Shown piece by piece: positions 1 through 46,212 of a DNA stretch of 46,212 nucleotides. Numbering within the stretch: position 1 is the first letter of the stretch; each line of letters starts with the position of its first letter. The position numbers were made by a program, and so were the translations under genes. Origin of the DNA: Gemmatimonadetes bacterium SCN 70-22 (GTDB lineage: Bacteria; Gemmatimonadota; Gemmatimonadetes; Gemmatimonadales; Gemmatimonadaceae); the NCBI GenBank assembly GCA_001724275.1, contig MEDZ01000026.1:1-46212 (forward strand), in the 5' to 3' direction. Below the pieces are notes generated by a model. The model ran no database searches. It was not told the origin of the DNA and worked only from the letters and a program-made list of their open reading frames with translations.

Positions 1-462
1 ACCCGAACACCGCGGCCGCCACCGGTTGGCCGACCCCGCCAGCCGCTCCACCTCCGCCTCCACGGAAACCCCCGCCGGGCGCCCCCATGCCGCCGCCACC
101 CCCGAAGCGTCCAATGACGTCAGGATGGTCACCGCGAGGATCCCGCACCCCTCCCCCGCCCCCGCCACCGCCGAACGCATCATCTCCACCCCCCCCGAGG
201 CGTGGACGGTCAGGAGCGACGCCCCCAACCGCGACGCCGAGCGCGCCGCCCCGCGCACCGTGTTGGGGATGTCGTGCAGCTTGAGGTCCAGGAACACCTC
301 GTGCCCGAGCTCGCGAAGCGCGCGCACCACGTCGGGCCCCGCGGCGGTGAACAGCTCGCTCCCCACCTTGTAGAAATTGCAGCTGTCGCCCAGGCGTCCC
401 ACGATCGCCAGCGCCTCCGCGGCACTGGCGACGTCGAGGGCAACGATCGGGGTTGCGTTCAT
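1..462 (-). CDS. pyrF: Orotidine 5'-phosphate decarboxylase, partial (C-terminus beyond left edge)
   Basis: The minus strand is open from an ATG at 462 to the window edge, about 154 codons. The family's core motif [10 protein letters not shown] and the following VHASGG segment are present, and these carry the catalytic Asp-Lys-Asp set of OMP decarboxylase, the last step of UMP synthesis. The start overlaps the pyrD stop in ATGA, so the two are translationally coupled. The visible part is intact. Residues roughly 100-125 are Gly/Ala rich because of C runs in the plus strand, but I see no frameshift. The C-terminal phosphate-binding part lies outside the window. Confidence 0.93.
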
Positions 463-1397
463 GCCGGCCACTCCACGCTTCCGGTTACCTCCGCCAACGA
501 TCGCACCCCCTCGCGGCGGCACCATGCCTCCAGCCCGCGCACCATGCGCACCGGCTGCCGGGGGTCCCGCAGCCCGGCGGTCCCCATCGCGACCGCCGTC
601 GCCCCCGCCATCAGGTACTGCAGCGCATCCTCGGCGGTCGTGATCCCCCCCACCCCGATGATGGGCGCCTTCGTCGCCTTCCAGACCTTCCACGTCGCGA
701 GGACCCCCACGGGGAGGAGTCCGGGACCGCTCACCCCCCCGGTCCCGAACCCGAGCGCCGGTCGCCGGCGCGCGACGTCGATCACGAGTCCGGGGAGGGT
801 GTTCACGAGCGTCACGCCGGTGGCCCCGTGGTCGAGCGCCACGCGCGCCGCCGCGGTGATGTCCACCAGCGTGGGGGACAGCTTCACGAAGATCGGGGCC
901 GCCGTCGCCGCGCGCGCGCGCCGCACGACCTCGGCCAGCGCCGACGGATCGGCCCCGAACTCCATCCCCCCGGCCTTCACGTTCGGACAGCTCACGTTCA
1001 GTTCGTAGCCGGCCTTGCCCGGGACATCGTCGAGCCGCTCGATGACGCGCGCGAAGTCGTCGACCGCATTCCCGACGACGTTGACCAGGACGCGCGCCCG
1101 CGTCAGCGACCGCTCGAGCCACGGCAGGTGAACGCGTCGCACCTCCTCCACCCCGGGATTCGCCAGGCCGATGGCGTTGATCATGCCACCGGGAAACTCG
1201 GCCACCCGCGGCGCCGGGGCCCCCTTCCGTACGTCCAGGCTCACCGCCTTGGTCACGATGCCGCCGAGCGAGTCCAGCGGGGTGACCTCGGACAGCTCCT
1301 CGCCGTAGGCCGCCGTCCCCGCCGCCAGCAGGACGGGGTTCTGCAGCGCGATCCCCCCCAGGGTAACGCTCAGCGAGGAGCGGTCGCCGGCACTCAT
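459..1397 (-). CDS. pyrD: Dihydroorotate dehydrogenase, class 1B-type catalytic subunit
   Basis: This 312-residue protein oxidises dihydroorotate to orotate in pyrimidine synthesis. It has the family landmarks: NPVLLAAG near residue 20, the Asn-rich NVSCPN motif with catalytic Cys137 (class 1 enzymes use Cys, class 2 Ser), the FMN-binding VKLSP segment, and the terminal IIGVGGI and [11 protein letters not shown] phosphate-binding loops. I chose the ATG at 1397 because it overlaps the amidase stop (ATGA); the frame is open further upstream but that would bury the start in the preceding gene. Class 1B enzymes normally work with a PyrK electron-transfer subunit, and no pyrK is visible in this window. 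It is followed directly by pyrF. Confidence 0.93.
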
Positions 1398-2650
1398 CGC
1401 GACGCGCCCCCGGCGCGACGCGTCGCGTAGCGCTCCAGGTAGTCCATGGCCGCATCGGCGATGGCGCTGGCCAGCTGGCGCTGACCGGAGTCGCCCGACA
1501 TGTAGGCCGCCTCCGACGCATTGGTCCCGAAGCCGATCTCCACCAGGACCGAGGGCATGAAGGCGCCGACCAGGACCACGAAGCCGGCTTGCTTCACCCC
1601 ACGGTCGGTCCCCGGATGCACCCGCCGCAATGCCCCTTGCACCGTCTCGGCGAGGTCGCTCGACTCGCGCAGGAACTCGTTCTGCTTCATGTCGTTCAGG
1701 ATGAAGCTCAGCGCGTCGCCGTCGCCGGCCTCCGCCTCGACCTCGTACTTCCTCGCCTCGTTCTCCAGGTCGGCTACCCGGCGCTCGTCGTCGGTCTTGG
1801 CCTCGGACAGGAAGTAGGTCTCGAAGCCGCGTGCCCCGCCCGGGTTGCGCCACCGAGGGTTGGCCGCGTTGACGTGGATCGATATGAAGAGCTCCCCTCC
1901 GGCGCGGTTGGCGATGCGACCCCGGTCGGAGAGCGCGATGAGCGTGTCGGCATTGCGCGTCATCACGACTTCCGCCCCCCGGCGGCGGAGCTCATCACGA
2001 AGGTGTCGTGCGACCGAGAGGGTGATGTCCGCCTCGTACACCGGGCGCCGGGAGCCAAGGGGGCCTCGCATGCCGCGATCACGCCCCCCATGCCCGGCGT
2101 CCACGACGACCACGGGACGACGCGCTCGCGCGGCACGCGCCGGTGATGGCGATGCGATCGGGCGTTGCGAGGCCGGGGCGCTGGCCGGCGGCGGCGCCTT
2201 GGCCGCGACACGCCCGTTGCCCTCGTCGCGCGCCCGCGCGCCGGCGACCGGCGTGAAGCGACGGATCTCGGCCAGCGCCGGGTCGTAGAGGAAGCCCGTG
2301 GCGACGCGCGGCAGGAGGTCGGTGAGGAGCGAGAGGGGAAGGTACAGCCGCCCCTCGAGCACGGCGGGGGGCGACCCGAGGGGATGCGTGACGCCGCGCA
2401 CCCTCGCGAAGGCGAGTCCCGGCGTCAGCTGGATCTCGACACCGCCCAGCACCAATCGGTAGCGCTCGGCGGAATCGCGCAGGAGGACCGCGCCTAACGG
2501 CGAGAGCGCCTCGTCGCCGCGCACCATCGCCCCGAGGCGGGTCGAGACGACGGGGATGCTTCCCGTACGCTCTCCCGCGCGCACCGTGATGACGGCCGGA
2601 AGGGCGGGCGCCTGCTGCAGCAGGGCGACGGCGGCGAGGAGCGCGATCAT
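1394..2650 (-). CDS. N-acetylmuramoyl-L-alanine amidase (Amidase_3) with N-terminal beta domain
   Basis: This 418-residue secreted cell-wall hydrolase cuts the amide bond between MurNAc and L-Ala. A hydrophobic N-terminus (residues 1-20) acts as a signal sequence. Residues about 20-135 resemble a copper-amine-oxidase-N-like beta domain, followed by an Ala/Pro/Arg-rich linker (136-178). The Amidase_3 domain starts at DAGHGG; the expected zinc ligands are His187, Glu206 and His259 (SIHVNA), with catalytic Glu371 in VEIGF. Such enzymes split daughter cells at division. It lies between smpB and pyrD with 4-bp overlaps on both sides. The metabolic mix of the operon gives no further clue to its role. 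Confidence 0.9.
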
Positions 2651-3117
2651 CGGCGGCGCATCGCGCGGGCGATCTCGCGGTCGGCGTCGCGCTTCCGCGA
2701 GTCTTCTCGCTTGTCGTGCAGCTTCTTCCCCTTGCCGAGGGCGATGCGAACCTTGGCGCGCCCGCGCACGAAGTAGAGCTCCAGCGGGACCAGGGTGAGC
2801 CCCTCGCGCTCGACCGCGCCGATGAGGCGGCGGATCTCGCGCTTGTGCAGGAGGAGCTTTCGCAGCCGCGTGGGGTCGTGGTTGACGTACCCCCCGCGCT
2901 CATACGGCGAGATGTTGACGTTGAGGAGGTAGACCTCGCCGTCGCGCACGATCCCGTACGCGTCGGAGATGTTGGCCTTCCCGTTCCGCAGCGACTTGAC
3001 CTCTGTCCCGGTCAGCACCAACCCCGCCTCCCACGTCTCGAGGATGTGGTAGTTGTGGCGTGCGTCGCGGTTTCGCGCGACGACGACGAGGTCGGGCGCT
3101 TCGGTCTTCTCGGCCAT
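2647..3117 (-). CDS. smpB: SsrA-binding protein
   Basis: SmpB binds tmRNA and brings it to stalled ribosomes for trans-translation. The sequence shows the OB-fold landmarks: RHNYHILETWEAG, TGTEVKSLRNGKANISDAY, the HKREIRRL helix, and a basic C-terminal tail (KKLHDKRED then Arg-rich) that enters the ribosomal mRNA channel. I start it at the ATG at 3117 (156 residues); an upstream in-frame start at 3147 would add ten residues without family similarity. The stop overlaps the amidase ATG. No tmRNA gene was recognised in the window. Confidence 0.95.
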   Translation of the reverse strand: MAEKTEAPDLVVVARNRDARHNYHILETWEAGLVLTGTEVKSLRNGKANISDAYGIVRDGEVYLLNVNISPYERGGYVNHDPTRLRKLLLHKREIRRLIGAVEREGLTLVPLELYFVRGRAKVRIALGKGKKLHDKREDSRKRDADREIARAMRRR

Positions 3118-3256
3118 CTCGCGTGTGGAATGCTCCGGTCCTTTCACCCGTCGCCCGAACGCCGGGTTCCCTGCGGGCCGTCAGGGCCAACGACACAAGC
3201 TAATCGGTGAGCGCCCGTCGCGCGGCCCGAGTCGCGATGTAAGACGATACGGCGCG

Positions 3257-3285
3257 TTGACTTGGACCCCTGACGCCGATAGCTT
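3257..3285 (+). promoter_or_regulatory. Sigma-70-type promoter for tRNA-Leu
   Basis: TTGACT at 3257-3262 and TAGCTT at 3280-3285 are separated by exactly 17 bases. Transcription would begin near 3292, about 38 bases before the tRNA. The AT content stands out against the GC-rich surroundings. Confidence 0.65.
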
Positions 3286-3329
3286 CCCCCTCCCGCGCAG
3301 CAGAAGCGATGCGAACTGCGACGGGACAT

Positions 3330-3412
3330 GCGTTCGTGGCGGAACTGGTAGACGCGCCGGTCTCAGAAGCCGGTGGGTAACACCCATGGGAGTTCGAGTC
3401 TCCCCGAGCGCA
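3330..3412 (+). tRNA. tRNA-Leu (CAG anticodon)
   Basis: The acceptor stem GCGTTCG (3330-3336) pairs with CGAGCGC (3405-3411), with discriminator A at 3412. The anticodon stem-loop has CCGGT paired with GCCGG around the loop CTCAGAA, giving anticodon CAG, which reads CUG. A long class II variable arm (TGGG ... CCCA) and a T-loop with GTTCGAGTC are present, as expected for tRNA-Leu. The 3' CCA is not encoded in full (CCT follows). It stands alone on the plus strand between minus-strand genes. Confidence 0.95.
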
Positions 3413-3425
3413 CCTGCACACAACG

Positions 3426-3461
3426 AGATCGGCGCGGCTCCCTGCGGGGCCGCGCCGATCT
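3426..3461. terminator. GC-rich hairpin between tRNA-Leu and a convergent gene
   Basis: The arm at 3426-3438 is the exact reverse complement of 3449-3461, giving 13 bp with a roughly 10-base loop. It lies 14 bases after the tRNA and 28 bases beyond the stop of the convergent minus-strand gene, so it may serve both directions. No T-run follows on either strand. Confidence 0.6.
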
Positions 3462-3489
3462 GCGTACTGGAGGGAGAGACCGAGCCGAC

Positions 3490-4047
3490 TCAGCGCCCGA
3501 GCGCGGACGGGGGGACATCCTCGGGAAGCGAGGGGGTGCCGACCGCCTTTCTGAGCTCCGCGTTGGCCTCACCGACGAAGCGCGCCATGATGTCTCCGGC
3601 CCTGGCGATGATGTCGTCGCTGGCACGGGGCGCACCGGCGATGATCAGGAGTGCGCGGCCGAGTCGCGCCCCTGCCCCTTCACTCGGCGTGCGCGCGGCG
3701 AGCACTTCGCGGTAGGTGGTGAGGCGATCGTTGAACTGCCGCTCTGCGACCCTGAGCATCGCCGGCGCGATGTTTCGGTCGGCCTGCAGCGCGGCGGCAA
3801 GCTCTCGGGCAACGAGCGAGCCGGTGCGGTCGTCGAGGGCGTCACGCTGGGCGACGACGAGCCCCAGCGCGCGCCGGGCGTAGCGCAGCTCCCAGGCCGC
3901 ACGGTCTTCGTCCCCACCACAGACGGAATGCGCCATCCACGCCACGTCGTCGGCGTCGGGCTCGGCCATGAGCGCCGCGATGTACGCGGCCAGCCCGCGC
4001 TTCAGGCGCCGCTCGCTCCGCCACTCGTCGAAAAGGCGCGGCGACAT
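3490..4047 (-). CDS. Unrecognised alpha-helical protein next to an Rrf2 regulator
   Basis: I do not recognise this 185-residue protein. It is predicted soluble and almost all helical, with Arg/Glu/Ala-rich segments, no signal peptide and no obvious enzyme motif. Cys is rare (one, near residue 43, in HSVCGGDED). It starts 17 bases after the stop of the Rrf2 regulator on the same strand, so the two are probably co-transcribed. Codon use matches the neighbours. Its link with an Fe-S-type regulator suggests a role in stress or iron-sulfur homeostasis, but that rests on context only. Confidence 0.75.
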   Translation of the reverse strand: MSPRLFDEWRSERRLKRGLAAYIAALMAEPDADDVAWMAHSVCGGDEDRAAWELRYARRALGLVVAQRDALDDRTGSLVARELAAALQADRNIAPAMLRVAERQFNDRLTTYREVLAARTPSEGAGARLGRALLIIAGAPRASDDIIARAGDIMARFVGEANAELRKAVGTPSLPEDVPPSALGR

Positions 4048-4064
4048 CGCGGCGCTCCCGGTCG

Positions 4065-4520
4065 CTAGTCCTGCAGGACCGGGAGGCCGACGCGCGCCCT
4101 GACCTCGGATTCGTCGAGGAGCAGGTCGGACAGGCGGACGCTCTCGAGCGCGTCGTCGATGCGCTGCTGCAGCATCATCCAGACGGGACGGATGCTGCAG
4201 TTCTGCGACTCGGAACAGCGTTCCTCGGCCACGGGATGCGAGACGCAGTGGAGGTCGAAGGTGCCGTGCTCCGATGCCGAGATGACCTCGCGGACCGTGA
4301 CTTCTTCGGGGTCGCGGGCAAGCACATACCCCCCCTTGGCGCCCCGGGTGCTGCTGACGATCCCCGCACGACGCAACCGAAGCAGGATCTGCTCGACGTA
4401 GTCGGCAGGGAGGCGCTCACGCGCCGCGAGGTCGCGACCAGTGACGGGGCCTTCGCCAAGACGTCGCGAGAGGTGTAGGGCACAGATGAGGCCGTATTCC
4501 GCCCAGGTGGTGATGCGCAT
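4065..4520 (-). CDS. Rrf2/IscR-family transcriptional regulator with three conserved cysteines
   Basis: This 151-residue protein opens with a winged helix-turn-helix typical of Rrf2 (MRITTWAEYG, then DYVEQILLRLRRAGIVSSTRGAKGGY). Cys92, Cys102 and Cys108 fall where IscR, NsrR and RsrR hold an iron-sulfur cluster, so it probably senses Fe-S status, nitric oxide or redox state. The spacing C-x9-C-x5-C is wider than IscR's C-x5-C-x5-C. I chose the ATG at 4520 because the family begins with MR(I/L)T; a longer frame to 4589 adds unrelated residues. The downstream unknown gene is likely in the same transcript. No isc or suf operon is adjacent. Confidence 0.88.
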   Translation of the reverse strand: MRITTWAEYGLICALHLSRRLGEGPVTGRDLAARERLPADYVEQILLRLRRAGIVSSTRGAKGGYVLARDPEEVTVREVISASEHGTFDLHCVSHPVAEERCSESQNCSIRPVWMMLQQRIDDALESVRLSDLLLDESEVRARVGLPVLQD

Positions 4521-4526
4521 GGGCGA

Positions 4527-4532
4527 AATATA
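4527..4532 (-). promoter_or_regulatory. Minus 10 hexamer giving a possibly leaderless mRNA for the Rrf2 gene
   Basis: On the minus strand TATATT is followed by only six bases (TCGCCC) before the ATG at 4520, so transcription would start at or next to the start codon. I see no clear minus 35 element. No Shine-Dalgarno sequence precedes this ATG, which fits a leaderless transcript. Confidence 0.45.
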
Positions 4533-4565
4533 GAAGCTGAGCGGACGGGAAAACGAGACGACGAG

Positions 4566-4600
4566 AAAAAAACTCCCCGTTTCCCGCACCGCTCGGGGGC
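4566..4600 (-). terminator. Possible terminator of the aspartase gene
   Basis: On the minus strand, CCCCG and CGGGG arms about 14 bases apart are followed by a run of seven T (4572 down to 4566). It lies 24-58 bases after the lyase stop. The stem is short, so this is tentative. Confidence 0.4.
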
Positions 4601-4623
4601 GGGGCGTTGCGGCGGCTTGACGC

Positions 4624-6048
4624 CTATCCCGATGCCGCGGGGCCGTGGTCGCCGCCGGGGACCCCGATCTCGGTCATCTTCCTCAGGTCCAGCACCTCGT
4701 CGACCTCCTGCGGCGGGAGGATCTCCTCGCGCCTGACCAGGTCGCGAATGAGGACCCCCTCCTTGACCGAGCGCTTGCTCAAGTCGGCGGCGGCGGCGTA
4801 GCCGATCCGCGGGGCAAGGGCGGTGGCCAGGGCAGCGGAGCGCTCCACCCAGTACGCGCACATCTCGCGGCGCGCCTCGATCCCCTTCACGCACCGCTCG
4901 GCCAGGACCCTGGCCGCATTCGTGAGGATCTGCTGGGAGAGCAGGACGTTGTGCGCGATGACGGGCATCATGACGTTCAGCTCGAGTTGCCCGTGCTCCG
5001 CGGCGATGGCAACGGTGGTGTCGCACCCCATTACCTGGAAGCAGACCTGGTTCACCATCTCCGGGATCGATGGGTTCACCTTTCCCGGCATGATCGACGA
5101 GCCGGGCTGCACCGCTGGGAGCACGATCTCGTCGATCCCGGTGCGCGGCCCCATCACCATGAGGCGCAGGTCGCTGGCGATCTTGGAGAGGTCGATGGCG
5201 AGGACGCGCAGGGACGCCGAGACGGCAGCCACGTCGCCCATGCTCTGCATGAGCTGGATTCGGTCGCGCCCCTCGCGCAACTCGAGCCCGGTGATCTCCC
5301 GGAGGTGACGCACCATCAGCGCGGGATACTGCGACTCGACGGTCACCCCCGTTCCCACGGCGCTTCCGCCGATGCCCAGGTCGCGCAGGTACTCCGCCGC
5401 CTCCACCACGCGGCGGACGCCGCGGTCAATGGAGCCGGCGTAGGCGGCGAATTCCTGGCCAAGGCGAATGGGCATCGCATCCTGCAAGTGCGTGCGCCCC
5501 GCCTTGACGATGTCGTCGAACTCGCGCCCCTTTTCGGCCAGCGCATCACGGAGCCCGTGGAACGCCGCGACCAGCGGTGCCAGTTGCGACAGGGCCGCCA
5601 GGCGGATGTTGGTCGGAATGGTGTCGTTGGTACTCTGCGCCATGTTGACGTGGTCGTTGGGGTGTACGGGCGCGTACTCGCCGCGCCGCCCCCCGAGCAA
5701 CTCGTTGGCCCGATTGGCCAGGACCTCGTTGGCGTTCATGTTGTGGCTCGTCCCCGCCCCGGCCTGATAGGGATCGACGACGAAATCGCCGCGGTGCTCA
5801 CCGGCCAGCACCTCGTCGGCGGCGGCGATGATGGCCTCGGCGCGACGGGGGTCGAGGCGCCCCGTTTCCATGTGGGTCAGCGCGGCCGCCTTCTTGATCC
5901 ACACCTGCGCCACGACGAACGGCTCGAGGGGACGGAGCCCGCTGATGGGGAAGTTCTGCACCGCGCGCAGCGTCTGGATGCCGTAGAGCGCGTCGGAGGG
6001 GACTTCCAGGGTGCCTAACGGATCCTTCTCGGTTCTGGTCGGGGACAT
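4624..6048 (-). CDS. aspA: Aspartate ammonia-lyase (aspartase/fumarase superfamily)
   Basis: This 474-residue enzyme belongs to the aspartase/class II fumarase superfamily, which forms fumarate by beta-elimination. The signature loop GSSIMPGKVNP is present. The residues after it (SIPEMVNQVCFQVMG, then AAEHGQLELNVMMPVI) match aspartase better than fumarase, which has TQCEAMTMLCxQV. Substrate-binding stretches AGAGTSHNMNANEVLANRA and TNDTIPT are intact, as is GRTHLQDAMPI. I therefore call aspartase, releasing ammonia from aspartate, with fumarase as the alternative. The start ATG at 6048 is the only reasonable one. It appears to be transcribed alone. Confidence 0.8.
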   Translation of the reverse strand: MSPTRTEKDPLGTLEVPSDALYGIQTLRAVQNFPISGLRPLEPFVVAQVWIKKAAALTHMETGRLDPRRAEAIIAAADEVLAGEHRGDFVVDPYQAGAGTSHNMNANEVLANRANELLGGRRGEYAPVHPNDHVNMAQSTNDTIPTNIRLAALSQLAPLVAAFHGLRDALAEKGREFDDIVKAGRTHLQDAMPIRLGQEFAAYAGSIDRGVRRVVEAAEYLRDLGIGGSAVGTGVTVESQYPALMVRHLREITGLELREGRDRIQLMQSMGDVAAVSASLRVLAIDLSKIASDLRLMVMGPRTGIDEIVLPAVQPGSSIMPGKVNPSIPEMVNQVCFQVMGCDTTVAIAAEHGQLELNVMMPVIAHNVLLSQQILTNAARVLAERCVKGIEARREMCAYWVERSAALATALAPRIGYAAAADLSKRSVKEGVLIRDLVRREEILPPQEVDEVLDLRKMTEIGVPGGDHGPAASG

Positions 6049-6117
6049 GCGACCCTCATGGCGGAGGGTGAATGGCGGCGAGGCGGCGACCGGTGGCGGG
6101 CGCCGCCCCGCGAGCCC

Positions 6118-6942
6118 TTATGGTGTCGGCGTCGGGACGACGAAGGTCGAGATGATCTCCATGGCCCCGTCGGTGACCGGGATGATGGACGTACGGAGGC
6201 GGGTGAGGACCACCGCGCGGTCGACATTGCTGGTTGCCGACCACGCCTGGTGCTGTCGCAACGGAATGGAATCGACGCCGTCGTCGGTGTAGGCGCAGCG
6301 AATCTCCTGCGTCTTGGCCCCCGTTCCCGACGGCGTGTACTGCAGCGAGACGATCAGGGCGCTGTTGCCGTCGGTCGCCGCCGTCCACTTGAGGGGAATC
6401 GATGTCGTGGAGGGGGTGATCGGGTCGATGAGGGTGAACGGCTCGGCGCTGCGCCCGCGGATCTCCGAGGCGGGGAAGCCACCAGCCACGCCGGGGACGG
6501 TGATGACGACCGAGTCACCGGGGGTGAAGGGGATCGTCGTCCCCGTTCCGAGCGCGTAGGTGAGCGCGCCGCCCGACGTCACGCGCGGGATGGGGGTCGT
6601 CGCAGCACCGATCCTGGCCGAGATGCTCTCGCCGGCGTCGAGAAAGGTCACGCCGGAAAAGTTGCTGCTGCTGGGCGGTACGTAGTCACCGACCGCGAAG
6701 CACGAGTCGGTGCGGATCCGCGCGTCGGGAATCGAGGTGATGGAGCCGCGAAAGAAGGTGGCGTTCGGGGCCAGGCGATACTCGCCGGCCGTGTTCTTGA
6801 GGGCCGCGATGTTGATGAAGCCCCAGCGTTGCTGGGAGGGGGAGAAGCCGACGGAGGTGTCGCACGCCGTGACGAGGGCGACCCCGGCCACGAGGACGCC
6901 GAGGGTACGCGAGACGTAGCGGGACGGACGGGAGATGGGCAT
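6118..6942 (-). CDS. Hypothetical lipoprotein
   Basis: I do not recognise the 274-residue product. It has a basic N-terminus, a hydrophobic stretch and a lipobox VTAC with Cys27, so it should be lipidated and exported. The mature part is rich in Thr, Ser, Gly and Pro, beta-prone, with two further cysteines (CFAVGDY and IRCAYTD) that might pair. The open frame continues far upstream to 8067, but that stretch is antisense-like Arg/Pro noise over other genes; the ATG at 6942 followed by a proper signal peptide is the real start. It follows the DUF4149-like gene by 26 bases. Confidence 0.8.
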   Translation of the reverse strand: MPISRPSRYVSRTLGVLVAGVALVTACDTSVGFSPSQQRWGFINIAALKNTAGEYRLAPNATFFRGSITSIPDARIRTDSCFAVGDYVPPSSSNFSGVTFLDAGESISARIGAATTPIPRVTSGGALTYALGTGTTIPFTPGDSVVITVPGVAGGFPASEIRGRSAEPFTLIDPITPSTTSIPLKWTAATDGNSALIVSLQYTPSGTGAKTQEIRCAYTDDGVDSIPLRQHQAWSATSNVDRAVVLTRLRTSIIPVTDGAMEIISTFVVPTPTP

Positions 6943-6968
6943 CAGGGAGACGGTGGTGGTGGCGGGCG

Positions 6969-7454
6969 TCAGCGACGCGTGGAATCGTGCTGAGGTGTGA
7001 CACCCGGGGCGTCGGGAGTTCCCGACACTCTCGCCGAGAAAAGGGGGACGAGGGCGAGCGCCGCCGCGCCGAGCATCCCGGCGCCGAGGAGGGCCACACT
7101 GACGGCGTGGAGGCGTCCGAAGGCGACCCGGCGGGCATCGGTGATGGCCACGCCCTCGAGGTCGGGGCCGAGGGCGGCGCGGAGGCGCTGGATGCGCGGC
7201 GCCACGCCGAGCTGCGCGCCTAACGAGCTGGCCAGGAGGACGAGGGCCGCCAGGCGGCGCCACCCGGCGCTCGTGGGGAGCATGCAGGCACCGACCACCG
7301 CGCCGCTCCAGAAGAGGACCGGGAGGACGCGGCCCACCAGCAGCCCGGCGAGGGCGCGCGACGGGAGGACGGCAAAGGCGGCGGGGGCGACGACGACCGC
7401 GAAGAGGAGCGCGGCGCCCAGCCAGAACCAGGGGAGGAACGCGAGGCGAGGCAC
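6969..7454 (-). CDS. DUF4149/TMEM205-like membrane protein
   Basis: The 161-residue product has four hydrophobic segments (about residues 8-28, 43-60, 66-85 and 113-136), the layout of DUF4149/TMEM205-like proteins of unknown function. The region between segments 3 and 4 (RIQRLRAAL then FGRLHAVSV) fits that family, with the FxxLH motif before the last helix. It starts with GTG at 7454, twelve bases after the MBL hydrolase stop, and is followed by the lipoprotein gene. Family assignment is from pattern memory only. Confidence 0.72.
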   Translation of the reverse strand: MPRLAFLPWFWLGAALLFAVVVAPAAFAVLPSRALAGLLVGRVLPVLFWSGAVVGACMLPTSAGWRRLAALVLLASSLGAQLGVAPRIQRLRAALGPDLEGVAITDARRVAFGRLHAVSVALLGAGMLGAAALALVPLFSARVSGTPDAPGVTPQHDSTRR

Positions 7455-7466
7455 GGGCGCGCCGGG

Positions 7467-8108
7467 TCAGCGCCGCAGCGGGCGCGCCAGCCCGGTGAGG
7501 AACGGGTTCGAGGCGGCCTCCGCACCGATGCTGGTCTCGGGGCCATGCCCCGGGTAGACGACCGTCTCGGCCGGGAGGGTGAGCAGGCGCTCCAGCGTGC
7601 GCTGGAAGGCGACGCCGTCGGACAGGGGGAGGTCGGTGCGCCCGACCGAGCCGGCGAAGAGGACATCGCCACCGAAGGCGACGCCGTGCCCGTGGATGAC
7701 GACGTGTCCGGGGGCATGCCCCGGCATGTGCCAGACGTCGAAGCGCAGCGAACCTAACGACAGCTGGTCGCCCTCGTGCAGCTCGCGGTCGGGGACGGGG
7801 CCCAGCTCGAAGGGGAGACCGTACATCGCCGCCGCCCGGGGGGCGTACGCGTAGACCGGGCGGTCGTCCGGGTGCATGTAGATGGGGACGTCCCAGGCCC
7901 GGGTGACGGCGGCGATCCCCCCGATGTGATCGAGGTGGGCGTGCGTGAGCCAGATGGCCTCGAGGGTGAGTCCCGCGGCGCGGATCGCGTCGACCAGCAG
8001 GTCGCCCTCGTCGCCGGGGTCGACCAGGACGGCCCGCTGCGACGCCTCGTCGGAGACGAGGTAGCAATTCTCCTGGAAGGCCCCGACGACGAACGCCCGA
8101 ATCCTCAC
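7467..8108 (-). CDS. MBL-fold metallohydrolase, glyoxalase II-like
   Basis: This 213-residue protein shows the short glyoxalase II-type pattern: FQENCYLV near the N-terminus, the zinc motif THAHLDH, the third histidine in MPGHAPGH, the bridging Asp in GGDVLFAGSVGR, and the last histidine in VYPGHGPET. It probably hydrolyses a thioester such as S-lactoylglutathione or a related thiol conjugate. The GTG at 8108 overlaps the trxB stop (GTGA), which fixes the start and links it to thiol metabolism. At about 213 residues it lacks the C-terminal substrate domain of classical GloB. Confidence 0.88.
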   Translation of the reverse strand: MRIRAFVVGAFQENCYLVSDEASQRAVLVDPGDEGDLLVDAIRAAGLTLEAIWLTHAHLDHIGGIAAVTRAWDVPIYMHPDDRPVYAYAPRAAAMYGLPFELGPVPDRELHEGDQLSLGSLRFDVWHMPGHAPGHVVIHGHGVAFGGDVLFAGSVGRTDLPLSDGVAFQRTLERLLTLPAETVVYPGHGPETSIGAEAASNPFLTGLARPLRR

Positions 8109-9088
8109 GCGCTCGCCTCCCCTGCCGGGGCCAGCGCCCCCGCCGCGTCCTTGAGGTGCGTGAGGTACTTCTCGGCCGCCACCGCGGCGGTGGTCGCGTC
8201 TCCCACCGCCGTGGTGACCTGCCTCGTCAGCTGCACGCGCACGTCGCCGGCGGCGAACAGCCCCGGAATCGTGGTCTGCATGTGCCAGTCGGTGATGACG
8301 TACCCGGTGGCATCGTGGTCCACGTGGTCCGCGATGATCGTGGTGTTCGGCTTGAACCCGATGAAGACGAACATCCCGGTCACGGGGAGCGTGCGCGCCT
8401 CGCCGCTCACCACGTCGCGGATCGAGAGATGACTGACCAGCCCCTTGTCGTCGGCGTGCACCTCGTCCACCACCGTGTTCCAGACGACCTCGATCTTCGG
8501 GTTCTCGAAGACGCGCTTCTGCACGATCTTCGAGGCGCGGAACGCATCGCGCCGGTGGACCAGGTAGACCTTCTCGGCGAAGCGCGTCAGATAGTCGGCC
8601 TCCTCGCACGCCGCGTCGCCACCTCCGACCACCGCGATCGTGTGTCCCTTGAAGAAGGCGCCGTCACAGACCGCGCAATACGACACTCCCTTTCCGGCGT
8701 ACTCGTTCTCGCCCGGGATGCCGAGCTTGATCGGGGTGCCGCCGGCTGTGACGATCACGGCCGGCGAGCGGTACACCTCGCCGTCGTCGCAGGTGGTCTC
8801 GAATGTCCCGTCGTCGAGGCGCTTGATGCGCTCGACGTTGCGCGTGTGGAACTCGGCGCCGAACTTCGCCGCGTGCGCGGCAAACTTCTGCGCCAGGTCC
8901 CACCCCTCGACGTGCTCGAACCCGGGGTAGTCCTCGATCATCTCCGTGTTGAGGAGCTCCCCTCCCGGTGCGCCACGCTCGAGGATCACCGTCTTGAGCA
9001 TCGAGCGCCCGGCGTACAGCCCGGCCGTCATGCCGGCTGGTCCTGCCCCGACGATCACGACTTCGTAGTTGTGCGTGCCCACGTGCAT
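8105..9088 (-). CDS. trxB: Thioredoxin reductase
   Basis: This 327-residue flavoprotein moves electrons from NADPH through FAD and a disulfide to thioredoxin. It shows the FAD-binding GAGPAG (residues 14-19), the redox pair Cys138-Ala-Val-Cys141 followed by Asp, the NADPH-binding VGGGDAACEEA, and the C-terminal FAD motif GLFAAGDVR. The ATG at 9088 is preferred; an upstream in-frame codon at 9187 would add 33 Arg-rich residues without similarity. It leads a four-gene run with the MBL hydrolase, the membrane protein and the lipoprotein. Confidence 0.95.
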   Translation of the reverse strand: MHVGTHNYEVVIVGAGPAGMTAGLYAGRSMLKTVILERGAPGGELLNTEMIEDYPGFEHVEGWDLAQKFAAHAAKFGAEFHTRNVERIKRLDDGTFETTCDDGEVYRSPAVIVTAGGTPIKLGIPGENEYAGKGVSYCAVCDGAFFKGHTIAVVGGGDAACEEADYLTRFAEKVYLVHRRDAFRASKIVQKRVFENPKIEVVWNTVVDEVHADDKGLVSHLSIRDVVSGEARTLPVTGMFVFIGFKPNTTIIADHVDHDATGYVITDWHMQTTIPGLFAAGDVRVQLTRQVTTAVGDATTAAVAAEKYLTHLKDAAGALAPAGEASA

Positions 9089-9142
9089 CTCCCGGTGAGT
9101 AAGGCGCGGACGGTGCCGCGCCGGCTGCCGTAATCTCGCGCC

Positions 9143-9172
9143 GGGGCGCGCGTGGTGGAACCGGCGCGCCCC
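9143..9172 (-). terminator. Hairpin after the SDR gene
   Basis: Arms 9143-9151 and 9164-9172 are exact 9-bp reverse complements around a 12-base loop. It lies in the 150-base gap between the SDR stop and trxB start, and could end the E2-PHP-SDR transcript. There is no T-run. Confidence 0.45.
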
Positions 9173-9238
9173 GCGCCGCTCCCCCACATGTCCGGGAGCT
9201 ACGCCGGGCGTTCCCTTCGCCAGCGCCGGCGCGACCGG

Positions 9239-10000
9239 TCAGCGGCGGACGTGCCGTCCCCCATCGACGACCAGGACCTCGCCCGTGACGAAGGTGGCAT
9301 CGAGGAAGTATTCGAGGGCGTGCACGACGTCCTCCGGTCCCCCCAGCCGGCGCAGCGGCGTGGTGGAGGCCAACCGTTCGGCCGAGGCATCTTCCCACCC
9401 CTCGGGGAGGAGCACGACACCGGGGGCGATCGCGTTGACGCGGATGTTGGGGGCGAGCGCCCGCGCGAGGGCGCGCGTCATCTGCACCACGGCCGCCTTC
9501 GACATCCCGTGCGGGATGTAGCCGCGCCACGTCTCGAAGGCGGCGAGGTCGGCGATGTTCACGATGAGGCCCCCCTCCCGCATGACGGCGGCGGCCGCCT
9601 GCGCGGCCAGGAAGGGGGCACGCACGTTCAGCGAGAAGATCTCGTCCCACTGCGCGGCGGTGACGCTCCCGACCGGGGTGCGCAGCATGTTGGCCGCCGA
9701 ATTGACGAGCACGTCCAGGCGCCCGCAGCTCGCGACGACGTCGCGCACCAGCGCCTCGGGGGCGTCCGCGGTGGCGAGGTCGGCGACGAAGGCGCGCGCC
9801 GTCCCGCCGGCGCGCTCGATCTCGCGCACGAGGGCATCGGCCTCGGCGGTCGACCGGCGATGGTGGATGGCGACGTGGTAGCCACGCCGGGCGAGGGCGC
9901 GCGTGAACGCCGCGCCGAGCCGGCGCGCGCCACCGGTCACCAGCGCCACGCGCTCGCCCGTCGCGGCGCCCTTCCCGTCAGGCAACGACGACACCGGCAC
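9239..10000 (-). CDS. SDR oxidoreductase, pteridine-reductase-like, with catalytic Tyr replaced by His
   Basis: This 253-residue short-chain dehydrogenase has the NADP(H) loop TGGARRLG (residues 22-29), characteristic of pteridine reductase/FolM-type members, plus LVNSAA, LNVRAPF and the C-terminal VDGG. Aligning the active site with PTR1, Asp151 matches its catalytic Asp and Lys168 its Lys, but the Tyr of YxxxK is His164 (codon CAC); a Tyr sits three residues earlier at 161. Substrate is unknown. I start it at GTG 10000, preceded by GAGG; GTG at 9994 is an alternative. Either start overlaps the PHP gene's end by 17-23 bases. It is the last gene of the run. Confidence 0.85.
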   Translation of the reverse strand: MPVSSLPDGKGAATGERVALVTGGARRLGAAFTRALARRGYHVAIHHRRSTAEADALVREIERAGGTARAFVADLATADAPEALVRDVVASCGRLDVLVNSAANMLRTPVGSVTAAQWDEIFSLNVRAPFLAAQAAAAVMREGGLIVNIADLAAFETWRGYIPHGMSKAAVVQMTRALARALAPNIRVNAIAPGVVLLPEGWEDASAERLASTTPLRRLGGPEDVVHALEYFLDATFVTGEVLVVDGGRHVRR

Positions 10001-10859
10001 GCCGGGCCTCGACGCGCGCGTCCTGTCGCTCCAGCCACGCGAGCGGGACGGGGAGGGCGCCGATCGCGCGCGACCCCGTCGTGGCGCCATGCGAGTCCGA
10101 GCCGCCGGACGGGACGAGGTCCAGGTGGTCGGCCACGGCGAGGAGGCGCTTGCGGTCTTCCGCCGAGTGGCTGGGATGGAGGACCTCCACCCCGTCGAGC
10201 CCCATCGCCTTGAGGGCGGTGAGACGGGTCAACGATCCTTCGCCCCCCGGATGAGCGAGGACGGCGATCCCGCCGCACGCGTGGACCATCCCGATGGCGT
10301 CGCGCAGCGAGAGGCGACGCTTGTCGAGATAGGCTGGACGCCCGACGGCGAGGTAGCGGTCGAAGGCATCGCGGCTGTCGCGGGCATAGCCGTTCTCGAC
10401 GAGGGCACGGGCGACGTGCGGGCGCCCGATCGCCCCGCCCGCGGCGGCATCGAGGACGTCCTGGAAGGTGATCTTCACGCCGATGGCGTTCAGGCGCTCG
10501 ACCATCCGGGCGCCACGGTCGCGGCGGGCCTCGCGGTAGGCGAGGAGGTCGTGGTCCATCGCCTCGATATCCGCCAGATGCAAGCCGAGGAGGTGTGTCT
10601 CGTCGTTCCCCTGGTAGGCGGACAGCTCGACGCCGGCGATGATGCGCAGGGGGGACCCCTGCGCCGCCTGACGAGCGAGGGGAATGCCAGCCACCGTATC
10701 GTGGTCCGTCAGGGCAATGGCGCGGACCCCGGCCGCCAGCGCGGCCGCCACCACCTCGGGCGGCGCCAGCGAGCCGTCGGAAGCGGTGGAGTGCATGTGC
10801 AGGTCGACGCGCGGCGCCTGAAGGTCACCGGGCGCGGGCGTCGCCGCAGGGAGGGTCAC
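9978..10859 (-). CDS. PHP-domain phosphoesterase, RNase AM/TrpH (YciV)-like
   Basis: This 293-residue protein begins with the PHP metal motif DLHMHSTASDGS (His21, His23) and carries further metal-ligand motifs ALTDHDT, GVELSA, LAHPGG and GSDSHG. The layout matches the YciV/TrpH family, whose E. coli member is a 5'-3' exoribonuclease that also removes 3'-phosphoadenosine phosphates. It starts with GTG at 10859, overlapping the preceding gene's stop (GTGA). The 3' end overlaps the SDR start. The upstream frame extension is other-frame noise. Confidence 0.87.
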   Translation of the reverse strand: MTLPAATPAPGDLQAPRVDLHMHSTASDGSLAPPEVVAAALAAGVRAIALTDHDTVAGIPLARQAAQGSPLRIIAGVELSAYQGNDETHLLGLHLADIEAMDHDLLAYREARRDRGARMVERLNAIGVKITFQDVLDAAAGGAIGRPHVARALVENGYARDSRDAFDRYLAVGRPAYLDKRRLSLRDAIGMVHACGGIAVLAHPGGEGSLTRLTALKAMGLDGVEVLHPSHSAEDRKRLLAVADHLDLVPSGGSDSHGATTGSRAIGALPVPLAWLERQDARVEARRAGVVVA

Positions 10860-11122
10860 GTCGTGTAGCCCGCCTCGGGCGACATGACCCCGGGTTGCGA
10901 CTCCCTGAAGAGCCGCGCGAGGTCGGCCTCGGGCATCTCGGCGAGCGACTGCTCGCGCGAGCGCACCCCGTGCGGCGAGTAGCGGGTCACGCGGACCTCG
11001 CGGTCGGCGCCGGTGCCGGCAACGAAGAGGAGGGCGAACTCGTCGCGATCGTACTGCGTCACGTAGCCGGACGGAAAGACCCGCCACGACCTGCCATCGA
11101 TGGTGATGCTGCGCGTCGGCAT
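10856..11122 (-). CDS. Hypothetical small protein
   Basis: I do not recognise this 88-residue protein. It has no signal peptide or membrane segment; the first half is beta-prone (SITIDGRSWRVFPSGYVTQYDRDEF) and the second half is acidic and helical. The ATG at 11122 lies three bases after the previous stop, and its own stop overlaps the PHP start (GTGA), so it is a real member of the run. The Trp-Arg-Val-Phe-Pro-Ser-Gly segment recalls small proteins of unknown function in related bacteria, from memory only. Confidence 0.72.
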   Translation of the reverse strand: MPTRSITIDGRSWRVFPSGYVTQYDRDEFALLFVAGTGADREVRVTRYSPHGVRSREQSLAEMPEADLARLFRESQPGVMSPEAGYTT

Positions 11123-11125
11123 GTC

Positions 11126-11383
11126 CTAGAGCTCCAGTTGATGCAGGAGGAGTTCACGCTCTCCCCCGCGTGTCCCGATGATCGCCCGCGCCTGCTCGAG
11201 GAGGGCGGGATCCTTCGCCTCGATGTACTGCACGACCTCTCCCGGCGCGTCCGACCGCTCGAACACCCAGTAGTACACACCGATGGCCTTGAGCGCGCCC
11301 TCGCGCGCGCGGGCGCGCGCCAGGAACTCGGCGCGCGCCGCCTCGGGAACGGTGGACCACAGCTCGGCCAGGGCGCGTGCCAT
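11126..11383 (-). CDS. Hypothetical small helical protein
   Basis: This 85-residue protein is unrecognised. It is mainly helical (LAELWSTVPEAARAEFLARARAREGALKAI) with an aromatic strand GVYYWVFE in the middle and an acidic C-terminus. It starts two bases after the E2 stop and ends three bases before the next start, so it is co-translated with the E2 subunit. The longer frame extending upstream runs antisense-like over the E2 gene and is not real. Confidence 0.68.
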   Translation of the reverse strand: MARALAELWSTVPEAARAEFLARARAREGALKAIGVYYWVFERSDAPGEVVQYIEAKDPALLEQARAIIGTRGGERELLLHQLEL

Positions 11384-11385
11384 GC

Positions 11386-12747
11386 TCAGAACCCGGTTTC
11401 GGGAATCGTCTCCAGCTGCTTCTTGACGAAGGCCATGAACTGGTCGGCGTCGGAGCCATCGACGATCCGGTGGTCGAACGACAGCGCGAAGTAGGCGCAG
11501 GTACGGATCGCGATGGTGTCCTCGCCGTCGGGCCCCGTGACCACCTTGGGGCGCTTCTCGATGCTCCCGAGGCAGAGGATGGCGACGGTGGGCTGCGGGA
11601 TCACCGGGGTCCCCATCACGGAGCCGAAGACGCCGGGGTTCGTGATGGTGAAGGTGGCGTCCTGCACCTCGTCCGGCTTCAGCTTCTTGGCGCGCGCGCG
11701 GGTGGCCAGGTCGTTGATGTTGCGGGTGAGCCCAACGAGCGACAGCGAGTCGGCCTGCTTGACGACGGGGACGATGAGCCCCCAATCGAGCGCGACCGCG
11801 ATGCCGACGTTGTACTGCTTGCGGAAGACGATGTCGGTGCCGCGCACCGCGGCGTTGATCACCGGGAACTTCCGCAGCCCCTGCACCACCGCCTGGGTGA
11901 TGAACGGGAGGAAGGTGAGCTTCTCGCCGTACTGGGCCTCGAACTCCGCGCGCATGCGGTGGCGCAGCCGCGCCACCCGGGTCAGGTCGACCTCGAAGAC
12001 GCTGGTGACGTGGGCCGAGGTGTGCTTCGAGTAAACCATGTGTCCGGCGGTGAGGCGCCGGATCTTGGACATGGGTTCGACGACATCTCCCGGCCAGGGG
12101 GTCACGACGGGGGGCTCGAAGCCGAAGCCGGCCGGGGCATACATCGACGCCATCGGCGCGGGGGCGATGCCGGACGGCGCCGCCGCAGGGGCGGTCGTCG
12201 CGCTCCCCGACTCGATGGCGTGCAGGATGTCCTTCTTCGTCACGCGGCCGGCTATCCCGCTCCCCTGCAGCCCGGCCAGCTGAATGCCGTGCTCCGCGGC
12301 GATCTTGCGGACGAGGGGTGAGGACTTGGTGCGAAGGCGCTCCTCGAACGACCCCGGCGCGGCGGCGGGCGCAGCCACTGGCGCGGCGGAGGGCGCCACC
12401 GGCGCCGGCGATGGAGCAGCTGCCGGCGTCGCCGTCGCGGCGACCGGCGAAGGCGATGCCGCCGGCGCGCTGGGGGGGGCGGCCGAGAGCGCCGCCGCAG
12501 CACTCGCATCGGACTCGAGGCGCGCGACCACCGTCTGGACGGGGACGGTCTGTCCGTCCGTCACGAGGATCTCGACGAGGACGCCGGCCGCCGGCGCCGG
12601 GATCTCGGCGTCGACCTTGTCGGTCGAGATCTCGAAGAGCGGCTCATCGCGCTTCACGCTATCGCCGATCTTCTTGAGCCAGCGGGACATCGTCCCCTCG
12701 GCGATCGATTCGCCCATCTGGGGCATCACCACGTCGATGCGAGCCAA
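11386..12747 (-). CDS. 2-oxoacid dehydrogenase E2 (lipoyl acyltransferase)
   Basis: This 453-residue E2 moves the acyl group from E1 to CoA. It has one N-terminal lipoyl domain with lipoyl Lys44 in STDKVDAEIP, an Ala/Pro/Ser-rich linker, a peripheral-subunit-binding domain (SPLVRKIAAEHG then VTKKDIL), and the catalytic domain ending in FDHRIVDGSDADQF with the active His and Asp. The start is TTG at 12747: GGGAGGT lies four bases upstream and the lipoyl domain begins at once. With the E1 genes upstream it probably forms a branched-chain or pyruvate-type complex. No E3 (lpd) is in the window. Substrate class cannot be told from the E2 alone. Confidence 0.9.
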   Translation of the reverse strand: MARIDVVMPQMGESIAEGTMSRWLKKIGDSVKRDEPLFEISTDKVDAEIPAPAAGVLVEILVTDGQTVPVQTVVARLESDASAAAALSAAPPSAPAASPSPVAATATPAAAPSPAPVAPSAAPVAAPAAAPGSFEERLRTKSSPLVRKIAAEHGIQLAGLQGSGIAGRVTKKDILHAIESGSATTAPAAAPSGIAPAPMASMYAPAGFGFEPPVVTPWPGDVVEPMSKIRRLTAGHMVYSKHTSAHVTSVFEVDLTRVARLRHRMRAEFEAQYGEKLTFLPFITQAVVQGLRKFPVINAAVRGTDIVFRKQYNVGIAVALDWGLIVPVVKQADSLSLVGLTRNINDLATRARAKKLKPDEVQDATFTITNPGVFGSVMGTPVIPQPTVAILCLGSIEKRPKVVTGPDGEDTIAIRTCAYFALSFDHRIVDGSDADQFMAFVKKQLETIPETGF

Positions 12748-12750
12748 AGG

Positions 12751-12775
12751 ACCTCCCTTTCGTTTATTTATTTGT
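12751..12775 (-). promoter_or_regulatory. Ribosome binding site and AT-rich leader fixing the TTG start of E2
   Basis: On the minus strand GGGAGGT (complement of 12751-12757) lies just before TTG at 12747. Directly upstream is an AT-rich stretch with two ATAAA words, a clear low-GC patch. It could enhance initiation and offset the weak TTG codon. Confidence 0.6.
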
Positions 12776-12883
12776 CCGCGGCGCCGTTGCGCCATCTCAG
12801 ATGCGCAGCGCTTTCGCGCCGACGGTGGTTCCCGGCGCCTCCGCGCCGTCCTGCTCACGAAGCGGCTTGGGGCCGCTACACGT

Positions 12884-13210
12884 TCAACGCTTCCCGGTGA
12901 GGCGCCGGAGGACGAGCGCCGGCAGCGTAATCGCGCCGATTACCCCGCCGATGCCCACGTACACGTACCAATCGCACAGGGGGAGCCCCTCGCACGACGG
13001 CGCCTTGCGCAGTCCCGCCACGATGCGGCCAAGGAGGACCGCCACCATGCCGCCGCTGAAGAAGCCGATCACAAAGGTAAAGCACCCCAGCCCAAACTTC
13101 CGCCCAAAGGCGATCGCCTCATCGTTCGCCTGCGGCGTGTCGGCTCCGCCTCCACCCCCACGCGGTCGCCCCGGCCCCCCCTCTCCCGACTCCGCTCTCC
13201 CATCCGCCAT
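12884..13210 (-). CDS. Small two-helix membrane protein between E1 beta and E2
   Basis: This 108-residue protein is unrecognised. It has a Gly/Arg-rich, charged N-terminal tail (residues 1-35), a first membrane helix around 42-62 (CFTFVIGFFSGGMVAVLL), a loop with two Cys and a Trp (SCEGLPLCDWYVYVG), and a second helix around 83-100. The ATG at 13210 overlaps the E1 beta stop by one base (TGATG). It sits inside the dehydrogenase gene set, so it may tether the complex or be a passenger; nothing in the sequence decides this. Confidence 0.78.
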   Translation of the reverse strand: MADGRAESGEGGPGRPRGGGGGADTPQANDEAIAFGRKFGLGCFTFVIGFFSGGMVAVLLGRIVAGLRKAPSCEGLPLCDWYVYVGIGGVIGAITLPALVLRRLTGKR

Positions 13211-14187
13211 CAGTACCTCGCTACCCAGCGCGCGGCGCGGACCACGTCGCTCACCTGGGGGAGGACATAGTCCTCCAGCGCGGGAGCGTACGGGAGCGGA
13301 ACGTCGTGGGCCGTCACGCGCATCACCGGGGCGTCGAGCCAGGCGAAGCACGTCTCGTTGATGCGCGCCGTGATCTCGCCGGCGATCCCTCCGGTGCGCG
13401 TGTCCTCGTGGACCACGAGCACGCGATTGGTCTTCCTCACCGTCGCGACGATCGCGTCGTCGTCGAGCGGGGCGAGCGATCGGAGGTCGATCACCTCGAC
13501 GGACAGCCCGTCCTCTCGCTCGAGCTGCTCGGCGGCTTCGAGCGCCTTGTGGACCGTCGCGGCATAGGTGATGATCGACAGATCGGTCCCTTCGCGGGCC
13601 ACTCGCGCCCTGCCGATCGGGACGGCGCCATCTCCTGCCGGGAGTCGCCCCTTGATGCGCCGATAGAGATACTTGTGCTCGAAGAAGAGGACGCAGTCGT
13701 CGTCGCGGATGGCGGACTTCATCAGGCCGTAGGCATCCTCGGCGGTGGCCGGATAGACCACCTTGAGCCCTGGCGTGTGGATGAAGCCGGCCTCGGGATT
13801 CTGCGAGTGGAAGGGGCCACCACGCACGTATCCACCGGAGGGGCCGCGGACCACCATCGGACAGGGGAGGAAGGCGCGATACCGTGCCGTCGCCACGTAG
13901 TTGGTGAGCATGTCGTAGGCGTTGGCGATGAAGTCGATGAACTGCATCTCCACGACCGGACGCATCCCCATGTGGGCGGCGCCGGCGGCGGCGCCCACGA
14001 TCCCGATCTCCGAGATGGGCGAGTCGATGACCCGCCCCTCCCCGAAGCGGTCGAGCAGCCCGTCGGTGACCTTGAACGCCCCCCCGAAGGCGCCGATGTC
14101 CTCGCCGATGCAGAACACGGCCGGGTCACGCTCCATTTCGTCGGCGAGCGCCTGGCGGATCGCCTCGAGGTAGGTGATCTCCGACAT
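13210..14187 (-). CDS. 2-oxoacid dehydrogenase E1 component, beta subunit
   Basis: This 325-residue protein pairs with the alpha subunit to decarboxylate a 2-oxo acid with thiamine diphosphate. Landmarks are TYLEAIRQAL at the start, the conserved Glu of GEDIGAFGGAF, ISEIGIVGAAAGAAHMG, RGPSGG and the C-terminal VIDLRSLAPLD and VVHEDTRTGG. These match the branched-chain/pyruvate dehydrogenase beta family. The ATG at 14187 overlaps the alpha-subunit stop by one base (TGATG), favouring equal synthesis of the two subunits. Long frames extending upstream are noise. Confidence 0.92.
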   Translation of the reverse strand: MSEITYLEAIRQALADEMERDPAVFCIGEDIGAFGGAFKVTDGLLDRFGEGRVIDSPISEIGIVGAAAGAAHMGMRPVVEMQFIDFIANAYDMLTNYVATARYRAFLPCPMVVRGPSGGYVRGGPFHSQNPEAGFIHTPGLKVVYPATAEDAYGLMKSAIRDDDCVLFFEHKYLYRRIKGRLPAGDGAVPIGRARVAREGTDLSIITYAATVHKALEAAEQLEREDGLSVEVIDLRSLAPLDDDAIVATVRKTNRVLVVHEDTRTGGIAGEITARINETCFAWLDAPVMRVTAHDVPLPYAPALEDYVLPQVSDVVRAARWVARY

Positions 14188-15380
14188 CAGCCCCTCCCCT
14201 CCCCCGACGCCCCGTTCCACGTCCCCCAGCCCTCGGCGCGCTCGTGCTCGTCCACGGCCGCACGCGCTCCCTCGCGGAACCAGAGCGGAGGCGCCGACGG
14301 CGGCTCGGCGTAGACGCCCACGAGTGCGTCGAGCGGCTCGGGGAGCGGCGATGCCTCGGCCACGTCTGTCGCCTCGTCCACCACCGTCCGCACGCGGGCA
14401 TCGGTGGCGGCGATCTCGTCGTCGCTGAATCCCAACGAGTCGCGCATCACCTGGAGGTAGCGGTCGATCGGGTCGTTGTTGGCGGCCCACCACTCCGCTT
14501 CCCCGGCCGGGACGTACGACTGGTTGTCGTGCTCGGCGTGTCCCTTGCGGCGGTAGGTGATCAGTTCCACCAGCGTCACCCCCTCCCCGCGGCGCGCGCG
14601 GTCGACCGCGCGCTTCGTCGCATCATAGACGGCGAGGACGTCGTTCCCGTCGGCCTGCTCGCTGTGGATCCCGTACCCGGGGGCCTTGTCGATCATCTGT
14701 CGGGCGGCGGTCTGCTTCTCGGTCGGCGTGGAGTACGCGTACTGGTTGCTCTCGACGACGACCACGAGCGGGCACCGCTGCACGGCGGCGAGGTTGATCC
14801 CCTCGTGAAATGCCCCGGTGGAGGTGGCGCCGTCGCCGACGTACACCAGCCCCACGCGATCCTCGCCCCGCATCTTGAACGAGAGCGTGACCCCGGCCAT
14901 CACGGGCACCATGTCCCCGAGCGGCGAGATCTGGCCGATGAAGCCGCGCTCCAGGTCGCCGAAGTGGATGTTGAGCTCGCGCCCGCGTGTCGGCGAGTCG
15001 CCCCTGGCCATGTACTGGCGCAGGATCTCGACCGGAGTGGCCCCCTTCACCAGCATCGACCCCATGTTCCGGATCAGGGGGGACATGATGTCCCGGCGCT
15101 CGAGGGCGAAGGTGCTCCCGACCGCGTCGGCCTCCTGCCCTAACGAGCGGAAGAGCCCGCCGACGACCTTGGTCTGCCGGTAGAGGGCGACGAGCCGCTC
15201 CTCGAGCGTGCGCGTGAGGCGCATCCAGTAATACAGCTCGAGCTTCTGCTCGCGCGTGAGCGCGTCGGACGGGCGCACCCCGCCGCCGGCGGCCGCGGGA
15301 GCCACCGTGCGGATCGCCCGTCCCCCTCCCCCGTGCTTTCCCGTTCCCTGCCGAGCGCCCTCAGTCTGTCGTCCCGCCAT
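14187..15380 (-). CDS. 2-oxoacid dehydrogenase E1 component, alpha subunit
   Basis: This 397-residue subunit binds thiamine diphosphate: the motif starts at GDGATSTGAFHEG and ends in ESNQYAYST. LTREQKLELYYWMRLTRTLEERL and the GHAEHDNQSYVP phosphorylation-loop region are typical of branched-chain or pyruvate E1 alpha. About 35 residues before the conserved part form a Gly/Ala/Arg-rich tail of no clear role. The start ATG at 15380 directly follows the stop of the preceding small gene. The substrate (branched-chain 2-oxo acid, pyruvate or acetoin) cannot be fixed from sequence alone. Confidence 0.92.
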   Translation of the reverse strand: MAGRQTEGARQGTGKHGGGGRAIRTVAPAAAGGGVRPSDALTREQKLELYYWMRLTRTLEERLVALYRQTKVVGGLFRSLGQEADAVGSTFALERRDIMSPLIRNMGSMLVKGATPVEILRQYMARGDSPTRGRELNIHFGDLERGFIGQISPLGDMVPVMAGVTLSFKMRGEDRVGLVYVGDGATSTGAFHEGINLAAVQRCPLVVVVESNQYAYSTPTEKQTAARQMIDKAPGYGIHSEQADGNDVLAVYDATKRAVDRARRGEGVTLVELITYRRKGHAEHDNQSYVPAGEAEWWAANNDPIDRYLQVMRDSLGFSDDEIAATDARVRTVVDEATDVAEASPLPEPLDALVGVYAEPPSAPPLWFREGARAAVDEHERAEGWGTWNGASGEGRG

Positions 15381-15692
15381 TCAGTACGACCCCTCGAGCA
15401 CGTGGCGCGGATCGTCCTGGCGGTGCAGCTGCAGGAAGAACTTCTTCACGTTGCGATCGAGGCGGCTCTCGCCGATCTGGTCCGTCTCGACCTCGACGAA
15501 CGTGTAGTGCCCCCCCTCGGACCTGGCCGAGAGCCTCATGCGGGCCGTGACCTCGGGGGTGCCCACGACGCCCTGGAAGCCTCGCGAGCGCGGCGCGCTG
15601 GCGGTCGTGGCCAGCCCCAGGCCGGCGAAGAAGGCATCGGCCGACTCCATCACCTCGGCCGGGGTAAGGTGCGTGCGGAAGAAATGACGCAT
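15381..15692 (-). CDS. Hypothetical small protein upstream of E1 alpha
   Basis: This 103-residue soluble protein is not recognised. It begins MRHFFRTHLTPAEVMESADAF, suggesting a helix-strand fold, and has a beta-rich middle (RMRLSARSEGGHYTFVEVET) before a basic helix (NVKKFFLQL). Its stop is immediately followed by the E1 alpha ATG, and it starts three bases after the lipoprotein stop, so it is co-transcribed with the dehydrogenase. A role in that enzyme is possible but not shown. Confidence 0.75.
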   Translation of the reverse strand: MRHFFRTHLTPAEVMESADAFFAGLGLATTASAPRSRGFQGVVGTPEVTARMRLSARSEGGHYTFVEVETDQIGESRLDRNVKKFFLQLHRQDDPRHVLEGSY

Positions 15693-15695
15693 CGG

Positions 15696-16135
15696 TTACT
15701 TGTTGCACTCCTGTCCGGGAGGCGCCTCGGCCAGGACCTGCTGCATCCAATCGTTGGCGCGCTGCAGGCGCTGGGTGGAATCGCGCCGGAACTGGAAGCC
15801 GATGGCCCACGTCCCGGCATTGACGAACATCAGCGAGGAGTAATAGGTACCGAGCTCCTTGCCGGGCGTGAGCCCGTTGTCGGTGCTCTTGCGATCCTCG
15901 TTGGTGGCGAAGATGCGTCCCTCGCCTCCCTCGATCGGCTCCCCGGTCTTGGCATCACGCACGACGATCGTGAACTGCACCTGCTCCAGCGCGCACGGCG
16001 GCGTCGGATCGAACGAGATGGCCACCGAGTAGTCCTCGGTGTAGAGGCGGACCTGTGGCCGCTCGCCCGTGGGGCCGCAGGCCGCCACGCCCATCGCGAT
16101 GATGCCCGCCGCCAGTGCGAGCCGGAGTCGCCGGA

Positions 16136-16139
<4 letters not shown>
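15696..16139 (-). CDS. Hypothetical lipoprotein, YtkA-like fold possible
   Basis: This 147-residue lipoprotein has a signal peptide and a lipobox GVAAC with Cys21. The mature part (VRLYTEDYSVAISFDPTPP, then VQFTIVVRDAKTGEPIEGGEG and GTYYSSLMFVNAGTWAIGFQF) has the alternating strand pattern of a small immunoglobulin-like domain as in YtkA/FixH-like proteins. Two Cys near residues 50 and 145 could pair. The ATG at 16139 overlaps the inositol-phosphate synthase stop (ATGA). The function is unknown. Confidence 0.8.
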
Positions 16140-17473
<1,334 letters not shown>

Positions 17474-17498
17474 GGACGTTTCTCCTGAAAGGACGAAT

Positions 17499-18227
17499 TC
17501 AGCGTGCGCCCTGCCCCGCGGGGGCGGGGCGGTGCACGTCGGCGCCGTCGGACGGCGCCGCGGGGGCGGACGTGGACGCATCGGCGTCGAGAGCCGGCGC
17601 CTTGGTCACGCGGTAAACAAAGATGATGCGTTGCACCGCCGTGATCCACGCGGTGACCGAGAGGAGCACGCAGATGACGATGAGGACCCATCCGCCGAGG
17701 GCGAGCCCGAAGAAGGCCTGCGGAGCCGAGAGGAGGGTGACCCGCTCGGGGCGCTGGAGGATCCCCACCTTGGCGTCGATGCCGAGGCTTTCGGCGCGCG
17801 CACGGGTGTAGGAGGTGAGGAAGGTCCCGATGATCCCCATCAGCAGGACGCCCACCATCGGCGTCCCCATGACATGCGGGATGCTCTGGTGGACGTCGTT
17901 GCGGGCGAAGAAGATCGTGAGCCCCCCGAGGACGGCCCCGTCGGCGACTCGGTCGAGCGTGGAGTCGTAGAAGGCACCGAAGACGGTGGAGCGTCCGGTG
18001 CGACGGGCCACGGTTCCGTCCAGGACGTCGAACAGCGCCGTGAGCCCCAGCACCCAGCCGGCCACGGAGATATGCCCCATGGCGTAGATCACCCCGGCCG
18101 TCATGGAGCAGATCGTCCCAACCGTGGTGATCGCGTTGGGGTTGATGCGTCGACGCACCATCCAGTCCGCCACCGGGGCGATCACCCGGAGGTAACCGCG
18201 AATGATCGCTTCCCAGAGACTCTTCAT
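17499..18227 (-). CDS. CDP-alcohol phosphatidyltransferase, phosphatidylinositol-phosphate-synthase-like
   Basis: This 242-residue membrane enzyme shows the complete CDP-alcohol motif: Asp67, Asp70-Gly71, Ala74-Arg75, Gly84, Asp88 and Asp92 (D-x2-DG-x2-AR-x8-G-x3-D-x3-D). The segment GAFYDSTLDRVADGAV closely resembles actinobacterial phosphatidylinositol-phosphate synthases as I remember them. Five to six hydrophobic helices follow. With inositol-3-phosphate synthase directly downstream, the likely reaction is CDP-diacylglycerol plus inositol 3-phosphate to phosphatidylinositol phosphate. The start is ATG 18227; a frame to 18287 adds twenty residues. Other CDP-alcohol enzymes (PgsA, PssA) are the alternatives. 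The C-terminal tail is Ala/Pro-rich. Confidence 0.88.
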   Translation of the reverse strand: MKSLWEAIIRGYLRVIAPVADWMVRRRINPNAITTVGTICSMTAGVIYAMGHISVAGWVLGLTALFDVLDGTVARRTGRSTVFGAFYDSTLDRVADGAVLGGLTIFFARNDVHQSIPHVMGTPMVGVLLMGIIGTFLTSYTRARAESLGIDAKVGILQRPERVTLLSAPQAFFGLALGGWVLIVICVLLSVTAWITAVQRIIFVYRVTKAPALDADASTSAPAAPSDGADVHRPAPAGQGAR

Positions 18228-18326
18228 GCGGAACGGTTGCGAAAAGCCGTCGGTGTGGTCACGGGAAGATGGGGGCGCCTGACGCAAGGGGCCTCAGGTG
18301 CACACTCGATGCACATGAAGCCCCTG

Positions 18327-18355
18327 AAAGTACGCTTGCCCGCAAGCACTTACAA
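18327..18355 (-). promoter_or_regulatory. Promoter with an inverted repeat in its spacer, upstream of the PIP synthase operon
   Basis: On the minus strand TTGTAA (complement of 18350-18355) and TACTTT (complement of 18327-18332) are separated by 17 bases. Inside the spacer is a perfect dyad, GCTTGC-2-GCAAGC (18334-18347), a likely operator. The same hairpin could instead end the lipoprotein gene whose stop is at 18364. It lies 100 bases upstream of the synthase start. Confidence 0.5.
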
Positions 18356-18363
18356 CCCTGTCA

Positions 18364-18687
18364 CTACGGCACTTGCCACTCGAATACCCCGTTGAGGACC
18401 ACACCGTCACGGGTGTACGAGCGCGAGCCATCGGCGAGCGTCGCACGGAGGCGCACCGTGCTCCCCGCAGGGACTCCACGCACCGGGACCAGCTCGGTGC
18501 TGCCAGCGGCGACCGACCTGAGGGTGAGCTCCGTCCCGGCATACGTCACGTAGACGGTCACGGCCTGCGAGGCATTGTTCGTGACCTTCAGGGAGACTTC
18601 GACGGCGGCGGCCGGGGCGGTCTCGACCGTGACCTGCCGCGAGCACGCAGCCATCGAGAGCATTGCCACGAGGAGGAATCTGCGCAT
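18364..18687 (-). CDS. Hypothetical small lipoprotein
   Basis: This 107-residue lipoprotein has a short signal peptide and lipobox SMAAC with Cys15. The mature part is beta-rich (VEVSLKVTNNASQAVTVYVTYAG, then STVRLRATLADGSRSYTRDG) and looks like one small Ig-like or C2-like domain. A longer frame starts at 18762, but the signal sequence at MRRFLLVAML favours ATG 18687. It is divergent from the serine hydrolase gene with 109 bases between them, and precedes the PIP synthase operon on the same strand. Confidence 0.78.
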   Translation of the reverse strand: MRRFLLVAMLSMAACSRQVTVETAPAAAVEVSLKVTNNASQAVTVYVTYAGTELTLRSVAAGSTELVPVRGVPAGSTVRLRATLADGSRSYTRDGVVLNGVFEWQVP

Positions 18688-18796
18688 GAGCTTCCGGGGT
18701 ATGAGGGTGATGACGCACGATCTTGTCGGCGGAGACCCTTGCGGGCGAAGGTGCTCCCACACGAGCGTTCGCGCAACTCTTCACGCCACACACGCG

Positions 18797-20101
18797 ATGC
18801 CCGTACATCCCGTTCCGTCGAACCGAGGGGCGAAGGCGCCGTTCCAGGGCCGGTCGTTCCACCGGCTGGTCGCCGGAGCCTTCCCCCCCCTCGCCCTGCT
18901 CCTGGCCTCGACCGCGTGCCGACTTCCGGGCCAGGGACCTTCGATCCCCCCACTCCCCCGCGTGAGCGCCGAGGCCGCGGCCGCGCGCCGGGTCGACGTC
19001 GCGGAGCTGCAGGGGAGACTCGAGCGCGTCCTGCGGCAAGCGATGCGCGATTCGGCGTTCCCGGGGGCCATCGCCCTCGTGGGGAGCCACGACGGGATTC
19101 TGGCGCAGGCGAGCGTCGGGCACCTCGACGCTGCCGACCCCACGGTCCCGAACGAGCGGACGCTCTGGGACCTGGCCTCGCTCACCAAAGTGGTGGGGAT
19201 GACGTCGGGAGTGATGCGCCTGGTGCAGGAGGGGAAGATCGACCTCGACGCCCCGGTGCAGCGCTACCTCCCCGAGTGGACCGGACGATGGAAGGACCAG
19301 GTGACGGTGCGGCACCTCCTGACGCACTCGTCGGGTCTCCCATCGTGGCGCCCCCTGTACAAGGAGGCCAACTCGGCGGCCGAGGCGATGCAGTTGGTGT
19401 TCGCGACCCCGCTCGACACGCTCCCCGGGGTGCGCATGGTCTACAGCGATCTCGGCGCGATCCTGCTGGGGCAGATCGTGACGCGGGTGAGCGGCACCTC
19501 GTTCGACGCGTACGTCACGCGAGAGGTCTTCCGCCCGCTCGGGATGCGTGAGACGCGCTGGCTTCCTCCCCGGTCGCTGGTGAAGCGGATCGCACCGACC
19601 GAGGTCGACCCTTGGCGCCAGCGCCACCTGCGCGGCGAGGTGCACGACGAGAATGCGTTCGCGCTCGGCGGGATCTCGGCACACGCGGGGCTCTTCTCCA
19701 CGGCGGCCGATCTTTCGCGCCTCGCGCGCATGTACCTGGGGCACGGGCGCCTGGACGGGGTCCAGGTGCTGGATTCGGCGACCATCGAGCGGTTCACGGC
19801 GCGGCCGAACTCGTCGCTGTCTCACCGGGCGCTGGGATGGGAGAAGCCGAGCGGATCGAACTCGGCCGGGCACCGCATGTCTGCGGCCGCGTTCGGGCAC
19901 ACCGGCTTCACCGGGACGTCCTTCTGGGTCGATCCGGGGAACGACGTCTTCGTGATCCTGCTGACCAACCGGGTGAACCCGACCCGGCAGAACACGAAGA
20001 TCGGTCAGGTCCGGGTCGCCGTGGCGGACGCGGTGCTCGGGACGCTGGAGGGGTGCGCCGAAGGAGCGACCGTTCTTGAATGCCCCGGGGGCGCACGTTA
20101 G
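18797..20101 (+). CDS. Serine hydrolase of the beta-lactamase/class C family (lipoprotein)
   Basis: This 434-residue protein has a lipobox-like end to its signal sequence (LASTAC, Cys41). The catalytic SxxK motif is Ser128-Leu-Thr-Lys131; the YxN position is YSD (VYSDLGAILLG), and the KTG-equivalent is HTG (FGHTGFTGT), the usual pattern of EstB-type esterases and penicillin-binding-like hydrolases rather than true beta-lactamases. It probably acts at the cell envelope on an ester or peptide. The start at 18797 gives a plausible signal peptide; the frame is open to 18575. The last bases of this gene contain the minus 10 element for the downstream iscA promoter. Confidence 0.88.
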   Translation: MPVHPVPSNRGAKAPFQGRSFHRLVAGAFPPLALLLASTACRLPGQGPSIPPLPRVSAEAAAARRVDVAELQGRLERVLRQAMRDSAFPGAIALVGSHDGILAQASVGHLDAADPTVPNERTLWDLASLTKVVGMTSGVMRLVQEGKIDLDAPVQRYLPEWTGRWKDQVTVRHLLTHSSGLPSWRPLYKEANSAAEAMQLVFATPLDTLPGVRMVYSDLGAILLGQIVTRVSGTSFDAYVTREVFRPLGMRETRWLPPRSLVKRIAPTEVDPWRQRHLRGEVHDENAFALGGISAHAGLFSTAADLSRLARMYLGHGRLDGVQVLDSATIERFTARPNSSLSHRALGWEKPSGSNSAGHRMSAAAFGHTGFTGTSFWVDPGNDVFVILLTNRVNPTRQNTKIGQVRVAVADAVLGTLEGCAEGATVLECPGGAR

Positions 20102-20104
20102 ATT
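20076..20104 (+). promoter_or_regulatory. Sigma-70-type promoter for the IscA-like gene
   Basis: TTGAAT at 20076-20081 and TAGATT at 20099-20104 are 17 bases apart and straddle the stop codon of the serine hydrolase. Transcription would start near 20111, about 40 bases before the GTG at 20153. It probably drives the iscA gene and possibly the amino-sugar operon beyond. Confidence 0.65.
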
Positions 20105-20152
20105 CACGAGCAGTCCAGTCGCAATTTGCGATCCGTCGCAATGGAGGAAAAC

Positions 20153-20509
20153 GTGAGCACCAATCTGGAACCGGAACTGCTGGTCACTGTCACCCCGGGC
20201 GCCATCGTCGAGGTGAAGCGCTTCATGGAGGCCGAAGGGGTGGCCGCGGAGGTCGGGGGCCTGCGCGTGTCGGTGCAGCCCGGCGGCTGCAGCGGCTTCA
20301 AGTACGGGCTGCTCATCGAGGACCAGCCCGCCGACGACGATTACATCCTGCCGCAGGATGGGTTCCGGATGTTCGTGGACCCGTTCTCGGCGCAGTACAT
20401 CAACCAGGTCATCATCGATTATGTCTCGTCGATGCAGGGGTCCGGGTTTACATTCAAGAATCCCAACGCCACCGGCGGCTGCGGGTGCGGTAGCTCCTTC
20501 TCTGCCTAA
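20153..20509 (+). CDS. A-type iron-sulfur cluster carrier (IscA/ErpA-like)
   Basis: This 118-residue HesB-type protein carries Fe-S clusters to target enzymes. The three expected cysteines are in QPGGCSGF and the C-terminal GGCGCGSSF. I prefer GTG at 20153 because GGAGG sits five bases upstream; an in-frame ATG at 20141 would add four residues but would overlap that ribosome site. The gene has its own promoter inside the end of the preceding gene. Its TAA stop lies within the word GCCTAACG discussed in the findings. The amino-sugar gene starts six bases later. Confidence 0.92.
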   Translation: MSTNLEPELLVTVTPGAIVEVKRFMEAEGVAAEVGGLRVSVQPGGCSGFKYGLLIEDQPADDDYILPQDGFRMFVDPFSAQYINQVIIDYVSSMQGSGFTFKNPNATGGCGCGSSFSA

Positions 20510-20515
20510 CGAACC

Positions 20516-22468
20516 ATGACTCCAACGGCTCCAGGCGTGGTCACCACGCCGGGCGCCGCCGCGACGGACGAGGCCCGCGATTTGTTGTCGACGAATCGCG
20601 GGCCTTCGCATGTGCACGCCGGCGACGCCCACGCGCGTGAGCGCATTCCCACCATCGTCGTCGACGAGCACGAGGATATCGCCCGCCTCGTCGCCGCGCG
20701 CATCGCCGCCATCATGCGCGACCGGGCGGCCAGCGGGCGCGCGTGCGTCCTCGGGCTGGCGACCGGGTCGACCCCGATCGGCGTGTACCGTGAGCTCATC
20801 CGGATGCACCGCGAGGAGGGGCTCTCGTTCCGGCACGTGGTGACGTTCAACCTGGACGAGTACTACCCCATGCAGCCGGACAACGTGCATTCGTACGTCC
20901 GATACATGTGGGAGAACCTGTTCGCGCACATCGACATCGACCGGGCCAACGTCCACATCCCGCGGGGCGACATTCCGCGCGGCGAGGTGGAGGCACACGT
21001 GCGCGCCTACGAGGACGCGATCCGGGCCGCCGGCGGGATCGACTTCCAGATCCTCGGGATCGGGAAGACCGGGCACATCGGCTTCAACGAGCCCGGTTCG
21101 GGGGCCGAAAGCCGGACCCGCCTCGTGACGCTGGACATGATCACGCGCCGCGACGCGGCGGCCGATTTCTTCGGTGAGGAGAACGTCCCCCGCGAGGCGC
21201 TGACGATGGGGGTGGCGACGATCCTCGCGGCGCGCGAGATCGCGATCCTGGCCACCGGCGAGCACAAGTCGGCGATCGTGCGGCGCGCGGTGGAGGGGGA
21301 GATCGCCATCGACGTGGCGGCGACGTTCCTCCAGCGGCACCCGGCCACGACCTTCTTCGTGGATCGCGCCGCAGCGGCCGACCTGACGCGTATCGCGACG
21401 CCATGGCTCCTCGACGAGGTCACGTGGACGGAGCAGCTCACGATCCGCGCGGTGGTCTGGCTCTCGCTCAAGACCGAGAAGGCGATCCTCAAGCTCACGC
21501 AGCACGACTACGCCGAGCACCATCTATCGTCGCTCGTGGCCCGGTTCGGGAGCGCCGGCGAGGTGAACGGGCACGTCTTCAACGCGTTGGGCGCCAAGAT
21601 CAAGGGACGCTCGAAGCTCCCGCAGGGCAAGCGCGTCATCTGCTTCTCGCCGCACCCGGACGATGACGTGATCTCGATGGGGGGAATCCTGCGCAAGCTC
21701 GTCCTCAACGAGAACGACATCACGGTGGCGTACATGACGAGCGGGAACATCGCCGTCTTCGACCACGACGTGCGCCGCTACGTGGACTTCCTGGTGCGAC
21801 TGGCCCACGACCGTTCGCTCGACGTGGCGGCCATCGAGGCGATGCGCGATCGCGTGTACGGCTTCCTCGCCGCCAAGCACCCGGGCGACGTCGACACCGC
21901 CGAGGTCCAGGACATCAAGCGGATCATCCGCGAATCCGAGGCCATCTCGGGCATCGAGACCATGGGCCTGACGAGTGCGGCGGCGCGCTTCCTGAACCTT
22001 CCCTTCTACCAGACGGGGAAGGTGCGCAAGGACCCCATCGGCCCGGCCGATATCGCGATCGTGCGGGCGCTGATCGAGGAGAAGCGGCCGGACATGATCT
22101 TCGTTGCCGGCGACCTGTCCGATCCGCACGGGACGCACCGCATGTGCAAGGAGGCGATCGAGGCGGCGCTGCACGCGCTGCGCGGCACGACGACGCCCAT
22201 CCCCGAAGTCTGGCTGTACCGCGGGGCGTGGCAGGAGTGGCCGATCACCCAGGCCACCTGGCTCGTCCCGATCTCGCAGGACGAGCTGAAGCTCAAGATC
22301 CAGGCGATCTTCAAGCACCAGTCGCAGAAGGACTCGGCGCCGTTCCCCGGCCAGGACGACCGCGAGTTCTGGCAGCGGGTGGAGGCCCGGAACAAGGACA
22401 CCGCCGCGCTGCTCGACCGCCTCGGCCTGGCGGAGTACTTCGCCATGGAGGCGTATGTCGTCATGTAA
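20516..22468 (+). CDS. Glucosamine-6-phosphate deaminase fused to a PIG-L/LmbE deacetylase domain
   Basis: This 650-residue fusion has an N-terminal NagB domain (about residues 45-320) and a C-terminal PIG-L domain (about 372-640). NagB landmarks: ATGSTP (82-87), NLDEYY with Asp114, and the loop GKTGHIGFNEPGS, where His187 and Glu192 are kept but the equivalent of E. coli Asp141 is Thr185. PIG-L landmarks: SPHPDDDVISMGG (His380, Asp382-384) and DPHGTHRMC, the metal-binding His pair. This is the long NagB type known from Bacteroidota. Deamination of GlcN-6-P gives fructose 6-phosphate; the second domain could remove an acetyl group. It heads a three-gene sugar operon. Confidence 0.9.
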   Translation: MTPTAPGVVTTPGAAATDEARDLLSTNRGPSHVHAGDAHARERIPTIVVDEHEDIARLVAARIAAIMRDRAASGRACVLGLATGSTPIGVYRELIRMHREEGLSFRHVVTFNLDEYYPMQPDNVHSYVRYMWENLFAHIDIDRANVHIPRGDIPRGEVEAHVRAYEDAIRAAGGIDFQILGIGKTGHIGFNEPGSGAESRTRLVTLDMITRRDAAADFFGEENVPREALTMGVATILAAREIAILATGEHKSAIVRRAVEGEIAIDVAATFLQRHPATTFFVDRAAAADLTRIATPWLLDEVTWTEQLTIRAVVWLSLKTEKAILKLTQHDYAEHHLSSLVARFGSAGEVNGHVFNALGAKIKGRSKLPQGKRVICFSPHPDDDVISMGGILRKLVLNENDITVAYMTSGNIAVFDHDVRRYVDFLVRLAHDRSLDVAAIEAMRDRVYGFLAAKHPGDVDTAEVQDIKRIIRESEAISGIETMGLTSAAARFLNLPFYQTGKVRKDPIGPADIAIVRALIEEKRPDMIFVAGDLSDPHGTHRMCKEAIEAALHALRGTTTPIPEVWLYRGAWQEWPITQATWLVPISQDELKLKIQAIFKHQSQKDSAPFPGQDDREFWQRVEARNKDTAALLDRLGLAEYFAMEAYVVM

Positions 22469-22480
22469 GGGACGCGGCTG

Positions 22481-24004
22481 ATGGGGAGCTTCACGCTACT
22501 CGACATCGCCGTCCTCGTGCTGTACATGGGCGGGACGACGGCGCTCGGGATCTGGCTGGGGCGGGGGCAGAAGAGCGCGCGCGACTACTTCGTCGCCTCG
22601 CGTGCCATTCCCTGGTGGGCGATCCTGTTCTCCGTCGTCGCGACCGAGACCAGCGCGCTGACCTTCATCTCGATCCCCGGGCTGGCGTACCTCGGCGACT
22701 TCTCGTTTCTCCAGGTGGTGCTCGGCTACATCGTCGGGCGCATCGTCGTGTCGTACGTCCTCCTCCCCCGCTATTTCCAGGGGGAGCTGGTGACCGCGTA
22801 CGCGCTGCTGGAGCGCCGGTTCGGGCTCACGACGCGCCGATTCGCGTCCATCACCTTCATGGTGACGCGGGCCTTCGGCGACTCGGTGCGCGTCTTCGCG
22901 ACGGCGATCCCCGTCGCGCTCATCCTCGGGCCGTCCGTCCCGGCCGAGTACGTGATGCCGCTCTCGATCCTCATCCTCGGGGCGTTCACCGTCGTGTACA
23001 CCTACGAGGGGGGGATGCGAGCCGTCGTCTGGACCGACGTGGTGCAGACCGTGGTGTACCTGCTGGGGGGGATCGGGGCGGTCTGGCTGATCGGGAGCGG
23101 CGTGGAGGGAGGATGGTCGGCCGTGCTCGACCGGGCCGCGGGCGCAGGGAAGCTGCGCATCTTCGACTTCTCGACCGACGTGAGCAAGCCGCACACCGTG
23201 TGGGCGGGAGTCATCGGCGGCGGGTTCCTCTCCATGGCGTCGCACGGCGCCGACCAGCTGATCGTGCAGCGCCTGCTCGCGGCGGCGTCGCTGCGCGACG
23301 CGCGGCGGTCACTGATCGGAAGCGGGTTCGCCGTGCTGGCGCAGTTCACGCTGTTCCTCTTCATCGGCATCGGGCTCTACTCGTACTACCAGGCCCGCAC
23401 CTTCCCGAAGCCCGACGAGATATTCCCGACGTTCATCATCGAGGTGATGCCGCCGGGGATGACGGGGCTGGTGGTGGCCGCCATTCTCGCGGCGGCCATG
23501 AGCACGGTCTCGGGTTCGCTCAACTCGTTGTCGGCGGCGACGACGCACGACATCTACCTCCCGCTCACCGGGAAGCGGGCCGACGATCCGGCCGTCTTCC
23601 GGGCCGGCCGGATCTTCACGCTGCTCTGGGCGGTGATCCTCATCGGGGGGGCCCTCCTCTACAAGAACCAGGGGACGCCGGTGGTGGTGGTGGCGCTCTC
23701 CATCGCGTCGTTCACGTACGGCGGCTTGTTAGGCGCCTTCGCGCTGGGACTCGGATGGCGGCGCGCCAACCAGCGCGACGCGATCACGGGGATGGCCGTC
23801 GGGATCGCGACGATGACGTTCGTGGTCTTCGCCAAGCAGCTCTCGTCCGCTTATCCTTCGCTCGCGTCATCACTCGGCCCGCTGGCCCGGATCGCCTGGC
23901 CCTGGTACGTCCTCATCGGCACCACCATCACGTTCATCACCGGCATGCTGTCGTCACTCACCCATCCCGCGCCCGCCACCGTTCCCGGCAGGGACAAGGC
24001 ATGA
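22481..24004 (+). CDS. Sodium:solute symporter (SSS family)
   Basis: This 507-residue membrane protein has about thirteen hydrophobic helices and family signatures such as SARDYFVASRAIPWWAILFS, VATETSALTFISIPG and the later AMSTVSGSLNSLSAATTHDIY. SSS members import sugars, amino acids or sialic acid with sodium. Placed between the NagB/PIG-L fusion and a GlcNAc-kinase-like gene, it most likely imports an amino sugar such as GlcNAc. It starts 12 bases after the fusion's stop, and its own stop overlaps the kinase ATG (ATGA). Confidence 0.92.
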   Translation: MGSFTLLDIAVLVLYMGGTTALGIWLGRGQKSARDYFVASRAIPWWAILFSVVATETSALTFISIPGLAYLGDFSFLQVVLGYIVGRIVVSYVLLPRYFQGELVTAYALLERRFGLTTRRFASITFMVTRAFGDSVRVFATAIPVALILGPSVPAEYVMPLSILILGAFTVVYTYEGGMRAVVWTDVVQTVVYLLGGIGAVWLIGSGVEGGWSAVLDRAAGAGKLRIFDFSTDVSKPHTVWAGVIGGGFLSMASHGADQLIVQRLLAAASLRDARRSLIGSGFAVLAQFTLFLFIGIGLYSYYQARTFPKPDEIFPTFIIEVMPPGMTGLVVAAILAAAMSTVSGSLNSLSAATTHDIYLPLTGKRADDPAVFRAGRIFTLLWAVILIGGALLYKNQGTPVVVVALSIASFTYGGLLGAFALGLGWRRANQRDAITGMAVGIATMTFVVFAKQLSSAYPSLASSLGPLARIAWPWYVLIGTTITFITGMLSSLTHPAPATVPGRDKA

Positions 24005-24936
24005 GCATCACCATCGTCGCCGGAGTCGATGGTGGCGGCTCGCGCACGCGCGTGGTGATCGCCGACGAGAGCGGGAGGGAGCTGGCCACGGCGGAGGGCG
24101 GGCCAAGCGCGGTCCGCCCCGGCGAGGCCGAGCGCTCGGCCGAGGTCATCGCCGCCGCGGTGCGGGAGGCGCTGGCGTCCTGTCGGATGGCCGACGTCGT
24201 CCCCAAGGTCCTGGTGGCCGGGGTGGCGGGCGCGGGACGCGACTCGGAGCGCGACGCCCTGTGGCAGGCGCTGCTGGCACGCGAGGTGGCCGAGGATGTC
24301 TCGGTCCAGCCCGACGCGATGATCGCGCTCGAGGATGCCTTCGGCGACGGCCCGGGGCTCATGGTGATCAGCGGCACCGGATCGGTAGGCTTCGGCCGCG
24401 GGCCGGCCGGGGCCTTTGCCCGCGTGGGCGGCTGGGGACCGGCATGCGGCGACGAGGGAAGCGGCGCATGGATCGGCCGCCGGGCGCTCAGCATCGTGAC
24501 GGCGTCACACGACGGGCGCGAGCCGGAAACGCAGCTCTCCGGCGCGATCCTGACGGCGGCCGAGGTGAACGAGGTGCCGGAGCTGGTGGCGTGGGCTGCG
24601 GGCGCGACCCCGGCCACGCTCGCGACGCTGGCACCGGTGGTGCTGAGCGTTGCGCACGGAGGCGACCTCCGGGCCAACTCGCTCGTGACGCTGGCGGTGG
24701 AGGAACTGGTGCTGCACGCGCGCACGCTCGCGCGCCAGCTGTTCGGTGACGAGCGGGCCGCCGTCCCTCTCGCGTTAGGCGGCGGACTGCTGGCGAAGGG
24801 ATCGCTGTTGCGCAAGCGGATGGTCCACCGTCTCAAGTCGGCCGTCCCTGGCGCCCAGCTGCGCGAGGAAGAGGTCGTCCCGGTACGGGGGGCGGTGCGC
24901 GCGGCGCTCCGCCTCCTCGGGGCCACCGCGGCCTAG
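24001..24936 (+). CDS. N-acetylglucosamine-kinase-like ATPase (BadF/BadG family)
   Basis: This 311-residue ASKHA-fold kinase has the first phosphate loop DGGGSRTRVVIAD, the second SGTGSVGFGRG, and GGWGPACGDEGSGAWIG, the motif set of mammalian and bacterial N-acetylglucosamine kinases. The family also includes activator ATPases of dehydratases, but those have an Fe-S cluster, absent here. The ATG at 24001 overlaps the transporter stop by four bases. Position in the operon supports phosphorylation of imported GlcNAc to GlcNAc-6-P; muramic acid or another hexosamine is possible. Confidence 0.87.
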   Translation: MSITIVAGVDGGGSRTRVVIADESGRELATAEGGPSAVRPGEAERSAEVIAAAVREALASCRMADVVPKVLVAGVAGAGRDSERDALWQALLAREVAEDVSVQPDAMIALEDAFGDGPGLMVISGTGSVGFGRGPAGAFARVGGWGPACGDEGSGAWIGRRALSIVTASHDGREPETQLSGAILTAAEVNEVPELVAWAAGATPATLATLAPVVLSVAHGGDLRANSLVTLAVEELVLHARTLARQLFGDERAAVPLALGGGLLAKGSLLRKRMVHRLKSAVPGAQLREEEVVPVRGAVRAALRLLGATAA

Positions 24937-24974
24937 CCGACGCAAGCGGGCATCTCGTCCCCTTTCCCGACATC

Positions 24975-25634
24975 ATGGAACTGATCCAGACGTTCATCGA
25001 CTACGTGCTCCACCTGGACGCCCACCTCACCGTGCTGGTGAACTGGGCCGGCGTCTGGACGTACGTAGTGCTGGCGCTCATCATCTTTGCCGAGACGGGA
25101 TTGGTCGTGACCCCGTTTCTCCCGGGAGACTCCTTGTTGTTCGCCGTGGGCGCGCTGGCGGCGGCGACCGGGTCGCTCAACATCGTGCTCCTGTTCGTGC
25201 TCCTCACCACGTGCGCCATCGTCGGCGACGCGGTGAACTACTGGATCGGGAGCAAGTTCGGCGCGCAGGCAGCGGCCGGGCGCCTCCCCCTGGTGAAGAA
25301 GGAGCACATCCAGCGCACGCACGAGTTCTACGAGCGCCACGGCGGGAAGACGATCATCCTGGCCCGGTTCGTCCCGATCATTCGGACGTTCGCCCCCTTC
25401 GTGGCCGGGGCGGGGACGATGACCTACCAGCGCTTCGCGCTGTACAACGTGACCGGCGGGGTGGCGTGGGTCGGCGCGATGCTCTTTGCCGGCTACTTCT
25501 TCGGCAACATCCCCTTCGTGAAGGACAACTTCTCGGCGGTCGTGCTGGCGATCATCCTGCTGTCCATCGCCCCGGGCGTCATCGCGGTATGGCAGGAGCG
25601 CCGGCGGGTGCTCGCCGAGCGCGGGATGCGGTAG
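24975..25634 (+). CDS. DedA-family membrane protein
   Basis: This 219-residue protein has the DedA pattern: an N-terminal ALIIFAETGLVVTPFLPGDSLLFAVGALA segment, the GDAVNYWIGSKFG stretch, and the basic FxxRFVPIIRTFAPFVAG motif that marks the family. DedA proteins scramble or flip lipid carriers such as undecaprenyl phosphate or phosphatidylethanolamine at the inner membrane. Five or six hydrophobic helices are visible. It follows the kinase by 38 bases on the same strand, possibly by read-through. Confidence 0.9.
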   Translation: MELIQTFIDYVLHLDAHLTVLVNWAGVWTYVVLALIIFAETGLVVTPFLPGDSLLFAVGALAAATGSLNIVLLFVLLTTCAIVGDAVNYWIGSKFGAQAAAGRLPLVKKEHIQRTHEFYERHGGKTIILARFVPIIRTFAPFVAGAGTMTYQRFALYNVTGGVAWVGAMLFAGYFFGNIPFVKDNFSAVVLAIILLSIAPGVIAVWQERRRVLAERGMR

Positions 25635-25719
25635 CGTCGCCCACGCGGGGCGACGGAGGTCGGCCGCCGCCGCCCCCGCCGCCCCCGCCGCCCCCGTCGC
25701 TCATGGAGCGCCACGCTCC
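25635..25719. terminator. Two hairpins and a 9-bp repeat between convergent genes
   Basis: An 8-bp hairpin (25635-25642 with 25648-25655, loop 5 bases) directly follows the DedA stop. A C-rich stretch then repeats CGCCGCCCC three times (25668-25694). A second 6-bp hairpin (25705-25710 with 25714-25719) ends next to the stop of the convergent symporter. Together they probably terminate both transcripts. Confidence 0.55.
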
Positions 25720-25720
25720 G

Positions 25721-27070
25721 TCACGGGCTCTCGTCGCGCCCTCCGGCATCGAGCCCCTCGACCGCCGGGACCATCGACGCGTTCCAGACCCCCTCGGACT
25801 TCGCCACGAAGGCGGTGGCGCTGAGGTCGCCGCACACGTTCACCGTCGTGCGCGACATGTCCAGGATGCGGTCCACCCCGAGGATGAGGGCGATCCCCTC
25901 GCCCGGGACGCCGAACATCGTGAGGATGCCGACGAGGAGGGGGATGGACCCTCCCGGGACGCCGGCCGCGCCGACCGCGGTGATGACCGACATCACCATC
26001 ACCACGATCATCTGCCCCAGCGAGAGGTCGACGCCGAAGACCTGGCAGAGGAAGATGACCGTGATCCCCTCGAAGAGCGCCGTCCCGTTCATGCACATCG
26101 TGGAGCCTAACGGGAGGACGAAGCCGGCGATGTGCGACGGGATGCCCAGGTTCTGCTCGGCGGTGGCGAGCGCCGTGGGGAGGGTGGCGCTGCTGCTGGA
26201 CGTGGAGAACGCCGTGACCAGCGCCGAGCGGATGCGCGAGAAGAAGAGCATCGGCGACATCCCCACCAGGAAGCGGATGATGGCCGAGACATTGATCACG
26301 ACATGGAGCAGGAGCGCCCCGAGCACGACGATCACGTAGGAGGCGAGCGGCTTCAACAGGTGGAAGCCGAACCGCGAGGTGACGCCGAAGATGAGCCCGG
26401 TGACGCCGTAGGGGGCCAGCCGCATCGCGATCTCCACGATCTTGATGACGATCGCCTCCAGCCCGTCGAGGAAGGCAATCATCGGCTTGGCCTTCTCCTC
26501 CTTGATGAGGGTGAGGGCGGCCCCGAACATGATCCCGAAGAAGATGATCCCGAGCATGTCGAGATCGACGGCCGACTTGAGCGGGTTGCGGGTGACGATG
26601 TTGACCAGCGTCTCGATCCCGAAGGTCGAATTGGCGGCCGCCTCCACCTTCGAGGTTGCATCCGTGGCGTAGGTCTGGATCAACTCGGCGCGGATGGTGG
26701 GATCCAGGCTGGCCCCGGGGCGCACGAGCGAGACCAGGATGAGTCCGAGCGTGGCGGCGAGCGCCGTGGAGCCAAGAAAGTACCCGATCGCCTTCCCCCC
26801 CACGCGCCCGACCCGCCGGATGTCTCCCAGCCCCGCCACCCCCAGGGAGATGGAGGCGAAGACGAGCGGGATGACGATCATGAACAGCATCCGCAGGAAG
26901 ATCTGCCCGATGGGGCCGGCCACGTAGTGGTTGACCCCTTCCACCAGCGGGTGCTTCCCCCCGAGGGTCTGGTTGGCCAGCACGCCTAACGTGGCACCGA
27001 CCAGGAGGCCGAGCAGGATCTTGGTGTGGAGCTTCATCCCGGTGCCGGAATTGCCAATCGATTCGGACAT
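25721..27070 (-). CDS. Dicarboxylate/amino acid:cation symporter (DAACS family)
   Basis: This 449-residue transporter resembles the GltP/DctA family: HP1 serine-rich loop STSSSSATLPTA, the motif after it GSTMCMNGTALFEG, HP2-like VGAAGVPGGS, and the TM8 substrate motif DRILDMSRTTVNVCGD. It probably imports glutamate, aspartate or a C4-dicarboxylate with sodium or protons. In the NMDGT motif of well-studied members the Asp is Asn here. The ATG at 27070 is followed by an unrelated short tail, then TM1. Its leader is the octamer repeat at 27078-27113, and no Shine-Dalgarno sequence is visible. Confidence 0.92.
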   Translation of the reverse strand: MSESIGNSGTGMKLHTKILLGLLVGATLGVLANQTLGGKHPLVEGVNHYVAGPIGQIFLRMLFMIVIPLVFASISLGVAGLGDIRRVGRVGGKAIGYFLGSTALAATLGLILVSLVRPGASLDPTIRAELIQTYATDATSKVEAAANSTFGIETLVNIVTRNPLKSAVDLDMLGIIFFGIMFGAALTLIKEEKAKPMIAFLDGLEAIVIKIVEIAMRLAPYGVTGLIFGVTSRFGFHLLKPLASYVIVVLGALLLHVVINVSAIIRFLVGMSPMLFFSRIRSALVTAFSTSSSSATLPTALATAEQNLGIPSHIAGFVLPLGSTMCMNGTALFEGITVIFLCQVFGVDLSLGQMIVVMVMSVITAVGAAGVPGGSIPLLVGILTMFGVPGEGIALILGVDRILDMSRTTVNVCGDLSATAFVAKSEGVWNASMVPAVEGLDAGGRDESP

Positions 27071-27077
27071 GTGGGGC

Positions 27078-27113
27078 GAGAAGACGAGAAGACGAGAAGA
27101 CGAGAGGACGAGG
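27078..27113 (-). repeat. Octamer tandem repeat in the leader of the DAACS gene
   Basis: The plus strand reads GAGAAGAC three times (27078-27101), GAGAGGAC once (27102-27109), then GAGG. It lies 7 bases from the DAACS start codon, so the mRNA leader is a GUCUUCUC pyrimidine repeat. The same octamers occur at 38391-38421. Confidence 0.85.
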
Positions 27114-27188
27114 GGCGTCTGCGGAGGCGCTCATCCCTTACGCAGGCGACGCGGCCAGCGTGGGGATGTCGGCGAGAGGGGCGTCAGC

Positions 27189-28769
27189 TCACCCGGCGTG
27201 CCCCTCCCCTCCTGGCGGCGAGAGGACCGGGCGCTTGCCGGTGCGAAGGGCCGAGTGGCGATAGCCGTACACGAAGTAGAACACGAGACCGACCGCGAGC
27301 CAGATGCCGAAGCGGATCCAGGTCACGGTCGGAAGCTGGAGCATAAGGTACAAGCAGGCCGCGATGGAGATCAGGGGGGTGAAGGGGACGCCTGGGACCC
27401 GGAACGGGCGCACGCGGTCAGGGTCCGACTTGCGCAGGAAGATGACCCCCGCCGAGACGAGGACAAAGGCGAAGAGCGTCCCGATGTTCGTCAGGTCCAC
27501 CACCTCGGCGATGTTGGCGAAGGCGGCAAAGGTCGCCACGAAGGTCCCGGTCAGGATCGTCCCGACGTACGGGGTGCGAAAGCGCGGGTGGACCTTCGCC
27601 ATGACGGGGGGGAGGAGGCCGTCGCGGGCCATCGAGTAGAAGATGCGCGGCTGTCCGAGCTGGAAGACGAGGAGGACGCTTCCCATCGCGATGACCGCGC
27701 CTAACGCGATGACGAAGCGCGACGCCGCCAGGAGCGCGGGGGGGCCGTCGGCATATTGGAGCGCGGTAATCATCGGCTCTGCCGTCCCCAGCTGCTGCCA
27801 GGGGGCCATCCCCGTCATCACGAGCGAGAGGGCCACGTACAGCACGGTGCAGATCACCAGCGACATGATGATCCCGAAGGGCATGTCCTTCGCGGGATTC
27901 TGGGCCTCCTCGGCGGCGGTCGACACGGCGTCGAAGCCGATGTAGCTGAAGAAGATGATCGCCGCCGCGGCGCTGACCCCGGCGAAGCCGTTGGGAGCGA
28001 AGCCCCCCTGCCCCGGGTCGTTCCAGTTGGCCGGCTTGATGAGGAAGACGCCGATGGCAAGGAAGAAGATGATGATCCCGATCTTGAGGAGGACCATCGC
28101 ATTGTTGGTGTTGGCGGACTCCCGGATGCCGATGACGAGGACGACGGTGATCACGAAGACCACCAGCGCCGCCGGGAGGTTCATGATGACCGGGAGCCCG
28201 AGCAGGTGCGGGGCACTGCTCCATGCCGAGCCGAGGTACTGCATGACCGGGTCGGTCGACCCCGCGCTGACCGCGTTGAAGGCATCGTGGGCGGAGCGGT
28301 AGTCGGTGGCGAGCCAGGCCGGGAGGTGGAGGCCGAAGTGCGATATGAGCTCGCGGAAGTGCCCCGACCAGCCGATCGCGACCCCGATGTTGCCCACGGC
28401 GTACTCGACGATGAGGTCCCAGCCGATGATCCAGGCGACGAACTCGCCGATGGCGGCGTAGGCATACGTGTAGGCCGAGCCGGAGATCGGGACCATCGCG
28501 GCAAACTCGGCGTAGCAGAGGGCGGCAAAGCCGCAGGCGACGGCGGTGAGGAGGAACGAGAAGACGATGGCCGGGCCTGCGCCGGGGCGGGCGGGGTCGC
28601 CGACGATCGCCGTCCCCGTGGTCGCGAAGATCCCGGCCCCGATGGTCGCCCCGACGCCTAACGCGGTGAGGTGCCACTTGGTGAGGGTTCGCTTGAGCCC
28701 GCCGCCCAGCGAGGCCTCGGCCTCGCAGTCGGCCACCGACTTGCGCGCAAAGATGGAGGAGTTCGACAT
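27189..28769 (-). CDS. APC-family amino acid permease, cationic-amino-acid-transporter type
   Basis: This 526-residue permease has about twelve to fourteen hydrophobic helices. GVGATIGAGIFATTG is the TM1 signature of the family; FFSYIGFDAVSTAAEEAQNPAKDMP and QPRIFYSMARDGLLPP fit the YfnA/CAT branch. It probably takes up a basic or branched-chain amino acid. The start ATG is followed by a 28-residue cytoplasmic tail. It stands between the pyrophosphatase and the DAACS gene on the same strand; the gap of 118 bases to DAACS and the hairpin after the pyrophosphatase suggest separate transcripts. Confidence 0.92.
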   Translation of the reverse strand: MSNSSIFARKSVADCEAEASLGGGLKRTLTKWHLTALGVGATIGAGIFATTGTAIVGDPARPGAGPAIVFSFLLTAVACGFAALCYAEFAAMVPISGSAYTYAYAAIGEFVAWIIGWDLIVEYAVGNIGVAIGWSGHFRELISHFGLHLPAWLATDYRSAHDAFNAVSAGSTDPVMQYLGSAWSSAPHLLGLPVIMNLPAALVVFVITVVLVIGIRESANTNNAMVLLKIGIIIFFLAIGVFLIKPANWNDPGQGGFAPNGFAGVSAAAAIIFFSYIGFDAVSTAAEEAQNPAKDMPFGIIMSLVICTVLYVALSLVMTGMAPWQQLGTAEPMITALQYADGPPALLAASRFVIALGAVIAMGSVLLVFQLGQPRIFYSMARDGLLPPVMAKVHPRFRTPYVGTILTGTFVATFAAFANIAEVVDLTNIGTLFAFVLVSAGVIFLRKSDPDRVRPFRVPGVPFTPLISIAACLYLMLQLPTVTWIRFGIWLAVGLVFYFVYGYRHSALRTGKRPVLSPPGGEGHAG

Positions 28770-28799
28770 CAGGGCTGGATGAGGGAGCGGAAACGCAGA

Positions 28800-28838
28800 C
28801 CGCGGGGCCCGGGCGAACCCTTCCGCCGGGCCCCGCGG
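28800..28838 (-). terminator. 13-bp perfect hairpin after the pyrophosphatase gene
   Basis: Arms 28800-28812 and 28826-28838 are exact reverse complements around a 13-base loop, 13 bases past the pyrophosphatase stop. This is the strongest hairpin in the window. No T-run follows on the minus strand. Confidence 0.7.
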
Positions 28839-28850
28839 CTGGGCCGGCGA

Positions 28851-31424
<2,574 letters not shown>

Positions 31425-31474
31425 GCCGAACTCTCCGTCTAGGGTCGGGTTGACCACCACATGCCCTTCCGGGC

Positions 31475-31494
31475 GGCGGCCCATGCCGGCCGCC
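31475..31494 (-). terminator. Hairpin between APC permease and pyrophosphatase
   Basis: Arms 31475-31481 and 31488-31494 form 7 bp around a 6-base loop, about 28 bases past the permease stop at 31522. There is no T-run, so the function is tentative. The 97-base gap here holds no other gene. Confidence 0.4.
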
Positions 31495-31521
31495 CGCCGT
31501 GCACCAACATGCGCGCGCCCA

Positions 31522-33024
31522 TCAGCCGCCCGCCAGCGGCGCGCCACGCCACGCCCGCCAGAGGTAGAAGACGGGAATGCCTAACAAGACGATCGCCAGC
31601 CCGGCCATCGCCTGCGCCCGCGTCTTGTCCGCGAGGAGCAGGATCACCGCCAGCGCCCCGGCCAGGACGACGTACAGCCCCGGCAGCACCGGGTAGCCGA
31701 TGGCCCGGTACGGACGCGGCGTCCCGGGCCGCGTCCGGCGGAGGATGAAGAGCCCGATCGTCGTCAGGCAGTAGAACACCAGGGCCGCGAAGATGACGTA
31801 ATCGACGAGCTGGCCGTACGTCCCCGTCAGGCACAGGGCCGAGATCCAGAGCGACTGGACGACGAGGGCGAACCCGGGGACGCCGCGGGCGTTGAGCCGC
31901 CCCGCGCGCGCGAAGAAGACGCCGTCTCGGGCCATCGCCCAGCAGACCCGCGCCCCCGCGAGGATGAGCCCATTGTTGCAGCCGAAGGTCGAGATGAGGA
32001 TGGCGATCGCCATCAGCGTCGTCCCGCCGGTCCCGAACACGGTCTCCATCATCGCCGTGGCCACCCGGTCCTGCGTGGCGTGCTGGATCCCGCGCGCGAC
32101 GGCCGTCGCTCCCGTGGGGTCTCCCGCCAGCGGCAAGACGTTGAGGTACGCCACGTTGGACATGATGTAGAGGACGCTCACCATCCCCGTCCCCAGCAGG
32201 AGGGCCAGCGGGAGGTTGCGCTGCGGGTGCTGCACCTCGGAGGCAGCAAACGTCACGTTGTTCCACGCATCGCTGGAGAAGAGCGAGCCGACCATGGCGG
32301 CGCCGAACGCGAGGACGAGCGCCGATCCCGCGGGAGGGGTGCCGGTAAAGTTGCCGCCGAAGTTCGCGGCGACCGCCTCGGCGCTTCTCCCGAAGGACAA
32401 TCCCACGATGACGATGAAGGCGAGCGCCGCCGTCTTCACGACGGTCAGCGTGGTCTGCAGCGCCTTCCCTTCCCGCACGCCGCGCAGGTTGATCGCCGTC
32501 AGGACCCAGACACTGGCGAGCGCCGCCACGCGCTGCGGCGAGAGCCCGACCTCGAAGGCCTTGCCGGGCGCATCACAGCCGAGCGCCGCGACACAGATCT
32601 CGCCGTGCGGGAACCAGGCGAACTGCTCGGCGCCGATCGAGGGGAAGAGGACCCCGAGGAATCGTCCGAACGCCACGGCGACCGCGGCCGCCGTCCCCGT
32701 CTGGATCACAAGAAAAAGGGTCCAGCCATAGAGAAACCCCATGAGTGGACCCATCGATTCGCGCAGGAAGACGTATTGCCCGCCGGCCCTGGGGAACATT
32801 GCCGCCAGTTCCCCATAGGCGAGCGCCCCGAGCACGGTGACGACTCCTGTGGCGATCCACGTCAGGAGGAGCCAGAGCGGCGAGCCGACCGTTCGCGCGA
32901 TGTCGGCCGACACGATGAAGATGCCGGAGCCGATCATCGACCCGGCCACGAGCATGGTGGCATCGGTCAGCGTCAGTGCGCGGACAAAATCCGATCCCGT
33001 GCGTGCGTCGTGCGATGCGGCCAC
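31522..33024 (-). CDS. APC-family amino acid transporter (LAT/basic amino acid type)
   Basis: This 500-residue transporter has about twelve helices. VAGSMIGSGIFIVSADIAR is the APC TM1 motif, and FPRAGGQYVFLRESMGPLMGFLYGW is typical of the LAT-like branch, which often exchanges neutral amino acids. I start it at GTG 33024, where GGAGA lies about four bases upstream; the frame continues to 33063 without similarity. A promoter minus 10 TATAAT lies 85 bases upstream. It has no neighbouring partner gene that would show the substrate. Confidence 0.9.
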   Translation of the reverse strand: MAASHDARTGSDFVRALTLTDATMLVAGSMIGSGIFIVSADIARTVGSPLWLLLTWIATGVVTVLGALAYGELAAMFPRAGGQYVFLRESMGPLMGFLYGWTLFLVIQTGTAAAVAVAFGRFLGVLFPSIGAEQFAWFPHGEICVAALGCDAPGKAFEVGLSPQRVAALASVWVLTAINLRGVREGKALQTTLTVVKTAALAFIVIVGLSFGRSAEAVAANFGGNFTGTPPAGSALVLAFGAAMVGSLFSSDAWNNVTFAASEVQHPQRNLPLALLLGTGMVSVLYIMSNVAYLNVLPLAGDPTGATAVARGIQHATQDRVATAMMETVFGTGGTTLMAIAILISTFGCNNGLILAGARVCWAMARDGVFFARAGRLNARGVPGFALVVQSLWISALCLTGTYGQLVDYVIFAALVFYCLTTIGLFILRRTRPGTPRPYRAIGYPVLPGLYVVLAGALAVILLLADKTRAQAMAGLAIVLLGIPVFYLWRAWRGAPLAGG

Positions 33025-33108
33025 GCCTCTCCTGCGATGTCGCGTGTGTCGTGACGGTGGCACCGGGCGCAGGACGGGGTCCGGCCGAGTGCGGCAGAAA
33101 ACCGCGCA

Positions 33109-33114
33109 ATTATA
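33109..33114 (-). promoter_or_regulatory. Consensus minus 10 upstream of the LAT-type transporter
   Basis: TATAAT (complement of 33109-33114) is a perfect minus 10 hexamer in a very GC-rich region. The minus 35 position is poor. It leaves a leader of about 78-85 bases before the GTG at 33024. Confidence 0.5.
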
Positions 33115-33139
33115 CGGGTGCCCCGAGATGGCGGCCAGA

Positions 33140-33162
33140 GCGTCATTCGCTAAGGATGACGC
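33140..33162 (-). terminator. Inverted repeat after the second TonB gene
   Basis: GCGTCAT (33140-33146) and ATGACGC (33156-33162) form a 7-bp stem with a 9-base loop, ten bases beyond the TonB stop at 33172. It overlaps the minus 35 region of the next promoter. No T-run is present. Confidence 0.45.
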
Positions 33163-33171
33163 CGGCTGACG

Positions 33172-34038
33172 TCAGGACCGCGGCGCTTCGGCGGTGACGA
33201 CGGCGGTGTCGAGGACCGGGCGCCCGTCCGGGCGCGTGGCGGGGCGGAAGCGGATCTCGCTCAGCATCTCGCGGATGCGCTTGTTGTAGCCGCCGTCGCT
33301 GGAGGGATTGAAGGCGAGGAGGCGTGCGTTCCCCGTCGTATCGACCTCGAAGTAGGCAACGAGCTTGTACGGACGGACCTTGCTGGGGACGGGGAGCGGA
33401 AGGATCGGGAGCGAGATGACGGAGGGAGGATAGTTCGCGTCTCCTCCTCCACCCGTGCCGGGGCCGACCCCCGATCCACGTCCGGTCCCGACCCCGGAGC
33501 CCACGCCCCCACCGCTCCCCGGGCCACTCCCTCCGCTCCCGTCCTTGCCCGAGCCGCCGCCTGCCCCGCTCACGACACTGACGTCCTTCACGTCCTTGCT
33601 CGCGGCCGCAGCCGCCGGGTCGGTCGCTGGGGGGACGACGGGAGGAGGAGGCGGCGGCTTGACGACCTCCGGCTTCGGCACCTCGACCGGCTTGGGCGGG
33701 GTGACTTCCGGCTTGGCGGCGGGTTGCTCGGCCGGCGGCGGCGCCACCTGCACGTAGCGCAGACGCTCGCGCAGGATGCGCCCCCCCATCCCTCCCGAGC
33801 CCCCTCCTCCCCCACCCGCAGCCCCAGGCCCGCCTGCTCCCTGCTTCGGGACGTAGTCCAGCGTGGTCGCGACGAAGACGGGAGGAGCGACGATGAGGAA
33901 GAGAAGGAGCGCGTGGATCAGGACGGAAACGACGGTCCCCTCGCGGCGCGACTCCGCACGCGAGGGAATGCCGATGGGCGGACGCAGCGGCGGCCGCTTG
34001 GGCCGGGGGGAGCGCGGATCTGGGGTGGCCAGCGTCAC
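33172..34038 (-). CDS. TonB-like energy transducer (second copy)
   Basis: This 288-residue protein has an N-terminal cytoplasmic tail, one membrane helix (about 36-57), a Gly-rich run, then a Pro/Lys/Val linker (residues about 100-135) and a second Gly/Ser-rich repeat region, ending in a TonB C-terminal domain (KLVAYFEVDTTGNARLLAFNPSSDGGYN). TonB couples inner-membrane proton flow to outer-membrane receptors. The C-terminal domain is compact and lacks the YP motif, so partner choice is unclear. It starts with GTG at 34038. It lies at the end of the ExbB-ExbD-ExbD set, separated from it by 167 bases with hairpin and promoter, so it may be expressed separately. Confidence 0.85.
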   Translation of the reverse strand: MTLATPDPRSPRPKRPPLRPPIGIPSRAESRREGTVVSVLIHALLLFLIVAPPVFVATTLDYVPKQGAGGPGAAGGGGGGSGGMGGRILRERLRYVQVAPPPAEQPAAKPEVTPPKPVEVPKPEVVKPPPPPPVVPPATDPAAAAASKDVKDVSVVSGAGGGSGKDGSGGSGPGSGGGVGSGVGTGRGSGVGPGTGGGGDANYPPSVISLPILPLPVPSKVRPYKLVAYFEVDTTGNARLLAFNPSSDGGYNKRIREMLSEIRFRPATRPDGRPVLDTAVVTAEAPRS

Positions 34039-34072
34039 GAGTGGGAGGCGCAGTGAGGGAGGCGACTGGAAG

Positions 34073-34078
34073 TTATAC
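34073..34078 (-). promoter_or_regulatory. Possible minus 10 of the second TonB gene
   Basis: TATAAC (complement of 34073-34078) is 35 bases upstream of the GTG at 34038. A weak minus 35 candidate lies 17-19 bases further upstream. Support is moderate. Confidence 0.4.
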
Positions 34079-34130
34079 GATCCTGTCGCGCGAAGGGTTC
34101 ACCGACGTCACGTACCGTCGCCCAACGCGA

Positions 34131-34158
34131 ACGGCGGGCCCCCGAGGGAGCCCGCCGT
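34131..34158 (-). terminator. Hairpin after exbD
   Basis: ACGGCGGGC (34131-34139) and its exact complement (34150-34158) make a 9-bp stem with a 10-base loop, 47 bases beyond the ExbD stop. It probably ends the TonB-ExbB-ExbD-ExbD transcript, before the separate TonB gene. No T-run. Confidence 0.6.
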
Positions 34159-34171
34159 CCGCATACATCCA

Positions 34172-34227
34172 GCGCCGGTGCCGCTTGGTGCGGCGCCGGT
34201 GCCGCCTATTGCGACGCCGGTGCCGCT
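34172..34227 (-). repeat. 21-bp tandem repeat overlapping the exbD stop codon
   Basis: GCCGGTGCCGC-containing units start at about 34172, 34193 and 34214, a period of 21 bases. The third falls inside the 3' end of exbD, whose stop TAG lies in the second unit. Read through, each unit would encode a seven-residue Ala/Pro/Gln repeat. Confidence 0.7.
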
Positions 34228-34634
34228 TCCTTCGGCGTGACGCCGATGACCTTGACGCCGGCCCCGCGCGCCTGGTCCATGGCGAAGATGACCTGCTGGT
34301 ACTTCACCGTCGGATCGCCCTTCACGAACATGATCTTGTCCGGGCGGGGATCGTAGATCTCCTTGAGGCGCCGCAGGAGGCCGTCCTTGGCGACCGGCTC
34401 CTTGTTGATGGCGAACTGGTCGCCGGGGAGAACCTCGAGGACGATCTGGTTCGACACGGCATTGGCCGCCGCGACCTGGGGTTGCGGGTCGGGGAGCTGC
34501 AGGTCCATTGCCTTGCGCGCCATCGGCTGCATGACCATGAAGATGATCAGGAGCACGAGGAGCACGTCGATCATGGGGACGACGTTGGGCTCGTTGTTGA
34601 GTCCGCCGCCCTTACCCCCTACTGACATTCCCAT
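34206..34634 (-). CDS. ExbD/TolR-family protein (second copy)
   Basis: This 142-residue protein has a single N-terminal membrane helix with the essential Asp in VPMIDVLLVLLIIFM, followed by the periplasmic ExbD domain (KEIYDPRPDKIMFVKGDPTVKYQQVIFAMDQARGAGVKVIGVTP). Its N-terminus is identical in layout to the adjacent ExbD, so the two arose by duplication. ExbD works with ExbB as the proton channel that energises TonB. It ends with the Ala/Pro-rich tail that is part of the 21-bp repeat. Confidence 0.92.
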   Translation of the reverse strand: MGMSVGGKGGGLNNEPNVVPMIDVLLVLLIIFMVMQPMARKAMDLQLPDPQPQVAAANAVSNQIVLEVLPGDQFAINKEPVAKDGLLRRLKEIYDPRPDKIMFVKGDPTVKYQQVIFAMDQARGAGVKVIGVTPKEAAPASQ

Positions 34635-34646
34635 GGGCAGAGTCCT

Positions 34647-35111
34647 CTACTTCTTGGTCTCGTCGGGGCGGTCCCCGGCGACGGTGGATTCCGTGCCCGG
34701 CACCTGGTCCGTGACGGCGCCGACGACACGCACGCCATTGCGCGAGGCAATGTCCATGGCATCGAGCACCTTCTCGTACGGCAGGTCCTTGTCGGCCTTG
34801 ATGTACAGGATCTTGTCGATGGTGCGCGCGTCGTAGATCGACTTGAGCGTCTCGGCCAGCTTGTCGTTCTGGAGCGCGCGCTTGTTGAGGTAGTACTGTC
34901 CTTCCTTGTCGATGCCGAGGACCTGGTCCGAGTCCTCCTCGGGGTGGGTCTTCAGGTTGATCCCCGAGGGGGGGACCGCCTGGAACCCCGCCGCCAGCGC
35001 CGGTGTCACGACCATGAAGATGATCAGGAGCACCAGCATGACGTCGATCATCGGCACGACGTTCGGTTCGGACTTGACGCTTTCGGCGCCACTTCCAACT
35101 GACATGCCCAT
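34647..35111 (-). CDS. ExbD/TolR-family protein (first copy)
   Basis: This 154-residue protein has the conserved Asp in VPMIDVMLVLLIIFMV, the proton-carrying residue, and a periplasmic domain resembling ExbD. It differs from the next copy by a Glu/Asp/His insert (THPEEDSDQ) after the helix. AGGAGGA lies nine bases upstream of the ATG at 35111. It follows ExbB by 50 bases and precedes the second ExbD by 12. Two ExbD copies with one ExbB are common in TonB-rich bacteria and may form mixed channels. Confidence 0.93.
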   Translation of the reverse strand: MGMSVGSGAESVKSEPNVVPMIDVMLVLLIIFMVVTPALAAGFQAVPPSGINLKTHPEEDSDQVLGIDKEGQYYLNKRALQNDKLAETLKSIYDARTIDKILYIKADKDLPYEKVLDAMDIASRNGVRVVGAVTDQVPGTESTVAGDRPDETKK

Positions 35112-35161
35112 TACGAGTTCCTCCTAAACGTGGAGTGCGGGAAACCGCTCGATCGCGGGGA

Positions 35162-35896
35162 TCAGGTCAGCGGACCGCCGCTCTGGGCCTGGGTGTTGAA
35201 CTCGCGGGTGAAGCGCGACCGGCCGAACTCGCCCGAGACGCCCTTGATGAGGTAGTCGATCATCTCCTTCGAGGTGTAGGTCATCTCGGCGGAGAGGTTG
35301 TCGATCTTGGTCGTGAAGTAGTTGTAGAACCACACGGCCGGGATGGCGACGATGAGGCCGAAGCCCGTGGCGATGAGCGCCTCGGCGATACCGGCGGCGA
35401 TGGCGGTGATGCCGCCCGACCCCGACTTGGCCATGCCTTCGAAGGCGTTGATGATGCCGAACACCGTCCCGAGGAGGCCGACGAACGGCGCCGTCGAACC
35501 CACCGTGGCGAGGACGGCGAGGCCGCGCTTGAGCGACACCATCTCCATCAGCATCTCGCGCTCGACCGCGCGCTCGGCCGTGTTGATGTCGGACACCGTG
35601 ACCGAGCCGTCCATGATGAGCGGCTTGACTTCGGCCAGCGCGCCACCGAGGACACGGGCGACGTGCGACTTCTTGTAGCTCTCGGCGAGCTTGATCGCCT
35701 CGCCGAGGTTGTCCTCCTCGAGGAACTGCGAGAACTCCGGCGCGAACTTGATGGTCTCGCTCTGCGCGCGGCGCAGCTGCCAGACCTTCGAGATGCCGAC
35801 CGACAGCGACCACACCGACATGAACGCCAGCACGGCCCACAGGAACTTACCAAAGACTGGCGTTGACGCCCAGATTTCCGCGAAATCCAGATTCAT
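35162..35896 (-). CDS. exbB: ExbB/TolQ/MotA-family proton channel protein
   Basis: This 244-residue protein has three membrane helices: near residues 15-35, 125-150 (LAVLATVGSTAPFVGLLGTVFGI) and 165-190 (IAEALIATGFGLIVAIPAVW). The TVGSTAPFVGLLGTV segment matches the MotA/ExbB core. ExbB forms the pentameric ring of the proton channel that drives TonB. It lies between TonB and the two ExbD genes on the minus strand. Its ATG is 40 bases after the TonB stop. Confidence 0.93.
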   Translation of the reverse strand: MNLDFAEIWASTPVFGKFLWAVLAFMSVWSLSVGISKVWQLRRAQSETIKFAPEFSQFLEEDNLGEAIKLAESYKKSHVARVLGGALAEVKPLIMDGSVTVSDINTAERAVEREMLMEMVSLKRGLAVLATVGSTAPFVGLLGTVFGIINAFEGMAKSGSGGITAIAAGIAEALIATGFGLIVAIPAVWFYNYFTTKIDNLSAEMTYTSKEMIDYLIKGVSGEFGRSRFTREFNTQAQSGGPLT

Positions 35897-35936
35897 AACC
35901 GAGTTTCTCCAGACAAGTGGTTAGGGGTCGAACCGA

Positions 35937-36659
35937 TTACTTCGAAATCGCGAACGAGAACGGCTGCTGCACGAGCTGACGCACCTTGCGGCCGCCGACT
36001 TCGGCAGGGATGAAGCGCATGCCGGGCAGCGCATTCTTCACCGCGTTCCCGAACAGTTCGTGCGTGGTCTTGAGCACCTTGTACGAGGACATCTCGGCGC
36101 GCCCCGTCGTGTCGACGACGAATTGCGCGAGCACCTCGCCCTCGACGCCCGCCTGACGGAGGATGTCGGGATAGCGCGGTGAGGACCCGCCGGGGAGCGC
36201 CTGCACCGGCTTCTCCACCTGGAACTCGAAGAACGGCTGGTCCTGATTGGCGACGAGCTGCGGCTTCCCGCCTTCGACGCCCTTCGAGGTTCCACCCGCG
36301 ACACCCTTGCCCGAGAAGTCCGCCTCGTCAGTGACCTTCTTGGAAAGGTCGATGTCGGGGAGGACGTCCGGGATCTCGACGGGAGCCGTCAGGATCTGGA
36401 ACCCCTTGGGCGGCGGCGGAGCCGCAACCACGTCCGGAGGGGGCGGCGGAGGCGGTTCGTTCTTCGGTGGAGGTGGCTCATCCTTCTTCATCTCCACGAA
36501 CTCGACCTTCTCCTGCTTCGGCTTCTCGAACTCCTGCGCCGCATGCCCGCCTGCATAGACCACCAGGGTGATCATGCCGGCATGCAGCACAAAGGAGAAG
36601 AAGATGCCCGCAGGGCTCCGCTGCTTCTTGCGCTTGGACTCGACCAGGTTGTTGAACAT
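35937..36659 (-). CDS. tonB: TonB (first copy)
   Basis: This 240-residue TonB has a cytoplasmic basic tail (ESKRKKQRSPAG), one membrane helix (about 20-38), a Lys/Glu/Pro linker (residues about 45-90, with EPPPPKNEPPPPPPP) and a C-terminal domain with SPRYPDILRQAGVEGEVLAQFVVDTTGRAE, which contains the YP motif that binds TonB boxes. The ATG at 36659 is the best start; a frame to 36680 adds seven residues. It heads the transport-energising operon, with two palindromes upstream. Confidence 0.93.
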   Translation of the reverse strand: MFNNLVESKRKKQRSPAGIFFSFVLHAGMITLVVYAGGHAAQEFEKPKQEKVEFVEMKKDEPPPPKNEPPPPPPPDVVAAPPPPKGFQILTAPVEIPDVLPDIDLSKKVTDEADFSGKGVAGGTSKGVEGGKPQLVANQDQPFFEFQVEKPVQALPGGSSPRYPDILRQAGVEGEVLAQFVVDTTGRAEMSSYKVLKTTHELFGNAVKNALPGMRFIPAEVGGRKVRQLVQQPFSFAISK

Positions 36660-36722
36660 AACCCTCGACCGTCGGGACACGTTGGCAGAACAGCGTCTGT
36701 GGTGGACGCGTCGATTCTACGG

Positions 36723-36763
36723 TCCGTGCGTGATCACGGAATAGCGTCTCGATTAAGAATCGA
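36723..36763 (-). promoter_or_regulatory. Two palindromes upstream of tonB
   Basis: TCCGTG-6-CACGGA (36723-36740) and TCGATT-3-AATCGA (36749-36763) lie 64-104 bases from the tonB ATG, in the AT-rich part of the 189-base gap. They look like binding sites for dimeric regulators. They do not match the Fur box as I know it. Confidence 0.45.
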
Positions 36764-36794
36764 TGAAGCGCGAATTAGGATTCGGTTCGCCCCC

Positions 36795-36818
36795 GAGGTC
36801 GCCGCTCCATCCGACCTC
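36795..36818 (-). terminator. Hairpin after the histidine kinase gene
   Basis: GAGGTCG (36795-36801) and CGACCTC (36812-36818) form a 7-bp stem with a 10-base loop, 31 bases past the kinase stop. It may end the two-component operon. No T-run. Confidence 0.45.
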
Positions 36819-36848
36819 AGCCTTGCATTGATATGCGACCGCCACGCC

Positions 36849-38381
36849 TCAGCTTACCGACCGAACCGTTGGCAATTCCTCATCCGCCGACTCGGTCGCG
36901 GACACGCCCTCGGCCACGGGAAGCACCACCGTGAAGGTCGTCCCCCGATTCAGGCGTGACTGCACCAGCAGCTGCCCGCCGTGCGCCTGAGCGATCCACT
37001 GCGAGATGGCGAGTCCGAGGCCGAAGCCGCTGCGTCCGGACGAGCGCGACCGGACCTGGTCGGCCCGCCAGAATCGCTCGAAGATGAAGGGGAGATCGGC
37101 GGCGGCGATCCCGATCCCCGAGTCCTTGACGCTGAAGTGCACCTGGGCATCGTGACGGGAGAGATTCAGCTCCACCTTCCCGCCGCGTGGCGTGTACTTG
37201 ATGGCGTTCGTGACGAGGTTCAGGAAGAGCTGGCGCAGGCGCGTCCGGTCGCCCATCACCACGAGGGGCTCCACGGTCGGCATCGCGACCTGGAGGCCGG
37301 CGTCCTCGCCGAGGATGATCGCCGTCTCCATGACCTCCCGTACGAGGGGCTCCATCGCGACCGGCTCCCGGTGCAGGTCGAAACGCCCCTCATCGGCGCG
37401 GGCGAGCGTCAGGAGCGAGTCCACCAGGTCGGCCATCCGCGTCGTCTGCTCCAGCGCCTCCTCCAGCGCCACCAGCTGTTCGGTCGAGTGGGATTGCGCC
37501 TGCATCGCGCGCTCCACGTCGGCCCGCATCACCGCCAGCGGCGTCTTGAGCTCGTGCGAGGCGTCGGCGGTGAAGCGGCGGAGCGCCCCGAACGAGCTCT
37601 CCAATCGCCCGATCATGGCGTTGAGCGTCGTCGTCAGGCGGGCCAGCTCGTCGCCGCTCGACTCGACCGCCAACCGGCGATGCAGCGACCGCCCGTCGGT
37701 GATGTCCTCGACTTCGGTGGTGATCCGGTCGATCGGAGCGATAGCCCGCCCGGCGATCATCCACGCGCCGCCCGCCGAGAGAACGACTACGATGGGAAAT
37801 ATAAGTAGAACGCTGCCAAGGACTTCGCGCGCAGAACTATCGTACTCCTTGAGGTTAACTCCGGCGATCACGCGCCGGCGACCGAAGATCGGATCGCTGC
37901 TCCGACGCTCTACCAGGATCAGGTCGCCGACCCGGAGTTGCACCCGCACCGCCCGCGACGACCCCTCGACCTGGGCCAGCGAGTTCTCGAATCGCTCGAT
38001 GTCGCGCTGGGCGAGGTCGCGCTGCGCGAGACTCCCCGGGAGAAAGTAGAGGTCGTTGACCGCCCTCGACGTGTAGAGCCGCCGCCCGCTCTCGTCGTCG
38101 AACACGATGAGGTAGCCCGGAATCTCGACCAGGAGGCGGGCCACATCCTTATTGAGGACCGAGCCGACCAGAGAGTCGGAGACGATGATCTGCTCCGCCC
38201 CGGCTCGCTGGGTCGCTCGCAGGATGGCGACGGCGAGGTCCCCATGGGCGATCGCCTGCTGCGCCGCTTCGCGCATGACCCCCGCCCGGCGGGCGAAGAA
38301 GATCGCGCCCGCGAACAGGACCATCGAGGTCAGCATGACCGCGGTGTAGCGAAGGGTCAGCTTGGAGCGGAGGGAGGACAC
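36849..38381 (-). CDS. Sensor histidine kinase (EnvZ/CusS-like, HAMP)
   Basis: This 510-residue kinase has two membrane helices (about 12-30 and 188-212) flanking a 155-residue periplasmic sensor domain, then HAMP (about 213-265), the H box FTADASHELKTPLAVM with His276, and the N, G1 and G2 boxes (NLVTNAIKYTP, DSGIGI, GFGLGLAI). It should phosphorylate the adjacent OmpR-type regulator. It starts with GTG at 38381, shortly after the regulator, with an octamer repeat in the 49-base gap. Around TM2 the codons become AT-rich, unlike the rest of the gene. Confidence 0.93.
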   Translation of the reverse strand: MSSLRSKLTLRYTAVMLTSMVLFAGAIFFARRAGVMREAAQQAIAHGDLAVAILRATQRAGAEQIIVSDSLVGSVLNKDVARLLVEIPGYLIVFDDESGRRLYTSRAVNDLYFLPGSLAQRDLAQRDIERFENSLAQVEGSSRAVRVQLRVGDLILVERRSSDPIFGRRRVIAGVNLKEYDSSAREVLGSVLLIFPIVVVLSAGGAWMIAGRAIAPIDRITTEVEDITDGRSLHRRLAVESSGDELARLTTTLNAMIGRLESSFGALRRFTADASHELKTPLAVMRADVERAMQAQSHSTEQLVALEEALEQTTRMADLVDSLLTLARADEGRFDLHREPVAMEPLVREVMETAIILGEDAGLQVAMPTVEPLVVMGDRTRLRQLFLNLVTNAIKYTPRGGKVELNLSRHDAQVHFSVKDSGIGIAAADLPFIFERFWRADQVRSRSSGRSGFGLGLAISQWIAQAHGGQLLVQSRLNRGTTFTVVLPVAEGVSATESADEELPTVRSVS

Positions 38382-38389
38382 GCTCGAAC

Positions 38390-38421
38390 CAGAAGACGAG
38401 AGGACGAGAGGACGAGAAGAC
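38390..38421 (-). repeat. Octamer repeat between regulator and kinase genes
   Basis: The plus strand reads one CAGAAGAC, two GAGAGGAC and one GAGAAGAC (38390-38421). It sits between the OmpR-type regulator stop at 38431 and the kinase GTG at 38381. The same unit forms the leader of the DAACS gene at 27078. Confidence 0.8.
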
Positions 38422-38430
38422 GGGAGAGGC

Positions 38431-39099
38431 CTAGCTCTTCACCACGTAGCCGACGCCGCGTACCGTCGTGATCAGCTTCTTGTCGTGGCCGGCGTCGATC
38501 TTCTTGCGCAGGTGGTTGATCACGACGTCCACGATGTTGGTCCCGGGGTCGAAGTGATACCCCCAGGCGTACTCGGTGATCAGCGTCCGGCTCATGACCC
38601 GGCCGGCATGCCGCATCAGGTACTCCAGGACCGCGAATTCCTTGGGAGTCAGGTCGACCACTCGGCCGGCGCGATGCACCTCGCGGGTGTCGCGGTTGAG
38701 CTCGAGATCGGCGACGCGGAGCAGCGGCGAGGCCATCGCCCTCGGGCGACGGGCCAGGACTTCGACGCGGGCCAGGAGCTCCTCGAAGGCGAAGGGCTTC
38801 GTGACGTAGTCGTCGGCCCCGGCGCGAAGCGTCTTGACCTTGGTGTCGACCGCGTCCTGCGCCGTGAGGATAAGGACCGGCTTCTCGAAGCCGCGCGAAC
38901 GCAGGCTTTGCAGGACATCGAGCCCGGACTTCCCCGGAAGTCGCATGTCGAGGATCACGACGTCGAACGACTCGGTCGCCGCAACCCGCTCACCCTCCTC
39001 GCCATCGGTGACGAGTGTCACCCCCCATCGCTGTTCCTCCAGCCCGCGCTTGATGAACGCGCCCACGGTGGGATCGTCCTCGATGACAAGAACTTTCAT
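38431..39099 (-). CDS. OmpR-family response regulator
   Basis: This 222-residue regulator has a receiver domain with acidic Asp8/Asp9, phosphoacceptor Asp51 (VVILDMRLPG), the Thr in LTAQD and Lys in TKPF, and a C-terminal winged-helix domain ending in RGVGYVV. It binds DNA as a dimer once phosphorylated. Its ATG overlaps the NtrC-type gene's stop (ATGA), and it precedes its likely kinase by 49 bases. Its target genes are unknown. Confidence 0.94.
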   Translation of the reverse strand: MKVLVIEDDPTVGAFIKRGLEEQRWGVTLVTDGEEGERVAATESFDVVILDMRLPGKSGLDVLQSLRSRGFEKPVLILTAQDAVDTKVKTLRAGADDYVTKPFAFEELLARVEVLARRPRAMASPLLRVADLELNRDTREVHRAGRVVDLTPKEFAVLEYLMRHAGRVMSRTLITEYAWGYHFDPGTNIVDVVINHLRKKIDAGHDKKLITTVRGVGYVVKS

Positions 39100-40475
39100 G
39101 TGCTATTCTGCAGTTCGCTCGCGCGCTCGAAGCCGTATTCCCGGATCTTCCGGTAAAGTGTCTTGGAGGATATGCCGAGGATGGCTGCGGCGCGACCCTG
39201 ATGCCAGTTCACCCGGTCGAGCACGAGGCGAATGTGGTCGCGTTCCAGCTCGGCGAGGGGGCGAAGGGCGCTGGCGCCGGCGGCGGACGGCGCGCGGTCG
39301 CCGAGTGGCAGCGTGAGAGGGAGGTCGCGCACGTCGATCGTGTCGCTGCGGGCGAGGAGGACGGCCCGTTCCATCACGTTTCGCAGCTCCCGCACGTTCC
39401 CCGGCCAGTCGTAGGAGTGGAGTAGCTCCACCGCGCCGTCGCTGAGGCGCAGGGTCCGTCCTCCAGCCAGTCGCTCGAGGAACCGCTCGGCGAGGAGGGG
39501 GATGTCGCTTCGGCGTTCGCGGAGCGGGGGGAGGTCGAGCCGCACCGTGTTGATGCGGTAGAACAGGTCATCGCGGAAGTCGCCGGCGGCGACCAGGGCG
39601 TCGATGTCCCGGTTGGTCGCGGTGATGATCCTGGCGTTGAGCGTGACTCTCTGCGTCCCCCCGACCCGGAAGAAGGTCCCCTGCTCCAGGACACGGAGGA
39701 TCGCCCCCTGTTGCCGCCCGTCGAGGGCGGCGATTTCGTCCATGAACAGCGTCCCGCCCGAGGCGAGCTCGAGGAGCCCCGCCCGTCGTCCATCACGCCC
39801 ATGGAGGGAGACGCTCTCCACCCCGAACAGCTCTCCCTCCACGGAGGCGCCGCCGATGGCGCCGCAGTGGATGTCGAGCAGCGGGCCGCGGCCGCGCTCG
39901 GAGAGCCGGTGTATGGCACGCGCGACCAGCTCCTTCCCCGTCCCCGATTCTCCGGTGATGAGGACGGGGGCCAGGCTCCGCGCCACGCGCGGAACCATGT
40001 CCAGGACCTCCCGGAAGGCCGCATGGCGGGTGACGAGCTCGGGGAGGGGATCGACCGACGCCAGTCGCTTCTCGAGGCGCGCGTTCTCGCGCGCCAGTTC
40101 GCGTCGCTCCCAGGCGCGCCGGACGAGCACGTCGATCTCGGCCATGCGATAGGGCTTGGTGAGGTAGTCGTACGCGCCGAGGCGCATGGCGCCGATCGCC
40201 GTCTCCACCGTCCCGTTGCCGGTGATGATGATGACCTCGGGCGGTGAGGGCTCGTCGCGGAGGAGGCGAAGGACCTCGAGGCCGTCGAGACCGGGCATGA
40301 CGATGTCGAGGAGCGCAACGTCGAAGGACTCGGTGCGCAAGGTGGCGAGCGCCGACTCGCCGTCGCGCACGACGGTCACCTCGTGCCCCCGGGACGCGAG
40401 GAACTGCTCGAGCAGGGAGCCGAGGTGCAGCTCGTCCTCGGCGACGAGGACCTTGATGTGTGGCGTGTCTGTCAC
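39096..40475 (-). CDS. NtrC-type response regulator lacking the GAFTGA loop
   Basis: This 459-residue protein has a receiver domain with phosphoacceptor Asp57 (LLDIVMPG), an AAA+ domain with Walker A GESGTGKE (175-182) and Walker B GGTLFMDE (Asp246, Glu247), and a C-terminal Fis-type helix-turn-helix (GRAAAILGISSKTLYRKI). The surface loop that in NtrC-like activators is GAFTGA and contacts sigma-54 is replaced here by a VSLHGR segment (residues about 221-227). It may therefore not activate sigma-54 promoters. It starts with GTG 40475, overlapping the kinase stop (GTGA), and ends overlapping the OmpR gene start. Confidence 0.93.
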   Translation of the reverse strand: MTDTPHIKVLVAEDELHLGSLLEQFLASRGHEVTVVRDGESALATLRTESFDVALLDIVMPGLDGLEVLRLLRDEPSPPEVIIITGNGTVETAIGAMRLGAYDYLTKPYRMAEIDVLVRRAWERRELARENARLEKRLASVDPLPELVTRHAAFREVLDMVPRVARSLAPVLITGESGTGKELVARAIHRLSERGRGPLLDIHCGAIGGASVEGELFGVESVSLHGRDGRRAGLLELASGGTLFMDEIAALDGRQQGAILRVLEQGTFFRVGGTQRVTLNARIITATNRDIDALVAAGDFRDDLFYRINTVRLDLPPLRERRSDIPLLAERFLERLAGGRTLRLSDGAVELLHSYDWPGNVRELRNVMERAVLLARSDTIDVRDLPLTLPLGDRAPSAAGASALRPLAELERDHIRLVLDRVNWHQGRAAAILGISSKTLYRKIREYGFERASELQNST

Positions 40476-42016
40476 GCCGGAACGACCCCCGGGAGGAGGA
40501 TCCGGAAGGTGCTCCCTGCCCCGACCGCGCTGTCCACCTCGATGCGCCCTCCGTGCTCCGTGATGATCCCGTAGCAGATGGAGAGGCCAAGCCCCGTCCC
40601 CCGCCCGGGCGCCTTGGTGGAGAAGAACGGCTCGAAGATGCGCGGGAGGTCGGCGCGGGCAATTCCCGCTCCCTCGTCGATGACCTCGGCAATCACCCCC
40701 TCGGCGCGCGAGAGCCCCCCCCGGGTGCGGATGGTGATGGTCCCCTCGTCCGGCATGGCGTCGGCGGCGTTGATCAGCAGCGCCATCAGCACCTGGACCA
40801 GCTGCTCCGCGTTGCCCTCGACGGCGGGAAGGTCCGCGGCGAGGAGCGTCTGCAGCTGCAATCGGCGGAAGCGGGCGTGGTGCCTGACGAGGAAGACTGC
40901 CTGCTCCACCACCTCGTTGATGCCGACGGGGACCTTCTCGGCGGACCGCGGGCGCGAGAAGTCGAGGAGGCCATCGACGATCCGCTTGCAGCGTTGCACC
41001 TCGCCGTCGATGATGCGGAGAAACTCGCCCGCCTGCGGCGGGACGTCGACCCCCTGTGACCGCAGGTCGTCGAGGCGGAAGCCGAGGCTCTCGGCGCAGG
41101 CGGAGATGGTGGCCAGCGGGTTGTTCACTTCGTGCATGACCCCGGCGGCGAGCTGGCCGATGGCGGCCAGCTTCTCCGACTGGGCGAACCGGTCCTGCGC
41201 CTGTGTCCAGTCGGTGACGTCCTCGCCGATGGTGATGACGTGGGTGATGGCCGCGTCGCCGAGTCGCATGGGGAGCTTGGTGATGCGGTAGCTGCGCGCC
41301 TCGCCGCTGGCCCGTGACTCGATGGTGAATTGCTGCATGCGCCCGGTCCGGAAGACCTCGTCGAACTCCTTGCGCAATGCCTCCGCCGGGGCGCGATGGA
41401 GAATCTCGAAGATCGTCCGCCCCAGCGCCTGCTCGCGCGAGATCCCCTGCATCCCGGTTTCGCGCTTGCGGTTCCAGGCCTGGACGCGATACTCGCGATC
41501 GATCACGTAGAGCCCCACCGGGAGCGAGTCGACGATTTGCTCGGTGAAGCGCTTCTCGTCGTCGAGCTGACGGGTGCGGCGCTCGATCTCGCCCTCGAGG
41601 TGGCGCAGCTGGTCGGCGCGCGAGAGCTCGAGGGCGAGGATGTTGGCCACGGTACCGAAGGCGAGAAGGGGCTCGCTCCCCAGCGGCTGCGCCAGCCGCA
41701 ACGCGATCGCCCCGAGGCGCCGGCTCCCCGCCACGAGGCGGTGAACGGCCAGGGTCGCGCCGCTCCCCTCGCCTCCCTCGAGGAGAGCCGCCACCTCGTC
41801 GGCGGTGATCGTGGACTCGCCGGCGCGGAGGGAGCAGACGAGTCCCTTGGCGCTGTAGAGCCAGAGACCCGCTTCGCGGACCCCGAACGCGGCGACGAGG
41901 TGTTCGAGGACGTCGTTGGTCTTGGCCACGACGTCATGGCCCGACGCGAGCCGCACGGCGATGTCCGAGACGATGGCGAGCGGGTGCACCGCGGTATTGA
42001 GCGGACGGGGAGCCAT
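40472..42016 (-). CDS. NtrB-like sensor kinase with GAF-like and PAS domains
   Basis: This 514-residue soluble kinase has a GAF-like region (about 15-130), a coiled-coil linker, a PAS domain (about 160-275), the H box MHEVNNPLATI with His295, and the ATP-binding boxes (MALLINAADAMPDEG, EGAGI, FEPFFSTK and GTGLGLSI). It has no membrane helix, so it senses an internal signal. It lies directly upstream of the NtrC-type regulator with a GTGA overlap and is its likely kinase. The start is ATG 42016; the frame extends further upstream through Arg/Pro noise. Confidence 0.92.
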   Translation of the reverse strand: MAPRPLNTAVHPLAIVSDIAVRLASGHDVVAKTNDVLEHLVAAFGVREAGLWLYSAKGLVCSLRAGESTITADEVAALLEGGEGSGATLAVHRLVAGSRRLGAIALRLAQPLGSEPLLAFGTVANILALELSRADQLRHLEGEIERRTRQLDDEKRFTEQIVDSLPVGLYVIDREYRVQAWNRKRETGMQGISREQALGRTIFEILHRAPAEALRKEFDEVFRTGRMQQFTIESRASGEARSYRITKLPMRLGDAAITHVITIGEDVTDWTQAQDRFAQSEKLAAIGQLAAGVMHEVNNPLATISACAESLGFRLDDLRSQGVDVPPQAGEFLRIIDGEVQRCKRIVDGLLDFSRPRSAEKVPVGINEVVEQAVFLVRHHARFRRLQLQTLLAADLPAVEGNAEQLVQVLMALLINAADAMPDEGTITIRTRGGLSRAEGVIAEVIDEGAGIARADLPRIFEPFFSTKAPGRGTGLGLSICYGIITEHGGRIEVDSAVGAGSTFRILLPGVVPA

Positions 42017-42168
42017 TCGGAGAGGGGACGGAGTGCGGGGGCGAGGGTGAACCCGCGGCCAATCCCGGGTATCCCTCCTTCGGACAGAATGACCGATTCC
42101 ATGCACCTTCGGTAACGATATGCTGCGGAGCCGCCGCCGGGGGGGCCAGGGAGCGCGGGGAGGCGGAC

Positions 42169-42999
42169 TCAGCGAATCCCCGTCAGCTGGATCCCCCTCG
42201 TGAAGAACCGTTGCGAGGCCAGGAATGCCACGAGGACGGGGACCAATGCCGTGACGGCTGCCGCCATCTGATAGGGCCAGTTGGCATAGTAGAGCCCATG
42301 GAACGAGGCGATCCCGACCTCGACCGTGCGCATCTCCATCGACTGGGTCACGACGAGCGGCCACAGGAACGACTTCCAGGCGTCGATGAAGGCGAAGAGG
42401 GCCAGGGTGGCGAGGGCCGGGCGCGCCAGCGGGAGGGCGATGCGCCAGAAGATCGTCCACTCCGAGGCGCCGTCGATGCGGGCGGCGTCCTCGGTGTCGC
42501 GCGGAAGGGTGAGGAAGAACTGCCGCATCATGAAGACGCCCCAGACCGAGACGAGCTCGGTGGAGACGAGCCCGGCGATGGTATCCACGCCGCCTAACGC
42601 GTCGATGAGGAGGAAGCGCGGGATCAGGAGGACGATGCCGGGGATCATGAGGGCCCCGAGGTACGCGGCGAAGGCGGCGCCACGCCCGGCAAAGCGGAAA
42701 CGGGCGAAGGCATAGCCGCCCAGCGCCCCCGTGAAGGTCTGCCCCACCACCATGCAGGCGGCGAGGATCCCGCTGTTGATGAAGAAGCGCCCGAAGGGGA
42801 GCTGGGTGAGGGCGTTCGGGAAGTTGGCCCACTGCGGCGACGCCGGCACGAGCGGCGGCGGGAACTGGAAGACCTCGAACTCCTCCATCAGGGCGGTGGA
42901 GAGCATCCAGAGGAAGGGGATGAGCATCACCAGCGCCAGCAGGATGGCCGCGGCATAGCCGGCCACGACGCGCCGGCGCGTCAGGCGCTCACGCGACAT
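42169..42999 (-). CDS. ABC sugar transporter permease (MalG/CUT1 type)
   Basis: This 276-residue permease has six membrane helices and the conserved EAA loop EDAARIDGASEWTIFWRIALPLARP, which docks on the ATPase. N-terminal features (RRRVVAGYAAAILLALVMLIPFLWML) and the C-terminal QLTGIR fit the CUT1 MalG/UgpE branch for oligosaccharides or polyols. Its ATG lies 11 bases inside the MalF-like gene's end. Substrate is unknown. A gap of 152 bases separates it from the two-component operon; I see no gene in that gap. Confidence 0.92.
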   Translation of the reverse strand: MSRERLTRRRVVAGYAAAILLALVMLIPFLWMLSTALMEEFEVFQFPPPLVPASPQWANFPNALTQLPFGRFFINSGILAACMVVGQTFTGALGGYAFARFRFAGRGAAFAAYLGALMIPGIVLLIPRFLLIDALGGVDTIAGLVSTELVSVWGVFMMRQFFLTLPRDTEDAARIDGASEWTIFWRIALPLARPALATLALFAFIDAWKSFLWPLVVTQSMEMRTVEVGIASFHGLYYANWPYQMAAAVTALVPVLVAFLASQRFFTRGIQLTGIR

Positions 43000-44611
43000 C
43001 GTCCACCTTCCGGTTGATGACGCGCCACTGGAGGAGGGTCAGCCCCAGCAGGATCGCGAAGAGGACCCAGCTCATCGCGGAGGCGTAGCCCATGCGGCGG
43101 AACTCCCACGCATTCTGGTAGATGCGATAGACCAGGACGTCGGTGGCGTGCACGGGGCCTCCCTCGGTCATGACGTAGACGAGAGTGAAGACCTGGAATG
43201 ACCAGATGATCCCGGTGACGAAGAGGTAGATGGTGACGGGGCGCAGGAGGGGAAAGGTGATGTGACGGAAGCGGGCCCACGGCGTGGCCCCGTCGAGGGT
43301 GGCCGCTTCGTGCAGGTGCGGCGGGATCCCCTGCAGCCCCGCGAGGTAGATGACCATCTGGTAGCCGAGCTGCACCCAGGCCGAGACGATCATGACGGCG
43401 ATCAGCGCCGTCTTCGGGTTGCCGAGCCAGTCGACGCCCGGCAGCCGCACGGCGCGCAGCAGGTAGTTGAGAAGGCCGTAGTCGACGTTGAAGATCCACT
43501 GCCAGACGACGGCGATGGCGACGAAGGAGACGACGGTCGGAAGGAAGACGATCGCGCGCAACGCCTTCATCCCGCGCAGCGGCTGGTCGAGGATGAGCGC
43601 CGCTCCGAGGGCGAGCGCCATGCTGACGGGGACGTACACGGAGTAGAGGGCGGTGTTGGCCAGCGCCTTCCAGAAGAGCGGGTCGCGCCCCAGCTCGAGG
43701 TAGTTCCCCACCCCGACGAACGGGCGGTCGATCCCCAGCAGGTCCCAGTCATGCAACGACACGTAGAGTGTGAAGGCGAGCGGGCCGGCGGTGAAGATCA
43801 GCAGGTGCAATGCGCTGGGAGCGAGGAACCCCCACGCGGTGAGCGTCTCGCGGCGGTCGGCCGGACGGCGGCGCGCCGAGGCGGCCCAGCCTGCGGCGAA
43901 GAGCGCCGCGATGGCGACGGCGAGGATCAGCGTGAGGGCGAGCGCCGCCAGGGGCGCCGAGGGGAGCGGGAGGGCGAGCGCGTCGAAGCGCGTGACGGCC
44001 GTGGGGGGAGGGAGGTCGCGGGCGGCGAGCTCGATCCGCAGGCGGACGAGCACCGCCAGCGCCGACATGGTGACCGCGAGGACGGCGGCGGGGACGCTGA
44101 GGGTGGCGTAGATGGAGGACTTCGGATCGGCCGCCAACCGGCGGAGACCTCGTGTGGCGAGCGTGGCGCCGAGGATGGCGGCGAGCGCGAGGCCAGCGGC
44201 GGGAATGCGGAGGTTGCGCCACGGCTCGACCTGCAGGGCCATCACTCCGGTGATCTCCCACTGGTCGCGGTCCTTCACCGGGACGCTGATGGCCTGGCGC
44301 CACCAACCGCGGTGCACGATGACGCGGTCGCGTCCCTCGAGTGGTTGCGCCTGGCGGCCGAGGAAGCGTGTCAGCTCGCCGCGCGCGCGCCTGAGCGCCC
44401 CCTCGGCCACGAGCCGGCGCCGGGGCGACGGGCGGGCGAGCGAATCCTCGGCGAGCGCCCGGACGACCGTTCGCGCCTCGTGGGCGGCCAGCGCATACTC
44501 GACGTGGGCGCCGGCCCGGGCGACGACGAGGAAGGTGGCGATCGCCCACGCGATGCACACCCCGATCACGGTGCGCATCGCGATGCGGAGGGCGGTGGAC
44601 GTGGCGCTCAC
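42989..44611 (-). CDS. ABC sugar permease (MalF type) with long N-terminal sensor-like extension
   Basis: This 540-residue permease ends in a normal CUT1 MalF/UgpA-like part (about residue 255 on), with EAA loop HEAATLDGATPWARFRHITFPLL. Before it lies an unusual extension: a membrane helix (10-31), about 100 extracytoplasmic residues (32-135), then helices near 136-153, 168-188 and 219-242. The extension resembles a sensor-type loop but I do not recognise it. It starts with GTG 44611, overlapping the binding-protein stop (GTGA), which supports the full length. E. coli MalF also carries extra N-terminal helices but with a different loop. Confidence 0.9.
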   Translation of the reverse strand: MSATSTALRIAMRTVIGVCIAWAIATFLVVARAGAHVEYALAAHEARTVVRALAEDSLARPSPRRRLVAEGALRRARGELTRFLGRQAQPLEGRDRVIVHRGWWRQAISVPVKDRDQWEITGVMALQVEPWRNLRIPAAGLALAAILGATLATRGLRRLAADPKSSIYATLSVPAAVLAVTMSALAVLVRLRIELAARDLPPPTAVTRFDALALPLPSAPLAALALTLILAVAIAALFAAGWAASARRRPADRRETLTAWGFLAPSALHLLIFTAGPLAFTLYVSLHDWDLLGIDRPFVGVGNYLELGRDPLFWKALANTALYSVYVPVSMALALGAALILDQPLRGMKALRAIVFLPTVVSFVAIAVVWQWIFNVDYGLLNYLLRAVRLPGVDWLGNPKTALIAVMIVSAWVQLGYQMVIYLAGLQGIPPHLHEAATLDGATPWARFRHITFPLLRPVTIYLFVTGIIWSFQVFTLVYVMTEGGPVHATDVLVYRIYQNAWEFRRMGYASAMSWVLFAILLGLTLLQWRVINRKVDDVA

Positions 44612-46104
44612 CGCCGGAGGACCTCGTCGAGCCGGCGTGCCACGTCGCGCGCGACGTCGGCGACCGGTTCCCCGCGGATGACGACGCGATCGATGATGTC
44701 GGGGAGCTGCGCCTCCACCTCGCGGAAGCGCGTGATGCGCGCCCCCCACGGGGGGCGTCCGAAGGCGACCTGCGCCAGGAAGGCGCGTTCGAGCCCCAGC
44801 GTGTCGTGCGAGGCGAACTCCGCCTGCACCGCGGGCATGGTGGAGAGCTCGAGCCCGGCGGCGAGGCGGTGGCGTTGCGCCGCGGCGCCAGCCAGCGCGG
44901 CGGCCAGCTCGACGGCCAGCTTGCGATGGGTGGCGTTGCGCGGGACCGCCCACCCCGAGGCGAAGAGCGGCGTGGCCGGCGCCGCCCCCGGGGCATGCGG
45001 GAAGGAGACCACGCCTAACGACAACTGCCCCCGGGCCAGCTGGGCGCGGATGTTGGGGATGAGCCAATGCCCGCTGGGAAGGAGGGCGAGGCGTCCCGAG
45101 TAGAAGAGGCGCGTCTCGTTTCCCGAGACGGCGCGGAAGGCATTGGGGCGCGGCGCGACCTTGTGCTCGACGGCCAGCGACGTGAGAAAGCCGAGCGTGC
45201 GCACCGTGGCCGGCGCATCGAGCGCCCCGCTGGCTCGGCGCCCGTCGGGTTGGAGGATGTCGCCCCCGCCGCTCCACACCATCGCCTGCCACGTGTGAAA
45301 GCGCCGGTCCACGGCGGTCCCCCACTGCTCCGGCGTCCCGTCGCCATCGCGATCGATCGTCAGCGCCCGCGCCGTGCGCAGGAACTCGTCGAAGGTCCAC
45401 CCGTCGCGAGGATAGGCGAGCCCCGCCGCATCGAACAGCCTCCGGTTGTAGTAGTAGACCACCGGGGAGAACCCTTTCGGGAAGGCGAGGACCGAATCGC
45501 CGCGCGAGAACATCGCCAGGACGCTGGGGAAGAATGCATCGAGCGCGAGCCCCGCGCGCGCGGCGAAGGGGGCCAGGTCGAGGAGGACCCCCGCCTGCGC
45601 GAACGACGGGACGTCGATGCCGTCGAGGAGGAGGACGTCGGGTGGGCTACCGGACGCGATCGCGGTGATGACCTTCTCGCGGTACTCGGCCTGGTTGCTC
45701 ACCGGTTCGTTGACGACGCGGACCCCCGGGTGCTCGCGCTCGAACGCCTGCACGGCCGGGAGGTCGAGGACGTTCTCCTGTGGCGACTGCCACGACGTCA
45801 TGCGGAGGACGATCTCGTCCTCGCCGCCACCGCATCCGGAGAGGAGCACCGCCACCCAGAGCCCGGCCACCCAGCGCGCTGCCACCCGGCGCGCTGCCAC
45901 CCGGCGCGCTGCCACCCAGCGCGCTGCCACCCGGCGCGCTGCCACCCGGCGCGCTGCCACCCGGCGCGCTGCCACCCGGCGCGCTGCCACCCGGCGCGCC
46001 GCCGCGCCACGTGGCACGGGGCGCCGACCGGCCGCCTGGGCGCCACCCGGGCGGGAGTCCGCCAGGCGCAATCCGCGACGGGGAGCGCGCACGGCTTCGC
46101 TCAC
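44608..46104 (-). CDS. ABC transporter substrate-binding lipoprotein (CUT1)
   Basis: This 498-residue binding protein has a lipobox LLSGC with Cys91 and a mature domain typical of family 1 sugar-binding proteins (VLRMTSWQSPQENVLDLPAVQAFEREHPG, PDVLLLDGIDVPSFAQAG, AFPKGFSPVVYYYNRRLFD). The first 80 residues are not a normal signal peptide: they hold nine VAARR/VAARW pentapeptides encoded by a 15-bp tandem repeat. The GTG at 46104 overlaps the upstream ATPase stop (GTGA), favouring this start, though each repeat has an in-frame GTG that could also initiate. Downstream are the two permeases. Confidence 0.85.
   Translation of the reverse strand: MSEAVRAPRRGLRLADSRPGGAQAAGRRPVPRGAAARRVAARRVAARRVAARRVAARRVAARWVAARRVAARRVAARWVAGLWVAVLLSGCGGGEDEIVLRMTSWQSPQENVLDLPAVQAFEREHPGVRVVNEPVSNQAEYREKVITAIASGSPPDVLLLDGIDVPSFAQAGVLLDLAPFAARAGLALDAFFPSVLAMFSRGDSVLAFPKGFSPVVYYYNRRLFDAAGLAYPRDGWTFDEFLRTARALTIDRDGDGTPEQWGTAVDRRFHTWQAMVWSGGGDILQPDGRRASGALDAPATVRTLGFLTSLAVEHKVAPRPNAFRAVSGNETRLFYSGRLALLPSGHWLIPNIRAQLARGQLSLGVVSFPHAPGAAPATPLFASGWAVPRNATHRKLAVELAAALAGAAAQRHRLAAGLELSTMPAVQAEFASHDTLGLERAFLAQVAFGRPPWGARITRFREVEAQLPDIIDRVVIRGEPVADVARDVARRLDEVLRR
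45851..46000 (-). repeat. 15-bp minisatellite, nine copies, in the binding-protein N-terminus
   Basis: GCCACCCGGCGCGCT or its A variant occurs at 45866, 45881, 45896, 45911, 45926, 45941, 45956, 45971 and 45986, with a degenerate copy at 45851-45865. Copies 1 and 4 have A instead of G at position 8. It codes for repeated Val-Ala-Ala-Arg-Arg/Trp on the minus strand and keeps the frame. Confidence 0.97.
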
Positions 46105-46212
46105 TCCACCCCCCGCCCCGCCAGGCGCCCCGCGCGGTCGTACACCAGCGACTCCGGGGCGCGCACGGAAATCCCCACCGTCGTCCCCACGGCGGGAGCG
46201 GGGCCGGCGGGG
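46101..46212 (-). CDS. ABC transporter ATPase, C-terminal end (right edge, partial)
   Basis: The minus strand from the right edge is open for 36 codons to a TGA at 46101-46103, with residues such as VGTTVGISVRAPESLVYDRAGRL. This resembles the TOBE region of MalK/UgpC-type ATPases. Its stop overlaps the binding-protein GTG (GTGA). Order ATPase, binding protein, permeases supports this call; only the C-terminus is in view. Confidence 0.65.
   Translation of the reverse strand, partial: PAGPAPAVGTTVGISVRAPESLVYDRAGRLAGRGVE

Follow-up and report, generated by a model that had tools for sequence, protein, structure and literature searches.

The conversion of N-acetylglucosamine-6-phosphate (GlcNAc-6-P) to fructose-6-phosphate is carried out by the combination of NagA, which is an amidohydrolase, and NagB. 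A group of longer proteins, PRK02122/NF002557, has been described as "glucosamine-6-phosphate deaminase-like protein", an annotation that takes account of the NagB half only and assigns no deacetylase function, and public records name its members nagB. On the side of the deacetylases, the HPDD and HxxH motifs of the LmbE superfamily provide the metal ligands and an Asp serves as the general base, with His154 and His157 in the case of rat PIG-L, whose spacing is matched by His538 and His541 of the protein described here (PMC4101496). The archaeal diacetylchitobiose deacetylases (Dac; 3wl4 and 8bgn) belong to this superfamily, and they are stand-alone proteins acting on unphosphorylated GlcNAc2. 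In Tannerella forsythia, the MurNAc system murT-murK-murQ combines a transporter of the sodium-symporter superfamily with a kinase of the PF01869 family (PMC5790795, PMC10465942). Non-orthologous replacements in the mucin-sugar pathways of gut bacteria have been listed in a comparative study, in which PIG-L is not named (PMC5583593). A search of the open literature, with most subscription papers outside its reach, returned nothing relevant on PIG-L in association with NagB or as a GlcNAc-6-P deacetylase and, as far as this literature shows, the function proposed below has not been described.

The window analysed here is a stretch of 46,212 nucleotides from Gemmatimonadetes bacterium SCN 70-22, whose draft genome (G000; 4.7 Mb in 84 contigs) is 99.98% complete. 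The initial annotation had recognized in it a row made of a NagB/PIG-L fusion, an SSS symporter and a kinase, with a 12-base gap and an ATGA overlap between them; Pfam and NCBIfam profiles place all three genes at those positions, and both junctions are as described. The proposal of a three-gene operon stands for these members, but not for its extent, as the block also holds an erpA-like and a beta-lactamase-fold gene upstream (Table 1), the latter ending 24 bases before the former, which in turn is separated from the fusion ATG by 6 bases. The fusion, the symporter and the kinase are grouped in 11 of the Gemmatimonadota loci fetched (with the kinase inverted in one of them), and five of these 11 display the full order of beta-lactamase, erpA, fusion, SSS and kinase genes. 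Since the order is common to relatives, chance is not a plausible explanation for the row. A gene for iron-sulphur insertion (20126-20509) is accordingly found within an amino-sugar row, in relatives as well.

Table 1. Features of the gene block in the window, followed by a divergent protein from other loci.
Feature	Position	Strand	Basis or remark
Beta-lactamase-fold hydrolase, start uncertain	18575..20101	+	best named relative PBP4B (PRK03642, 169 bits, below cut-off)
ErpA/IscA-like iron-sulphur insertion protein	20126..20509	+	6 bases upstream of fusion; order common to relatives
NagB-PIG-L fusion, 650 aa	20516..22468	+	NF002557/PRK02122; start codon uncertain, conserved part from ~residue 42
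NagB domain, residues 47-291	20654..21388	+	Asp114, His187, Glu192 conserved
PIG-L/LmbE (putative deacetylase) domain, residues 373-650	21632..22465	+	Pfam PIG-L; domain fold
HPDDD motif, His380 and Asp383 metal ligands, Asp382 general base (by homology)	21653..21667	+	invariant in 66 sequences
DPHGTH motif, His538 and His541 (metal ligand by homology)	22121..22138	+	alignment; spacing like rat PIG-L His154/His157
SSS sodium/solute symporter, 507 aa; probable GlcNAc and/or MurNAc uptake	22481..24004	+	SSF 148 bits
BadF/BcrA-type sugar kinase, 311 aa, GlcNAc/MurNAc kinase-like	24001..24936	+	BcrAD_BadFG (PF01869) 114 bits
Divergent ~790-aa protein	L290:9237-11588, L292:6868-9240, L284:592-2940	-	190-198 bits to NF002557, below cut-off

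The reading favoured here, to which a probability of roughly 0.7 is given, is that the fusion acts as a two-step enzyme replacing both NagA and NagB, with the PIG-L domain deacetylating GlcNAc-6-P. Briefly, the symporter would import GlcNAc and the BadF-type kinase would phosphorylate it to GlcNAc-6-P, a compound that MurQ, fed by AnmK and a MurNAc kinase, would also provide. The PIG-L domain would then remove the acetyl group to give glucosamine-6-phosphate, which the NagB domain would convert into fructose-6-phosphate and ammonia. The overall conversion would be the same as that of NagA plus NagB, but the deacetylation would be entrusted to a metalloenzyme of the PIG-L/LmbE fold, unrelated to NagA and joined to NagB. 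The channelling of the intermediate between the joined domains, put forward in the initial annotation, would be a speculative addition to this reading.

The fusion matches NF002557 over its full length (907.9 bits, with a cut-off of 384) and shares the architecture of these proteins from end to end; it is a member of an existing, widespread subfamily of already known architecture and not a local curiosity. Its start codon is uncertain, because residues 1-36 are predicted to be disordered and conservation starts near residue 42. Regarding the NagB half, Pfam Glucosamine_iso covers residues 52-262 with 74 bits, over the gathering score, the score to the nagB equivalog TIGR00502 exceeds the cut-off (256.3 versus 236.9 bits), and the model of the domain superimposes on B. 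subtilis NagB (2bkv) with an rmsd of 1.1 A. Asp114, His187 and Glu192, invariant in the 66 fusion sequences aligned, are presumably the equivalents of the catalytic D72, H143 and E148 of E. coli NagB, while Thr takes the place of E. coli D141 in the fusion, as Asn does in the B. subtilis enzyme. These features suggest that the NagB domain is active.

The PIG-L half is recognized by Pfam PF02585 between residues 376 and 551 (60.8 bits, gathering score 28.2). His380 and Asp382, the residues previously pointed out for mutagenesis, are indeed present and, together with Asp383 and His541, are invariant in the 66 fusions, which come from several phyla. The catalytic residues of this half are kept in 79 of 82 fusion copies from Bacteroidota. 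Mean pairwise identity among the 66 sequences reaches 0.62 in the NagB part, compared with 0.58 in the PIG-L part, values close enough to indicate that both halves are under similar constraint. The closest solved relatives of the domain by sequence are the archaeal Dac enzymes, at low similarity (29 bits), and they are also found by fold search; the PIG-L fold and the HPDD motif are common to both. The domain in the window, unlike these enzymes, is fused to NagB. A dead PIG-L motif was observed in second fusion copies of three Bacteroidota genomes (L257, L259 and L261, in G401, G464 and G412, respectively), which carry the D382A change next to an intact NagB motif, with His538/His541 also changed in two of the three. 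Each of these genomes holds an intact fusion copy as well; the PIG-L part is the more diverged half in the dead copies and the more conserved one in the intact copies.

As for the supply of GlcNAc-6-P, the window genome encodes MurQ (362 bits) with AnmK and a protein carrying a GH3 domain as neighbours, and it also contains a GH20-M20-NamZ row and several matches to GH20. From the presence of MurQ, AnmK, GH20 and NamZ, GlcNAc-6-P should be made in this organism, with supplies expected from the breakdown of peptidoglycan as well as of GlcNAc-glycans. The presence of MurQ is not in itself proof that the deacetylation step is needed: in twelve of the Gemmatimonadota sampled, MurQ occurs although nagA is lacking and nothing matches the fusion model.

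The initial annotation had the operon take up GlcNAc, which turns out to be too narrow, as the pairing of an SSS symporter with a BadF-type kinase is found in the MurNAc system murT-murK too and, in this genome, MurQ and AnmK would bring GlcNAc-6-P to the same enzyme. Both the transporter beside a PF01869 kinase and the route to GlcNAc-6-P recall the Tannerella system, a likeness at the level of families; in contrast to it, the neighbour of the symporter and the kinase in the window is the fusion, and MurQ is found on another contig. Because the Tannerella MurNAc transporter and kinase come from the same two families, MurNAc is a possible substrate, and the operon may serve it as much as GlcNAc, both leading to GlcNAc-6-P. 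The kinase reaches 112.5 bits to NagK_SO3507 (NF046058), whose cut-off is 370, and passes that of the broader PF01869; its best solved relative is the MurNAc/GlcNAc kinase 8zo3 (106 bits). A relative of the symporter, with 44-45% identity, adjoins AnmK and a fusion in locus L187. The probable substrates of both proteins are assigned from these relationships.

Outside the phylum, the fusion was found in Bacteroidota, Planctomycetota, Ignavibacteria, Rhodothermales and Balneolaceae. The strongest single argument for its function derives from Flavobacteriaceae (Maribacter, Robiginitalea, Eudoraea, Muriicola and Flagellimonas), where it is part of a recycling locus with MurQ, a DeoR-type regulator, often a GHL10 protein, an AmpG-family transporter, a NagZ-like GH3 and AnmK: a search with TIGR00221 found no nagA in those genomes, and deacetylation is the sole step missing from the recycling sets. 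Other copies adjoin GH18, GH20, AnmK or an SSS transporter. This context bears on a first alternative, in which the PIG-L domain would deacetylate an unphosphorylated sugar, GlcNAc or chitobiose, as the archaeal Dac enzymes do, and the kinase would phosphorylate glucosamine to supply NagB with glucosamine-6-phosphate. The action of the closest solved relatives on diacetylchitobiose and the fact that the operon has a kinase of its own, of putative specificity, speak for it. However, the Flavobacteriaceae loci linked to MurQ and AnmK deliver to this step a sugar that already carries its 6-phosphate, the fusion partner NagB acts on a phosphosugar, and the best named relatives of the kinase are GlcNAc and MurNAc kinases, so that this alternative is considered unlikely.

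Against the favoured reading, the fusion and nagA are not mutually exclusive: of the 77 Bacteroidota genomes with the fusion, 20 also contain nagA, and the same holds for 19 of the 46 other fusion-bearing genomes, to which named loci had led, among them many Planctomycetota and some Hymenobacter. The idea that they exclude each other everywhere was consequently discarded. In one Bacteroidota genome (G362), nagA directly adjoins the fusion gene. Such coexistence, side by side in this instance, would fit a second alternative, in which the PIG-L domain serves some other acetylated glucosamine conjugate, for instance a bacillithiol-type precursor, or plays a structural or regulatory role, the protein being simply a NagB. 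The dead PIG-L motif of the three paralogues and a weak similarity to the bacillithiol deacetylase BshB1 point in the same direction. Nonetheless, the latter amounts to 22.2 bits against a TIGR04001 cut-off of 182.5, the catalytic residues are retained in nearly all copies, and the context of GlcNAc/MurNAc catabolism recurs across several phyla, all of which makes this second alternative improbable.

That the window lacks nagA, as noted initially, was confirmed, and the genome-wide search that had been suggested was performed with two profiles and found none in the 4.7-Mb genome. With TIGR00221, the best match in it scored 25.8 bits (cut-off 225.65). This search has a blind spot, since the B. 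subtilis nagA used as a control was missed at E 1e-15, and a second profile was built for this reason from 15 NagA-like sequences and run on 80 genomes. It recovered the nine genomes with known matches (best E 6.7e-87 or better) and yielded nothing in the window genome or in the other nagA-less genomes among the 80. Within Gemmatimonadota, profile searches placed the fusion over the cut-off in 157 of 249 genomes, and none of the 157 contains nagA or any nagA-like match above ~40 bits to TIGR00221, including the single-contig genomes G019 and G039, although such counts of presence and absence are not independent of phylogeny. NagA-like matches above 100 bits occur in only six of the 249 genomes, which belong to a different class and encode NagB as a separate protein. 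These clear nagA-like genes are confined, among the sampled genomes of the phylum, to family f10 (G001, G003, G005, G007, G009 and G011), whose nagA genomes also present many matches to GH20 but none to MurQ. A third alternative, that deacetylation is due to a nagA that escaped both profiles through sequence divergence or that falls in a gap of the assembly, could appeal to the 84 contigs of the draft and to the missed control but, given the absence in all 157 fusion-bearing genomes and the performance of the second profile, it is very improbable. The replacement of NagA by the PIG-L domain has thus gained support from the nagA-less genome, the enzymes making GlcNAc-6-P, the intact and conserved PIG-L residues and the context in other phyla, and the part concerning the operon substrate had to be widened. 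GlcNAc-6-P is, on these comparative grounds, the probable substrate of the domain.

A further observation, which speaks against the favoured reading, is that seven of the 16 Bacteroidota with a separate NagB only, as well as G119 and G175, have NagB with neither nagA nor the fusion. Six of these seven encode a divergent protein of ~790 residues with NagB-like and PIG-L-like parts (Table 1), in which the FNEP motif is replaced by FNVR. It is also present in some genomes with nagA, and in G372 it is accompanied by a separate NagB, GH20, DUF4954 and an acetate-CoA ligase-like gene. From its sequence, it may represent another branch built on the same principle. In its broadest form, the proposal would be that of a widespread non-orthologous replacement of NagA, consisting of a PIG-L-fold GlcNAc-6-P deacetylase fused to NagB, that serves the recycling of peptidoglycan and chitin sugars in Gemmatimonadota, Bacteroidota, Planctomycetota and other phyla, with the ~790-residue proteins as a second branch able to coexist with a separate NagB; this wider view is held to be somewhat more probable than not.

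If the proposal is correct, a second activity has been missed in a large family of annotated enzymes, GlcNAc-6-P joins the substrates of the LmbE superfamily through a bifunctional enzyme, and automatic pathway reconstruction wrongly scores the catabolism of GlcNAc and MurNAc as broken in many Bacteroidota and Gemmatimonadota.

Finally, most fusions from Bacteroidota without nagA retain Arg542, the residue that follows His541, and most of those accompanied by nagA have another residue there. The use of Arg542 as a marker of nagA absence was rejected, as the tree reduces the pattern to essentially one clade (four changes) and independent pairs give a median p of 1. In G362, the locus in which nagA lies beside the fusion (L180:6006-10347) has Glu after His541, with epimerase-like and MFS-like genes nearby; these two gene names were given by eye and not by profile, and the locus is possibly of the sialic-acid type.
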